From positions 3,293,501 through 3,357,500 of the forward strand of contig OZ022498.1 in the NCBI GenBank assembly GCA_963989385.1: a stretch of 64,000 nt of DNA. The letters are read 5' to 3'. Below the pieces are notes generated by a model that worked only from the letters and a program-made list of their open reading frames with translations, made no database searches and had not been told where the DNA came from. Made by a program: the position numbers and the translations under genes. Below, in pieces: positions 1 through 64,000 of this stretch. This DNA is from Ctena decussata (lineage: Eukaryota > Mollusca > Bivalvia > Lucinida > Lucinidae). Position 1 is the first letter of the stretch; every line of letters begins with the position of its first letter.

Positions 1-42
1 CTGTTGAAAAGGACGTAAAATCGCAAGTCATCCATCCATCGT
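1..42 (+). repeat. 3' end of a tRNA-derived SINE
   Basis: The segment ctgttgaaaaggacgtaaaa followed by tcgcaagtcatcc matches the 3' end of the SINE piece at 60480-60627 almost base for base, and resembles the ends at 32320 and 34250. The head lies outside the window. Confidence 0.75.
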
Positions 43-54
43 AGTCTTGAAGTT

Positions 55-840
55 TTGAACCAAAACATAAACCAAAACGTGTTTGCGTCAATGAGAAAAG
101 GTAGGTTACCTAAAGAAGTGCTCCTTCAATTAGAAATAATTATCAGGGCGAAAAATGAGTGGACCATTTCCAAATTACGTGACAAACTTCGTGAAGAACA
201 TGCCAAATTTAGTTATAAAGGCAGTCAAAAAAACAGTTTGACTCGAAAGCTTGCAGCTACGGGTTCTGTAGAATCTCTTGTAGCTAATACAAAGCAAAAC
301 ACAGTAACTGGACATTATGATCCTCTTGGTTCCCAAAGCGATCAGGTTAGGATTCTTATGGACTCGGGATCGCAAAGAACCTATGTTACAGAGCGATTGG
401 CGGAACGACTAGGCCTTACGCGAGAAGATGAACAAGAGATTAAGCTGGTGGCATTTGAGAGTGAGTATCCAAAGACGATCAAAACAACCATGACAAAGTT
501 AAGTTTGAAACTAACTAACGGAGATTACTTAGACATAAACACTAATATTGTGTCAGTCATTAGTGACAGTGTTCAAAGAAAGGCAATCATTTTTTTCCTA
601 CAGAATATCTAGAACACCTTGTCAAAAGTTTAGACATTGCAGATACTAATCCCACGGACAGTGAAACATCTACTGTGGCGTTATTGATAGGAAATAATTA
701 CTATCTAGACATAATTTTCCAACATAAAATTGAAGTTCAACCTGGCCTCTATTTTCTTGCGTCAAAATTAGGATGGATTCTAACGGGTAGAACTAGTGAA
801 GAGGAGTTTGATGTGAATGAAACAAACATGCTAATTCTGA
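55..840 (+). pseudogene. BEL/Pao gag C-terminus and A17-type aspartic protease
   Basis: The frame 55-612 has a short gag-like stretch (LPKEVLLQLE) and then the protease active site ILMDSGSQRTYV at about residues 100-111, with the D-S-G triad typical of Pao-type peptidase A17. It opens on TTG, not ATG, so it is a truncated internal piece. The zinc-knuckle region usually found between gag and protease seems to be missing. The frame ends at the TAG at 610-612. Protease-like coding appears to continue in another frame up to about 840, including a stretch reading PGLYFLASKLGWILTGR, normal for the end of this domain. The protein would cut the polyprotein in virus-like particles. Function is lost through frameshifts. 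Confidence 0.82.
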
Positions 841-1129
841 CGTAAGGAACTAATATTGCAAATAGTGCCTTCACAAACGTTGACAAAGCAACGCCAGTAA
901 AACCAGACTCGGAAGATATTGAAACAATTGGGGTTACTGACAAACCGAAGACAACAATCGATGATCTTGCCAGAATACATTTCAAAGAGACACTGAAATT
1001 TGAAGATGGGAGATACCAAGTAGCATGGCCTTGGAAAGAGGAAAGTCCTGATTTAGCGCTCAATCGTGACTTGGTTAATGGTCGACTTAAGTCAACTATA
1101 TCTAGAATGAAAAACAAACCAGACTTGAT

Positions 1130-2306
1130 GAAAAAAAGTATGACTCCATTATAAAGGACCAACTAGACGAAGGGATAATTGAGAAAGTAAGCTCTGATAA
1201 TGAAGAAAAGCATTATCTACCGTATCATGCAGTAATAAATCTATTGAATCCAACAACAAAGCTCAGAGAAGTGACTGATGCAAAACAAAAAAAGGAGAAT
1301 AATAGTTTAAATGAATGTTTATACAGAGGTCCCGTTTTACTGAATGATCTTTGTGTGATGTTAATGAGATTTAGGCTTCATAACATAGTGGTTGTAGCCG
1401 ACATAGAAAAGACCTTTTTACAGATATGTTTGCAGCCTACAAAGCGGGACTTTACAAGGTTTCTGTGGCTGAAGGATTACAAAACGCCAACGGTATATGA
1501 TAGCACTATTCAAGAATATCGATTCTGTCGTGTCCCCTGTGGTGTTATATCTAGTCCTTTTCTTCTGGGTTTCACCATTGAAAGTCACTTAGACTCATAT
1601 GACAGTGAATTTGCAAGCAAATTGAAACAGGATATCTACATGTGGATAACTTGATAATAGGCACAACTACTATAGAGGAAGCTCTTCAGCTTTATAGTGA
1701 AGCAGAATCAATTTTCAAGGGAGCTTCCATGAACCTACGAGAGTGGATATCAAATCATGATACATTGAATAAATTCAATCATTTGAAAGTAGTGATAGGG
1801 CAGTTAGCGAAATTATGAATGTGCTTGGTCACACCTGGAATATTTACCAGGGCTCTATTTCTCTCTCTAAAATCAGTAAATGTACCTTTGGATTTGCAAA
1901 GTCTATCATAAAGGATCGTGTTAAAACAGATAGCTTCAGGGTTTAATCCTCTTTGTTTGTTTGCATCTGTGTTACTGAAGGGAAAGGTTTTCCTTTAGAC
2001 TCTGTGAAATAAGCGGTTAGACTAGGACGACAAAATTGAAGTTGATGACTGTTCAGTTTGGTCGTCCAGTCGTTCTGATCTTACAACAATATCAAGCTGT
2101 TCAATAGATCGTTGTGTTAGTTTTCGAGACGATGACAAGAGTGTGACTTATAAACTACTATGTTTTTTTTAACGCTTCAGCTTGTGCATATGCCGCTGTC
2201 ATATTTCTACAGCAAACAAGTACTGACTCTGGGTCAAAATCTGATCATATATTTTCTAAAACAAGGCTTCCTACCTTAAAGGGACTGACAATTCCTAGAT
2301 TTGAAT
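1130..2306 (+). pseudogene. BEL/Pao reverse transcriptase
   Basis: The clearest part is 1244-1654, with PTTKLREVTDAK, then NSLNECLYRGP and VVVADIEKTFLQI (the first catalytic aspartate region of BEL-type RT) and YRFCRVPCGVISSPF. The YVDD-type site would fall near 1640, where the frame reads YMWIT and stops, so the catalytic motif is destroyed. A downstream piece, IGTTTIEEALQLY at about 1660-1700, is the usual continuation in another frame. The 3' part of the domain is degraded to about 2306, where the inserted element begins. The last recognisable residues before it, IPRFEL, are the standard lead-in to BEL RNase H. Confidence 0.82.
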
Positions 2307-2721
2307 TACTGTAAAACACTTATATTTGGCGGTCACTTTATTTTGGCGATATTGGCGGAAAAGAAGAAAATCGCCAAATTAAAATTCCGCCAATATAATC
2401 TCATGATACTGAAAGAAGAAAAAAATATTATTGAGCATATATTTACATACTTGGTGTATTTACTGAAAAGCCCTATAGTAAACCGATGGAACGTAATGTA
2501 GTTTACATTCCAATAATTAAATTGAGACACGCGACGTCAGTGACGTAAAGATAAACAATGGCTCTGTACAACCTGATTGGACGTCAGCAACGTCATGACG
2601 TCAGGCATGCTGTTCTGCTGTTAGCAGAAAAAACTGCGTTTACATGTTTTACTGCTTCAATTTTAGCGCTTATATAAGATTTTTCACGAAAGATTTAATT
2701 GAAATGAATGTAAATATAAGC

Positions 2722-2870
2722 AATGAACTTAATTTTTCTGAGATTTATCGAAATGTAAACTACATTGGGTCACTAGCAAAGTTTACATGAACCCCTTCGG
2801 GGTTCATTCACTTTGCACGTGACCCAATGTAGTTTACACTTCGATAAACCTCAGAAAAATGAAATTCATT
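2722..2870. repeat. Large palindrome with GC-clamped tip
   Basis: Two arms of about 64 bp, 2722-2785 and 2807-2870, are near-perfect reverse complements, both containing GTAAACTACATTGGGTCAC or its complement. The tip is atgaacccc, ttc, ggggttcat: nine perfect pairs with a 3-base loop. Another piece of the arm sequence (tgtagtttacattcc) occurs at 2496-2511. It may be a second MITE nested in the 2309-3391 element. Confidence 0.8.
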
Positions 2871-3221
2871 CCTTAAATAACCCTTTTTCCTTTACCAAAA
2901 TATCAAAGCTAATACACATCACATATATTAGCGCTAAGGAAAATGCCTCGCAAACAACAAGTGGGAGGAAACAGAGTATGAAAATGTTCTCACCATACTA
3001 ATTAGTGTTTCAATTAAGTTGATTAAATCAGAAAGAATACAAAATCCGTTTCAATTAACTACGCAAAATGTAACATGATTATGATAATACTTGTTATTAT
3101 TTTAATCAACATGACAATACAGAGCTCAACTCAAGAGCCAAATACGACGTCAGCAGGAATATTTTGTTCTTGAGAAATCACAAAACCGCCAAAATAAAAA
3201 TCCGCCAAAAGGTCCATATCT

Positions 3222-3350
3222 AAAAGTAAAAAGTATGCAAAGACCAGGAACTGAAACAATAAAAATCCAAATCCAGCCCTCAAACCAATGTTGGAAACAA
3301 CTAAGATTACAAATAATCAAGATACAGAGAACATTTGGCCAACCGAGTGA
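3222..3350 (-). repeat. 130 bp module shared with 13475-13596
   Basis: The stretch beginning aaaagtaaaaagtatgcaaa and ending with ggccaaccgagtga is the reverse complement of 13475-13596 with only a few changes. Both copies lie inside insertions into retroelement coding sequence. The plus-strand frame here reads MQRPGTETIKIQIQPSN, almost identical to the minus-strand frame of the other copy. Confidence 0.8.
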
Positions 3351-3391
3351 ACCGCCAAATTTTGCTGCCGCCAAATATAAGTGTTTTACAG

Positions 3392-3640
3392 TAATGACTG
3401 TGTTAATAGGTGTCAGATGTGTAACCTTTGTGAAAGACCAATTACAACTACCATTAGAGCACACATATCTATGGACCGACTCTCAGTGTGTGTTGAAACG
3501 GATTAGGTCAAACAAAGACCTATCAGTGTTTGTTAGGAGCAGAATGAATGAAATTTATGAGCACGATAATATAACGTTCAGTTATGTCTCTGCGAAACAG
3601 AATCCTTCAGACACCGCCTCGGTGGAACCACTTTGAAAAA
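3392..3640 (+). pseudogene. BEL/Pao RNase H domain fragment
   Basis: After the insertion the polyprotein resumes with MTVLIGVRC. It then shows LWTDSQCVLKRI, the D-S motif of the RNase H fold, and SYVSAKQNPSDTAS, the usual C-terminal signature of BEL RNase H (normally PSDxASRG). The frame closes at the TGA at 3634-3636. The domain would degrade the RNA strand during reverse transcription. The part upstream of the first aspartate is short, so the domain is incomplete. Confidence 0.8.
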
Positions 3641-4990
3641 GCTCAGGCAAGACCAGTTGTGGTGGCATGGACCTAAATGGCTTACCAAGCCAGTAAGTGA
3701 ATGGCCACTTTCAGATGATACAATTGACAGAAACACAGAGCTTGACTTTGAATCAGAATTTAAGATTAAAAAATGTCTACCGAAATTTATGTAATGGAAA
3801 TATCTGAAAAGATAGTTAAGCCTCAGACATATAGCTCTGGTACTACATCTCCTGTCGGAATCGATGGTGAAAGATACTCGTCTGCAACAAAGATGTTAAG
3901 AGTTACAGCACTTGCCCTTCGCTTCCTCAAAAAACTTAGAAAATCAGATAGTATTGTATGTCATTTAACTAGCTCTGACATAGATAAAGCAAAGACAATG
4001 TGGATAAGGTATGTTCAAGGAAAGCATTATCCAAAGGTGTACGAAGCAATATCAGGCAATGTTCAGATAATTTACAAAAGCAGTTGGGGTTATACATTGA
4101 TGATCACGGTCTGTTGCGATGTAAAGGCAGACTAGAACATGCAGATCTTAGTGAGAGAACACGCCATCCAGTTCTGTTACCAAAAAGATAGATATACGCA
4201 TTTGTTGATTAAGAAAACTCAAAGAGAAATGTTACATAGTAGTGTCTCTCAAACTCTCAGGTGCATTAGACACAAATACTGGATTCCCCATGGACGTGCA
4301 ACCGTCAGATCTGTCTTACGGAATTGTTCTGTGTGTCGCCGCCATGACAGCCGCCCATATAAAATGCCCACAATGTCTCCTTTACCTAAGGGTCGTGCCA
4401 CAGAAGCGTTTCCATTCTCGCGAACGGATATTAATTTTTTAGGGCCGTTGTTCATAAAAATAAATGAAAAGGCAAAAAAGGTTTGGATATGTTTGTTTGC
4501 CTGTTTTATCATACGTGCTGTTCATCTTGAACTCATGCAGGATATGTTCGCAGAAGAAATCCTTTTTGGATTTCGCAGATTTATCTCACAAAGAGGTACG
4601 CCAGAAGTTATAATAAGCGACAATGCTTTACAATTCAAATCCGCTAGTAAAACGTTGGATTTAATTTGGAAAACCATTACAAAAGATGACGAGATTCAGA
4701 GTTATGTGTCAAATATGGGTATAAAATGGTCGTTTATTGTGGAATTAGCACCATGAATGGGCGGCTTTTATGAAAGGCTAGTTGGTCTAGTTAAACGAGC
4801 TTTACGCAAAGCCATTAACAGAAATCTGCTCAGATGCATACAGTTGCAGACGCTACCAAAAGAAGTCGAAGAATCTGTTAATACAAGGCCGCTAGTGTAC
4901 ATGGGTGACGATCCAATATTATCCTAACTCCGGGGCATTTTTTAACTCTGATCCCAAACATGGTTCCAGAATTACGATAGGGATTTTAAT
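3640..4990 (+). pseudogene. BEL/Pao integrase (H2C2 zinc finger and rve core)
   Basis: Pieces lie in at least three frames. 3773-4135 and 4000-4191 carry the linker and a degraded DHGLLRCKGRLEHADL motif. 4139-4756 has LRCIRHKYWIPHGR, CSVCRRHDSRPY (the C-x-x-C of the zinc finger), RTDINFLGPLF with the first core aspartate, and VIISDNALQFKSA with the second. A stop at 4754-4756 falls before the third catalytic residue. GGFYERLVGLVKRALRK in another frame at about 4757-4810 carries the expected glutamate. The enzyme joins element cDNA to chromosomes. This copy is frameshifted. Confidence 0.86.
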
Positions 4991-5002
4991 CCACATGAAA
5001 GT

Positions 5003-5441
5003 TCAGCTGAGCGACTGTAACAAGTTTGGAAAAAAGGGCAGCGACTCTTGAATACTTTTTAGAAAGCTGGCGTGATGAGTATCTGCTAAATTTACGAGAA
5101 CGAACTCAGAATAAGCTGAAAACAGGAAGAATTCAGTCACCTTCCGCCACAATGGTAGGTGACGTTGTGTTGGTGGAAGATGATGTTTCAAGAGAATTCT
5201 GGAAAATGGGACAAATTGTGAGTCTTGTGACAAGTCGTGATGGCCATATTCGGTCGGCTAAGGTAAAAATGCCGTCAGTACGTGTACTAGCATGCCCATT
5301 GAATTTGCTTTTTCCAATATAAAAACAGCTCTACATATGAACGCACTGGCAAACAATTACCTCTGTCGGCTTACATGGCGCAAAATAAGCGCCGCGCGCG
5401 AAGAGCCGCTGGAATTGCAAAGGCAAAAATTAAAAAGTGTT
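5003..5441 (+). pseudogene. BEL/Pao polyprotein C-terminus (DUF5641-like)
   Basis: The frame 5026-5322 contains SWRDEYLLNLRERTQ, VGDVVLVEDD and KMPSVRVLACPLNLLFPI, the standard SH3-like tail of BEL integrases that ends in RPxxLLxPLE. After one base of frame change it can continue through a basic tail, MAQNKRRARRAAGIAKAKI, to the TAA after CYSD near 5454. Such a lysine/arginine-rich end is plausible for an integrase, but the join is inference. Confidence 0.75.
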
Positions 5442-5815
5442 ATTCGGATTAAGTCTGGCCAAAGTACACTATGTAGAATTTATTCTAAAAAAGCGTCTGT
5501 GGCGGAACCCACATATATACTGCATAACATCTTGAATTTTGTGCTGTGCAAAGCTCACAACTTACTTAACGTGTTAAAATTTCCAATAGTCGATTGCGTT
5601 TAAGTGTGTATATACGTATACTCCGTCGAAGTATATGCTTCCCTCAGAATCAGAATCAGAATTGTTTACTGGTGATACGTCCAAGAACAATCATTCACCC
5701 TAAGCGTGGACACGCCTGGATTTTCTTGAACTGCACGTGGTCATGGAATACATGTATATATGTTTTGCTGTTTCGTTGTTTCATATATATACAGCAACTT
5801 CTCTCTGTAAAGTGG
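5442..5815. other. Flank of the BEL remnant, no gene seen
   Basis: AT-rich, with CpG-poor sequence and a run of TATATA near 5610 and 5785. It could hold the 3' LTR of the BEL element, but without the 5' LTR this cannot be shown. Confidence 0.4.
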
Positions 5816-6015
5816 ACCAAGATTACCATGAAGAATGGACTAACAAAGGAACAGTTCTTACTCCAGGTATGGGAGTGTCGCGATTTTGCGATTTACCGTC
5901 GGAGCTCTTTACACCGTCGAATCCGACTCCGCCGGTCTGTATTCATGATTGTCATTACTTTTACACTTTTCATGCTTTTCATGATAATTGCAGGCGGAGC
6001 TGTGCCTTTATATAA
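5737..6015 (+). CDS. Hypothetical small secreted cysteine-containing protein, or chance frame
   Basis: Unrecognised. The 92-residue frame starts at an ATG and opens with a hydrophobic stretch, MYICFAVSLFHIYTATSLC, that looks like a signal peptide. It then has a region with five cysteines (FCDLP, VCIHDCHYF, DNCRRSCAF). The last 65 residues fall in the 512 bp duplication and recur in the second copy at 6910-7110, where one extra base changes the upstream frame so the signal-like start is absent. Another frame of the same DNA encodes a membrane-like stretch (VFMIVITFTLFMLFMIIAG), so open frames alone are weak evidence. A 3' splice site-like ttgcag lies at 5988-5993. It may be an exon of a duplicated gene or no gene at all. 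Confidence 0.22.
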   Translation: MVMEYMYICFAVSLFHIYTATSLCKVDQDYHEEWTNKGTVLTPGMGVSRFCDLPSELFTPSNPTPPVCIHDCHYFYTFHAFHDNCRRSCAFI

Positions 6016-6327
6016 GGGATTGAAATTTCGTTGTAAATTGAATGTAAAAATAAAAAGGGTGAAGAATGTGAAAGTGGTGTTGCGTTTTGAATTCCGATGT
6101 GGTTTAGAATAAAAAGGATTTTTGAAATTAAAGTGATCTCTACCACAAATGCATAAGCAGACCTGATCATATTTGCAAACACTAAGGCATCATCTCATAA
6201 CTGCCATTATGTAGGAGCAGACTTTTACCTGAAATTCATCTGAAGGTCATGGCATTTTTAATTCAACCAATCTTAGGTCTTAGATATTGTCATTTGTAAC
6301 AATTATTCGTAATCTTCTCGGTAGATG
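5816..6327 (+). repeat. 512 bp direct duplication, copy 1
   Basis: Runs from accaagattaccatgaag to cttctcggtagatg and matches 6904-7414 at roughly 96-97 percent by eye. One-base indels occur near 5834 and a 2-base difference near 6011. The ends are not TG...CA and there is no obvious target duplication, so it looks like a segmental duplication rather than an LTR. Confidence 0.9.
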
Positions 6328-6369
6328 CAAGTCATATAAAGACTATGTGCTGGCACAGAGGATTTTAGT

Positions 6370-6828
6370 TTGAATAACTTTGAGAACATAAGTTCTCCAG
6401 AGGGTGTAACTGTTGTTCAAAATAACTGTGTTAGTGATACCGAACGTGGCAGTGAACTGGATAGAAACAGTGCTGCGGCTGGTTGCAGTGATACAGAACT
6501 ATTCAGTGTTAATGAGGATATAATAGAAAACTTTGAATTCGATAGTGAGGTGGTAGAAGTGAATGACCAAGATGAGGTGAATGATGAAATATGTGATATG
6601 GCAAAAGATAAGGAAAATATTGATGGATCAAGTGTTAGTGCATGCCAAAAGGATGAGAACAATAACGATGATATCTGCAGTATAGTTAAAGATTGTGATG
6701 ACGATAATTACGTTCAAAATAATGATGAAGTTGATTCTGATGATTCTGATGACACCGTGTTTATTGTGAGAAGTGACACAGGAGACGAATCTGTTGATGC
6801 GATAGACGTATCTAGACTGAGGGTATAA
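6370..6828 (+). CDS. Acidic low-complexity reading frame between the duplicated segments
   Basis: Unrecognised. The frame is 152 codons, opens at TTG with no upstream ATG, and ends at a TAA at 6826-6828. The predicted protein is very rich in Asp, Glu, Asn, Ser and Val (for example VDSDDSDDTVFIVRSD), with no fold I can name. An acceptor-like gattttag precedes it at 6361-6368, so it could be an internal or last exon. Codon content, with many GAT, GAA and GTT codons, differs from the flanking AT-rich spacers. It could instead be part of a transposon gene carried by the duplicated segment. Confidence 0.3.
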   Translation: MNNFENISSPEGVTVVQNNCVSDTERGSELDRNSAAAGCSDTELFSVNEDIIENFEFDSEVVEVNDQDEVNDEICDMAKDKENIDGSSVSACQKDENNNDDICSIVKDCDDDNYVQNNDEVDSDDSDDTVFIVRSDTGDESVDAIDVSRLRV

Positions 6829-6903
6829 AAACGCATTTATTAACATTTCAGAAAACAACAAAGTATGTGAATGGAGAAGAGGTGGAAATAATTGCAACAG
6901 TAC

Positions 6904-7414
6904 ACCAAGATTACCATGAAGAAATGGACTAACAAAGGAACAGTTCTTACTCCAGGAATGGGAGTGTCGCGATTTTGCGATTTACCGTCGGAGCTCTTTA
7001 CACCGTCGGATCCGACTCCGCCGGTCTGTATTCATGATTGTCATTACTTTTACACTTTTCATGCTTTTCATGATAATTGCAGGCGGAGCTGTGCCTTTAT
7101 AAGGGATTGAAATTTCGTTGTAAATTGAATGTAAAAATAAAAAGGGTGAAGAATGTGAAAGTGTTGTTGCGTTTTGAATTCCGATATGGTTTAGAATAAA
7201 AAGGATTTTTGAAATTAAAATGATCTCTACCACAAATGCATACGCAGACCTGATCATATTTGCAAACACTAAGGCATCATCTCATGACTGTCATTATGTA
7301 GGAGCAGACTTTTACTTGAAATTCATCTGAAGGTCATGCCATTTTTAATTCAACCAATCTTAGGTATAAAATATTGTCGTTTGTAACAATCATTCGTAAT
7401 CTTCTCGGTAGATG
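6904..7414 (+). repeat. 512 bp direct duplication, copy 2
   Basis: Second copy of 5816-6327. It begins after tacacca and ends at cggtagatg, beyond which the copies diverge (tttgttttt here, caagtcata there). Start-to-start spacing is 1088 bp. An AATAAA follows at about 7444. Confidence 0.9.
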
Positions 7415-7489
7415 TTTGTTTTTAAGTGCATAGGATGCCAAGAATAAAACGTTAGATATATTTTACTACTTTGTTTTATGATTCATATA

Positions 7490-8330
7490 TCTGTTAGTAT
7501 GTGACAGCCGTTTTTTAGCACTAAAACATCAAGAAACGGAAGCTGACTGTGACGACTCCCATAGTGAATCATATACATGTATCTCTATGTAAAGTGTTCA
7601 AAATATTATGTAATGTATTCAAATCATTCTCAGACTTCGTCCATGGTACAAAACAGACGTCTAAGACTCGATTCCAATATTTTATGAAATATTCTCTAAA
7701 TTATTCCCCGAATTTTGCGGCCACTTTTATATACAGTTTTTCTTCAAGATATCCCAATATCAAAGTGGCATATACGGGGGCATCTTTGGTGCCCATTGCT
7801 GTTCCTATTTTCTATCTGTAAAATTTCCCATTATAGTAAAATGTGTTGTTTTCTGAAATCGATCCCGTCAAAAATGAAATCTTTTGTAAAACGCCTATGT
7901 ATGTCATCTTGATAATTTTCCTATCAAAATCGAATAGCCTCCAACCAAAGATCATGGAGTATATTGAATATAGAGATACAACGTCAAATGAGACAAGGAG
8001 AGTAGTTAGAGGGACTTGCTCTGGTAGATGGTTGAGAAAAGCCGTAGTATCTCGGAGATAGCTTTTTGCTCGTTTGGTGAGGGGTCGTAATAATATATCT
8101 AAGCCGTTACTTAAACGATGCGTTAAACATGATGGTCCGGCTATGACTGGCCGAAGCTTTGAGCCTGTGACATTGTTAAGACTAACATTTTGTGTTCGAG
8201 TATTAATACATTCAGATTTTTTTTGTTAACTTTGATCCACTTTGGGCGAACCGTAGAAATAACTTTCTTTTTCTTCAAAATTGCCCAAATACTCAGCTTC
8301 CTTTTGCGTAAAACATTGCTCGTGTTTCTT
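7490..8330 (-). pseudogene. Penelope-like element reverse transcriptase, decayed
   Basis: Read on the minus strand, the segment 8140-7990 gives LRPVIAGPSCLTHRLS followed by LLVSFDVVSLYS, the signature start of Penelope-like RTs. 7845-7700 gives TFYYNGKFY, a stop, then GTAMGTKDAPVYATLILGYL and EEKLY, the RT core. Further on, the YxDDCF catalytic box is corrupted to LDVCF, followed by FLDVLVLK. These are family hallmarks and leave little doubt. Several stops and frame changes show it is dead. The GIY-YIG endonuclease expected downstream would lie below 7490 on this strand, where the 512 bp duplication begins; I do not see it. These elements prime at chromosome nicks or ends and often carry hammerhead ribozymes. 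Confidence 0.85.
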
Positions 8331-8825
8331 AAAGTCTCCGAAGTCCTATCAGTGGTAAAAACGTCTAAACTCAGATCATTGTAAAAGGCGGTTCAACCTT
8401 CACGCTTGGTAATAAAATGTGGGTTGATGTGCATTGACTGAGTCAAATAACTGGCAAAAAGTAGAAAATACAAGCTTTTGAAAAATAACAAATCGCTACA
8501 CAAATTAAAACTTCCTGCTCTGGTTTCCCGTCTAGCAATGCTATATAAACATAAGCGGAATAGTGATTGGGAATCCACGCCTGTACATTGTATTTTTACC
8601 ATTTAATTCAACTTAATGAAATCGAAAGTAGGTCATTTTAGTTGTCAACTAAAATGACCCAAATAAGTTTTCAAACCCTATTTATAAAAAACTTCAGGAT
8701 GTTTTATTTGTTTAAAGCTTGGCATTTACACTGACGAAACTCTATTGAGAAGCTTGAAGCGATACCTCATCATAAAATTTTTCACGCTGATAGAGCAATG
8801 GGGCCTGTTAAAAATCTCTTACAAA
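8331..8825. other. No gene recognised
   Basis: A minus frame at 8393-8602 is open for 69 codons but shows no motif. It may be a degraded N-terminal part of the Penelope-like element. Confidence 0.35.
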
Positions 8826-9352
8826 TTAACATCAATTCTCTGTAAGCACCAGAATTGTTGAATGGGGGCGTTCCACGCACCGTCTCAGAATTGGCTGAAA
8901 TTTTCACACAATGGTCCTTACCACTCAGGTATAAGAAAAAAACCTTTCAAACTTTGACATCTACTTCCGTTGCCATGGTAACCGTCAGTGTCGATTTCAG
9001 CGAAATTTGGACTTAAATTCTTGTGATTTATATTAAAAATGGCATATTTTCACCCTTAAAAATCATAATAATCAACAGGTGGACAGGAGAAACAATTAAA
9101 CCTGTAAAATATTTGAGTTTTATTTAGCATGTTTCACAACAGACTTTAAGAATAAATTAATGTCACTAATAGTACCTTCACTGTCGACAATACATACTCT
9201 GGCGAATTTCATTAAAAGTGAAAAATGCAAAAAATGACAATATTTCAAGAGGAATAAAAAAAAATGCAGGCCTCTATGAATAATTTACATAGCTGCTCTT
9301 GAATTAACTAAGTATCATGATTGTAACTATGAAAAAAAACTGAGTGGGGTAA
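8826..9352 (+). repeat. Dispersed repeat, inverted copy at 24395-24882
   Basis: The left end, ttaacatcaattctctgtaa followed by gcaccagaat, is matched in reverse complement at 24853-24882. The right end, aaaaaactgagtggggtaa, is matched at 24395-24415. Middle sequence is more diverged (ccacgcacc shared). No coding potential was seen. Confidence 0.75.
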
Positions 9353-9513
9353 GAGCATCTTCGTGGAAAAATAAGCATACTAAATTTGCACCGTTATAGA
9401 AATTTAAAAAAATGGTTTTGAGCAGGTAAGCAAACATTTTGGCTCTATGTTAGCATTGTAGTAAGTTATGCATATATTGTTGCTGATAATTTATGACTAC
9501 AGGTCAGTTTTTA

Positions 9514-9622
9514 TAAAGGGTCACTGATGAGGCTTGAATAGCCGAAACCGCGGTATGGCCCAACTTCTTACTTATGAATGTTTTCTTTGCTCTTAAAGGA
9601 TCTAAACTTTTATCATTATTTA
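9514..9622 (+). repeat. 109 bp direct repeat carrying a hammerhead core, copy A
   Basis: Identical to 9889-9997 except for a single base (ttctttgctc here, ttctatgctc there). The repeats begin taaagggtcac and end atcattattta, with start-to-start spacing of 375 bp. Confidence 0.92.
9518..9561 (+). ncRNA. Type I hammerhead ribozyme, copy A
   Basis: All conserved hammerhead core elements are present in order. Stem I 5' strand GGGTCA (9518-9523), core CTGATGA (9524-9530), stem II GGCT/AGCC with loop TGAAT (9531-9543), core GAAA (9544-9547), stem III CCGCGG (9548-9553), UH cleavage dinucleotide TA (9554-9555), stem I 3' strand TGGCCC (9556-9561). Stem I pairs 6 of 6 with one G-U. Stem I is the open stem, so it is type I. 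Cleavage is predicted after 9555. In one molecule stem III would be only 2-3 pairs with a 2-base loop. ACCGCGGT is self-complementary, so two molecules could form an 8 bp shared stem III, as in known dimeric hammerheads. Such minimal hammerheads are known in Penelope-like elements and animal retrozymes. Confidence 0.82.
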
Positions 9623-9888
9623 CTATCACTGCAGCTGGATGTTGTGCCGTGTGGCGGCCGTAAAAAGTCTCCCCGCACTCATCTATAGTGCAGATTATAT
9701 TTTCCTTTTGGTCCTTTGAGATCATGGAATATATTCTGAGAAGTCAGAAATGATCATACGTTTAGATTCATTTTCTAAACAAATTTGAAATATTTTGGTA
9801 TTTTTCGACTTATATCAGTCTTTGAGACGACTGCCATGTTAAACCTGCAAATTTACTGTTTTTTTCCTCTGGCTCCTTGTGCCAGATT

Positions 9889-9997
9889 TAAAGGGTCACT
9901 GATGAGGCTTGAATAGCCGAAACCGCGGTATGGCCCAACTTCTTACTTATGAATGTTTTCTATGCTCTTAAAGGATCTAAACTTTTATCATTATTTA
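9889..9997 (+). repeat. 109 bp direct repeat carrying a hammerhead core, copy B
   Basis: Second copy of 9514-9622. The 266 bp between the copies has no similarity to Penelope RT or any frame I recognise. Confidence 0.92.
9893..9936 (+). ncRNA. Type I hammerhead ribozyme, copy B
   Basis: Identical 44-base core to copy A: GGGTCA 9893-9898, CTGATGA 9899-9905, stem II 9906-9918, GAAA 9919-9922, CCGCGG 9923-9928, TA 9929-9930, TGGCCC 9931-9936. Predicted cleavage is after 9930. Cutting at both sites would release a 375-nt RNA, within the size range reported for metazoan retrozyme monomers. Confidence 0.82.
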
Positions 9998-10890
9998 TTG
10001 AATTTGTATCAAACATTTCCTTGTCTCCAAAGAAAATGCATATTTTTCGCGTTCTAAGTGGAAAATATGTCGAAAACAGGGGGTAGGGGAAATAAACAAA
10101 AGCAAAATATCAACCGTAAAAGGAAGACTCTTTAATAAATGACTTTAACTGTGTAAATATCCATTCAGCATTATGTTAAACTGAACTTAATTAAAAATTT
10201 ATCAATGTGTGTGATGCTAAAGGGCAATAACTCTGCATTTTTGACGAAAAAGCAAAAAAAATTAGAAAACGCATGAAAATGAACTCAACCTTAGCTGTTT
10301 ACTGTGGGCATTAAACAATAACACAACAACACTTTTTAAGGTAAATACCAAACATATTTCATAGAATATGTTGAAAATATAAAAAAATATCATGAGTGCG
10401 TAGCATGAGTGAAACTCTAATATTTTCAACACATGAAAAAATTTTTGGTATTTATCGAAATAGAATTTTCTTTTCATTTTTTCTGTTTTGAAAAAAAAAA
10501 TAACTTTTTTTCATAGTCATTTCTTGTTAATTTTGCTTGTCTTACCACATTTAGTGGGTATAATATTGGGTGAAACTATAGTTTGCACCTAGAAAATAAC
10601 TAATAAGGCTATCTGAAAGAACGAATAAAAAGAAATTGGCAATTTAAGAAAGCCCTTTGCAGCTGCCTTCAGACTGATGTCGCATGCAAATTAGTTATAC
10701 TCCGGCTCAAAACCTGAAATCAAATGTGACGTCATTACTTGATTTGGCATGCTAACATCTGTAGCATAATGTCAGAATGCTACTTTTCAGACAGCTGCAG
10801 CATCCACATGATGTAAACCAGTATGATGTAAACCAGTATGAAATAAACCTTTCATGTATCATCAGGTGCCACTGAAGTATATTGGATATA
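9998..10890. other. AT-rich spacer, no gene
   Basis: Only short chance frames with A and T runs. A 14 bp direct repeat, gatgtaaaccagta, occurs twice at 10810-10840. Confidence 0.5.
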
Positions 10891-11375
10891 ACTATTTGCC
10901 AATTAAATACAGCGTATGGCTAAGTCTTAGTTACTGACCCCAGGACCCATTCATGAGCCTGACCCTGCAGCTTAGGTAGTCCATAAAGAAAGCAATGATG
11001 CAGGGATATCATGAACCAAATATGGAAGAAATCTTTAATGCAGTTACATAGATATAAGCAATCAGATAGGTTTAAGGCAAAACTTTGACATAATGAAAAT
11101 GCCTAAGTCCTAATTATTGACCCCTGGTCCCACCCTGGGACCTGACCCAGGGTTTTAACTAATTAACATCAAAAGTAATGCTCTAGAGATACGAATCAAA
11201 TATGAAAAGAATCTGATGTGTGGTTAGAGATATGAGCAACCCATAAAGGTTCAACGCAAAACTTTGATGTAAAGTTGACGAACGGACAGACGAATGAACA
11301 AACAAACAAAGGGACGAACGGATGGAATGACAAAAACTATATACCCCCTGACATACTTTATCTGTAGGGGGAATA
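10891..11375 (+). repeat. Dispersed repeat ending in CGGA tract and GC hairpin
   Basis: Two related halves contain ccccaggacccattcatgag-type and cccctggtcccaccctggga-type motifs. They are followed by a purine-rich gacgaacggacagacgaatg tract and a terminal hairpin TACCCCCTGAC...GTAGGGGG at 11340-11372. The same plan, CGGA-rich tract then hairpin, recurs at 17221-17300 and, inverted, at 32429 and 45934. Confidence 0.6.
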
Positions 11376-12149
11376 ATGAATCATATCAGTCACTAGTGAA
11401 ATGATACAATATATTTTACTGCAGACAATATCACCTTTATTTTTTTCTAGATATGCATTGAATTCACTGCTAAGCATAAAATAACTAGAAAATGGTGTCT
11501 GTAAGACACTAATGATGCCCCCATGCAGCGCCTGTCACAGGACATGTGTACATCCCTAAAGCACTTGTTAAGCACAAACACTGTCTGCAAAGAGAATCCA
11601 CTGGAAACACTACACAAAAACTTCTTACCCAACAGTGCAAAAATGCCGCCGAAAATGATAAGTTTAAAGGTAGGTTCCTGTACTTTGGAATTCATCATAA
11701 TTTTGATGCTCTTTCATCCAAATTGTTGGAAAGCACTTATAAAAAGGGAATGAATAAGATTCACTAAAAAGTGTAAATCGAAAAAATATAAGAAAAGTTG
11801 TTTTGCAAGGGATTTCCTAACTCTGCTTCGCACACCAGTTAATGCTATTTTTAGTTTGTGCCAAAAATAAATAACACAGCTGACGTCATGCTGCATTGCA
11901 TTTTGTGATAGTTTTAACCCATCCGCCATGCCAGGACCTCTAGGAGAGCTCACAGCAAGAGAAAATTGACCTTTGGAGAATGGCATCAGAAATCGTGCAC
12001 TTTAGACATAATAAACGTAGTTATTTTTAGAACTGGAATTCCAGCGAAAGAAAATAAACCAAAAGGGAAAGTGACTATTTTCTTCAACATCTGACGATTT
12101 TCTCAGTAGCAACAAATTCAACAGTCAACCTATGTATTTTCAGTCCGAA
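11376..12149. other. No gene recognised
   Basis: Several overlapping short frames on both strands (11447-11986) with no motif or codon signal. Confidence 0.4.
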
Positions 12150-12428
12150 TTACAAAGGGAAGCAACTGTCAACTTTACAAAGAGGAGCAACAAGAACTCC
12201 TGTTTTCTGATTTGCTTTCCTGAAGGACGCATCTCTTCATGAAGTTCTGTATGCCTCTCTGGACCTCATTTTCAAATAAATGAAGTCTACACCCCAGGGA
12301 AAGAATTTGCTCCCAGAGGAGCAAACTACCCACAAGGGCTGATCCCCTCAAGAGGGGGAAGCAAATAATGGGTCACCATTTGGTTTTTCCACCAGCCCTA
12401 CAACAATGAACATCACAAGATCCTGTTT
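12150..12428 (+). repeat. R-family repeat, left part
   Basis: Motifs such as ctcccagaggagcaaac and ggaagcaaataatg belong to a family also seen at 14779-15140, 15540-15880, 16440-16690 and 19735-19900. LINE A split this copy. The last 13 bases, caagatcctgttt (12416-12428), are the target duplication. Confidence 0.6.
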
Positions 12429-14200
12429 TATTCTTGGGCCCCTTTTGTTTCTGGTGTACATAAATGATATAGTCGAAGACATCAATTCCTTTATAAGATT
12501 ATTTGCAGATGACACCTCTCTTTATGTCATCGTTGAAAACCCTTTTGTCTCAGCCGAAATACTCAACTCCGATATTGATAAAGTACACTCGTGGGCAACA
12601 AAGTGGCTGGTCACATTTAATCCTCTTAAAACAGAAGAAATGATATTCTCAAGGAAACTGAATAAACCGCATCATCCTCCTATATACATGAATCAGAATC
12701 AAATTGCACAAGTAAGCTCTCATAAGCACTTAGGACTCACTCTTTCTGAAGATCTATCTTGGCACGAGCATTTTGAAACTATTAAGTCTAAAGCCTGGAA
12801 TCGTATAAATATCATGCGTAAGCTCAAGTTTCAGCTCGATAGAAAATCTCTCCAAGCAATTTATTTTTCATTTATCAGACCTCTTTTGGAGTATGCAGAT
12901 GTCGTTTGGGACAACTGCTTCCAGTACGAGGCAAATGAGTTGGAAAAAATCCAAAACGAAGCTGCTAGAATTGTTACTGGCGCCACAAAACTTGTCTCGA
13001 TCAATAATTTGTTGTAAGAGACTGGATGGGAATTACTGTCAACCAGAAGGAAAAAACATAAACTTTTTTTGCTTCAGATTTCCAGTGGGGTTGTTTGGCA
13101 GGACAGGGATCTCCACCTGTCAGACGGCCCGTTGTATCTGTTGAGTCCTCGTCTTTGCTTCTTCATGGTGTTGAAATTTGATTTATGTATCTACCGTGAT
13201 GATTCACTGACGAGTTAGAGGGTTATCATGCGAACCGAACAACCAACTAAATGTTTTGTACCACTTCAGAAACTGAGGGTGAGGTTGGGCCTGTAAAATT
13301 GATTTAAGCCCCCCAGTTATTCATTACTGACCGTTCCAAGGCGGTAGTTCTGTTGTGGTTCTTTGTTGCCTGTTTTTGGTGTCAGAGTTTCTGTGATGTT
13401 TTACCTTATGTATGTTATTATTATTTTTGGTTCGGTTTGGGTTGCTGAGTGGCCACCTTTTGGGAACAAGCTGCTCACTCGGTTGGCCATATGTTCTCTG
13501 TATCTTGATTATTTGTAATCTTAGTTGTTTCCAACTATGGTTTGAGGGCTGGATTTGGATTTTGATTGTTTCAGTTCCTGGTCTTTGCATACTTTTTACT
13601 TTTACACTTTTCTATAAAATGAATAATGGCTTATGTCCCAGTTATTTGAGTTCATTAGTCCCTCCATCTGTTGGAAGCAATACAACTTACAGTCTTCGAA
13701 ACGCTAGATACATTCCAACTATACATACTAAGTCGCAGCTTTACTATAATTCATTTCTACCGTCAGTTATTCGAGATTGGAACGATTTACCGTTGGAAAC
13801 TCGTGATGCAAGCAGTCTAAATTCCTTTAAGTACAAACTTAACACCGACCTAACACTCCCACCCGTATATTTCAATGACGGTAATCGGTACGGTCAAATT
13901 TATCATTCCAGACTTAGAACTGGTTGCAGCTCTCTCAACAGTCATCTCTACGCAAAGCACATAATTGATAATCCGCTCTGCATTTGCGGTGAGGTTGAGG
14001 ATGTAGATCATTACCTACTTCAGTGTAACAGGTATGCAGAACATAGAAGAGAAATGCTTAATATAATATCTACATTATGTCCACCAACTACACACACACT
14101 TTTGTGGGGTAACCCTGAGCTGACACGCCAAACAAATAAAGAAATTTTCCTAGCTGTTCAGAATTTTATACTGAAAACCAAGCGCTTCGAAATACAGTAG
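12429..14200 (+). pseudogene. LINE A reverse transcriptase C-terminal half
   Basis: 12429-13017 encodes the RT palm with IRLFADDTSLY (catalytic F-A-D-D), WLVTFNPLKTEEM, KHLGLTLSEDLSW and LEYADVVWDNC, then stops at TAA 13015-13017. After the insert, 13611-14200 continues with FYKMNNGLCPSYLSS, a TYSLRNARY motif, and a C-terminal cysteine/histidine box CICGEVEDVDHYLLQC typical of this LINE family. The protein is closely similar in order and motifs to LINE C. It would copy LINE RNA at a nicked target. It is inactive because the endonuclease and N-terminal RT are missing and the frame is broken. Confidence 0.9.
13071..13606 (-). mobile_element. Unclassified insertion in LINE A, contains shared 130 bp module
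   Basis: It separates the LINE codons for KHKL from FYKM, so it is a later insertion of about 536 bp next to a T run. No clear inverted repeats are seen. Its right part, 13475-13596, is the reverse complement of 3222-3350. The minus-strand frame 13324-13590 starts MQRPGTETIKIQIQPSN like the other copy. Family unknown. Confidence 0.7.
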
Positions 14201-14778
14201 GTTTTTATTCGATTTCTCATTATGTACAAAAAGAATATATAACTTCTTTTCTTTTATTGAATTATTATACAATTGTTAGATGTGTAGCATCTCATTACAT
14301 TGAGCTGTTTATATGTGAGTACGAACCTTTGGCTTAAAAGTACTACACCTGACTGCTGTAGTCAAACGTACCTTTAGATATCTAAAAAAAGTTAACTGAT
14401 AGCAAGCTTGAAATTCCATTCCCCGTGGAGCCCTCCTACCTGTCACTTACCTGCTACTATTTTGTATATTTTTGTATAACTTTACTGCCATCACTCTCAA
14501 TAATCTTGTTGTCTAAATACTTGATTATATGTTAAATAACTTCTCCAGACATAATTTGTTTAAAACTGATTTTGTGTATGTTTTAGCAAAGTTAGAGTTC
14601 AAATGACTATATATTTGTTATATGATCAATTGCAACATAGGATACAGATTCAAATAAGTCATATGACTTTCTTCTGAATCCTATTTGTACTGATTTCATT
14701 TACATGTACGTGTATCTGTATTTACTTCATGTATGTTTCAGTTTCAAATAAAATATTGTTTAAACCAAGATCCTGTTT

Positions 14779-15140
14779 GCCTCCCTGGAGGACAGAGCTC
14801 TTCCAATAAAGTCTACTCTTCAGGACGTTCAGAAAAAAGAATGGGTACACTCTCAGGAGCAGCAACTCTATCATTTTTATTTTTGCCTTCTTCCTAAATT
14901 TACAAGTGCCAACTCTTAAATGTAAGAATTTGCCTCCCCTGCAGCATATTCTTTCCTTTACAAGCAGGCTCCATTTTTGAAAGCTTCTTCATCTCAGGGA
15001 GCAACCAGGAAGTCACAAAGGTTGTTCCCCTTCGTAAAAATGGATGAGAAACATGAGGGAAGTAAACAGGAAGTCAATGATTTTGTTTCTCTTTGTAAAA
15101 ATGGTGGAAAAACATGACGGAAGGAAAGAGGAAGTCACTT
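14779..15140 (+). repeat. R-family repeat, right part
   Basis: Continues the copy interrupted by LINE A. It holds an internal tandem of about 75 bp built on aggaagtcac, gttgttcccctt, gtaaaaatgg and aacatgaggg. Confidence 0.65.
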
Positions 15141-15159
15141 AATTTGTAAAAAGAAACGG

Positions 15160-15435
15160 TAAAGGTAAAGGTTTCCTATAGCCTAATAGCTGTAGGGGCA
15201 ATGGGGGTTAGAGACCCACTGTATCTTGGGCACAGCTGATGAAAGGCAGAGCCCATCTCTCTTCTTTCGCTGCCTTATCCTTCCCTAATTCCAAAAAGGT
15301 ACCCATTTACTACTGGGTTGACAGAGAGAGTTTTCCAGTTGTCAGATGGCAACAGTGAGCTGCGAACTCACGACCTTCCGGTGACTTTCTGCACAATAAC
15401 CGAGCCACTCTAACCACTTTGCTACCGCGCCTCTC
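15160..15435 (-). mobile_element. tRNA-derived SINE (minus)
   Basis: On the minus strand the head reads gaggcgcggtagcaaagtgg (A-box region) and then ggtcgtgagttcgcagctc, close to the polymerase III B box GGTTCGANNCC. The body continues leftward to the ggtaaaggtaaagg tail at 15160-15175. A related partial copy is at 18210-18290. Confidence 0.7.
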
Positions 15436-15539
15436 TGTAAAAAGAAGGGAACACATAAAGATGTATCCATACATCGTAACTGCATATTTGAAAAAAATCA
15501 ACATGGGATACACAGGTATACTTTAAAACTGTGCAGTAA

Positions 15540-15880
15540 ACCCCATATCACTTATCTACTTAAATCATCAAATGTGAATGGGTTCACTCTCAGGAACAAC
15601 AACTTCCCCACTTTCATTTTTGCCTCCCATCTAAATTGATTCCGTAGGAGCAAATTCTTTCCTTAACAAGTAGACTCCATTTTGTAATCATCCCAGGAAG
15701 CAAACAAGAAGTCATTCAAGTTGTTCCTTGTGTAAAAATGGTGGGTGGAAAACATGAGGGAAGCAAACAAAAAGTCACTAAAGTTGTTCCCCTTTGTAAA
15801 AATGGTGAAAAAAAACTTGAGGGAAGCAAACAGGAAGTGACTTAAGTTGTTCCTAGAGATGTAAACATTCAAATACCCAT
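15540..15880 (+). repeat. R-family repeat
   Basis: Contains gagcaaattctttccttaac, aagtagactccatttt and three tandem gaagtcac...gttgttcc...gtaaaaatggtg units. Confidence 0.65.
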
Positions 15881-16057
15881 ACCTTATAATTTCATACTTG
15901 GAAAAAAAAATGAAAATGGAACATACAATACTTGTACTTTCGGTAATCAAAAGCCAGATTTTCTCAAAGAGTAATATGTACTCATGTAATCTGTTCTCAA
16001 TCTAACTAAGGTCCATAGATCCACTTTTGGGGGGAGAGGAAGTTACTCTGCCAATCA

Positions 16058-16223
16058 GGGGATAACTGTCTTGAAAATTGTCATTTGGGGAGGTAAATCA
16101 TCGGTTTTATGGTCGGAAATTTCGTTTTACGGCGACGCGCCTGCGGAGCCGTAAAACGCAATTTGCGACCATAAAACCGATGATTTACCTCCCAAAATGA
16201 CAATTTTCAATACAGTTATCCCC
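16058..16223. repeat. Long near-perfect palindrome (foldback MITE)
   Basis: Arms of about 75 bp starting ggggataactgt pair with the reverse complement ending acagttatcccc. The centre is gttttacggc, a 15-base loop, gccgtaaaac. Arms include gaggtaaatcatcggtttta and its complement. No coding content. Confidence 0.88.
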
Positions 16224-16224
16224 A

Positions 16225-16436
16225 TTCTAATGCACTTTTCCACATTTCAACTTTCATAATGGACTATTTTGCACCCATTTCAAGCGCCGTCAGCAACGTA
16301 AAACCAAACGTCAGCCAATGAGAAGCGACGTTACTTAATAAGGTCGGGTTTGCGACAGTATATCGCAGAATATACTGTCGCAAATTTTTGACGTTATCCA
16401 ATCAGACGTCGCGTTATATTTGTAAGTGCATTAGAA
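16225..16436. mobile_element. Short inverted-repeat element
   Basis: Ends ttctaatgcactt and aagtgcattagaa are 13 bp inverted repeats. It abuts the 16058-16223 palindrome and has an internal 15 bp hairpin, tttgcgacagtatat/atatactgtcgcaaa, near 16349-16384. Tgacgtt and aacgtca motifs recur in the body. Confidence 0.65.
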
Positions 16437-16439
16437 TTT

Positions 16440-16690
16440 GTTTTTATCTCCTTTCTAAATGGGGGTCAACTCTTAAAGGCAAGAATCTGCTTCCCAAGAG
16501 CAAATTCTTTCCTTAACAAGTAGACTCCATTTTGAAAAGTCCTCCTTATCCCAAGAAGCAAACTGCAGGAAGTCACTTCAGTTTTCCTTTGTAAAAATGT
16601 TGGAAGAACATGAGGAAGCAAACATGAATTCACTTACTTGTTCCCTTTTGTCAAAATGAAAAAAAATAAATAAATAAATAAAAACATGGA
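16440..16690 (+). repeat. R-family repeat
   Basis: Has gagcaaattctttccttaac, gtagactccattttg and ggaagtcacttcagttttcc, as in the other R copies. Ends in a short (AAAT)n run at about 16663-16680. Confidence 0.6.
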
Positions 16691-16707
16691 CGTGTACACA
16701 TATACTG

Positions 16708-16910
16708 CAGAGCCCTAGATAAGAGGGAGTATTTGATGATAATTAGGGATAATTTTTGTAAATTCTGGATAAAAACATATGTTGTGACCCCTCATCTGAA
16801 CTGCCTTGATGAGACGGTTCAGATGAGGGGTCATAAGATATGGTTTCAATGAGAAATGAAGAAAATTATCCCTCAATTATCATCAAATACCCCTCTTATC
16901 TAGAGCTCTG
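16708..16910. mobile_element. Foldback MITE, copy 1
   Basis: Ends CAGAGCCCTAGATAAGAG and CTCTTATCTAGAGCTCTG extend into arms of about 50 bp (gtatttgatgataatta and complement). A second inner palindrome, cccctcatctgaactg/cggttcagatgagggg, forms the tip. A homologous copy is at 19271-19481. Confidence 0.85.
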
Positions 16911-17039
16911 AATTACTGTAATAAGTGTAATTTCATATTTGATCAAAATCAACATGGAACATACTGGAATACTTAATAAAATACACCGCATGAAATAAGT
17001 AAAGTGCATTGTAGCAAGGGATTCTGAAGTTCAAACTCA

Positions 17040-17310
17040 CTACATGTTGCTGAAGTTTTTTTGTTTTTTTTTTGCATCTTTCACAGAAACTTGTACATTT
17101 CTTAGTATGTTTATATCCAAACCACATGCATATCTTCAGACCATGACAAATATATCTGTAAAGTTTCGAAAGAATCGGCATAAAACTGTAGAAGTTGCAC
17201 GCACAAGGTACCTACTAATTTAGGCGGACGGAAAGACGGATGGACGGAATGCCGAAAAACTATGTCCCTCCGTTTTTCTTCGAAAAGGCGGGGGACAATA
17301 ACTGGTGTTA
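17040..17310 (+). repeat. CGGA-tract and hairpin repeat end
   Basis: Gcggacggaaagacggatgg is followed by gccgaaaaactatgtccctc, and cgtttttcttcgaaaaggcg closes the hairpin. This matches the plan at 11290-11372. Confidence 0.55.
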
Positions 17311-17899
17311 ATGGTCCAATATGATCCATTATCAACCTTGGCTGAGATCCTGTTCAATAAATGCAGCCCTCAATGCCCTTAGTGAATAACTACCTGTAGA
17401 ACTTGCTTATAAGTTATTTGCATAGATCAAAGGTCTGGGTTCTTTCTATCGTACTTTCTGGTAGGCCAACCAACAGACATCATGATCACCATACTGGCTG
17501 TCTCTAGTTTGGTAACACAGTAACAGGGAGCCATCTCTGGTACAGTCTGTATAAGTAACCAATCATAGAGTCTCCTTCCTGCTTATTAGACAAAAAAAAT
17601 CTTCAAAATCATTTGCAAATCAGAACAGTCAAAACCAGATGTTCAAGCTGGCTTTTGCTGACCAATACTTACACAGTGTTTAAATCAATTGCACGTAAAC
17701 CCCATACAAATCCATGATCTTCTGTTTACAGCAGACGCACAAATTACATATTTAAACACTTCCCTTGGAATAGAAGAAATCAGTACAAATGCTTGATTTA
17801 TTTTTAGAGCACCTGGTCTCCCTGACTGAGTATCAGTGCACAGAATGTCAATATTTTTCTATTCTACCACCTTTGTCAGACTAGTCCAGACTAGCAATA
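17311..17899. other. No gene recognised
   Basis: Non-repetitive AT-rich sequence with no long frame or motif. Confidence 0.4.
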
Positions 17900-18100
17900 C
17901 AATTGTCCAATGTAAATTTTAACAAGACCTGTCACCGGGACAGGATAGCTCGCCTGACAGTGCCTTGCCCATCACCTAAAAAACTTTAATTTAAAATTTT
18001 AACATTTTGCTTATGCAGCCGCCGCCGCTAAAACCAACGCCGGAGGTAGTACAATAGCTCTTCCTGAACTTTGTTCAGGCCAGCTAAAAATGGCAGTGCC
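17900..18100 (+). repeat. Dispersed repeat ending in AGCTC...AGCTAAAAA hairpin
   Basis: The segment caatagctcttcctgaactt/tgttcaggccagctaaaaat at 18050-18092 folds on itself. It resembles, in mirror image, ttttttagctcaaccgagcg at 59890. Confidence 0.45.
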
Positions 18101-18209
18101 AGTGAGTGAGACCTGTATTATTTGGAGCTATGCATTTAATGTGTCCCAAAAAATACATAAATAATTGTGAAGATTGTATGAAAGGAACCATTATTTATGA
18201 AAGTAATGG

Positions 18210-18290
18210 TAAAAGGTTTTCCAGAGTCTTGTGGTCGTAGGGGAAGAAGGCTGTTAGAGCCCTACTGTATCTTGGGCACAGCATATAATA
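18210..18290 (-). repeat. Partial SINE related to 15160-15435
   Basis: Shares gagccctactgtatcttggg cacagc and the tagggg motif with the longer copy; head missing. Confidence 0.55.
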
Positions 18291-18354
18291 TGAAAAAGAA
18301 ATAACCCAACACTTTCCTTTTGCTGCCTCAAGGTAAGTGAATACAGAAAGTAAG

Positions 18355-18512
18355 ACAAGGGCCTACTGTGCTTGCAGTAGGTGCAGGCGGGCATTGTTTT
18401 AAATTCTTTCAATCATTTCTCTCTTCTTTCTCCCTCTCTCTGGGAGATGGTCTGATACAGACTAAAATACTGCCTCAAAGGGCCATTAAACCCATAACAA
18501 CCAACCAACCAA
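18355..18512 (-). repeat. Dispersed repeat, opposite orientation to 25830-26050
   Basis: Shares, in reverse complement, tactgtgcttgcagtaggtg cagg, a pyrimidine-rich ctctctgggagat segment and ctcaaagggcc...aaaccc. Probably another SINE-like family. Confidence 0.6.
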
Positions 18513-18879
18513 TGCATACAGAAATAATCACATCGTGCTGCACATATCAGTTTCTACATTTCACTTTAAAGATTCAGACTGCAAATGAAAAACAGTGAAT
18601 TTAGAAATCTGGTAAGACTCAACAAATGTGCAGGCAGCTGGCTGATATAAGTTATCAGGTTCCTTTAAATCTGTTTCATATGACATCACTGTTATTCAGT
18701 GGATAATGTCCTGTCATAAAAATCGTATGGCCACACGTGTAATAACACTTTGGCACATACATGTAACGTCATTGACAACGTACGCGTCAACAATGCGTTT
18801 ACTTATTGAATTAATGTTCAATTTGAAGACGTTAAAATCTCATTTTAAAGGGCAATATGATAAACAGAATCATACACTC

Positions 18880-18950
18880 GTGGTCATTTCATATGAAATT
18901 TATGAAACTTGCCAAAGGCTTGTTTCATAAATTTCATATGAAATGATCAC
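18880..18950. repeat. 29 bp-arm hairpin
   Basis: The arms gtggtcatttcatatgaaat ttatgaaac and gtttcataaatttcatatga aatgatcac pair with one mismatch (G-A), with a 13-base spacer. Confidence 0.8.
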
Positions 18951-19270
18951 TCCTACAAGATCCTCTATTTAATGCAATGCCATTAAAAGTATACCTACAG
19001 CAGACATTTGGACAGTATTCTTCAGGCATATTTCAAGTTTCTCTGCTCCCACAAGCATGTTGCTGAAGTGGCATACATGGCGTATTTTGGATTCATTTCT
19101 TTCATTCTCAAAAGTACATTGTTATTGGTATTTCTGTCTATCATCAGATGAACCTTTCACTGGCATAATCAACTATATTTTCTTCATATGTTTCAGTCCC
19201 TAAAAATAGATAAAAAGATTTTCCGAATGTTCATATACATGCATAATGTAAAGTATGCATAATCATAACA

Positions 19271-19481
19271 CAGAGCTCTTTATACAATGTAAGAGGGAGT
19301 ATTTGATGATAATTAAGGATAACTTTTGTTATTTCTGCATAAAAACATATGTTGTGACCCTTCATCTGGACTGTCTCGACAAGACGGTTCAGATGAGGGA
19401 TCACAACATATGGTTTCAATGAAAAATAAGAAAAAATTATCCCTCAATTATCATCAAATACCCCTCTTATCTAGAGCGCTG
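19271..19481. mobile_element. Foldback MITE, copy 2
   Basis: Same family as 16708-16910: starts cagagctct, has arms with gtatttgatgataattaagg and its complement, an inner tip cggttcagatgagggatcac, and ends tctagagcgctg. The left end is more degraded than in copy 1. Confidence 0.85.
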
Positions 19482-19734
19482 TTAACAGGAGATAAGAGGT
19501 GAAAGGGATCACTGAAATTGTATCATATCACTGCCCTCTCATGATTCATTGAAAACTGATCTGGTGCTATCCATATATTGTCGGGACAATATAATTTACT
19601 ATGTCAAGTTTCTTTCAACTTCTTTGAAAAGTTTTGTAAAATCTATAACTTGGCAAATTTAAGGTGTACAGATACACTTTCATATGAAGCAATCTAAACC
19701 ATTTTTTCTCTTTTTTTCCTTTTTTTTCTCAACT

Positions 19735-19900
19735 GTGCCAACTCATAAAGGAAAGAATTTGCACCCCACCCCTCCCCTGACCAGATTTTTACCTTTCTGA
19801 ATAGACCTCATTATAGACCCCATTATGGAAGGGCGTCTTCATTCAGGAAAGAAAAGAGGACATCACAGAAGTTGTTTCCCTTTGTAAAAATGGCAGAATA
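19735..19900 (+). repeat. R-family repeat, diverged
   Basis: Contains aaggaaagaatttgcacccc, gacctcattatag and aagttgtttccctttgtaaa aatgg in family order. Confidence 0.5.
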
Positions 19901-20078
19901 TATCGTTTTGTACCCATACACTACAAACAGTTCCATTGTCCTAGATGGACTGTGTTTATTTCTAAAACACAATTCTAGAATAAACAGTGTATTGTTGCAA
20001 AATGGGCACTCTAATATTTGAAAAACATTAATATTGCAGTGCCCAACTTGCAACAATACACCATGTACACTGTTTATT

Positions 20079-20170
<92 letters not shown>
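20079..20170. repeat. Poly-A then (TA)n microsatellite
   Basis: About 16 A followed by about 38 TA units. It produces long Ile-Tyr frames that are artefacts. Confidence 0.97.
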
Positions 20171-20174
<4 letters not shown>

Positions 20175-21835
20175 AGAAGTGTGTGTGCCCCTTGTTGATA
20201 AAACCCTCCATCGGCAATTGGCTCCACAGAATTTGATAAGGTTTGTGTTAATGGAAAAATTCTTGACCATTACATTCCCCAGCAACTAGTAGCCCAGCAC
20301 TGGGCTGGAAAATACCTAGAAACCGTTTTCATTTTTTTAAAACTAGAAACTTGTTTCTGAAATAATTTAGGGCTAGAGCTGGAGCGGGACTGCGGCCGCT
20401 AGCAGCTACTGAGCCTCCTTTACTTACATATGGCAACTGGAAGAACAACATCAGAAACATCATCGATTTGTACATTGTCTCTTCTGTGATTCCCCTGTCT
20501 CCACGAGGCACTTGCCTTTCTTGTGTATGACTTAACAAATATCGAGGGCCACCACATATTATTTGTCTTATTGTTGGCCTTAAATCAACTGCTGTATAAG
20601 AGAGGCTGTAGCGGAGTCGAAAATAACAGTCTCTACAATGACTGAATCTACAAGGCACACACAAGCATGCACTGGAAATGACTGGCATGATTGTTTGTTT
20701 AATAGTCAAGTAATTAATTTGTCTTAAATTGATATGATGCATGCAGTAGAAACCCTTAAACTCCCAGTGTACGAATCTGCAAGCTGTACGAATCTGCAAC
20801 ATATCACTCTACAGCACTTCACTTTCTCCAACAATCAAGAGATAAATCTGATAAACACACGTAACAAATACATGTAGTGACCTCAGAATTGTGTAACATT
20901 ATCTGTAGACGGTGCTACAATGAATAACTGAATAAAAACTCAGCATACAAATTCACAAAGTTCGGTTGGTTGGTTGTTTCTAGGTCCCAATTGACCGAAG
21001 TAGTCTCGCTGTAATGTATCACTCTGTTATATACTGTATTCTTCTCTAGTAAAGTTCACACTATAATCGCGTTTGAGGTTGTGCGCTGTTCAGAGAGTCT
21101 TTGCTTAATAATAGAGCATTCCTGTATTTAAATTGTCTCTCTAAGTTCTAGTACTTGAAGGGACTTTCCCACTACTCTGCAGTTCCCGACTTATCTGTCT
21201 ATCAAACTCTGGCATCAGTCAAGCCCAGTGTGTCCAGTTTCCTGGAATACAGAAGAGTTTATTAAGTAATATGCTTGACCTCTACTTATCTTATGACTTC
21301 TATATCCATCATCCTTCTATGATGTGCCTGTAGTTGCATGTATTACGTGTTTATCTAGTAACATTTTCAATGTTCCCTAGGTGGACTCCTGACATAATAA
21401 TGTTCAGTAGTATATGTATTTTTTCAAAGTCTTCCCTAGCATGACTCCTTATTCCCTTATTGTTGCATATTTTGCATCTGTTGTTAATTCCAAATGATGA
21501 GGCTATATCAATAAAAGTCTACAAACGAACAATGATTACAATGGCACATTGTGCTTCTGACTATTTTAGTCAAAGGTGTACTTAACATGCCCTAGCACTA
21601 CCATTTTTCCCTACAAGATGTTTTGTCTACTGATGTAAGATGAGAACAATGATGATGATGATTTTTAACACAACTAAATTTTTCTGCAAACAGTGACTGT
21701 GAATTGTGAAGAGATGGTGTCATGATGGAGTTGGATTTGTTCAAGTGAATGAATGAGTATACATTTCACAGTGTATGAGATGGATGATGGAAATTGAAAA
21801 TTATAACAATGAAAAAATAACAGTAACATCAATTA
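20171..21835. other. No gene established
   Basis: A minus frame at 20329-20802 is open for 157 codons, and on that strand a donor-like atgtaagtaaag occurs near 20420-20430. No domain is recognisable and composition is not convincing. The rest is low-GC spacer. Confidence 0.4.
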
Positions 21836-22113
21836 CAGGGTGACCAGATGTCCAGAATATTCTGACTGGGCAGGAGAAACCACCACATCTAGCCTGAGGG
21901 CTAGAATTTATTACTTAAACCCAAATTTCCTGAACTAGGCAACTTTTAAGGTTATTAAATGATTTTTCAGAAAAATTTTCCGAATTGCCAAAGTAAAATG
22001 ATCAACCCATATATATGATCTCAAACCCCATCTCCCCACCCCCCCCCCCCCCCCCAAAAAAAAAATATATATATATATATGTATATATATAAATAATAAA
22101 AGTGGTCACCCTG
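21836..22113. mobile_element. Short TIR element (CAGGGTGACCA MITE)
   Basis: The ends CAGGGTGACCA and TGGTCACCCTG are perfect 11 bp inverted repeats. CAG/CTG ends suggest a hAT-type MITE, but I see no clean 8 bp duplication. It contains a poly-C/poly-A/(TA)n run at 22038-22090. Confidence 0.65.
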
Positions 22114-22329
22114 CATCTATCACATTCATTTCATCTCCATGCATATGCTACCACCTGTAACTTAAGCTTGACTTTACCTTAAATAGCCAACACAAGCGAT
22201 TTATTAAGTATTAGATAATATCAGATATGCACACATTCTTCCACACTATCATCTTGAACCTCCTTCAGTCCAAAACAATTTTCAGTAATCAGTCATAACC
22301 AGAACATACATGCACTCAACATTTTAAAG

Positions 22330-22375
22330 AATTTATAAATTTATTTATTTATTTTTTTTTTATTTTTTTTTCACT

Positions 22376-22412
<37 letters not shown>

Positions 22413-22492
22413 CTTTCCCATTTTTTTTTTTTTTTTTTTTTTTTTCTTTCCCATTTTTTTTTTTTTTTTTTTATATATATAATTTTTTTTTT
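22330..22492. repeat. Poly-T tract with ctttccca interruptions
   Basis: Long T runs with the block tttctttcccatttt appearing twice at about 22410-22420 and 22445-22455. Prone to assembly error. Confidence 0.85.
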
Positions 22493-22859
22493 TAAACATT
22501 TACACCAGCATTCATACAATTCTTCCATACAATATACTCAGGCCAGGAAATAAACTGTGCAGTTCATTATTCATCTTACTTGCAACGGAAACTTAAGCAA
22601 CATTAAAATAAGTTTGACTAAATGGTTAAGTACTGAAATTCTGCTATCACTGTATGCCCAAACCGCACAATTTATCTACTGGCCCGAACAATATTTCCCC
22701 GTCCCAGCATCACCAGCCCAGTATGAATATTAGCTGTATGTGATTAAGTTGTCGTCTCGAATAGGGTAACTTAATAGTATTTAAATGAAAGGTACATAAG
22801 TAACCTATATGGCTTATGTGTGTAATCAGCCTAACTTTTGTAAAATGGAAACAGTCAAT

Positions 22860-24230
22860 AAAATAATACAAAAAAAAAAATAATAAATAAAAGAAAAATC
22901 ATTCACTTCACAGCCTACTGTGGAAGGTTGGGGGGGGAGAGTAAAAATTTAATTATTTCTCTTGAGGGTGGCGGTGGGGACGGGGACTTCACCGAATGAA
23001 TTAGTGCCTTTGGAAACTCCCAGTGCTGGAAATGAATTCATCCAGCAGCATCAGGAGTGTTTCTCTATGTTCTTTTAGTGAATCATTTTCCAGACCCAGG
23101 AAAATATCTGTTGTGACTTCTTGCTTACCTGTCTGATAAAACAACTGGGTCATCATTTTTTGTCGCTGCATCTCGAAATTCTCACAACTACACAAGAAAT
23201 GTTCTACAGTTTCAATTTCACCGCACTCACAATTTGGTGAATCAGACAAACCTACCTTATATTTGTATTCTTGAAGACCTACATAGCCTGTCCTCAACTG
23301 GGAGATAATCTGTTTTTCTGTTATGAATGGAACTGACATGTATTTAGGAAGTTTTGTGGAAATTTCTGGCTTATACCGGTGCAAAGTCCTACCTGTTTCA
23401 GCTGCCTCCCATCGCCTCTGCCAGTTAACACAACATGAAGCTCTTGCAAATGTCTTGAAATCTGCATTGGTTAGTATCTGACTATCTTCTGGAAAGTTCT
23501 CAGCTTCTCCTGCTGCCTCTTTGGCTAATGTGTCTGCAATGTTATTACCTTGTATTTCAGCATGACCTGGAGTCCATTTAAGTTCACACTTGATCTTCTG
23601 CTGACCCAACCTATTGATAAGCAATTGTATATCTTTGACAGTCTGCCTATGGGAAGTTGGTACCCACCCAAGGGACAAAATACCAACAGCAGACTGACTG
23701 TCAGAGAAAATTGTGATACCTTTCACTTCTGTTTTCCTTGATTCTTCTAATGTGAATTCTATAGCTACCAAGATAGCAATAAGTTCACCCAATAAAATGG
23801 ACCCTCTCCTTGCCACCGGCCTTTTCAGCTTGACAGGTTCTGCCTGGTCTGGAATGAAAATACAAGCCCCAGCCCCACAGGGCCCAGGGTTACCCTTACA
23901 AGACCCGTCTGTAAAGGCTACAATCTCTCCAAACTCACACTGGTCTAACAATCCTGAGATAGTGGCCCTTGCTTCCACTTCTTGCTCTACTGATCTGGAT
24001 TTGGAAGACCCAAGTCTATTCCAATATTCTGGCCTTGTTCTACTTGGGCACAGACCATTATATAAGAAAACTCTGGTTCAGTATTGTGAATTGTCATGTT
24101 GCAATTTGTCTGCATATCCTGCAGTTGCAAATTTGCCAACCCAAAGGGTGAAATATGTCTTTCTTGCTCATTTTCACTGTCTTTCCAGTTATTCCATAAA
24201 CTTTTAATAGGCTGATTCTGTCAAACTTGT
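22860..24230 (-). mobile_element. I-type (RNase H-bearing) LINE, 3' fragment
   Basis: Minus-strand retrotransposon end containing the C-terminal part of pol and a short 3' region with A/T runs (attatttattatttttttt near 22890-22868). The pol frame is broken upstream of 24077, and further degraded pol-like sequence extends to about 24230. RNase H domains of this kind are found in I, Nimb, R1 and related LINE clades. I cannot choose between them. Confidence 0.75.
23001..24077 (-). pseudogene. LINE-encoded RNase H domain with C-terminal zinc-like motif
   Basis: Open frame of about 359 codons after a TGA at 24078-24080, with no ATG until deep inside, so it is the tail of a longer polyprotein and not a stand-alone gene. 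The RNase H catalytic residues are all present: AFTDGSCKGNPG (Asp), LGELIAILVAI (Glu), FSDSQSAVGIL (Asp) and GNNIADTLAKEA (Asp), with KWTPGHAEIQGN before the last. A C-terminal block, CECGEIETVEHFLCSC, is the Cys-His box seen after RNase H in many LINEs. The domain would remove RNA from the cDNA hybrid. It is the longest undamaged retroelement frame in the window, suggesting a rather young insertion. Confidence 0.85.
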
Positions 24231-24394
24231 GGAATACCCGCCTTCAATTATAGCGTAATTGTTTACAAGTTTCTTTGTTTTACTGTGAAGAGCTAACAAG
24301 GGAAGTAACTGCGTAGCAACCAAAGTAGAATAGAATTGAAGAAAATTTGGCTTTTGGGGTCCAACCACCTCCAGAATTAATGCAGAAAACTACT

Positions 24395-24882
24395 TTACCC
24401 CACTCAGATTTTTTATCAAATTTGTATTATAGGCTTTTCTTTATATACTAGAATATGGCACACTGTCTGTATCAGACTGCGTTTTGCACATTGCCCTCTT
24501 AAATAGGAGACCATGGTACACCAAGAAAACCTAAAATTTCACATTTAAGTGATAACTGGAGCAAACAGCAGTTTCAGAATATACACTTCCCACTTTGAAT
24601 TATTTATTTGTTGTCTACTTTATACAAAAACTGCAAAATTAATCAGTTTCAGACAAAGTATGAATGTTTAAAATCTTAAGATATCCACCTACTGTAATTT
24701 CCCACCAGTTTCAACATTTTCTATTTTCATCTGCCGTTTCCATGACAACGGAAAGAAGAATCGCAAAACTAAGTATAACTTTTTCGTTTTTTGATACACC
24801 CTTTCATTTGAAATAAGTGTCATCAAAATCCCTTTCGGTGCGTGGACAAAATATTCTGGTGCTTACAGAGAATTGATGTTAA
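24395..24882 (-). repeat. Inverted copy of the 8826-9352 repeat
   Basis: Both ends match (ttaccccactcagat; attctggtgcttacagagaa ttgatgttaa). The intermediate part is diverged. Confidence 0.72.
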
Positions 24883-25644
24883 GTTGTTTAATCCTCATAA
24901 TAGCCCCTGTCCATAATTACAACAGCCCCACCCTTGTATACCTCCTTAATGACAATGTTATTGTTTGTCAAACAATTTAAATCGTTGCAGGCTGCTGCTG
25001 CTGAGATATATTTTCTTTATACATTTAGCATTTCTGAGTTAAGTAGGGTTACTTTCTCAATTAGAAATGAATTTTTCTAAAGCAACGTTTCGGTTTTTGG
25101 ATGGCATGAAATTGCTATTATTTCTAAAAAGGGAACCATCGTCAGCCTCATCGTGATTATGAATTTTTTTTTTTTTTATAAAAGTCGTAATTTCTATTGA
25201 AATTAGCTATGTCTTCTTTTAATTCCGCTTCGTTATGCCTATTCGAGTAGGTGTAAATTTCAATCCCTTTCAAGAACGCTTACAGGATCCAGTATTCTTT
25301 TGGATAAGCCTTTTATTATATTTACTGTTGTTTTGTCGTCTAATACACAGTTCCGAGCCGCACCCAGAATGTCACTCAAAATCACATGATATCGTATACC
25401 TGGCCAATGCAACGACAACTTAGCACGTGACATAGTCTCACAAACAAATCGCACGTGGTCAATATCAACATAAGTCCGTGAGTTTACCTTACAGTCAATG
25501 AAGTGATGTATTGTTCGTAAGTATTGACCTGGCACTCATGAATATTCCGTTCATCTCCGTAAATTAATTCACGGTGTCCGATAATGAACGGGTAAAAGTA
25601 GCCTCAGTATGTACAAATACTATTAAACAGACGTTAAACATCAC

Positions 25645-25712
25645 TCTATCAAGTGGCACAGTGGATAAGGCATTGAGCCTTTAATCTCGAAGTTATGGGT
25701 TCGAATCTCTCT
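25645..25712 (+). pseudogene. tRNA-like sequence (degenerate; SINE head or tRNA pseudogene)
   Basis: The D-arm-like gtggataaggc and B-box-like gggttcgaatc are clear. The T stem and acceptor stem do not pair, and the anticodon loop would be 8 bases. The nearest families are Arg- or Lys-type tRNAs. Not a functional tRNA. Confidence 0.6.
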
Positions 25713-25829
25713 ACCGTCTTTTAAATATTTTTTTACGTATATTTTTTTCTTTGCATAAAAGCAGCAGGTAACCTTGTCATGATCCAGATCTTTAATGTTT
25801 CATATCTATTAATTTGGATGGTTGCTTGG

Positions 25830-26050
25830 TTGGCTGTCTTGGGTTTAACGGCCCTTTGAGACAGTACTTCATTCTATATCGGGCCGTCTTTCAAAGATAG
25901 GGAGATAGAAGAGATGACAGGCGAGAGAAAAATATATCCAAAAAGCCTCACCCGCATCTACTGCAAGCACAGTAGGTAGCTCTTTGTCGCACTATCAGCC
26001 AAACTAGTATGTCGGCCGGGCAATGAAAGTGACCAAGCACCATCGCCCGA
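25830..26050 (+). repeat. Dispersed repeat, inverted relative to 18355-18512
   Basis: Gccctttgagacagtacttc, atagggagatagaagaga, catctactgcaagcacagta and ggcgatgg-type motifs match the other copy in reverse complement. Confidence 0.6.
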
Positions 26051-26643
26051 CCCGACACCCCCCTTCAGCTATTGAACGAGATGCACTGCCTTTCTACTAT
26101 CACATATACATGTAAATCCTACAATAACGTCGACCAAAAAACATCTCAAATACAAACAAAACCTATGCATTGCTTCCACATCAAAGTATTTTCAGGAAAA
26201 CCCAGCACCTGTAGGCGGATCATATATCCAACAGACAATAAATGCAGCTGCTGTCAGCAGAAGTACAATTTTCAGAGCACGTAGAATCTAGAGAAACCGG
26301 CACACTCACGTTCCTACGAAAACAAATGGGGAAAACCTAAACTAGAGAAAAAAATATATTACGTTAAAATATGCATTTTCGTTCATAACATTAGAAATAA
26401 AGACAAAAAGTAAAATAAAAAGATTAGTAAAAATGAATGCTGTAAGATTCGATATTGTGATATTTGTATCTGCCGTTAGAAGACTAAACCACCACGCTAC
26501 GGAATCATCGACAAACTGTTAGACTGTAATATATTCAAGTAGCAGTATTTTCCGGTAAATCATCGCTAAAACTAACGAAAACATCCGAGTATAATGACGG
26601 AAATAAATGAGTGCCAGGTCAATCCTTATCGACAATATACCTG

Positions 26644-29600
26644 TTTAATGAAAAATAAACTAACACCACTTTTAATAAATTTACCCTGCTTTGCAAGAAC
26701 AGACTGCCATGTGTAGGCCATGAGGTGACTGATTCTTCGCCATAGATCGCCAACTTTTAGCAGATACTTGCATTTGTCATTTGTTTTTCCGCCATCTTTG
26801 TGTAAGCTTGTGAGACGTAGTAACAGTAACTAAGCAGGCGGAGCTTAGCGGCTATTCTCGGAACTGTGTATTCTAAAGAAGCATTGACTGTTTGGTTTAA
26901 TGTTGATACTAGAGTTCGTTCGCTGAGGCCTAATCCTACTCTAAAAATAACTTCGGTTAGAGCTTTAAGGTTTCCCTGGTTTTGAGCCCATATTTTTTTA
27001 ACCCGTTGCATAACTGTAGTCCCGATTATAATGTGTTCTGTTTTGCGTACGGAAGTACTTATCTTGGTTTTCATTGTTTAGTCTTTATAATGTTTCACGA
27101 ACCCCATCTGTATATTGTTGGCCTGTCTTTCTGATCTTTATGCATGAATATGCAAAATAGCGCAATCCCTTGCGAAATAGAAGACACAGCTTTTTAGAAG
27201 AATCACATCCACGCGTATATACTAAGACTGAATGACTACCATATCCTGAAGACGGGTTTTCATGCCGATGGTTGAGGTGATTACGAAACACTTTATCCGC
27301 GGTAATTTTGTCATGCATTTACAATGATATGCCTGCTTTGGCGCCAAAATCGTCATAAAATACGCGCCGTAGAAAATTGACCTCGACATTTCGAGAGCGT
27401 AAGGTTGAAAAAAGCTGGTGGAGTGTATATATTTTTCGGTGCATGTTTTGTAGGCGACTTTTCCTACATGTTATGCATATGCAAATAGTACGGCAGATAG
27501 GCAGCCTATGAGAAGGTGCTACTGGTAAGGTTCTGCAAACATCTTGGGTTATATATCATATTAATCGTTAGAATCTCTAGTTTACAAAACCAGCTGATGA
27601 CACCTCTGATTCTGAGTACTAAGCGAGTTATCTCCCCTTGAATTACCCCACCCATTTAATTGGGTAAAATGATACTTAAATGGAAAAGAGTAAAAAAATC
27701 ATTTATGAGATGGTACTTTGTACGATTTTTTATTTGTATTCAGTTTGTAGCTTATTTACCGTATATGGGGTACTTATTATTTACTTTAGTTTACAATTTG
27801 TGGCGTTGTGATATCGCGTTTACGTTGAAATTTGTTTTGAAAATAATTTTTTAAATTTCAGGTTTACAATTTTTAATGTTGACGCCATCAGTCAAGATTT
27901 TGGAACAATATTTGCAATATAATATCAAGTCTAGAACCTTGGCTTTACGTATAGATTATCAGAACTCAAGATTTAAGTACAGAGACAAGGAAACTCTGAG
28001 AAACATGAGTAAATACCCCACCCATCTAAATATGCATTGCAAAACTGGAAATCTTTCAGGCTCTTGCAGTTCAAAAACGTAAGGTTAGGTCATATTGTAA
28101 CATAATATACATGACCTTATAGGGCTGCACATCTATGCTAGTGCAAATAAAATTACTTCCAGCAATCCTTCACGCTTCAGTTAGCAAGGATTAATTTACT
28201 TGAAACAGTTTTATACAGACAGTACTTCTACAAACCTACTTACACAGAGGACATGTTCACAATATTTATCACATATAATTTTTTTCGCAACACTTCTAAC
28301 TAGCAATGTAAATGCAAAAAATATCTCCAAATGTTGTAAATAAGTGATTGTTTACCTTATAACTTATTTATTTGTTATTTACATTTCAAGTGACCATACT
28401 GTATGCAACACTTTCTTACTTTGTTATTTTCTTTGCAAGCGTATACATATTCATTGGTGTTTTGATGAACGACTGGCATAGTTTTGACATCTTCAACATG
28501 CAAGACATTGCAAAAGAACAGTTTGTCTTAAAACAGAATAACAAGAAAAATTACCCACTCACTAAAGTGCATTAGAACCTGTACCCTAGTTATACCAGCC
28601 GCTAAATAAATGTAGGTCAGGCCAGTAGGGTGTTGCCCGGCCACCCGACGAAGTTGTGTAGACCTCATTTTTCTAAGTGTCCTATATATGCAGGATATTT
28701 GCCTCTTTCTTGCTGCCTACTTAGTGGGCCGATTGAGAGTTCAGACTGTTGAATACGTTACCAATAGTAAGTTTACAAAAAATACTATTTATTTAATAAA
28801 AGCGAAAGTCAGTAATCTATCTATAAATCGATATAAATTATTTATTTTTATATTAAGTGATGCAAAAACATTTTTTTTTTAATTTTAAACTTTTATTATT
28901 ATGCTTAATTATTCTACAGTTTATAAGGCTGTAATCTATGTTACCATTAGATACGAATTTAAGACAAATAAAACTTTACAAGACAAAATTGAAATTGATA
29001 AGTTGCATTAGTATTAGTATTAGTATATTACTATTTAGGTCTAGGGACAAGCTTTATAGTGGAAAAATGGTTTCATTAAGTTTTGTAGATTACCATACAG
29101 AAACTGTTTAATGCATGTAATATAATTTTTAATGCAATATTCAAAAACATTATATAATTATTTGAAATGGCGCTTACATGCCGAGATTCAAAAATTTCTC
29201 AAAGTATGACACTCTAAGAGTATCTTACGGAATTCAAATTAATCAAAATGACGTAACTAATGTAAATAGTAACACAGCTTATGAGACTGTGATTTATGTT
29301 ATCATAAAGAACAAGATTTACAGCACATAAAAAATAATCAAGTCAGAACTGGAAAATAAAATATACTTTCAACTCTTTTAGGGTATAATTCTTGCACAGC
29401 TTTTAGAAAGAAAAGGTAGGTGTGATTTATCTTGTGTAGACTACGAGACAGAAACTTTTCAGAGTTGTTGCATGAATTCTAGTGCAGTTTCATAGTCACC
29501 TTAATGTGTAAAATAATATTGATACATAAATAGGAAATATGTTAAAATAATGACAAAAAAACATGAAACAGAAAACAGATTACTCAGGTGTATCTAGTTT

Positions 29601-31960
29601 GCTCACTAAAGCTGAGATTATTCAGATTTATGTAGTTTGCTCACTAAAGTTGTATATGCGCCCTTGATTTTATTCACTGTTACAGTTAGAGAAAAAAATA
29701 GTATCATTCGATAATCATACAACCTAAATGTATATGATAATATTTTTCTCTAGCCTTTTTTTTTAAAATGTAGAATAAACTGGAGATAATGACAAGATTA
29801 TTACATCAACACTTATTAAATGTGTTTCACGCATAAAATATTTAAGTGGTTGCTGTGAGTTACATTTCTTGTTTCTACTTGTAATATTAAATCTATACAC
29901 TCAAGTCATGAAACTGAAAACTGTCTGACGACAGGTTTAAGTAACTGATGTGCCTTTGACTCAAAACTGGCATTGGTGTAATTCAGAGTTCAAACACGAC
30001 AGTAACACATTATATATGTATCAGTCTTACAATATTTGATGTAATATACGTTAAGCGAGACTAGTATAGGAGAGAGTATGTGGTAACAAATTCCTGATTG
30101 CCCATAAAAACTGTTCTAATGTACATTCACAGTATATCATTTTATGGAGAATTGAGAGAGAGAGAGTGAAATCCCAAAATTATCCTTAAATTATCTTCTA
30201 CTCCTTCATCCATATATAAAAAGTGTACACACACTTTAAAAGTCCTCTGATCAGTAGCTCCTTGTGTGACAGTGATACAGTTTCAGACTACTCCACGTCT
30301 TCTAGGCAACCATTTAATTACTTTATTTATAATAAAGTTCCACCATAGAATGCTAAAAGACCTCTTTAGCAATAACAGTTTCTGTAGCGCAAAATATCAT
30401 TTTGGATGCATTTCATTGCTACTCATATTCGGTAACGTATATGACAGTGCAAAGTTTTGCAAGTTTGATAGCATTTGTGTTTATTTAACGATATATAAAT
30501 GCATTAGTGTTCTTCATTCACTGTACTTACATGCTCATTCTAATCAGATTAAGTAGTTTTTGTCCATTCTTGGTAGCGTAGACAACAGTACGGTTTCTAA
30601 CGCTTCAGAAGACAATATTGATTTAATTCAGAGGCTTCCAAGCATATTTTCTACAACACTAAGATCTATGTCTGTTATTGTGTTTATATGGGTAAGAATA
30701 TGCAAATGTCATTAAAATGATACGGTCACGTATATAACATGGGAGAAACAGCCTAACTGCCCAATACTCAGACAGCAGAAAGCAGGGAAATATTTTGTAG
30801 ACGTTGAGCTTTCAGAAAAAAAGAACACATTGAAAAAGTATCTCATAAAAGGAGAGGGAGATATTGGAGCTTAAAAATCTACTAGCTTTTATAAATGTAT
30901 CATTCGATCAATTTCAACCGACAAATGGACCGACGGACGAACAAATGGATGAACTGACAAGGACAGACGGCCCAAAGAATATCTTAAAGTACCAGATTGG
31001 ACTGAAAATGACATCAGAGTATTCAACTACAACTCTTGTATGATCAGCGGCTAGTTTTGATCACTGTTAAGCTTGTCGTTTTTGAGAAGTTGACTGCCAA
31101 AACAGTGGTGAACACATGCTATTGACAAATCGACGTACGGACGGATGGAAAAATAAATATACAGAGCACATATTATCTAAATGAGTGCGAAGTGATAGAA
31201 GATACACATATATACTGTTTTCCAAGCATTTAGCCCATTTAGCTGGTCTTAAAGTAGTAACTAATTAGATTTTCATCATTTGTATACGTTTTCTGTTTGA
31301 CCGTGACCTTGACCTTTTGTACATGTTGAAATATATCTAGATAGTTTATTCAACAATGAAATACCTTGTAAATTAGTTTCTGCATAAGACTTGACATATT
31401 TATTGTCGTGGTAATAAAACAGACAAATTCTAATATTAATGTCGAATATTGTCAACCTTTGGTAATCAACGGTAATTAACAAACAGACGCACGGACAAAC
31501 ACTGTTCAATAACCGATATTCGTTAAACGCTTCTATGTTTAGTCCATTCCATTTGTTTTCCGTACGTACTATTGGAAAATGACAAAAACTTGTCTTTAGT
31601 TGAAATAAATGGACATTTTTGACGTTCACCGACAAAAATTGTGTAATTTTGCTGTTTATGGGTACGTAATTTTCAAGGGCCATAACTCTGTTAGTACTCA
31701 GCTGCGGCGATGTCATCAGCCGGATTCATACACTAGACATGCTGACAAACAATTTGGTATATAACACTTGATGTTTGCAGAACCTTACCAGTAAAGTCCT
31801 TAAGGAGAGCACTTTTGGGGTTCCGTCTGCTCTACTAAAAGGCGTTACGGTGCGTAACAATTCTATATGGAAAATTGCGTATATTTTCACACTCGTAAAG
31901 GCTAGGTTTTTTAATGAAAATTATAGAGTTCGGTTTTTGTGAAATGAATGTTTAGCTACT
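26644..31960. other. AT-rich region without recognisable genes
   Basis: Minus frames at 26757-27074 (105 codons, starts with ATG) and 27085-27318 (77 codons) are the best candidates, but neither shows a domain. 27600-31700 has only short frames, mostly below 100 codons, and a few short repeats, such as tagtttgctcactaaag twice at 29597-29655. A small hairpin, ggtcatattg...atatacatgacc, lies at 28087-28117. Genes with short exons could be hidden here, but I cannot support any. Confidence 0.5.
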
Positions 31961-31970
31961 TGGATGGTAG

Positions 31971-31971
<1 letters not shown>

Positions 31972-32004
<33 letters not shown>
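31972..32004. repeat. (GA)n microsatellite
   Basis: About 16 GA units. Confidence 0.97.
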
Positions 32005-32007
<3 letters not shown>

Positions 32008-32167
32008 GTACTTGTTCAGACTCACGACATCGTTTACCATATCATATGGAACTTATCGCCTGTTGAATTATACGCTATGCTTGCAAATGATTATGGATTA
32101 TATCCTGACTGTTGGTGAACTTTTATAAAGACATACATGTACAATGAAACCCATCCCACCCCATCTC

Positions 32168-32365
32168 AGGAGCCGCGGTAGCTTAGTGTGTTAAGTGCTG
32201 GCCTGCTGATCTAAGGAACCTCGGTTCATTTCCTGCTTTTCCAACTGTAAATGAGATCCAATCCACACAGCTTTTCATTATCACTCTCAAATCGCCCTGC
32301 TTTGACTCTTGACTTTTGAAAAAGACGTAAAATCGCAGGTCAAGCATTCATTCACCCCTGTCCCC
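32168..32365 (+). mobile_element. tRNA-derived SINE
   Basis: The head gagccgcggtagcttagtgt gttaagtgctgg (A box) and ctcggttcatttcc (B box) is followed by a body ending in gaaaaagacgtaaaatcgca ggtcaagc. The same body and tail are found at 1-42, 34100-34295 and 60480-60627. It may be a Mermaid-domain bivalve SINE, but I cannot verify the central domain. Confidence 0.75.
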
Positions 32366-32428
32366 CTCCCACAGCCCCATCTCGAGCTTTGACTCCACTT
32401 GGTTTGATATGATTTTGCAGTTTTTCCT

Positions 32429-33082
32429 ATTTTTATACCCCGCCACACGTTAGTGGCGGGGTATTATGTTTTCACGTTGGCCGTCCGTGTGTCCGTCCGT
32501 CCGTCCGTCCGTCCGTCCGTCCGTCCGTCCGTAGTACGTACGTCCGTCTGTCCGTCCGCACTTCGTTTCCGTTCGATAACTTAAGTATTTTTCAACGGAT
32601 TTCCTTCAAATTTTGCATATGCATTTGAACTAAGAATGTCTCGCTTGGGATTGTAAATGGGCAAATTTCGTTAATTTCTGACAGAGTTATGGCACTTGTC
32701 AATGTACAAAAATGGTTTCTGGCCTCTAGTTTCTTTACTACTTGGAGTATCATGATGAAACTTCACAAACATGATCTAAGTAACAAAAGCTTTTAATGAG
32801 CACAGAAATTTTATCATCGGGGGTTATCTGCCCCTGCCCGTGGACTATATACATGTATAAAATCATGAAAAATTCCATATAAAATCAGAGTTTGAAGCAA
32901 TTTTTCTGAAACTTTCAGCAAATGATCAGAGTGATGAAAGCCTCCAGCGATGCTCAAATTTACCCCAGGGAGTTATTTCCCTCTCCCCCCGGGCTATATA
33001 CATGCATAAATCTGGAAAAAATCGGTGTGTGAAAAAGGTTTGCAGTGGCGGGGTATCACGCTGTCGTTTGCGATGCTTTTAT
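32429..33082 (-). repeat. CCGT-tract repeat with terminal hairpin, copy 1
   Basis: Opens with a hairpin, taccccgccac/gtggcggggta (32438-32463), then (CCGT)n at 32484-32535. The body matches 45934-46655 over its whole length (for example gcttgggattgtaaatggg, ggcctctagtttctttac, gcaaatgatcagagtgatg). It ends gcagtggcggggtatcacgc, tgtcgtttgcgatgctttta tt. No protein frame. The other copy has about 115 extra bases near 46480-46580. Confidence 0.88.
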
Positions 33083-33385
33083 TAAAAGATTTAAACGATT
33101 TATATATTGTCTTCTTAAATACATAGGATCATCCTAGCTCCAAATCAAAAGTGCTGTTGAGGACTAATTTTACTCTCTTTGAACCAACCCCGATTAAGCG
33201 CTATCCATAGTCAACGTATGCGAAAAACTTTACAATATGTCCATACATGGATGCAAGTTTTACTGGTAAACTATAGACAAAAGCACGAAGTTATCCATTT
33301 TCAGGTGAGAATGCTCGTGAATCATAAGAGGACTGATTATGTATTAGACCATTGATAAAATACCTGTTTGATGTGTTCCTACTTA

Positions 33386-33807
33386 GGGCGCGTTTACACT
33401 ACCAAAGTTTCTATGACAAAATAGGTTTGTCACAGAAATATTTGCTCGTGTAAATGCCAAAATATGACAATGTTTCTTTGACAAATATATATGGTAAAGT
33501 TACTTTGATAAATTAAATTTGTCCGTGTAAACGGAGAACTTTGCTAAAGATTATGTAACAAAGAACATTGCTACAAGCGTGGAAAATGTGACAAAGATTT
33601 TGTTTCATCGCTGCAGGTAACTTTGACGAATAATATTTAGTCGTGTGAACACTGCAGCAAATATTTCATTGCCAAAGTTTATGTGACAAAGATTCTAGGG
33701 CACAGTTTCTTTAACAAATAATTTGCTCCGTGTAAACGCAAAATGTTTGTCATACTTTCTTTGTTAAAGTTTCTGTGAATAGAAACTTTGCTCGTGTAAA
33801 CGCGTCC
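33386..33807. mobile_element. PIF/Harbinger-type MITE
   Basis: The ends GGGCGCGTTTACAC and GTGTAAACGCGTCC are 13/14 inverted repeats, flanked by TTA at 33383-33385 and 33808-33810, the hallmark duplication of Harbinger elements. The interior is a set of degenerate repeats of the end motif (gtgtaaac, tttgacaaa, aaagtttctgtga). Confidence 0.82.
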
Positions 33808-34099
33808 TTACCCAATAATTTTGGCCTTTTCTGTCAGATTTTTTTCCTTCTTTTTATTTTTTTTGAGTGTAATTTTAATACTTTTATATTTCGACCTAGG
33901 CTACTATTAAACGGAGTTGAAACTGTCAGTGTGAGATGACAAACAGTGTTGATCCTGACCAGGCTGCTTTTAAGGACTATAAAGTATAATCCAAAGCTGC
34001 CTTATTTGCAAATGCATTTCAGTAGCAGGACTTTCTGGCACCTAAAAAAAATCCAACTTATCAATCCAACTCACATGATCTGCATTTGAGCACAGCAGA

Positions 34100-34295
34100 G
34101 GAGTCCCGACAGGTTCAGTACTAGCCTGCTGATTTAGCGATCCCGGGTTTGAAGCCTGCTGGAAGCCAAAATCTTTCCAATCGTAAACGAGGTTACATAG
34201 CATTCAGCATTTCATTACCATTCTCCCCTATTCCTGATATGACGTAAAAACTGTTAAAAAGGGCGTAAATCGCAAGTCACGCATACATGCTTCGT
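34100..34295 (+). mobile_element. tRNA-derived SINE, diverged
   Basis: Contains actagcctgctgatttagcg atcccgggtttgaagcc (B-box region), taaacgaggtta and the family tail ctgttaaaaagggcgtaaat cgcaagtcac. Confidence 0.7.
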
Positions 34296-34928
34296 GTGCA
34301 ACAAACATATTTTTAAAGGATATTTCTTGCATCCCTATCTGTGGAATCAACTGAACCTACTAATATATTCAAATATGGGGTCAAAGAGACAGGACAATAT
34401 GCGTCAACTATAGTTTCTGGGTGGCAGACGCTTCCTATTGAACCGCTGTCCTATATATGTTGTGTTGTTGCCAGTTCCTGAATTCCAAACGCGTTTGCTA
34501 CTGTTACGCAAAAGGTTTTACACACGGTTGACACGGGTGTAGAGCCTTATGCGTGGCCAGGACGGCGGAGGGTGACTTCCGGTTAAAGGGTATTCGACCA
34601 CATTTAACATGTATTACATTAACAAGGAAACTCTAACAACGTTAGAATTTTTGAAGTTTATATATATAGTAATGTAAATTCTATATACAGACAGTACAAT
34701 TCAGAAGTATCACAATTACAATAATATACAACACATATCAGTTCATGTCGCTGGCCCAAGTAAGATGTTTGTTTCAAATCTGTAATCGATTTGCGTACGA
34801 TACGCGAATAGATTACCGTCTGACGTCATCACCGTACTCGGCTCAGCGCCATGAACTAAAGGAAAATACAAAGAACAAAAACGTTAATTGAGCTCATAAA
34901 AAACAAGGCCTTATGCTGGTTAAATTCA

Positions 34929-35060
34929 ACTGGTCGCTTCCTGGATCCCACCATGGGCCAGTCCATATATTATGAGGAACACCAACTTATATCATATCGC
35001 GCACGCTTATATACTGGTCGCTTCCTGGATCGTACCAGGGACCAGTCTATATACAATAAG
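34929..35060 (+). repeat. Two 84 bp-spaced repeats
   Basis: Actggtcgcttcctggatc occurs at 34929 and 35013, each followed by accaggg/ccatggg and ccagtc(c/t)atata. Confidence 0.8.
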
Positions 35061-35200
35061 ACACACTTTAGTGGACGGACTAAGTCCCACTTTCACCTCC
35101 GCAGTAATCACATCGACTTCGCCTATATTTTGTGCTGTCCGCCTCGGCTAGGAAACATGCACAAGCGGCGTTGTAACTGCCTCTACCCGGGTTGGTGTTA

Positions 35201-35229
35201 ACCTGGAGATGTATATTGAATCTCCAGGT
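35201..35229. repeat. Perfect 10 bp hairpin
   Basis: Acctggagat, 9-base loop, atctccaggt. Confidence 0.85.
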
Positions 35230-35699
35230 GAGACGTGGCTCTAAGCCGTAACAGCTGACTGCCGGACTTGATGTGCCCCTCAGGTCTTAACAATGAACAT
35301 AGGCACACGACAATATAACATCCTTCGTCTTAGAATTAAAAAGCCACGTCTAATTTTTCAATAATAGATACAAGTAAAAATACTATGCGTCTCACATTAA
35401 AATCATGCGACTCGAATTTAAGTGTGCAGGTATTCACCTTAAAATCATGCAAAACACTGTCCAGTGAAAACTGCCACGTGAGGTATTCAGCAATAACCCA
35501 TGCATGACGTAGCCACACTTTCCGTAAATGTTTTATTACCACAGTTACCCTAAAAACTGTTGCCCTACTGATTGAAAGGATTAAAATAATTTCGACGACA
35601 TAGTCGACGATGTGATTCATTTCGTAACAGCTACTATCCTGTGTATGACTAGCTCTTGTAGCGTTTGCGTAGGATACTGGGGCCAGCAAATTTTGGGTA

Positions 35700-36690
35700 C
35701 GTCATTCATTTTCCTGAGGAAAGTTGTGTTGGGGGTTGGATGTAGGTAATGCCGTTGTGCCAATTCTATTCTGTTGTTGTGTATACGGCCGCTGATCTGC
35801 CCTCTTATACTGAGGTCGCTCTCCTTCCTCCGTATTTCGAGGGCATACTTTAATTAATAAAAGGGTTTTTATCTGAATACTTGGAGGAAAAGTCTGTCTC
35901 ATATTTTTATAACCAAGTCTTGTTGTGTTATCCCATCTAGACTGTGAAATATCTTCTTGCTGCTTTGTTTCTTTTTGCCACATGTCCACTAGTTTTTCTT
36001 TCATTTTGCCAGAGAACTTTTCCGAAAAGACCAAAAGCATTTTTTCATCGTTATTTCTATAATTCTCCTCATGACTTTTAGCTCTTAGAGTCAGCAAGTT
36101 TCTTTCAGTTCTGTAGTTGTCAAGAACTTGCCTCTCTCTTCGTCTAGTTTAATCGTCTGGTTCATATTTATTGCAAACATTTGAAGTTCTTTGGGTAAAA
36201 TAATGGTTGTTTTATTTCGCCATTCTTCATATACCTTGGCGGTATTTTCATTTAATTTTTATCCAAAATTGGTTTCGCCGGGCAAACAGTTTCTTAATCC
36301 AAACGGTGATTATTGTCTCTTTGATCTAAGCAGCTTCTCCAACAATTCTTGGCTTACTTGTTACATTAATAAATTCTTTAATATTTTCACAGAGCTCCTG
36401 CATGTTTATCTGGCATAAATGCATTGTCTCATTGAGGTTTGTCAAACTAAATTGCGTTTGATTGTCCGGCAGTTTACGCAGAAAATCTAGAAATCTACTC
36501 ACGTTGTCAAGATATACTGCTTAATTTCTCAAGAGTTTGTTCAAATTTCCCCAGTACTGTCGCCAAGTTCGCCTGGTTCTCACTGGCGCCTGTAAATGTG
36601 TTTTCGACACCGTGTCTCAAAGCTGGTTTGTTGTGGATCTTGAAGTCCTGGTGGCCGGCATTTCCTCACGATTTTGCATAAAAAGAAGTT
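35700..36690 (-). pseudogene. Gag-like retroelement remnant, unclassified
   Basis: Minus strand. The best frame is 36097-35702 (132 residues): charged, rich in Lys, Glu and Gln, with MLLVFSEKFSGKMKEKL, then VDMWQKETKQQEDISQSRW, and a Q/N/P-rich C-terminus. Upstream, two other frames hold continuing helical segments (FEQTLEKLSSIS; MQELCENIKEFINVTS), joined by frameshifts, up to an ATG-rich start near 36680. Overall this resembles a coiled-coil nucleocapsid-like ORF1 of an LTR or DIRS-type element. I cannot name the family, and no RT follows. A host gene with introns is a less likely alternative. Confidence 0.4.
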
Positions 36691-37037
36691 GAAAACGGTC
36701 AGTCCACAACAAAGGAAATGTAGAAGTGGAACAAGAAGTGGAATAGCCAGATATTACGTTGTTTAATTCCAACGCGTTTCACTGCTTCGATAGATCGTTA
36801 AGAAATAAATCGATGGCAGTTACCATCCTACTAACTTTGAATGGATTGGGCCTACGGTTGATAAAGATTCACTTTGTATTTACGATGATTTTTCTCTTGA
36901 ATAACTTACACTGAAAAAATATTCACATATTGAAATCAGACCAGTGGTATGACTGAGTCCTAATAAAATGCGGTGTATTTCAATACAGAACAGTGCCTTG
37001 GAATAGTGTTTGGCATCATCGCAAAACTATAATATAT

Positions 37038-37291
37038 GAGCCGCGACACGAGAAAACCAACAATGTGGTTGTGCGCCCAGCACAGACTCTGATCAGCCTG
37101 GGCATCCGCCCAGTCTGATCAGAGTCTTCGCTGTCCGCATGGAGGTAGCTTTGATCCTTAGCTACCCTTTAAGCGCTTAGCGAAAAGTCTGAGCGGGCTA
37201 GCGGATGCCCAGTCTGATCGAAGTCTGCGCTGGGCGCACAACCACATTGTTGGCGCACAACCACATTGTTGGTTTTCTCGTGTCGCGGCTC
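37038..37291. mobile_element. GAGCCGCGACACGAG foldback MITE, copy 1
   Basis: The ends gagccgcgacacgagaaaac and its complement pair, with inner arms holding tgatcagactgggc-type motifs. Flanked by ATAT at 37034-37037 and 37292-37295. Near the right end the segment ttggcgcacaaccacattg is duplicated. Confidence 0.9.
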
Positions 37292-37370
37292 ATATTGCTT
37301 TTAGTAGATGCATAGCGCTTTTCCTTAGTATGCCCTTAAACAAAGCTATGAAGCCACTTGCAAAACTTTT

Positions 37371-37533
37371 CAAACGCCCCTCGTATCCTTTCCACAGCCA
37401 TAGCGTATTTTTTCGCAATTGTTGACAATGATTTTTTGACCGACACTCACGACCTATATATTCAAGCATTCTATTAATGTTGATTTCTCTATATTTGCCT
37501 GTATCATGGCCTTGCATGATCTTAGTGTCAGTC
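37371..37533 (-). repeat. 163 bp direct repeat, left copy
   Basis: Caaacgcccctcgtatcctt to ccttgcatgatcttagtgtc agtc. Identical to 38137-38299 apart from one base. The minus frame reads MQGHDTGKYREININRMLEY with no known domain. Confidence 0.9.
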
Positions 37534-38136
37534 TGTTCAAATGGGGGTATACTGGGTTTTTGATTGCCAGAAATGACTGTTTTCAAAGTAGACCACCAAT
37601 CACGTGAAGATAATGATTCAGACTTAGTTTATTAGTAATTACATCTTTAATGTGTTGTTTAGATTCTCGAATCTGGGTTCTGACTGTATTTCTAAGTTAT
37701 CTAAATTTTCGCCGGTGTTGAATAAGATTTGTGCGTCTGGCCTTCCTATATGCTCTTTTACGTTTTCTAATAAGAAGTTTTATAGATGTTGTAATCCAGT
37801 CGGGTTCACTAGGGCGCATCCTTGTTGTTCTATTTGGTTTACATTCCTTAGCAATTTTCTGTATATTTTAGAGATGTTTGAGGTATGTATGTTTATGTCG
37901 GGGTCGCTTCCTAGTCAGTTGATACAGCCCTTTGTCTTAATAGATCGTAATTCCCTTTTTCGTATGACCAGGTTTGTCTGAGGTAGGTTTTACTTTTTAC
38001 TTTGGAAAAGTTAAGAATACCGAAGACCGGACAGTGATAACGGACATCTTGATGTAGGAAAGGATCACCGACCCCACTAATTATTAAATGGTTTTCATTA
38101 TTAGTTAGTATGAGGTCTAATAGAGATCACAGTATC
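37534..38136 (-). mobile_element. Internal LINE fragment, near-identical to part of LINE B
   Basis: About 600 bp matching 47765-48360 at very high identity, covering the linker between endonuclease and RT (LISGNQKP-type end; HCPVFG, KLLIRKRKRAYRKARR motifs on the minus strand, in several frames). It has neither the LINE 5' end nor 3' end, and is bracketed by the 163 bp direct repeats. Confidence 0.85.
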
Positions 38137-38299
38137 CAAACGCCCCTCGTATCCTTTCCACAGCCATAGCGTATTTTTTCGCAATTGCTGACAATGATTT
38201 TTTGACCGACACTCACGACCTATATATTCAAGCATTCTATTAATGTTGATTTCTCTATATTTGCCTGTATCATGGCCTTGCATGATCTTAGTGTCAGTC
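38137..38299 (-). repeat. 163 bp direct repeat, right copy
   Basis: Second copy of 37371-37533, joined directly to the LINE fragment at cagtatc/caaacgcccc. Confidence 0.9.
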
Positions 38300-38639
38300 C
38301 TGTAACCACAACTTTGGAGGATACTAAAGCTTTCAAATGCCGAAAAAAAATGAAAAATGAACTTCTAAAAATCGACTTTGACCTTGTTCAAAGGCCCTAC
38401 TGAGCTTACCATACCAGCAAGGCCAAAACCAAATAATATGATAAACGCACAATAAAAAAGCAAATACGAAGAAAAAAATCTGTAAGGAAATAGAAAAACC
38501 AAAGGATCAATGGTCCTGTAGCTCACCTGAAACCGTACTGTCAACAAACACAATTTGTCACGTTTTTAATTTGTTATTAAATTTAAACCACTGCATATTT
38601 TAATTTTACTAGAAAAGAGCCCGCGCAAGCGCGGAAATA

Positions 38640-38993
38640 TTTCATGATGGTCAAGTTTATATAAAAAAGCGAGTTTTAATTTTTCAATGTAAATGGCCTT
38701 AGGCCCAGGTGAAGATATGACCTTTACCATGAATACTCACTAAAGCTTCATTTACCTAATTAGTTGTCTGCATCTACAAACTTTCAGGTAGCAGACTGCA
38801 TTGTTTCTAAAAAGAAATCAACTTTTTTCCCTTTTTCCTATAGAAAAACCTAAGTGACTCAAAAGTTGACCTTGTCGTAAAACAGATCAAGGTCATCCCA
38901 GGGTCATCATTATATAAATTTTGTTGAGCTTTTGAGTCCTTGATGCGACATGCTAAGTTCCAAGATCATAGGATTTGTGGTTCTGGGGGAGAA
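38640..38993 (+). repeat. GACCTTG-family dispersed repeat, left part
   Basis: Contains gttgaccttgtcgtaaaaca, gatcaaggtcatcccagggt catcat and gatgcgacatgctaagttcc aag. Related copies are at 41100-41750 and 43330-43897. Ends with the 17 bp target sequence gtggttctgggggagaa (38977-38993). Confidence 0.7.
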
Positions 38994-38996
38994 TTG

Positions 38997-39036
<40 letters not shown>

Positions 39037-39501
39037 AGTTTAATTAGATCCCTACTTAAATTACACGTGCTGTTAGTCGAGCCTATTTCTTGAATTGCCA
39101 TTCACTATTGCTATTTATTGTACAGGAGATGATTGTATAAGTGGTTATCGCTTGTTATCAGATCCTGTTTTCCAGTATATTTATTGTATGTGCTATGTGT
39201 GTAAATGAGTTGAAATAAATATTGTTTAAACCAATTGGTTGATTTGATGCTTAACGTCCACGGTAAACAGCTAAGGTCATGTCGGGACGGTCAGTTAACC
39301 TAACCACACTATTCCTGGGCAGGCTTAGACTTCCTAAGCGGTTAACCAGTACTAAGTGCACATACTTTCGCCAGTACCTGACAACTGCCCTTCTTGAATC
39401 AGCGGAAGGAGAAACGAAAGTATGTGGCCAGACCGGGTTTCGAACCCAGGACCTCTGACTTATGAGGCAGGTGCCCTACCGATTGCGCTACGCGGCCCGG
39501 C
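38994..39501. mobile_element. Composite insertion: LINE 3' end (+) joined to tRNA-Met-derived SINE (-)
   Basis: 508 bp flanked by perfect 17 bp repeats gtggttctgggggagaa (38977-38993 and 39502-39518). The left part is a (TC)n tract and a LINE 3' UTR ending gaaataaatattgtttaaac ca, as in LINE A and C. The right part, 39236-39501, is on the minus strand a SINE: gggccgcgtagcgcaatcgg tagggc (A box), ctgcctcataagtcag (CAT anticodon position, Met-like), tgggttcgaaaccc (B box), body, and tail gtggacgttaagcatcaaat. A second SINE copy without the LINE part is at 50352-50616. Confidence 0.85.
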
Positions 39502-39518
39502 GTGGTTCTGGGGGAGAA

Positions 39519-39745
39519 GATTTTTTAAATTTTTTACCATAATCTAGATGTTTGCCATCTTGGTTATGTGACCTGTCCTGGGTATTTTTGTTCTGGAAAA
39601 ATTGGGTCCTGGAACGTTTTGGGGGAAAATATTCAAGCCCTCTGAAGACTAAAGGCTTATTTAGCTTCGTTGAATCTTGAAATTGATTTGTCTGCTTCGC
39701 TGGAAAAAATGCCCTTTCTTACCTGGCGCATGTGTGTTAACCTTA
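39519..39745 (+). repeat. GACCTTG-family repeat, right part
   Basis: Resumes after the composite insertion with gattttttaaattttttacc ataat and atcttggttatgtgacc, matching 41240-41310 and 43800-43850. Confidence 0.65.
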
Positions 39746-39769
39746 GACATTTTTAATTTTTGTCTTTTC

Positions 39770-39988
39770 GAAAGTTCAGTTCAGTTTGAATTCTCCTAAC
39801 GACGTTCCCCAAGTGGCTCAGCGGTACGTAACCATAGCCGCACACACTTGGCGCCGTGTGTCCGTCCAACTTTTCGAAAGTAGTAGTAGTATTTCAATTC
39901 TCATATCGACGTTGCCCCCGCACCTCAGCGGAACGGATCCATAGCCGCAGTAACGGGGCGCCGAGCGTCCGTCCATACTTTTCGAAAG
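39770..39988 (+). repeat. Two-unit tandem repeat of about 108 bp
   Basis: Cgacgtt(c/g)ccc, ctcagcgg, accatagccgca/atccatagccgcag, ggcgcc and gtccgtcca...cttttcgaaag occur once in each unit, diverged. Confidence 0.7.
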
Positions 39989-40289
39989 ACCATGTGCGTT
40001 GAGCTTTATTCTTCAATGGGCGAGTTTGATTGGCTACTCGTATTGACTATCGTTCTGGAAGAAAATGGGTCGTTTCGAGCCAGGGCCGTCGGGACTATGA
40101 CCATTTAGTTCTTCATCCGTTTAGACATATGAGCAAAAATACAAAAATAAATCGTTATTTATGGGGAATGACGTACGTTCATGGGTCGGATTTTTGCATT
40201 AGAACCTGCTAAATTTGGACTTGCTAAGCAGCGCGCCGATATAAGGACGCAGAACCGAAACGACCGGATTAATTTAAAACGTGTATTCG

Positions 40290-40757
40290 GGTCCTACTAA
40301 TGACAGAAAAGGACTTTTGCCACCGAAAAGGACCGAAAAGAACTTTCGGGCACCGAAAAGGACTTTTTAGAATGCCAGTTTATGCTATAAAAACGTTTGA
40401 AATATATATAGGGTAAAAAAAAACATTTTCTCAACATAATTTTCAAGAACATTAAGTGAAAAAATGTCCTTTTCGGTGCCCGAAATTCGGCATTTGCGAT
40501 GTCCTTTTCAGTATATGGCGTCTCTTCACACTGACCAGAAGTGGAGTCCTTTTCGGTGCTGTAATTTTTTTGTAAAATTTTAGGATGAAGATACTACAAT
40601 TCACAAACTTATTATTCAAGCGCTGATTACTATCATGATGATATTAAAATTTCTAAAACATATGTTTTATATGACATTTAACGGCAAATAAAAGTCCTTT
40701 TCGGTGCCCGAAAGTTCTTTTCGGTGGGGTAAGTCCTTTTCTGTCTTTAGTAGGACC
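40290..40757. mobile_element. Long-TIR foldback element, possibly MULE-type MITE
   Basis: Arms of about 70 bp: ggtcctactaatgacagaaa aggac... pair with ...ctgtctttagtaggacc. Flanked by cgtgtattcg at 40280-40289 and 40759-40768 (one extra G on the right). A 9-11 bp duplication with long TIRs suggests Mutator-like. The motif gtccttttcggtgc occurs three more times in the middle. Confidence 0.75.
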
Positions 40758-41099
40758 GCGTGTATTCGAGTACACGATAATTTCACTCGAACGCACCCAT
40801 TGTTGACAAAAAAAAATCGACCAATAGTCGAAGTTTCTAGAAAAATACTTGGGAGAATTTAAAATGAAAGACGAATTTAACTCCCAAATTCTTTAAATCT
40901 ACGTGAAACTAAAACACACGCTAACCGAAATTATCAATGATAGCAATATGCGAAAGAACCAGTATAGAAATTACGCTTGAAAATGCCACCAATTTTGCAG
41001 TTTATGCGTTACTTCGTTTATTTAGTAGTATAGATAGTTTCCAATTATTATATCTAGGCTTAAAGCGTTTTCGTGAAATCGACTGTGTAAGTATTTACG

Positions 41100-41750
41100 C
41101 ATATCAAAGCATTAGGAACCAAAGTTGACCTTGCCATAAGTTGGTCAAGGTCAACGAAGGGTCATCATTTGAAAAACTATTGTGTGCCTTGAGTTCACAA
41201 TGCTACAAACAAAGTTTAAAGGTCATTGGCTTTTCGGTTCTGAGGAAGAAGATTTTTAAAGGATGTTTTACCATATATGGGCGTGACTGCCATCTTGGCT
41301 ATGTGACCAAGACTTTTTGAACAAACTTTCAGTCCCCCAACTAAGGGAGGCTAAATATGAAATATGGTTTCAATCAGCTCAGCGGCTTCAGAGGAGAAGC
41401 TGTTTGAAAATGTGCATGGGCAACAGGATCTCCGTCACCTTGAAAAAGGTTAAAGCACAACCTTCACTTTAGCAACATAGTGACTTATCTGCTCACTAAT
41501 TGCACCAAATATTAAATATACCTTCTGAGAAATCCATTTTATGCATTTTTCCATACAAAAGCATAACGCAACAAAATTGACCTTGCCCTAAATATGTCGA
41601 TGTCAATTTATGGTCATCATTTGAACATCCTTTATAGGACCTGAGTCGCCGATGCGACACACAAAGTTTCAAGGTCATTGGCCTTTCGGTTCAGGAGAAG
41701 AAGCGTTTTAAAGAGTTTTCCCATATACACTGAAAGGATTTAAAAACTTC
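41100..41750 (+). repeat. GACCTTG-family repeat
   Basis: Two successive units (ttgaccttgccataagttgg tcaaggtcaa at 41126; ttgaccttgccctaaatatg at 41577), each followed by a cat(t)ggc(c)tttcggttc block about 110 bp later. Confidence 0.7.
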
Positions 41751-41876
41751 CACTATTTATTGCTGGCTGCTGATCTGTTCACTCATGACAGTGTTTAATA
41801 TTTAACGACAAAATGCTTAAAACTTATCCAATTTAACGATGATGCAATTTATTTGTATCAAATGACGTCAGTAATA

Positions 41877-42689
41877 CTGGCGGGCGACCAGTGGTAGCCG
41901 TTTTTTGGTTACTCTTTTTATCTTGTAACGGACATATAGTGATTAGTGATTCTATATTTTGGTTTAATAAACTAGGGGTAACTGTCGTTATAATACTGAT
42001 TTAATTTTTGAAATAGACTATAACTTGTGCCTGTGACAGATCCTCAAACTAGGTCACCGAAACGCATTGAAAAACGAGGGTGGCGTACCAGTGATGGCCG
42101 TCACAAATGCCATGCGTTGAATAATGCATTTTTCAAAACCTTGTTGTGGATATAAACTTTGATGATACGTCATTGTAAGTCTGTGGTCTTTGTCAGAGTT
42201 TAATAGTTTTAGCGCGTTCAGCACAGATAGAATATAAGCAACAATCAGAAACGGACTTTAAAACTCTGACGTAGTCATTTCGTAGGCGCACGCTACACTA
42301 CGTCGAAAACAAACATAAATAATGGTTACACGTGTGCTGTCATTTACAAGAATTTAGATGCTTTTTTGCAGGCTGGTTGCAGGTTATACCGTTTTCGTCA
42401 TAGGTAATCATTTATAAAGAAATTTGTTCATGTTTATTTCTGTTTTTAATTATGTGTGTATCAAGGGTTGTGATCCCCGGCAAGGCAATAATGTTGGTAT
42501 GAGGGTAGCTTTGGGAATTTGTTAACCTTTTGCCTTCCGGGGAGATAATTTAACCAGTTTTTTTCTTGTCGGAGTTCCTTTTGTTTCCTTTTACAAAATG
42601 GCCAAATCTGAGACGGATCAAATACGTAATTGCTGCGCAAAATGCAAACGGCCACCACTGGTACGCGGCCACCACTGGTCGCACGCCAG
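41877..42689. mobile_element. TA-flanked TIR element
   Basis: The ends CTGGCGGGCGACCAGTGGT and ACCACTGGTCGCACGCCAG are inverted repeats with one mismatch, flanked by TA at 41875-41876 and 42690-42691. The right end has a second ccaccactggtacgcggcc copy. No transposase. A minus frame at 42461-42715 runs off the end and is not convincing. Confidence 0.75.
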
Positions 42690-42691
42690 TA

Positions 42692-43329
42692 GAGCCTTGC
42701 ATCACTGAAATGCAAAAGGCGATGACGGCGTTCTCTTATGCAACACTCTTTTTGACCATTTCCTACTGTCTTGATATTGTGACGTCATCCACATTAATTT
42801 GCGAGAATTAATGCGGATAATGCTACCGCGCAAAGCCTATGATGGAGACGGCGTCGACATAAGTTAACGTCATTATCTCTGGGTTTTAATCTCGGTTAGG
42901 TACTTTCCTGACGGTCTTTTGGGCTTCCTGTATTCCGTGCACGTCGTCTGAGATTTTAATTGCCGTAATTAACACATAAAATTGTCTCGCGACGTCATTT
43001 TTTGAAATTTCAGAATTTATCTGGCCCAAAACTCTGCACCTGTTTGCGATATTTAGGCGCGGTAGGCCAAACAAAGCCACATACCGCGTTCAAACTTTTA
43101 AAATTCAATTTGATATTGTAAGAGAAATGTTTCATCAGAAAACTGTATACATGAAGGTGTAACTCCGTATGTAAACGGTACTAAGAACACGCGGAACACG
43201 TGCTTATTCCTGACCGATTCGGTTGAACGATTTCAAATTCGGTATATCGACATAATCAGGTATAAGAGAATATATATGTTGTAAAATTTCGGTGGACGTA
43301 GCTGCATTCATTTTTGAGATATTCAAAAT
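42692..43329. other. No gene recognised
   Basis: Mixed sequence with several CpG sites around 42830-43080, and no long frame. Confidence 0.4.
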
Positions 43330-43897
43330 TAATGGGTGGAAGTTTTTAAATCCTTTCAGTATATAAGCATTACGACCAGCTTGGCTATGTGATCAAGACA
43401 TCTTATAAAACTTTTGCTTCACATGAACTATGGCTTCAATTGGCCCATTGGCTTTAGAAGAGATATTTGAAAATGATGACGAGGGGACAGAACCTCAGTG
43501 ACCTTGAACAAAGGTAAAAAGTAACCTTGGTCTAAAGCAATATAATATCTTCATGTGCTTATTTAGTTAATCATGTATAGCAAATATTACACCTTAGACT
43601 AAAATGGTCTTTGAGAAATCTATTAGGCATTTCCCAAACAAAATCATAACGCACCAAAATTGACCTGGCAATAAATTAGTAAAGGTCAATGGAAGGTTAT
43701 TTGAAAACAAACATAAAAACTTTGAAGGGGTCCAGTCCCTAATGCTATATACAAAGTTTCAAGGTTATTGGCCATTAGGTTCAGGAAAAGAAGGTTTTTC
43801 AATCGTTTTTACCAGATACGGCCATTTTGGTCATGTGACTAAGACCATCTGAGCAAACTTCGTTCCCCTGACCGAAAAAGGCCCCACATGAAATATA
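43330..43897 (+). repeat. GACCTTG-family repeat, cut by LINE B
   Basis: Has cagtgaccttgaacaaaggt, aattgacctggcaataaatt and catgtgactaagaccatctg agcaaac. It breaks at gaaatatagttt, where family members continue gaaatatggtttcaat. Confidence 0.7.
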
Positions 43898-44405
43898 GTT
43901 TGGTATTTATTTCACTTTTTCACAACATACATAGATAATACAACATATAAGTTTTAGGATTAGAACGAAAGCATGTTGCTTATTTATTTCTTCTCCTAAC
44001 GTAAATAAAGTTACATATATGATGGCAGAAAAGTGTTCGTAAATTATCACGAATTATATACGTTTACAATAAACACATGCACATACACACACATGCACAC
44101 ACGCATACACGTTCTTATGGAAAATAATTAGAAATACTGTAGAACGAAAATACATAAGTGAGCATCATCATAATAAAGTGCACCTCATAGTATGTGCGAA
44201 CAAAAATACTCGAATCAGCCGGCGCATCAACATAATCCCAATTTAGTCTTCCATTTTAAATTAAAACCCATAAATTCCAGGGAGTACATGAACGCTCAGA
44301 TAAGGCCGCACATGGATTTACCGCCTAACACTCATGGGATGCTGCTCAAGTGTTTTGAAGACATAAGAATACAAATGAAATTTGATGTTAATTAACATAG
44401 CAATT

Positions 44406-44409
<4 letters not shown>

Positions 44410-44467
<58 letters not shown>
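44410..44467. repeat. (GA)n microsatellite in the LINE B 3' UTR
   Basis: About 28 units. LINE C and the composite at 38994 have TC tracts at the same 3' UTR position, so it is part of the element. Confidence 0.95.
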
Positions 44468-44471
<4 letters not shown>

Positions 44472-44603
44472 ACAGCCAGACAAAGAATCAGAAGGAAGAA
44501 GGAGAGGGCAAGTTTGGGTTTGGTTTGACCAGATGCCAGACATTCTGTATCAATAAAACACGTGCTCGGGTGTTCGGTCACCTGCTCACCTACTGTAGTT
44601 ATT

Positions 44604-45933
44604 CTATAAAATGTACAAATAGTAATAAATGCTATTAAAGGGTCTAATTAAAACCTTTTCTTTATCATGCATGTATTTGTGCGCAGCTTCAAACAGTTCA
44701 GAATTAATCTCATTGGATAGTGCAGTATTACCATACAAAAGAAATTCCAAACTAACATGACAATATTGAGAAATGGCGTGATTAAGCTCTATTCCTTGAG
44801 CACGATATAGCTGACAGTTGATGAAGTACTGTTCAGCATTTTCGATGCTGCCACAACGGTATAGGGGAGTATCAGTTATGCGTTTCAAAAACAGATTCGG
44901 TTTAAAGCACTACATTTTGTGCGTAGTCTTGTATGAAGAATTTGCAGTTTCCAATTAACTGAATAAAAGTACTTTGGAATTGTGATATTTGCCGCATTAA
45001 GGTTTTGCTTTAAAGACTGAACGGAATCATTATTTCTGATATCCAAATGTAGATTGCTCCATTCTCTTACTACCGATGGATGAAATGACGAATAGTAGTT
45101 AGAGGTACGAGCAGGGATTGTTTGAATATCATTAACCAGGGGCGGATCCAGGAATTTTATATAGTGGCTTCAAATTAGCTGAGGGGGGTTCGATTTGCGC
45201 AGTTCGACCAGTTTTTGCTGAAATTCCTCATCAAAATGAAATAATTTAGGCTGAAAAGGGGGTTCGTTTGAAGCCCACGAACCCCTCTTGATCCGCCACT
45301 GTTAACATTACGTAGATTGTATGTAGAACCATGCCCAACAGAAGGAGGAACCAGTGTTGATAGGTATAAAGGGGATATATTATAATTCATTTTATAAAAT
45401 AGCGTATGTTTATGTTTCCTCCTTCTTATTTCGAGAGTATCCAAGCCAATTTCCTTATAAAGAATCTCAACAGAAACGTGTTTGGCAGTGCCAGTGACAA
45501 ATCTTGCTGCCTCTATTTGTATTTTTTCCAACTCTTGTTTTTCATAATGCATACAGTTGTCGAAAATTACATCTCTCTATTCTAAAATTGGCCTTATAAA
45601 TGTGACATGTATAATTTCAAATGACTTCTTATCTAGTTCAAACTTAAGCTTTTTCATAATATTGATTCTGTTCCAAGCTTTTTCCTTGATATAACTGATA
45701 GGTTTGTGCTAAGAGCAATCATTGCTAAGGTATATTCCAAGGTGTTTGTGTGTTTCGACTTCCGTAATTATTTGGCCAAGCAAGAAAAAATCAGTATGAA
45801 CATGTTAGGATATTTTACGAGAGATTAGAAGAGTTTCTGTTTTCGAAGGATTAAACGTAACTAACCATGTTTTTGCCCATTAAGTAAGTTTTTCAAGATC
45901 ACTATTTAGAGCCTAAGCTGCCATTTCAGATTT
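44604..45933 (-). pseudogene. LINE B RT thumb and C-terminal region
   Basis: From right to left the minus strand shows WLVTFNPSKTETLLIS, HKHLGIYLSND, RINIMKKLKFELDKKS, MHYEKQELEKIQIEAARFV, RRRKHKHTLFYKMNYN and YLSTLVPPSVG, then (after a MITE) HPSVVREWSNLHLD and LFGNTALSNEINSELFEAA. These align in order with LINE A and C. Multiple stops and frame changes are present, and the final Cys-His box is degraded (PLYRCGSIENAEQYFINC). It would bind and extend the cDNA primer in a live element. Confidence 0.87.
45137..45301. mobile_element. GGGGCGGATCC MITE with TTAAC duplication
   Basis: The ends CAGGGGCGGATCC and GATCCGCCACTG pair with one mismatch and a 1-base offset. TTAAC lies at 45132-45136 and 45302-45306, and excision restores LINE B sequence. 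Confidence 0.85.
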
Positions 45934-46655
45934 TTATACCCCGCCACACGTTAGTGTCGGGGTATTATGTTTTCACGTTGGCCGTCCGTGTGTCCGTCCG
46001 TCCGTAGTATGTACGTCCGTCCGTCCGCACTTCGTTTTCGTTCGATAACTTAAGTATTTATCAACGGATTTCCTTCAAATTTTGCATATGCATTTGTATC
46101 AAGAATGTCTCGCTTGGGATTGTTAATGGGCAAATTTCGATAATTTCTGACAGAGTTATGGCACTTGTCAATGTACAAAAAATGGTTTCTGGCCTCTAGT
46201 TCCTTTACTACTTGGAGTATCATGATGAAACTTCACGAAAATGATCGAAGTAACAATAGCTTGATATGAGCAAAGAAATTTTATCATCGGGGATTATCTG
46301 CCCCTGCCCTGGGGCTATATACATGTATAAAATCATGAAAAATGTCATATAAAATCAGACTTTGAAGCAATTTTTTCTGAAACTTACAGCAAATGATCAG
46401 AGTGATGCAAGCCTCCAGTGATGCTCAAATTTACCCCATGTCAATTATCTGCCCCCCCCCCGGGCTATATACATGCATGAAATGATGATATCTGTGTCCT
46501 GTCATGACAAAGATTTTTATCCTTGTTCAGTGGGGTTAGGTTGCCCCTGCCCTGGGGTTATACAGAGAAAAAATAATAATTCTGGAAAAATCGGTGTGTA
46601 GAAAAGGTTTGCAGTGGCGGGGTATCACGCAGTCGTTTGCGATGCTTTTATTCAA
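45934..46655 (-). repeat. CCGT-tract repeat with terminal hairpin, copy 2
   Basis: Second copy of the 32429-33082 family, with hairpin taccccgccac/gtgtcggggta, a shorter CCGT tract, and an extra internal segment (gaaatgatgatatctgtgtc ctg). It lies between LINE B's FADD-like region and its thumb. Confidence 0.88.
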
Positions 46656-46722
46656 CAATTATATACAGACTGGTGTCGTCCGAAAAAAAGCCGAAAGCTA
46701 GATCCGATATCTAAAACGATAT
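46656..46722 (-). pseudogene. LINE B RT catalytic motif island
   Basis: A 65 bp piece of RT stranded between two insertions. On the minus strand it reads DIGSS-RLF and, after a frameshift, SDDTSLYIIV: the F-A-D-D catalytic box with Ala changed to Ser. Confidence 0.75.
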
Positions 46723-46944
46723 GAGCCGCGACACGAGAAAACCAACAAAGTGGTTGTGCGCCCAGCACAGACTCAGAGCAGCCTGGGCAACTGCCCAGTC
46801 TGATCAGACTCTTCGCTAAGGGCTTAAAGGATAGCTAAGGGTCAAAGCTACGTCAATGCGGACAGCGATGACTCTGATGCCCAGGCTGATCTGAGTCTTC
46901 ACTGGACGCACAACCACATTGTTGGTTTTCTCCCGTCGCGGCTC
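46723..46944. mobile_element. GAGCCGCGACACGAG foldback MITE, copy 2
   Basis: Starts gagccgcgacacgagaaaac caac and ends gttggttttctcccgtcgcg gctc. ATAT flanks at 46719-46722 and 46945-46948. Inserted in the LINE B codons following FLFLLFIND. Confidence 0.92.
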
Positions 46945-46949
46945 ATATC

Positions 46950-47760
46950 ATTGATAAACAGTAAGAACAAAAATGGACCCAACGCAGAGCCTTGAGGAAC
47001 ACCTGCAAGAATATAGTTCTACTGCGAATTAACACCGGTAAGAACTACTCTTAGTTTTCTTTTGTCCAGATATGAGGAAAAGCAAGATAGAAGATTCCCT
47101 GAAATACCAGCTGCTTCAAGTTTAAGTAAGAGACCCTTACGCCAAACACGGTCAAATGTCTTACTTATATCGCAGAAATCAGCCCTAACTTCTTTCCCAG
47201 CGTAAAGAGCCTGGCAGAATGTATCATATAGATAAGTGAGATGGTTGACTGTAGAATCAGCAGGTACAAAGCCTGATTGCAAAGGTGTTAAAATCTTATT
47301 GTTTAGGAAATAATTGTAGATGTGTATAAATATAACTCTTTCAAAAACTTTGTCAGGAGTACATAACAAGGAAACAGGTCGATAGTTTGAAGGCGCAGAA
47401 CGATCACCACTTTTATAAATCGGACAGACGTTTCCCATTTTCCGGCATTTGGGGAAGGTACCTGTCCGGACAGACTGATTACATAGTGAACATAAAGGAA
47501 AGGATAACTCAGTTGCTAGTTCTTGTAGTACACGATTGTTTATACCATCAGGTTCTGCTGCATTTCCTAAAGGCAAAGATTTTAAGACTGATTCTATTTC
47601 CGCCGATGTGATAGTTATTGTGGAGAGAATTGATTCTAAGTCACATGGTACTATTATTGGAAGTTCTGCATTTTTATCGTCTATAATTGTTTGGTCTCGA
47701 AAGAAGTCGTTCAAAATGTTAGCCTTGTCCAAGTCATCTGACTAAATAGTGCCATCTTTT
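46950..47760 (-). pseudogene. LINE B RT fingers and palm
   Basis: The frame 47732-47019 shows NAAEPDGINNRVL, PIYKSGDRSAPSNYRPVSL, LTPLQSGFVPADSTVNHL, ADFCDISKTFDRVW and LLKLEAAGISG. A stop then precedes AGVPQGSALGPFLFLLFIND at 47006-46950. These are standard motifs 1-5 of non-LTR RT. The D-x-x-K-x-F-D motif is intact (DISKTFD). Confidence 0.9.
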
Positions 47761-48354
47761 TCAAGTGGGGGTATACTGGGTTTTTGATTGCCAGAAATGA
47801 CTGTTTTCAAAGTAGACCACCAATCACGTGAAGATAATGATTCAGACTTAGTTTATTAGTAATTACATCTTTAATGTGTTGTTTAGATTCTCGAATCTGG
47901 GTTCTGACTGTATTTCTAAGTTATCTAAATTTTCGCCAGTGTTGAATAAGATTTGTGCGTCTGGCCTTCCTATATGCTCTTTTACGTTTTCTAATAAGAA
48001 GTTTTATAGATGTTGTAATCCAGTCTGGTTCACTAGGGCGCATCCTTGTTGTTCTATTTGGTTTACATTCCTTAGCAATTTTCTGTATATGTTTAGAGAT
48101 GTTTGAGGTATGTATGTTTATGTCGGGGTCGCTTCCTAGTCAGTTGATACAGCCCTTTGTCTTAATAGATCGTAATTCCCTTTTTCGTATGACCAGGTTT
48201 GTCTGAGGTAGGTTTTACTTTTTACTTTGGAAAAGTTAAGAATACCGAAGACCGGACAGTGATAACGGACATCTTGATGTAGGAAAGGATCACCGACCCC
48301 ACTAATTATTAAATGGTTTTCATTATTAGTTATTATGAGGTCTAATAGAGATCA
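47761..48354 (-). pseudogene. LINE B linker between endonuclease and RT
   Basis: The minus strand carries ISGVGDPFLHQDVRYHCPVFG, the end of the endonuclease (catalytic His in YHCP), then basic helical KLLIRKRKRAYRKARR and WWSTLKTV-type motifs in shifting frames. Nearly identical to 37534-38136. Confidence 0.8.
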
Positions 48355-48823
48355 CAGTATCCGAACGCACTGCACCATCTCTTCCGGTTTTCATAGCATT
48401 GATAGATAATAAAGTTTCCTTTTAAAAGGAAAGGCTTGCCAAGTCAGCACTTTGTTTCCGAAATACGTGAAGTTCAATGTTTTGGTCTTTTTTGGTGGTG
48501 TTTGTTTTGTGGTCTTCGGAGATGGTATCTTACTTTGAGACACTTTCTTCATTTAAAACGTCCACAACTGTAGTAAACAATGAGGTTATTCTACATTCTG
48601 GCTGTTCTGACAGTCATATGATAATCCTCAGTGAAAAGGTCAATTTTCGCATTACTGTTACTGGAAAAATATTTCATAAAAGCATTTAGAAATAAGGATT
48701 TCTCGTATTCTGTTATGTATTGTTGTAAGACATTTAGGTCATTAGAAGATTTACTGGGAGTTTCGTATTTTTTATCTGTGAAACTAAGCAGAACTGCGTT
48801 TGCACTTTGGAGCAAATAGACTA

Positions 48824-49775
48824 GAGTAAGGGGACATGGCTTCGCACAGGGCATGGCTTCGCACACCTCCAAGATTTCTTAGAATGTGTCAGTATCAGTT
48901 GTCTTACCATCATTTTAATATTTGCAAATACTATCAGGTTCATGAATTAACTTTTATGACATCATTTACGCGTGCATTGCATCACGTGCACTTTGGCGCC
49001 AAAATGTTTAGTGACATTCAGATCAAAGTCGGCAAAGTTTAAGATTTTTATAGCAGACAATATCATCGATAGTACTTTGTCGAAATTTTGTTCATGAAAT
49101 GTTAATGAAATAATTCTTTGCTTTCTTAAATATACATAGTGGACAATTATCATAAACTATGCCGGTTATATGAGTAGGAAAGATTTTCCATGCCACGGGG
49201 TGTGAAATTTGTCCCCCACTTTTATGAGAAAAGTCTGCATATTATTTTTAGCTATCATCCTATCAAGTCGTAGGTCCACTGTAAGGTTACACAGTCGATA
49301 TGTGATGGATTCAACATCAAATTATCAGTCACTTTTTAAGTAGTGTTTTAAAATCAAATAAAATTCTGAAAATCGCTGATTTTCCATTTTTCATTAATGG
49401 AAGAAGCATTGACATTATACTTAACCTCGCAATCTATGAATAATAATTGCGTATTTGAAGTACTTTTATAATTTTCATTTACTGGTCCCAAGGTGTTTGG
49501 CAGAGTATTTAAAATCGTCTAGAAAGCTTCTAGTTCCTTCCAAATAGATGCGCGAAGCCATGTCCTCAATTACCCGAAATAAGACGTAGAACAGCAGTAC
49601 ACATTACTGCACGACCAACATATGACGTCAGAGCCCGACACCAAATATTTTCATGAGTAACGTCCTGAAAGTGTCAGTGTATAGTATGATATTAACGATC
49701 ATGCTTTATGTTAGAAGCTTTGCCAGTTAATGTTGCAAAAATCATAAAAGTGTGCGAAGCCATGTCCCCTCACTC
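48824..49775. mobile_element. TA-flanked TIR element nested in the 4.08 kb unit
   Basis: GAGTAAGGGGACATGGCTTC GCACA at the left and its complement ending CCCCTCACTC at the right (one mismatch), flanked by TA at 48822-48823 and 49776-49777. Extra inward copies of atggcttcgcacacc (48853) and gcgaagccatgtcctc (49550). Confidence 0.85.
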
Positions 49776-50351
49776 TACACATAACTGGTGAAGTGTAATG
49801 AAAAAAGTCCGAAGGGTATTCAAGTTACAGAGTGGACAAGAAAGTGTTTTAATAGACGTACTAACATACGAACAGAGACAGGTGGACGGGAATTTGATTG
49901 CTATATTCCCTGAACCGTTCGGTCAGGGACAAAGTTATGTTTATTTTCAGATCGTCATGTCTTGATGTTGAGAAAACTACATCTTACATTGGAACAGTAT
50001 TTTAACAAGTACCTTACATGTAAGATGATATATGGTTATTGGCTCCTGAAGGAAATAGTGGAAATAGTTAGTCCCACTAGCCTCATGTGTGGCAGATTGG
50101 TAGGGGAAAATCTTACTGTTCGCAACAATGGCTATTATTATAAGAGGAATTCTTGTTTCTGTTGGAGCAGATTCGAAAGCTGGCCGCCACTGAGAGGAGG
50201 TTATTATGAAAATGATAGTTCCTTCCCAAACAGTTGCCATAGATATTCTGCAAATATTCAGTTTATTATTTTTCGTATTTTATCATCATTGAGTTATGTT
50301 ATAAGTACTGGTTAAGCCTGTAGTAGTTTGTTGTAGTTGTGTTATTGTATT

Positions 50352-50616
50352 ACGTCCACGGTAAACAGCTACATGTATGGTCATGTCAGGACGGTCAGTT
50401 AACCTAACCACACTATTCCTGGGCAGGTTAAGCCGTCCTTAGCGGTCACGCGGCGGTTAACCAGTACTAAGTGCACTTACTTTCGCCAATAACTGACAGC
50501 TGCCCTTCTTGAATTAGCAGAAGGGGAAACGACAGTAAGTAACCCGACCCTGTATCAAACCCGGGACCTCTGGTTTTTAAGTCAGACGAGCCACCGACTG
50601 CACTATGAGACCCGGC
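50352..50616 (-). mobile_element. tRNA-derived SINE (same family as 39236-39501)
   Basis: Minus strand: head gccgggtctcatagtgcagt cggtggc, B-box region gtcccgggtttgatacaggg, body with gggcagctgtcagttattgg and ctaaggacggcttaacctgc cc, tail taccgtggacgt. Confidence 0.87.
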
Positions 50617-51099
50617 AACGAAGGAATTAGTGTATTTTTGTTGCTTCCAAAGGATGTTGTTTTCAGAATCACTTGCGTGTTATCCTTGATCATCATATAT
50701 TTGGTCATTATTTAGGGATTTAATGCAAAAGAAAAAAATGAGTCTTTTTTAGTAAGTCTTATTCAAAAAGGAAGGTAATTGTTAACATTGCATAGGCCTT
50801 GAAAAGGATGATTTGATGGCAACTATAAGGTACTGATAATTTCCATATAACACATGCTGTGTTTCCTGGATTGATTTTTTTCAATTAGACACTTTCATGA
50901 AACTGAATTTCAATGTACGATTATGAAAAAATAAGAAATAGTATCTAGTAAATACCATCAAACACCTTGTCTGTAATACCAGTAAATGCTTTTAAATAAA
51001 ACTGTTGGCGCAGACCCTGATCAGACTGTTCCAACCAGCAGTCTAATTTGGATCTACACTCTACACTGTTTGTGCAGGCATATCAACTATGTTGAAATA

Positions 51100-51215
51100 T
51101 TTTAGTCCAGGTTTTACAAAGTCCAGAATCCAAAGTCCAGGTTTTACATAGTCCAAAGTCCAGAGTCCAGGTTTTACACAGTCCAAAGAACAGAGTCCAA
51201 GTCCAGTCCAAGATT
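51100..51215. repeat. Minisatellite built on agtccaggttttaca
   Basis: About four irregular units of 25-35 bp made of agtcca(a/g)agtcc and aggttttaca. The minus frame gives repeated LDxVKPGLW. Confidence 0.85.
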
Positions 51216-51811
51216 TACATAATGTCCGCGAATTGCGCATGCCGTTATTTGACAGTGGACAATTAAGAAACATTCAAATACACCGGATAAATAAAAATAA
51301 AAATAACTTGAGTATTTAGGGCAAATATACCAGACATGTTCGATTATTTCATGTGCCAGATTGTGGAGTGTCGTTATTTTACGATGCTTAGGTACAATAG
51401 TGCTACCGGCAAAAGAAACAGCCAAACGAAGTTGCGCCCCGTAGACGCTCTCCATATATTGGTTCTCCACTTGTAATTATGGACCATTCTCGAAGCTGGG
51501 AACAAATCAGCATCTTCCGCTTGAGTGCGCATGACAGGAAGTTATATTCCATCTGAATACATAGGCTCGCCCGCCGAAGCGGGCAAGCCAAATAATTTGC
51601 TTAGTCTGTTGCAACCCTTCTGTTTGGTCTAAATTATTTAGTTCAATAAAGATAGCTGAGTTGCCACCTATTTGGGAAAAGCTGCTGACTCGGCTTATCA
51701 CTTGTAATTTATTGTTTGTTGGGATGTCTTTGTCAATCTTTCCCTTTGATGTTGGAGATAGGGTATGGGATCTGATTCAGCCAGTTCCTGAAGTGTAGTT
51801 ACTCTTTAAAT

Positions 51812-52391
51812 TTGAATCGAGAGTACACAATTCCTTATAACCAGTAGTCGGAAATCATTATGTTTTGAGATATTATCCGGAGTCTGCTGCGTCATTTATA
51901 GTTATTCAGCTTTGAAAATGTAAAGAGGTAAGTTTATATATAATTTGCTCTTCGATCTGTTACTTCATTGCCCTGTACAATGAAAACCTCATGGCCGTCA
52001 TAGAAATTTTATTCCGATCAGCTAATTGAACACGGGTTTGTGTCGTGCAAAACCTAGCTATCATCCTACTATCGAAACTAACAAACTGTAGATTGATAAC
52101 GCCTTCTGTTTTTTTGTAAAGATTTTTTATAAAACACGTCAGAAAAGGCTCAAAATGATTTTAGAATCATGCCAATGGCGATTTGAATACTGTACCAATT
52201 ACTACTCACCCATACACGACATTGTACAGGGCAATAAAGTAAAAGACCGAAGAGCAAATTATATTAAACTTACCTCTTTACATTTTCAAAGCTGAATAAC
52301 TATAAATGACACAGCAGATTCCGGATAAAATCTCAAAACATAATGATTTCCGACTACTGGTTATAAGCGAATGTTTGTACTCTCGATTCAA
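51812..52391. mobile_element. Foldback element with arms of about 175 bp
   Basis: Ttgaatcgagagtac at 51812 is matched by gtactctcgattcaa ending at 52391. Long arms include ccagtagtcggaaatcatta tgttttgaga and its complement. The spacer is about 235 bp. It sits just inside the right end of the 4.08 kb unit. Confidence 0.87.
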
Positions 52392-52435
52392 CGCTATGAA
52401 AACCGGAAGAGATGGTACAGTGCGTTCGGATACTG

Positions 52436-53240
52436 TGGAGATGACGAACGCTCAGTGAAATGCGTTGGTTCAGCTATAGTCTGTTTCGGAGAATATTGTT
52501 CACAGAGGCAGAATGAAGTGGGTTAAGCATGCTGAAATTGAAATCACTTGTTATGATTATGTCGGCTATTTCAGAGTCAATTGCAACAGAAACTGAATCT
52601 ACAATGGACAGAAAATACATTGCATCTGAACTAGGAGGTCTGTAAAAGACGCCAAAATATACATGTTTCTGTTTTAAATTTATTTCAATCCATGCACATT
52701 CGATATCATTTACTTCCAAGTCATTATGCCTAACATAATGAAGTGTGACCTTAACATAAATAATGACCCCACCGTGACTGTCCCCCTTTGATCACTTTGT
52801 TCAGCGGAACAATAAGAATGAAGTTGAATATCTTCTTTTAGAACGGATTGGTTTAACCAAGTTTCAATGCCAAAATGTCAAATTCGTTCAGCTCAGTATA
52901 AAGCATATCTAACTTAGTAAATAAACTTTGGACATTATAGTGAACATAAGATAAATGCTGCGAAAGATTAACTAAGCCCAGTATAGATGCAGATGACGTA
53001 AAAGACAAGTCTGCTGAACCTACAGACAGCTCAGATGACGAAGGACCTGGATTAGGATTAATATCTCCTGACACCAGTAGAAGATTGGTAAGCTACAGAA
53101 GCGTTATAGCCACAAACAAAACAATCAAAACACGTTTCACGAGCATGGAGTTAGCCATACATGCAGTGCCAGGTACGCATTTTCTGGACAAGTGATGAGA
53201 AGTTACTCTCATTGCTGTTGCTGTTTGTTTCCAACTTGTA
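52436..53240 (-). pseudogene. LINE B N-terminus with 2A-like motif and APE endonuclease
   Basis: Minus strand: MLVKRVLIVLFVAITLL (hydrophobic leader, then a stop), LTNLLLVSGDINPNPGP (2A-like; the usual D-V/I-E-x-N-P-G-P has Asn for Glu here), then the endonuclease start YVHYNVQSLFTKLDMLYTEL and FDILAL. After a frame change it shows VNDIECAWIEINLKQK, FGVFYRPPSS and DIIITSDFNFSMLN, where the normal GDFN is SDFN. The enzyme would nick the target DNA. Stops and the changed Gly-Asp-Phe-Asn box indicate inactivity. Confidence 0.85.
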
Positions 53241-53680
53241 AAGCACACAGTACTTTGGTTAAGATCCTGGGGTAGATCCATCTCGCCCCACCCATCAGAA
53301 TTACCTTGAACAATTCAGTCCTAGGAAAGATGGTGCAGAACTCTCTCTCTCACACACACATCCATAACTAACTTTCTTGTAGGTTAACTTCTGCAGGTTT
53401 AATCTGCTGTTGCAGGTTGGCTTGCAGGTCAGCTAACAGGTTTTCTTTTTGCAGGTCTTCTATCGATTGTCCTATTGATACGAATCATCAAGTTGGTAAG
53501 TGAAAATTTAGGGTCAAACGCTCGACCCCATCCCCTTTTCCTGCAGTTTTCTTGATATCTCCTTCCGTTGAAAAGATATACAAGCAAACACTGAAAAAGA
53601 ATGTTTAATGATTCTGTACATTTTGCTTTTAACGCGTCGACGTTAAGAAAACGTACGCGCTTCGCCTCGTCAGAACGAAG

Positions 53681-53748
53681 ATGGCGGCGCCTCTGAGTAA
53701 TCCTTGCGTTACATCAGAAAATATTCACTTGCCACAAACTTCTCCTAG
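53681..53748 (+). CDS. Candidate first coding exon of a host gene
   Basis: Gaacgaagatggcggcgcct has an AAGATGGCGGC motif, which is a YY1-like start-site element in many animal promoters, in a locally CpG-rich stretch (53635-53700). The ATG at 53681 opens a 22-codon frame (MAAPLSNPCVTSENIHLPQT) ending at a donor-like ctag|gtaaac (GT at 53749-53750). No second exon is recognised downstream and no domain can be assigned. Chance occurrence or part of a repeat are real alternatives. Confidence 0.25.
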
Positions 53749-54089
53749 GTAAACCTTAGGTTACCTTAGGTAAAGCATCTAGTTTCGTACACCGAAGAAC
53801 GCCACTTGATCATGTGACATCGTCAAGCCAACATCTTGATTGGTCAATATAACTTTAAAATGACGCCACGTCAGGGCGACGGCTGTTTAACGAAATGGCC
53901 GAATATGTCGTTACTAACTTTTCTCCGATCCATATTTTTCATTTTCTAAACTAAATTCCCACCAAAACTGCACAGAAAGGGTCTAAAAATAAAGTTCAAA
54001 TATAAGAATGAAAATTTGATGTTTCAACGTTCATTTGTTATTCCTTATAGTTCTATAAGTTTTTGCTCACTTCAGTACGTGCTCAATGT

Positions 54090-54979
54090 GAGCTGTTGCG
54101 ATCGATATGTGTCCGTCGTCCATCCGTCCGTACCTTACGTCCGTCCGTCTGTCTATCCGTCCGTCCGTCCGTCGTCAACAATATCTTCAAACGACATCTC
54201 CCCCTAGAGCTGTAAACCAACTCAAAATAATGTCACACAAATGTTTCTATTATAGTCCTGTACCGAAATTGCTAAAATGTTTCCACTCCGCTGTATAATA
54301 GAAATAAAAAAAAACTTAAATCGATATCTCAAGCCAATGGCTCGATATCAAACTAATTTCAAAGAAATGTTAAATTCATGGCTTTGAACCAAAATTGTTA
54401 AAACGGTTCCACTCCACTGAACAAGATGGTCACCAGAGCTAAAAATAGAAATTAATCTTAAAATGACATGAGGGGATACAGTTTTAATCCAATCTTCATG
54501 AATTTTGTCAGAAAGTTTATCTCTAAGAAATCTAGGCCAAGTTTGAAACTAGGTCATATGAGTCATAAACAAGTTCACTAGATCAAACCTTAGAAAAATA
54601 TGGTGTACACTCTGGAGTGTACAGTTTTATTTCAATCTTCATTAAAGCCCAGGCGCATTTCGAAACTGGGCTACGTTGGGTCAAAAACTAGGTTACTAGG
54701 TCAAATCTTAGAAAACCCTTGTGTACACTCTGGATGGCACAGTTTTAGTCCAATCTTCATGCAACTTTATCAGAATGTTAAGTTTTATTAAATACAGGCC
54801 AAGTTTGAAACTGGGTTATGTTGGATTGAAAGCAAGGTCACAAACTAAATCTTAGTAATGCCTTGTGTACACGGAAAAGGCACTATTTTGCATTAAATCT
54901 TCGTGAAACTTTGTCAGATTTTCAGCTCTAGGAAATCTAGACCAGGTTTGAAACTCGATCATATGAGGTCAACATTTAT
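54090..54979 (+). repeat. CCGT tract and diverged tandem array, left half
   Basis: (CCGT)n-like tract at 54108-54176, then about four diverged units of 120-160 bp containing gtgtacactctgga, cagttttaatccaatcttca tg, actttgtcagaatgtt and gccaagtttgaaactgggt. The array is broken mid-unit at gaggtcaac by LINE C and continues at 59188. Confidence 0.75.
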
Positions 54980-55423
54980 TCCTCACCCCTCACCCTTTTT
55001 TTCTTTATTCCTCACCCCTCACCCTTTTTTCTGTCTCTGTGAGGGCTAGCAGCCCTTGTTTTGTTTCTTCTGAGGCCGCCGCTTATCTGTAACCCAGCCG
55101 TTTCACTGTCACTACTAGACGAGCATAGATTTTGCATCTTATTCCTCACCCCTCACCCTTTTTTCTGCGATGTGTGCTTTCCTGCATGTGTTTTTATGTG
55201 CTTATACATGTGCTCCTGTCTGAGGCTCCACGGGGATTTAAATTTGCTTGTTCTGTATCGTATACTTATGCAACTGATACTGCTTTTAAATTGCATAGTT
55301 TGAAGCACCCCGCATCCCTTAAACTACTTAGGTTTTTGGTTTACTGTATTACATAAATGGACCCTATAGCAGTCTATAGGCCTACATTACAGTCGTCATA
55401 ACAAAATTAAGGGTCTTGATTAC

Positions 55424-56002
55424 TTGACGTCTTTCGAATTTTTGATAATTTTGTCCCTGTTGCTCTTAAAATCAGGAGATGTTGAACTGAATCCTGGTCC
55501 TGATACTGACAGCGTCTCTTCCTCTTCAAGCATTTCAACCCAGTTTGAAGATATAATAAGAAACAAATTTTCAGTCATCCACTACAACGTGCAAAGTCTA
55601 TTACCTAAAATTGGAATCATTGAGTCAGAGCTATTTAACTTCGACGTAATTTGCCTGACAGAAACTTGGCTTGACCAACGAACTAGTGATGATGTATTAG
55701 CTTTAAATGAATATAGCTTGTATCGTCGGGACCGAGCAAGGGGTGCTTACGGTGGCATTTGTGTTTTTGCTAAGAATGAACTATATTCACGGCGCAGGAA
55801 TGACCTTGAAATGGCAGACGTAGAATGTATTTGGCTAGAAATTCATAATCGCAAAAGAAAGGTTCTTATAGGTACTTTTTACAGACCTCCTAATTCAACT
55901 CCTGCTACCCTGACGTCCATTGAAAATTCCATAGGCCTAGCTTTCGACACAGACATAGAGAATATTCTCATTACTGGAGATTTCAATCTTGATATGCTTT
56001 AA
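55424..56002 (+). pseudogene. LINE C 2A-like motif and APE-type endonuclease
   Basis: The 192-residue frame starts with a hydrophobic leader (FEFLIILSLLLLKSGDV) and a canonical 2A motif, GDVELNPGP, at about residues 17-25. The endonuclease follows: FSVIHYNVQSLLPKIG (catalytic Asn region), VICLTETWLDQ (Glu), AYGGICVFAKN, IGTFYRPPNS and ILITGDFNLDM (Asp-Asn). The frame stops at TAA 56000-56002, just after NLDML, and coding continues in the same frame downstream (ISKRKVNDICQQFNLEQ), so one stop separates it from the rest. 2A sequences cause ribosomes to skip a peptide bond and release the leader. The codon at 55424 (ATG-like) is my assumed start; the true start may be upstream. Confidence 0.9.
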
Positions 56003-58752
56003 CAAATTTCTAAAAGAAAAGTAAATGACATTTGTCAACAGTTTAACCTTGAACAGCGCTCATAAATGAACCAACACATTATACAGAATCCTCGTCTTCA
56101 ATTTTTGACTTATCTCTTACAACAAAAAAGGAAACTATATTATTAAGCGGTGTTGGCGAGCCCTTCTTGGAACAAAACATACGATACCACTGCCCTATAT
56201 ACTGTGTATTCAATTCTAACAAAACTGTTACATCCTCATATGAAAGGCATATTTGGCTTTATGATAGGGGGGACTACGAAGCTCTTTCTAATGATATTAG
56301 GCAAACAAACTGGGATGATATTAAGAGTAATGATATTGATAAATATGCCCAAGACTTAACTAACCATATAACCAAATTAGCTAAGAAGCACATCCCAAAC
56401 AAACTAATTAAAGCCCGTCAATCAGATCCACCCTGACTTTGCAATAATATAAAGAAACTTATGAGAAAAAGAAAACGCCTCTATGATAAATATAAAAGAA
56501 CAAAATCTAGTACCGACTTTGAAAGCTATAAGCAAACGCGAAATAAAGTAACTGCAGCTATAAGGAAGGCGAAGGCACTTGAAACTGACAAATTAGCACA
56601 GAAACTTAGAAATGATAATATAAACTCGAAAGACTGGTGGAAAACTCTAAAAAAATTTCATTAAACCAGGACAAACATCAGCCATTCCGCCGTTAAACAA
56701 AGACGATGTCATTTACTCTGACCCTAAGGATAAAGCTAATACATTTAATACTTTTTTTACGGAACAAACAATACTAGATGAAACTAACGCCTCTCTACCT
56801 TCAGTGATTCCTATCCCGACCTCTACTCTAAGTTCAGTGTCAACTACACCCTTTGAAGTTAAAATCAATATTTAAATCATTAAAAACTGGTAAAGCCACA
56901 GGCCCTGACTGTATAAATAATAGACTTCTGAAAGAAGCTGCCTCCGCTCTATCCTTTCCTGTTTGCGACATTTTTAACTTCTCCCTGGCACAAGGTAAAG
57001 TCCCAACTTTATGGAAACAGGCTAATGTAACACCTATTCATAAAAAGAATGACCTGTCGAACTGTTCTAATTACAGACCAATTTCACTTTTAAGTACCAT
57101 AGGTAAATCACTAGAAAAGATAATACATAAACATGTTTTCAATTTTCTTCAAGCTAACTCTTTGTTAACTAACTTACAGTCTGGATTTGTACCAGCAGAC
57201 TCAACAGTAAACCAACTTGTCGACATTTACAACACTTTCTGCAAGGCCCTAGATGAGGGAAAAGAAGTTCGTGCCATATTCTGTGACGTCAGTAAGGCTT
57301 TTGATAGGGTATGGCACAAAGGTCTTTTGTTCAAACTCAAATCAACTGGTGTCACTGATTCTCTCATAGACTGGTTTGAAGATTACCTGAGTAATAGAAA
57401 GCAAAGAGTTGTCCTACCTGGTGCAACTTCCAGATGGACAAACATCAAAGCTGGGGTTCCCCAGGGCTCAATACTTGGCCCACTCTTATTTTTAGTGTAC
57501 ATTAACGATATTGTTGATGACATCGATTCAAGTATAAGGCTTTTTGCGGACGACACTAGTCTCTATATAATAGTAGATAACCCTATTGAAGCAGCAATTC
57601 AACTTAATGCAGACCTTGAAAAAGTGCACCAGTGGGCCTCAAAGTGGTTAGTTACATTTAACCCAGCTAAGACAGAATCACTTTTATTTACTCGGAAGCA
57701 AAATAGACCATATCATCCACCTGTAAGTATGAACCATAATGTAATAACCGAAGTGACTGACCATAAACATCTAGGTCTAACCTTTACCAGTGATTGCACA
57801 TGGCATGAACACTTAGAATCCGTTAAGCAAAAAGCATGGTTTCGAATTAATATTATCCGAAAATTAAAATTTACTCTTGATAGACTGTCCTTACAAACAA
57901 TATACTTTTCTTTCGTTAGACCTCTGCCTCATAGTTGAGGGCATACCAGTATACCGGCAAAAGCAAAAAGCAAAAGGAGTACGCCGACGTTGTCTGGGAC
58001 AACTGTACACAGTATGAGGTGTCCGAACTTGAAAAAATACAAAACGAAGCAGCTCGGATTGTGACTGGCGCCACAAAACTGGTATCAATTAATTCACTTA
58101 TTACAGAAACTGGTTGGGAAACTGTAGCTAAGCGTAGGAAAAAACACAAACTCCAGTTATTTTACAAAATGCAAAATAATTTGTCACCTGATTACCTGTC
58201 CTCATTAGTTCCGCCAACTGTTGGAAGCACTTCAGCATACCACTTGCGAAATGCTTCAGATGTACATCTGATACATGCAAATACACAATTATATTTTAAC
58301 TCGTTCCTTCCATCAGTTACGCGAGAATGGAATGAACTCCCGCAAGACGTGCGCGATTCGAACAGTTTGGGCACATTCAGATGCAAATTAAATGTCGATA
58401 TTACTAAACCTCCTGCATATTACAACTCTGGCTCCCGTCTAGGTCAGATTTATCATGCTAGATTGAGAACCCATTGCAGCTCATTAAATGAGCACTTGTT
58501 CTCAAAAAATCTAGTGGACAGCCCACTGTGTGTGTTTGTGGTGAGGTAGAAAACACACACCATTATTTGTTTGATTGTACTCGGTATGGTGATCAAAGGC
58601 GTGATCTCCTAAATGCCGTCTCTCATTACTGCGAACCAACTTTTAATACACTATTATTTGGTAACCCAGCACTTGCGTTAACCCTGAATCAGCATATCTT
58701 CACTGCCGTCCAGGACTACTTGATAAACACAAAACGATTTCAAGTTAATTAA
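56003..58752 (+). pseudogene. LINE C linker, reverse transcriptase and C-terminal Cys-His box
   Basis: Pieces 56167-56436, 56461-56664, 56853-57938, 57935-58549 and 58528-58752 run in one order. The linker shows IRYHCPIY, MRKRKRLYDKYKR and DWWKTLKKF. RT motifs: GKATGPDCINNRLLKE, NYRPISLLSTIGKSLE, LQSGFVPADSTVNQL, FCDVSKAFDRVWH, GVPQGSILGPLLFLVYIND, IRLFADDTSLYI and WLVTFNPAKTE. The C-terminus shows YHLRNASDVHLIHANTQ and CVCGEVENTHHYLFDC. The defects are a few stops, small frameshifts (near 56655, 58545), and a 50 bp insertion at about 57926-57975 between FSFVRPL and EYADVVWDN. This enzyme makes cDNA on the nicked target. The catalytic F-A-D-D is intact. Confidence 0.9.
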
Positions 58753-59187
58753 CTAATATCCAGTACATAGGTGAAATTAGTTGCTTTGTCAGCCACCATC
58801 TAATAGGTAGACGACTGTACTGATACTGTTTGTGTACTGATTGTACATTACATGGATGATTATTTTGCATAAGTCTCTCTCTCTCTCTCTCTGTCGAGAA
58901 GCAACCAAATTCCATTCCCGTGGAGCCTTAGTTGGGTGGCATTTATATTGGATGCACATACAACACATGTTCAGCCTCATATACTTACTTTACTTGCATT
59001 GTACTGTTGTATTGTAACATGAATCTCAAATCACAAATTACTAGTCAATATTTGTTTGCAACAATGGGATACAGATTACAAAAGTCTCACAACTTTCTTC
59101 TGAATCCCAGTTTGTATAACTATGATTTGCTGTTGTCAATGTCTTTGTCATATGTATATTATACAAATAAAATACTGTTTAAACCAA

Positions 59188-60385
59188 CATCTAGGTGACT
59201 AGATCAAATCCTAGAAAAAAAAACTTGTGTACACTCTAGAGGGCACAGTTATAATCCAATCTTCATGAAAATTCGCAAGAATGTTTATCTTTAAAAAATC
59301 TAAGAAAGTTTGAAACTGGGCCATGCCGAATCAAAACTAGGTCACTAGATCAAACCTTATAGAAACTTTGTGTACACAATAGAGGCTCCATTATGAATTT
59401 TATCATCGTAAAACTTTGTCAGAATGTTTATTCTTAGAAAAGTCTTATGTACGCAACAGAGGATTCATTTACCATTGAAACTTCGTGAAACTTTGTCAGA
59501 CTGTTTATCTCTAAGGAATATAGGCCAAGGTTGAAACTGTTTATTAATGGACAAAAACTAAGTCACTATGTCAAATCTTAGAACCTTGTGTACACTCTAG
59601 AGGGAACTGTTTTGATCCAATCTTCACGAAACTTTGTCATTGTTTTACCTTTATAAGTTCTAGGCTAGGTTGGGCCATGTTGGATTAAAAACTAGGTCAC
59701 TAGGTCAAATCTTAGAATAACACTGGGAACACAATAGAGGTTTTATTTTCCGTTGAGTCTTTGTGAAACTTTGTCAAAATGTTTGTTAAAACAATATCTA
59801 GGTTAAGTTCGAATATGCAACATGTCGGTTTAAAAACTAGGTTACTGCAGTAAATAATTGAAGAATCTTTTGTTCATAACAGAGCCTTTTTTTAGCTCAA
59901 CCGAGCGCGATGTGCTCATGATGAGCTTATGGGATACCATGATGTCCGTTGTCCGTCGTAGGTGTGTGGACATCCGAAAGCTTAAGTTCAAACACGGGTC
60001 ATGGCGGTTCAAAACCTAAAACACAAGGTCATCATTGAAAAACCTTGTGTACACAATAGATGTTACATTTTTCAATGAATGTTTGTAAAACTTTGTCAGA
60101 ATGTTTGTTTCCACAGTGTCTAGGCCAATTTCGAATATGAGCCACGTCGGGTATAAAGTAGGTCACTTCATAAATCTTCTTCTTCAAAACCAGTGAGCCG
60201 ATTGGCAGACTGCAATGAAATATTATATTTAGCGTTGGGGACCCGGGCCCATCACAGTCTCTTCAAGTGATGACCCTGGGTTAACCTTGACTTATTCTAC
60301 GCCAAGGCCAATAAGATAACTCGAATATTCTTGGTTCACATGATACTCAGGTGAGCGATCCAGGCCATCATGGCCCTCTTGTTCT
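59188..60385 (+). repeat. Diverged tandem array, right half, with hairpin end
   Basis: About six units continue from 54979 (aggtcactag, tgtacactctagagg, cagttataatccaatcttca tg). At 59889 a hairpin-bearing block, tttttagctcaaccgagcgc gatgtgctcatgatgagct followed by gtccgttgtccgtcgt, starts another repeat that ends gcgatccaggccatcatggc cctcttgtt near 60383. Confidence 0.75.
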
Positions 60386-60479
60386 AGTTTACACCAAAAT
60401 GAATTTTAAAATTGGGGTTAAAATACAGCAAAGGTAGCTTGAAAGTCTCTCTTGCCGTTGGACAGAACAGCTGCCAAAA

Positions 60480-60627
60480 CGTTTCGAAACCCCACTTCGA
60501 TTTGAAGCTCTGCTACCGTAAACGGGGTTCCATTGCACACAGCCTTTCATTATCACTGTCCCATCGTCCTGATATAACTGAAATACTGTTGAAAAGGACG
60601 TAAAATCGCAAGTCATCCATTCATTAA
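60480..60627 (+). repeat. SINE 3' portion
   Basis: Gtaaacggggttccattgca cacagcctttcattatcact, then aactgaaatactgttgaaaa ggacgtaaaatcgcaagtca tcc. Same tail as 1-42. Confidence 0.82.
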
Positions 60628-61044
60628 AGCTCTGCCTATAAAGAAATAGCTCCAAACGGCAACTGAAAGTCCATATTTGATAATGTTTATTTTATAAACA
60701 AGCTGATTTTAATAGCATAAATTACCAATTTGTGATAGTCGGAAAATCTGGTCAGCGCATTTAGAACCAGATCAAAATAGTACCTGTACACATATGCAAT
60801 GATGCCAACGGAAAATTTCGCACGTGACTCAATGTAAAAATTGGATTATAATTACATTCCCTTTGATTTTCGTTAGATGAACCTATTTCGGAGAAACAGT
60901 GTTCATACTTCCATGAACAAAAAAAGGTCACGCGACGCTGTTGGTACGAAACGTCACATGAAAACAAAATATGTCATTGGCCGTTGAACGTTCCATTTGA
61001 AGTCACGTCATGGCGACGGCCTTTGCGTGATAAACTTAAAGAAA
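60628..61044. other. No gene recognised
   Basis: Contains gtcacgtcatggcgacggcc at 61001-61020, similar to cacgtcagggcgacggc at 53867, so possibly a diverged dispersed repeat. Confidence 0.4.
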
Positions 61045-61527
61045 CTTACAGAAATAGTGCTTTAATCTAAGAATCGCGAAGCACTAAACAAGGTTCTCGG
61101 CGTGATAAACCTTTTTCTATAGAAAAACAATGCTGTAAGCTAAGAATCGCGAAGCACTAAACAAGGTTCTTAGCGTGATAAACCTTTTTCTATAGAAAAA
61201 CAATGCTTTAAGCTAAGAATCGCGAAGCACTAAACAAGGTTCTTAGCTTGATAAGCCTTTTTCTATAGAAAAACAATGCTTTAAGCTAAGAATCGCGAAG
61301 CACTAAACAAAGTTCTTAGCGTGATAAACCTTTTTCTATAGAAAAACAATGCTTTAAGCTAAGAATCGCGAAACACTAAACAAGGTTCTTAGCGTGATAA
61401 GCCTTTTACTATAGAAAAACAATTCTTTAAGCTAAGAAGCGTGAAGCACGAAACACGGTTCTTAGCGTGATAAGCCTTTTCGATAGAAAAACAATGCTTT
61501 AAAATAAGAATCGTGAAGCACGAAACG
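61045..61527 (+). repeat. 73 bp satellite, about 6.5 units
   Basis: Gaatcgcgaagcactaaaca occurs at 61071, 61144, 61217, 61290 and 61363, with variant forms at 61436 and 61508. Each unit has gctaagaa...ttcttagc, an inverted pair of 8 bases, and cctttttctatagaaaaaca. Period is exactly 73 for six steps. Confidence 0.95.
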
Positions 61528-61611
61528 GCCAAGTCGAACACTCACGATATTTCAATCGTTTGCTCGTGAAAATTGCAACGTAATGTCATCGATACCCAGG
61601 GTTATTCTTCA

Positions 61612-61815
61612 GGTGGGTTGACACGGTGACACGTGTTACATGACACATGCGTCATGCAACATGTGTCACCGTGTAAACATTCAAAAACATATGTTGCATG
61701 ACACAAATCTTTGCATGCAACATGTTTGTCTAAATATATTCTGCTTGCTATACAATTAGTTGCATGACACGGTATGTGGCACTTGTCATGCAATAAGTGT
61801 CGCCGTGTAAACCCA
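61612..61815. mobile_element. Palindromic MITE with 6 bp duplication
   Basis: Ggtgggttgacacggtgaca and tgtcgccgtgtaaaccca are imperfect inverted ends, flanked by TCTTCA at 61606-61611 and 61816-61821. The interior is built from repeated gttgcatgacac / gtgtcatgcaac words in both orientations. Confidence 0.78.
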
Positions 61816-61984
61816 TCTTCATGTACGACGTTGCCCCAGCCCCCAGATACATAATAAACTACATGAAATTATACCAACCTTTAATGGTAAAAATAATTTT
61901 TATTTTATAGAGAAAAAAAACTGTCATACCTAGATAACTGGACTAACACATGCATTTATAAGGAAAAGAAATATATATATATAT

Positions 61985-62300
61985 ATATTTAACGTCGGCT
62001 CAGGTCATTATCTTCCTTTAAACGAAGTAAGTAAAGGCAGGTAATGATGCGGTCGACGTGAAAGAAAATGACACTGGCCAAAATTACAAGAATCATAACG
62101 CGGCCAACAATAAACGAAGAAATTGACTCGAGCCAATGTTAATCGAAAATAATGACTCGAGCTAAAGCCAGACAGAGACAATGACTCGGGCCAACATCAA
62201 ACGAAGACAACGTCGCAGGCCGACGTTAAACGAAAATAATGACCTGGGCCGACGTTAAACGAAGATAATGACGACAGTCGATGTTGAACGACGTTTGGCG
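61985..62300 (+). repeat. Degenerate array of about 33 bp units
   Basis: Units of the form gccgacgttaaacgaagata atgactcgg, about eight copies, best preserved at 62150-62285. Confidence 0.8.
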
Positions 62301-62445
62301 GTGTTTACTGATGTTTCTTTAGTGTCATTACCCGTCTGAAACCTTCATTCGGTGAAGCATGCTTACTTCAGTTTTGTCATATGGATTATTACAGTTCACA
62401 CAAACATGATATGACACTTTTAAAATTAAACTTTTAACACTATTT

Positions 62446-62730
62446 GAGCCGCGACATATAAAAATTAACTAAGTGGCATGTGCGCCTAGCAACGACTCAG
62501 ATCTGCCACCCAAGCTGATTAGAGTCTTCGTTGTGCGCTGAAAGATAGCTTAGACTGCTGGCAGCTGCCCAGTCCGATTAAAGGTTTCGTTGTGCGATTA
62601 AAGGTAGCTTAGACATATAACTACCTTTAAGCGCAAGACGAAGACTCTGATCAGACTTGGTAGACTGATCTTACCGGAGTCTTTGCTGGGTGCACATGCC
62701 ACTATGTTAGTTTTTGTCGTGTCGCAGCTC
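62446..62730. mobile_element. GAGCCGCGAC foldback MITE, copy 3 (diverged)
   Basis: Starts gagccgcgacatataaaaat taac and ends gtcgtgtcgcagctc. ATTT on the left, GTTT on the right. An inner segment, ggtagcttagac, is duplicated. Confidence 0.82.
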
Positions 62731-62898
62731 GTTTATGCAATGACCTATTCCATCTCTGAATTTAGACAAGTCTACATCCCTACCATGTCATGCTTTAGAA
62801 CTGTCAGCTAAACGAATACAGTGACAGTCTGATCCTGGTCTACATAGTTTGTGCTGATTTGATAATCTCCTATACTTAGAGTTTCACGATGTAATTCA

Positions 62899-63141
62899 AG
62901 GGCGTAGCTACCCATACGCAAATACGCAGGTGCGTATTGAAATTTTGTCAAATTGACAAAATTTCAACACACACCTGCGTATTTTCATGCTGAAATGTTG
63001 TTAACTGGGCATAATTGTAATACTAACTGCCAACAGACACGAAAATTTGAAATATTTTAGGGGCTTAACTCCCTATTATTGCCCTTAATGAGAATGAAAC
63101 ATAATTGTGCGTACTGTGTAATTTCCCCTAGCTACGCCCCT
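62899..63141. mobile_element. AGGGGCGTAGCTA MITE with 8 bp duplication
   Basis: The ends agggcgtagcta and tagctacgcccct are inverted repeats, flanked by perfect GTAATTCA at 62891-62898 and 63142-63149. An inner palindrome, attttgtcaaattgacaaaa t, is present. An 8 bp duplication points to hAT. Confidence 0.87.
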
Positions 63142-63211
63142 GTAATTCACTTGTCCAAATGTGTTTCTCTATTCTGAGGGGTCACGTCTGAGGGGTCACG
63201 TCATTTGATAT

Positions 63212-63381
63212 TCACGGATCACAGTCCGTTTGACACTGATTGTTCATTGGACTCCATACGTTACCAGGTGGACATGGGAACTCCGATGGCTCGGTTGATC
63301 CATCGCAGGCGAAGAATCTGTTACTGCACGCTAAACAAGGGTCGTTAAATATGGTTCCGATGCTGGACATGGCACACGAAA
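63212..63381 (-). CDS. Terminal exon of a cysteine-rich, chitin-binding-like secreted protein
   Basis: Minus strand. A good 3' splice site (tattgtgttctgtttacag, exon begins at 63381) leads into a 56-codon frame ending at TGA 63212-63214. It starts in the second phase (TT then TCG). The peptide has seven to eight cysteines spaced as in a peritrophin/ChtBD2-type module: DPCLACSNRFFACDG, then EFPCPPGNVWSPMNNQC and QTDCDP. The C-D-G, C-P-P-G-x-x-W and N-x-C elements are typical of CBM14-like repeats in mollusc shell-matrix and mucus proteins. GC content is higher than in the surroundings. Upstream exons would lie beyond 63381 and are not seen; 63614-63848 is a MITE, so the intron must be long. 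EGF-like or other Cys-rich domains are alternatives. Confidence 0.55.
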
Positions 63382-63613
63382 CTGTAAACAGAACACAATA
63401 AACTCAGACTGATATCCCTGAAGATACATCATAGGGGCTTGAATCATGCTGACTGGATTAGAGGAATGCAGACTGTATATGCATGAAACTCTGGTTTAAA
63501 ATGGTTAGGGAAACGTTGTTTTTCCAATGCAAAAAGAAATCATAATATTTGACCAAGCATGTAGCAGAAAGCTAATGTCTGTTTAATCACAACCACTTAA
63601 AAAGCATTCATTT

Positions 63614-63848
63614 GAGCCGCAACACGAGAAAACCAACGGAGTATTGTGCGCCCAGCGCAGACTCAGATCAGCCTGGGCATTCGCACAGTCTGATCAGAGT
63701 CTTCGCTGTCCGCATGGAGGTAGCTTAGATCCTTAGCAAACCTTAAAGCGCTAAGCGAAGAGTCTGATCAGGCTGGGCGAATGTCCAGGCTGATCTGAGG
63801 CTGCACTTGGCGCACAACAACTTTTTTGATTTTCTCGAGTCTCGGCTC
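63614..63848. mobile_element. GAGCCGCAACACGAG foldback MITE, copy 4
   Basis: Gagccgcaacacgagaaaac caac at the left, tttctcgagtctcggctc at the right, with ATTT at 63610-63613 and 63849-63852. It probably lies in an intron of the cysteine-rich gene. Confidence 0.9.
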
Positions 63849-63852
63849 ATTT

Positions 63853-64000
63853 GCTGTCATCAAACTGCGTCGTTATTCAAAACTCCACAGTAACGTGCTG
63901 ATGAAATCAAAGAAAAAAAAACTCTCTCTCGCGTCTTTCGGGGTATTTATAGTAATGAACATGTGTCAGTTATTCTTGTCAGTTTGTCTGATACGACAAT
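63853..64000. other. No feature recognised
   Basis: Short unique-looking sequence to the window end. Confidence 0.4.

Follow-up and report, generated by a model that had tools for sequence, protein, structure and literature searches.

The element at positions 9514-9997 of the window, i.e. of the whole 64,000-nt stretch of Ctena decussata DNA analysed in this work, is a metazoan non-LTR retrozyme, non-coding and of a known kind. New here, within a limited literature search, is the anatomy of its insertions: in 60 copies compared, the 3' ends lie within 12 bases of one point and the 5' starts are found all over the element. No prior announcement of such fixed 3' and random 5' ends for retrozymes was found in the titles and abstract openings searched. 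From these patterns in the genomic sequence, the copies are probably explained by rolling-circle reverse transcription of a circular RNA from a fixed start. The enzyme that mobilises retrozymes and the circle as their true template are left as hypothesis in the available parts of PMC7229834, PMC7761336 and the 2024 review PMC11722881. A family of more than 1000 hammerhead copies, near-identical where sampled, makes the template question countable in terms of a fixed start, a random stop and any number of laps, and the end pattern predicts where the primer junction on the circle should lie.

The hammerhead pair and its 375-nt unit

Two direct repeats of 109 bp each, 375 bp apart and with a single difference (9587 T vs 9962 A), contain one identical 44-nt type I hammerhead each. 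The features of the element are listed below, with phase 1 assigned to the base directly following the predicted cut (9556).

9514..9997, + strand: 484-nt retrozyme insertion (1.29 units), from phase 334 at its 5' end to phase 67 at its 3' end
9556..9930, + strand: full 375-nt lap, the predicted RNA monomer or circle between the predicted cleavage sites
9518..9561, + strand: hammerhead 1 (type I), predicted cleavage 9555/9556
9893..9936, + strand: hammerhead 2, identical to hammerhead 1, predicted cleavage 9930/9931
9547..9554, + strand: stem III of hammerhead 1, the 8-nt palindrome ACCGCGGT, which can pair with its counterpart in the second copy (double hammerhead)
9922..9929, + strand: stem III of hammerhead 2, the same 8-nt palindrome
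9514..9622, + strand: first copy of the direct repeat, by which the insertion exceeds one unit
9889..9997, + strand: direct repeat copy 2; its A at 9962 is absent from the other arrays analysed
9995..9997, + strand: fixed 3' terminus (phases 65-67), putative start of reverse transcription, in a region of the circle predicted to be single-stranded

Each hammerhead consists of a 6-bp stem I (GGGTCA/TGGCCC), the core CTGATGA, a 4-bp stem II (GGCT-TGAAT-AGCC), then GAA and the stem III ACCGCGGT, with A17 at 9555 and 9930, respectively. CUGANGA, GAA, the A-U pair closing stem III, the UH site and stems I and II are all present. A structural descriptor (core, stem II of at least 3 bp, stem III of at least 2 bp, stem I of at least 4 bp) found only these two sites on both strands of the window and 0 in 100 dinucleotide shuffles; a looser pattern has 2 matches in the window vs 0.01 expected. 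Coordinates and descriptor scan thus bear out the original prediction of two identical 44-base hammerheads in 109-bp direct repeats with one difference and 375 spacing, and the cleavage positions agree with those given there. The same prediction had named in advance, among the grounds for its refutation, the lack of a hammerhead hit above threshold, and Rfam found no hammerhead either in the whole window at the gathering score or in 9300-10200 at E<=10, which formally counts against it. We read this miss as a limit of the covariance models, uninformative for such a stem III, because this stem is no longer than 2-3 bp and its loop is tiny.

On its own, stem III, whose eight letters form the palindrome ACCGCGGU, is limited to A-U and C-G pairs with a tetraloop, or three pairs with a two-base loop. 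The minimum free energy structure of a single copy is a non-hammerhead fold (-14.4 kcal/mol, vs -10.7 kcal/mol when folded as the hammerhead). Co-folding of two copies is predicted to give a double hammerhead at -39.3 kcal/mol, each core opposite the cleavage site of its partner. The 101-nt context of the hammerhead folds no better than shuffles (z 0.56). The 375-nt circle has a predicted circular minimum free energy of -88.9 (z -2.4 vs 60 shuffles), its paired fraction of 0.57 not exceeding the 0.59 of the shuffles; circular RNAs of metazoan non-LTR retrozymes are described as stable and highly self-paired (PMC7229834). Weak-stem-III hammerheads of newts and Penelope-like elements (PLEs) are described as working in a paired double form in the available parts of PMC7229834 and PMC7761336, and the newt and axolotl retrozyme hammerhead cleaves better with a partner copy (PMC7229834). 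A weak stem III is shared with these satellite-type retrozymes, which measure 330-350 nt and possess a 1-bp stem with a palindromic tetraloop or a 2-bp stem with a tetraloop, as opposed to the 8-nt palindrome found here (PMC7229834).

No protein-coding region was found in the element: the longest ATG frame overlapping 9514-9997 has 73 aa, lies on the minus strand and ends 10 nt outside, and a Penelope-like ORF with reverse transcriptase (RT) and GIY-YIG endonuclease is absent from the unit. Metazoan non-LTR retrozymes (Cervera & de la Pena 2020) carry a type I hammerhead in repeats of ~150-450 bp, arranged as dimers to multimers (PMC7229834). The present element resembles them in its type I hammerhead, non-coding units, low GC content (0.376 in the 375-nt unit, i.e. 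below 50%) and many copies, which number thousands there (PMC7229834). Retrozyme repeats of the Mediterranean mussel are ~350-390 bp long, compared with 375 here; mussel hammerheads are devoid of most archetypal loop contacts, and amphibian ones act as dimers (PMC7229834). An exact 32-nt core has 0 matches in IMG/VR as searched, from which records near the genome of the window may be left out.

Genomic copies, their ends and their target sites

The search of the genome (1.66 Gb, 245 contigs) for further copies, suggested together with the original prediction, recovered 1135 exact 44-mers (581 on one strand, 554 on the other; reversed control 0) as well as multi-unit arrays of the 375-nt unit. 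With 9514-9997 as query, 123 matches of 97-100% identity were obtained from the best 40 of 1306 first-look candidates scored, in short arrays dispersed over 16 contigs, and we infer that the family is young. The retrozyme-like identity proposed earlier holds: the 375-nt units with their type I hammerhead are non-coding, near-identical and dispersed, and occur both in arrays reaching 10.75 units and in shorter truncated copies.

Two samples were aligned to the head-to-tail repeated unit, an arrangement in which continuing arrays would show as continuing. The best-hit sample comprises 38 loci from the best-scoring 40 of 1306 candidates and is biased towards near-identity. The map-order sample comprises 20 loci from the first 100 of the 1135 exact 44-mers, on contig C1 up to 52.6 Mb and excluding loci already in the best-hit sample; by its selection it contains only copies with at least one whole hammerhead. 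Together they yield 60 arrays, 40 from the 38 fetched loci and the window and 20 in map order. The 3' end lies at phase 63-75 after the predicted cut in 60/60 arrays, with a mode of 65 (phase 63-72 in the first 40 arrays and phase 65-75 in 20/20 map-order arrays), and possesses neither a poly-A nor a microsatellite tail. Two further alignment rows stop at phase 288, where a nested insert interrupts the array, and do not represent array ends. Among 375 segments of 12 nt ordered by predicted unpairedness, the one at phase 60 takes rank 13, i.e. the putative RT start is predicted to be single-stranded.

Removal of the second L020 copy and of L030 (flanks in common with L045) left 58 independent arrays for the count of 5' ends. 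These ends are uniform around the unit (11, 12, 11, 11 and 13 in five bins, KS p 0.96), with 1 observed at up to 5 nt from the cleavage site vs 1.5 expected; the window element itself starts 4 nt 5' of its first hammerhead. Array lengths range from 104 to 4032 nt, corresponding to 0.28-10.75 units, and are non-integer. Map-order lengths (n=23, i.e. the 20 new arrays and three counted before, window included) fit a constant stopping chance after the first 103 nt, with a mean further length of ~366 nt (KS p 0.29), and 8/23 reach at least 484 nt, enough for two whole hammerheads. The cleavage junction is read through in 60/60 arrays, in some of them about ten times.

Compared unit by unit, eight changes occur in every unit covering them, in five arrays: L047 (phases 326 and 330), L051 (51), L057 (51) and L063 (15 and 42) with two units each, and L060 (289 and 304, in 3/3 units). 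All eight stem from the map-order sample; the best-hit sample, picked for likeness to the window, has 0. The change at phase 51 of L053 was scored in 1/2 units, its other occurrence lying within six bases trimmed at the 5' end, where it is visible in the junction sequence. A further 90 changes are found in one unit of several, as expected of mutation after insertion, and 15 lie where only one unit gives coverage. Seven changes are common to some but not all units. Four of these seven are situated at the T-run at phase 303-304; the three elsewhere are L011 240T>G, L037 318C>T and L041 275A>T. In L024 and L019, the sole changes shared between units lie in a T-run.

A clear target-site duplication is absent at most insertions. 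For the window copy none is convincing, the best 8-mer (ATGCATAT) being located 38 nt outside on both sides. L044 has a duplication of 9 to 14 bp, with 5 of the 14 matching bases potentially belonging to the element. The longest flank match averages 5.36 vs 4.97 +/- 0.15 in shuffled pairings (2/200 shuffles as high), and a minority of insertions may possess a duplication; in metazoan non-LTR retrozymes, target-site duplications, when present, exceed 4 bp (PMC7229834). Four empty sites were usable in related repeats, those of L017, L039, L043, L046, L060 and L062 being left out for relatives of only 65-73% identity. The four are near-blunt and without duplication: L022 loses 5 nt, L033 4 nt (less with microhomology), and L052 and L063 ~1 nt each. 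L057 possibly gains ~3 nt compared with a more distant relative of 81% identity. Target sites are not AT-rich and display no AT preference, with (TA)n within 60 nt at 1/57 sites.

The available parts of PMC7229834 and PMC7761336 describe plant LTR retrozymes as retroelements of hammerhead-bounded circular RNA, a circle predicted here too, but with type III hammerheads, 600-1000 nt, LTRs of ~350 bp, 4-bp target duplications and a primer binding site. A plant-type LTR retrozyme was rejected on the basis of the type I topology and because none of the four empty sites that were readable has a duplication.

In two copies of one tandem-like repeat, the insertions of L022 and L033 share their 3' base but differ in 5' phase, and they apparently arose separately. 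A 538-bp interspersed repeat (window 13063-13600) recurs in L012, L027, L030, L044, L049, L050 and L057. In L012 and L030, an insert containing this repeat is located inside the retrozyme array at the same phase (288/289) and with the same boundary, in lengths of 331 and 856 bp, which suggests two insertions at one preferred site.

Penelope-like elements of the genome

GIY-YIG hits number 150 (150 scored of 926 candidates), many of them in open frames of 766-774 aa. One PLE tandem array consists of five units exactly 3681 bp apart (C2:2606716-2621697). It belongs to a head-to-head arrangement at C2:2587885-2621697, four minus units followed by five plus units, 3681 bp apart on each strand.

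The stretch past the GIY-YIG domain was sampled at six loci (L067-L072), which represent four families by sequence. Hammerhead-like motifs with a palindromic stem III are present in two of the four families, in L067 (AUGCAU) and L072 (AGCGCU); the hammerhead scan of L068-L071 found none. The L067 motif reads TTCCC-CTGATGA-TCTTATACAGT-GAA-ATGCAT-A/GGGAA with a weak stem II. Its loose hammerhead pattern occurs also in 12/200 shuffles, and Rfam found no hammerhead on L067; judged by its sequence, the motif is likely rather than sure to be genuine. The PLE insertion extends to L067:188, i.e. 70 nt beyond the predicted cut, or slightly less far given TA microhomology. Only two 3' junctions of this family were placed, L067 itself and C1:42415503-42415690; 12 nt beyond the latter PLE end follows the repeat that flanks L072. 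A common 3' end of all PLE matches to the L067 query was rejected, as the query itself leaves the PLE at 188 and alignments must stop there.

The L072 motif has an 8-bp stem I and the stem III AGCGCT, and the family ends ~98 nt beyond the predicted cut, immediately ahead of (TA)n. Among 22 non-self rows starting at query position 1, 21 reach 320 or beyond, well into (TA)n, and the other stops at 251. The loci L068, L069, L070 and L072 directly adjoin (TA)n; the tract at L072 belongs to another repeat, itself common in the genome.

The retrozyme resembles PLEs with minimal hammerheads, as described in the available parts of PMC11167929 and PMC7761336, in its weak, often palindromic stem III, tandem copies and a fixed 3' end shortly past the hammerhead. 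It differs in the lack of an ORF, in its sites, the PLEs of this genome being located in (TA)n, and in its tail, which shares no sequence with the two compared: 440/500 and 274/500 shuffles score as high against the tails of L067 and L072, respectively. In a lizard PLE, reverse transcription starts internally at +111 to +118, with the hammerhead cut at +26 (PMC11167929). Subtraction of these positions places the start 85-92 nt past the cut, and the 65 nt of the retrozyme is a distance of this kind.

Template and enzyme

Paired hammerheads, copy number, the fixed 3' end, uniform 5' ends, read-through of the junction and the mostly missing clear duplication are seen in the sequence. In the cycle proposed to connect them, the paired hammerheads would cut the transcript into a 375-nt RNA, cleavage probably being aided as the palindromic stem III strands of both copies pair with each other. 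The double self-cleavage, the 5'-OH and 2',3'-cyclic phosphate ends and the 375-nt circle of the original prediction remain predictions from the sequence. A host RNA ligase would close the RNA into a circle, which is likely to exist. Primed at the target site, an RT would begin at a single internal position, ~65 nt beyond the hammerhead cut, and lap the circle a variable number of times, with a PLE as the first candidate for the enzyme. Only copies passing ~1.3 laps, in which two whole hammerheads are laid down, could feed the cycle, under which the window element is almost the shortest copy able to do so. Priming on the circle is proposed rather than demonstrated in the available parts of PMC7229834; the genomic ends indicate one fixed internal start and random stops.

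Because all 60 arrays continue through the cut, the insertion pattern, as read from the genomic copies, supports a template in which the cleavage junction was either closed or never cut. A linear monomer cut at both sites, with its 5' end at phase 1 and its 3' end at phase 375, is ruled out, since copying from phase 65 would run off after 65 nt and the junction that every array crosses would be lacking. A linear multimer, transcribed from a genomic array, left uncut and copied from the same fixed internal start, with long arrays arising by unequal crossing-over, would likewise give 3' ends fixed at this point and 5' ends that are truncated, and is in line with the lizard PLE, whose insertion in vitro is independent of hammerhead cleavage (PMC11167929), and with the seven changes common to some units only. 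We consider it quite unlikely: daughters would be no longer than their parents, so the arrays of 9.5 and 10.75 units need later growth, in L024 and L019 only T-run changes recur between units, and L047, L051, L057, L060 and L063 possess all-unit changes. The circle is favoured over the multimer because these eight changes occur in every covering unit, as for copies of one molecule; it also explains arrays of any length without preference for whole numbers. Ordinary satellite DNA with a chance hammerhead, multiplied in tandem by unequal crossing-over, accounts for tandem, near-identical units, but satellites have no such end as the fixed 3' terminus in 60/60 arrays, and the uniform 5' ends and short arrays on 16 contigs add to making this origin extremely improbable.

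Assuming rolling-circle copying of the RNA, the enzyme is the less certain part. What makes a PLE enzyme plausible is that hammerhead-like motifs occur in two of the four sampled families, with ends ~70 or 98 nt beyond the predicted cut. Given that the tails are unlike, the target taste differs and few PLE junctions are readable, we put this source, from sequence comparison, at slightly less than an even chance. The same rolling-circle copying by an enzyme from a LINE is possible but doubtful. The window contains frames with Exo_endo_phos (55370-55999) and RVT_1 (56832-57935) matches, a pair that we read as LINE-like; retrozyme sites are without the (TA)n seen at PLEs, and the L044 duplication of 9 to 14 bp and the possible gain of ~3 nt in L057 likewise accord with a LINE. 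Against it stand the 3' end without poly-A or microsatellite tail, most sites being free of duplication despite some excess of flank matches (5.36 vs 4.97 +/- 0.15), the near-blunt empty sites of L022, L033, L052 and L063 with ~1-5 nt lost, and the internal start after the hammerhead, a reported PLE trait (PMC11167929).

A broader reading would have hammerhead PLEs and retrozymes share their replication: RNA circles would be lapped by PLE RT from a fixed site past the hammerhead, tandem PLE arrays would be rolling-circle products too, and the hammerhead would exist to make endless templates. We hold this to be rather unlikely; it is graded down, as is the PLE link, because two of the four sampled families showed no hammerhead in the scan and the chance control of L067 is weak.

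Further retroelement remains occur in the window at 1106-1651 (weak RT match, below cut-off), 4136-4753 (integrase zinc-binding), 23004-24077 (RNase H), 47022-47741 (RT), 55370-55999 (endonuclease/exonuclease) and 56832-57935 (RT). The RNase H frame (23001-24077) has 214 relatives at E<=1e-20, the closest among at least 120 listed having 61-63% identity; among the matches listed, most named ones are from bivalves (Mytilus, Ruditapes, Mercenaria) and a few from bins of Candidatus Thiodiazotropha, a clam symbiont. A tRNA match of 34.5 bits at 39425-39497 (- strand) is perhaps the head of a tRNA-derived SINE, and a tandem array at 61058-61526 comprises 6.4 copies of a 73-bp unit with 93% matches.
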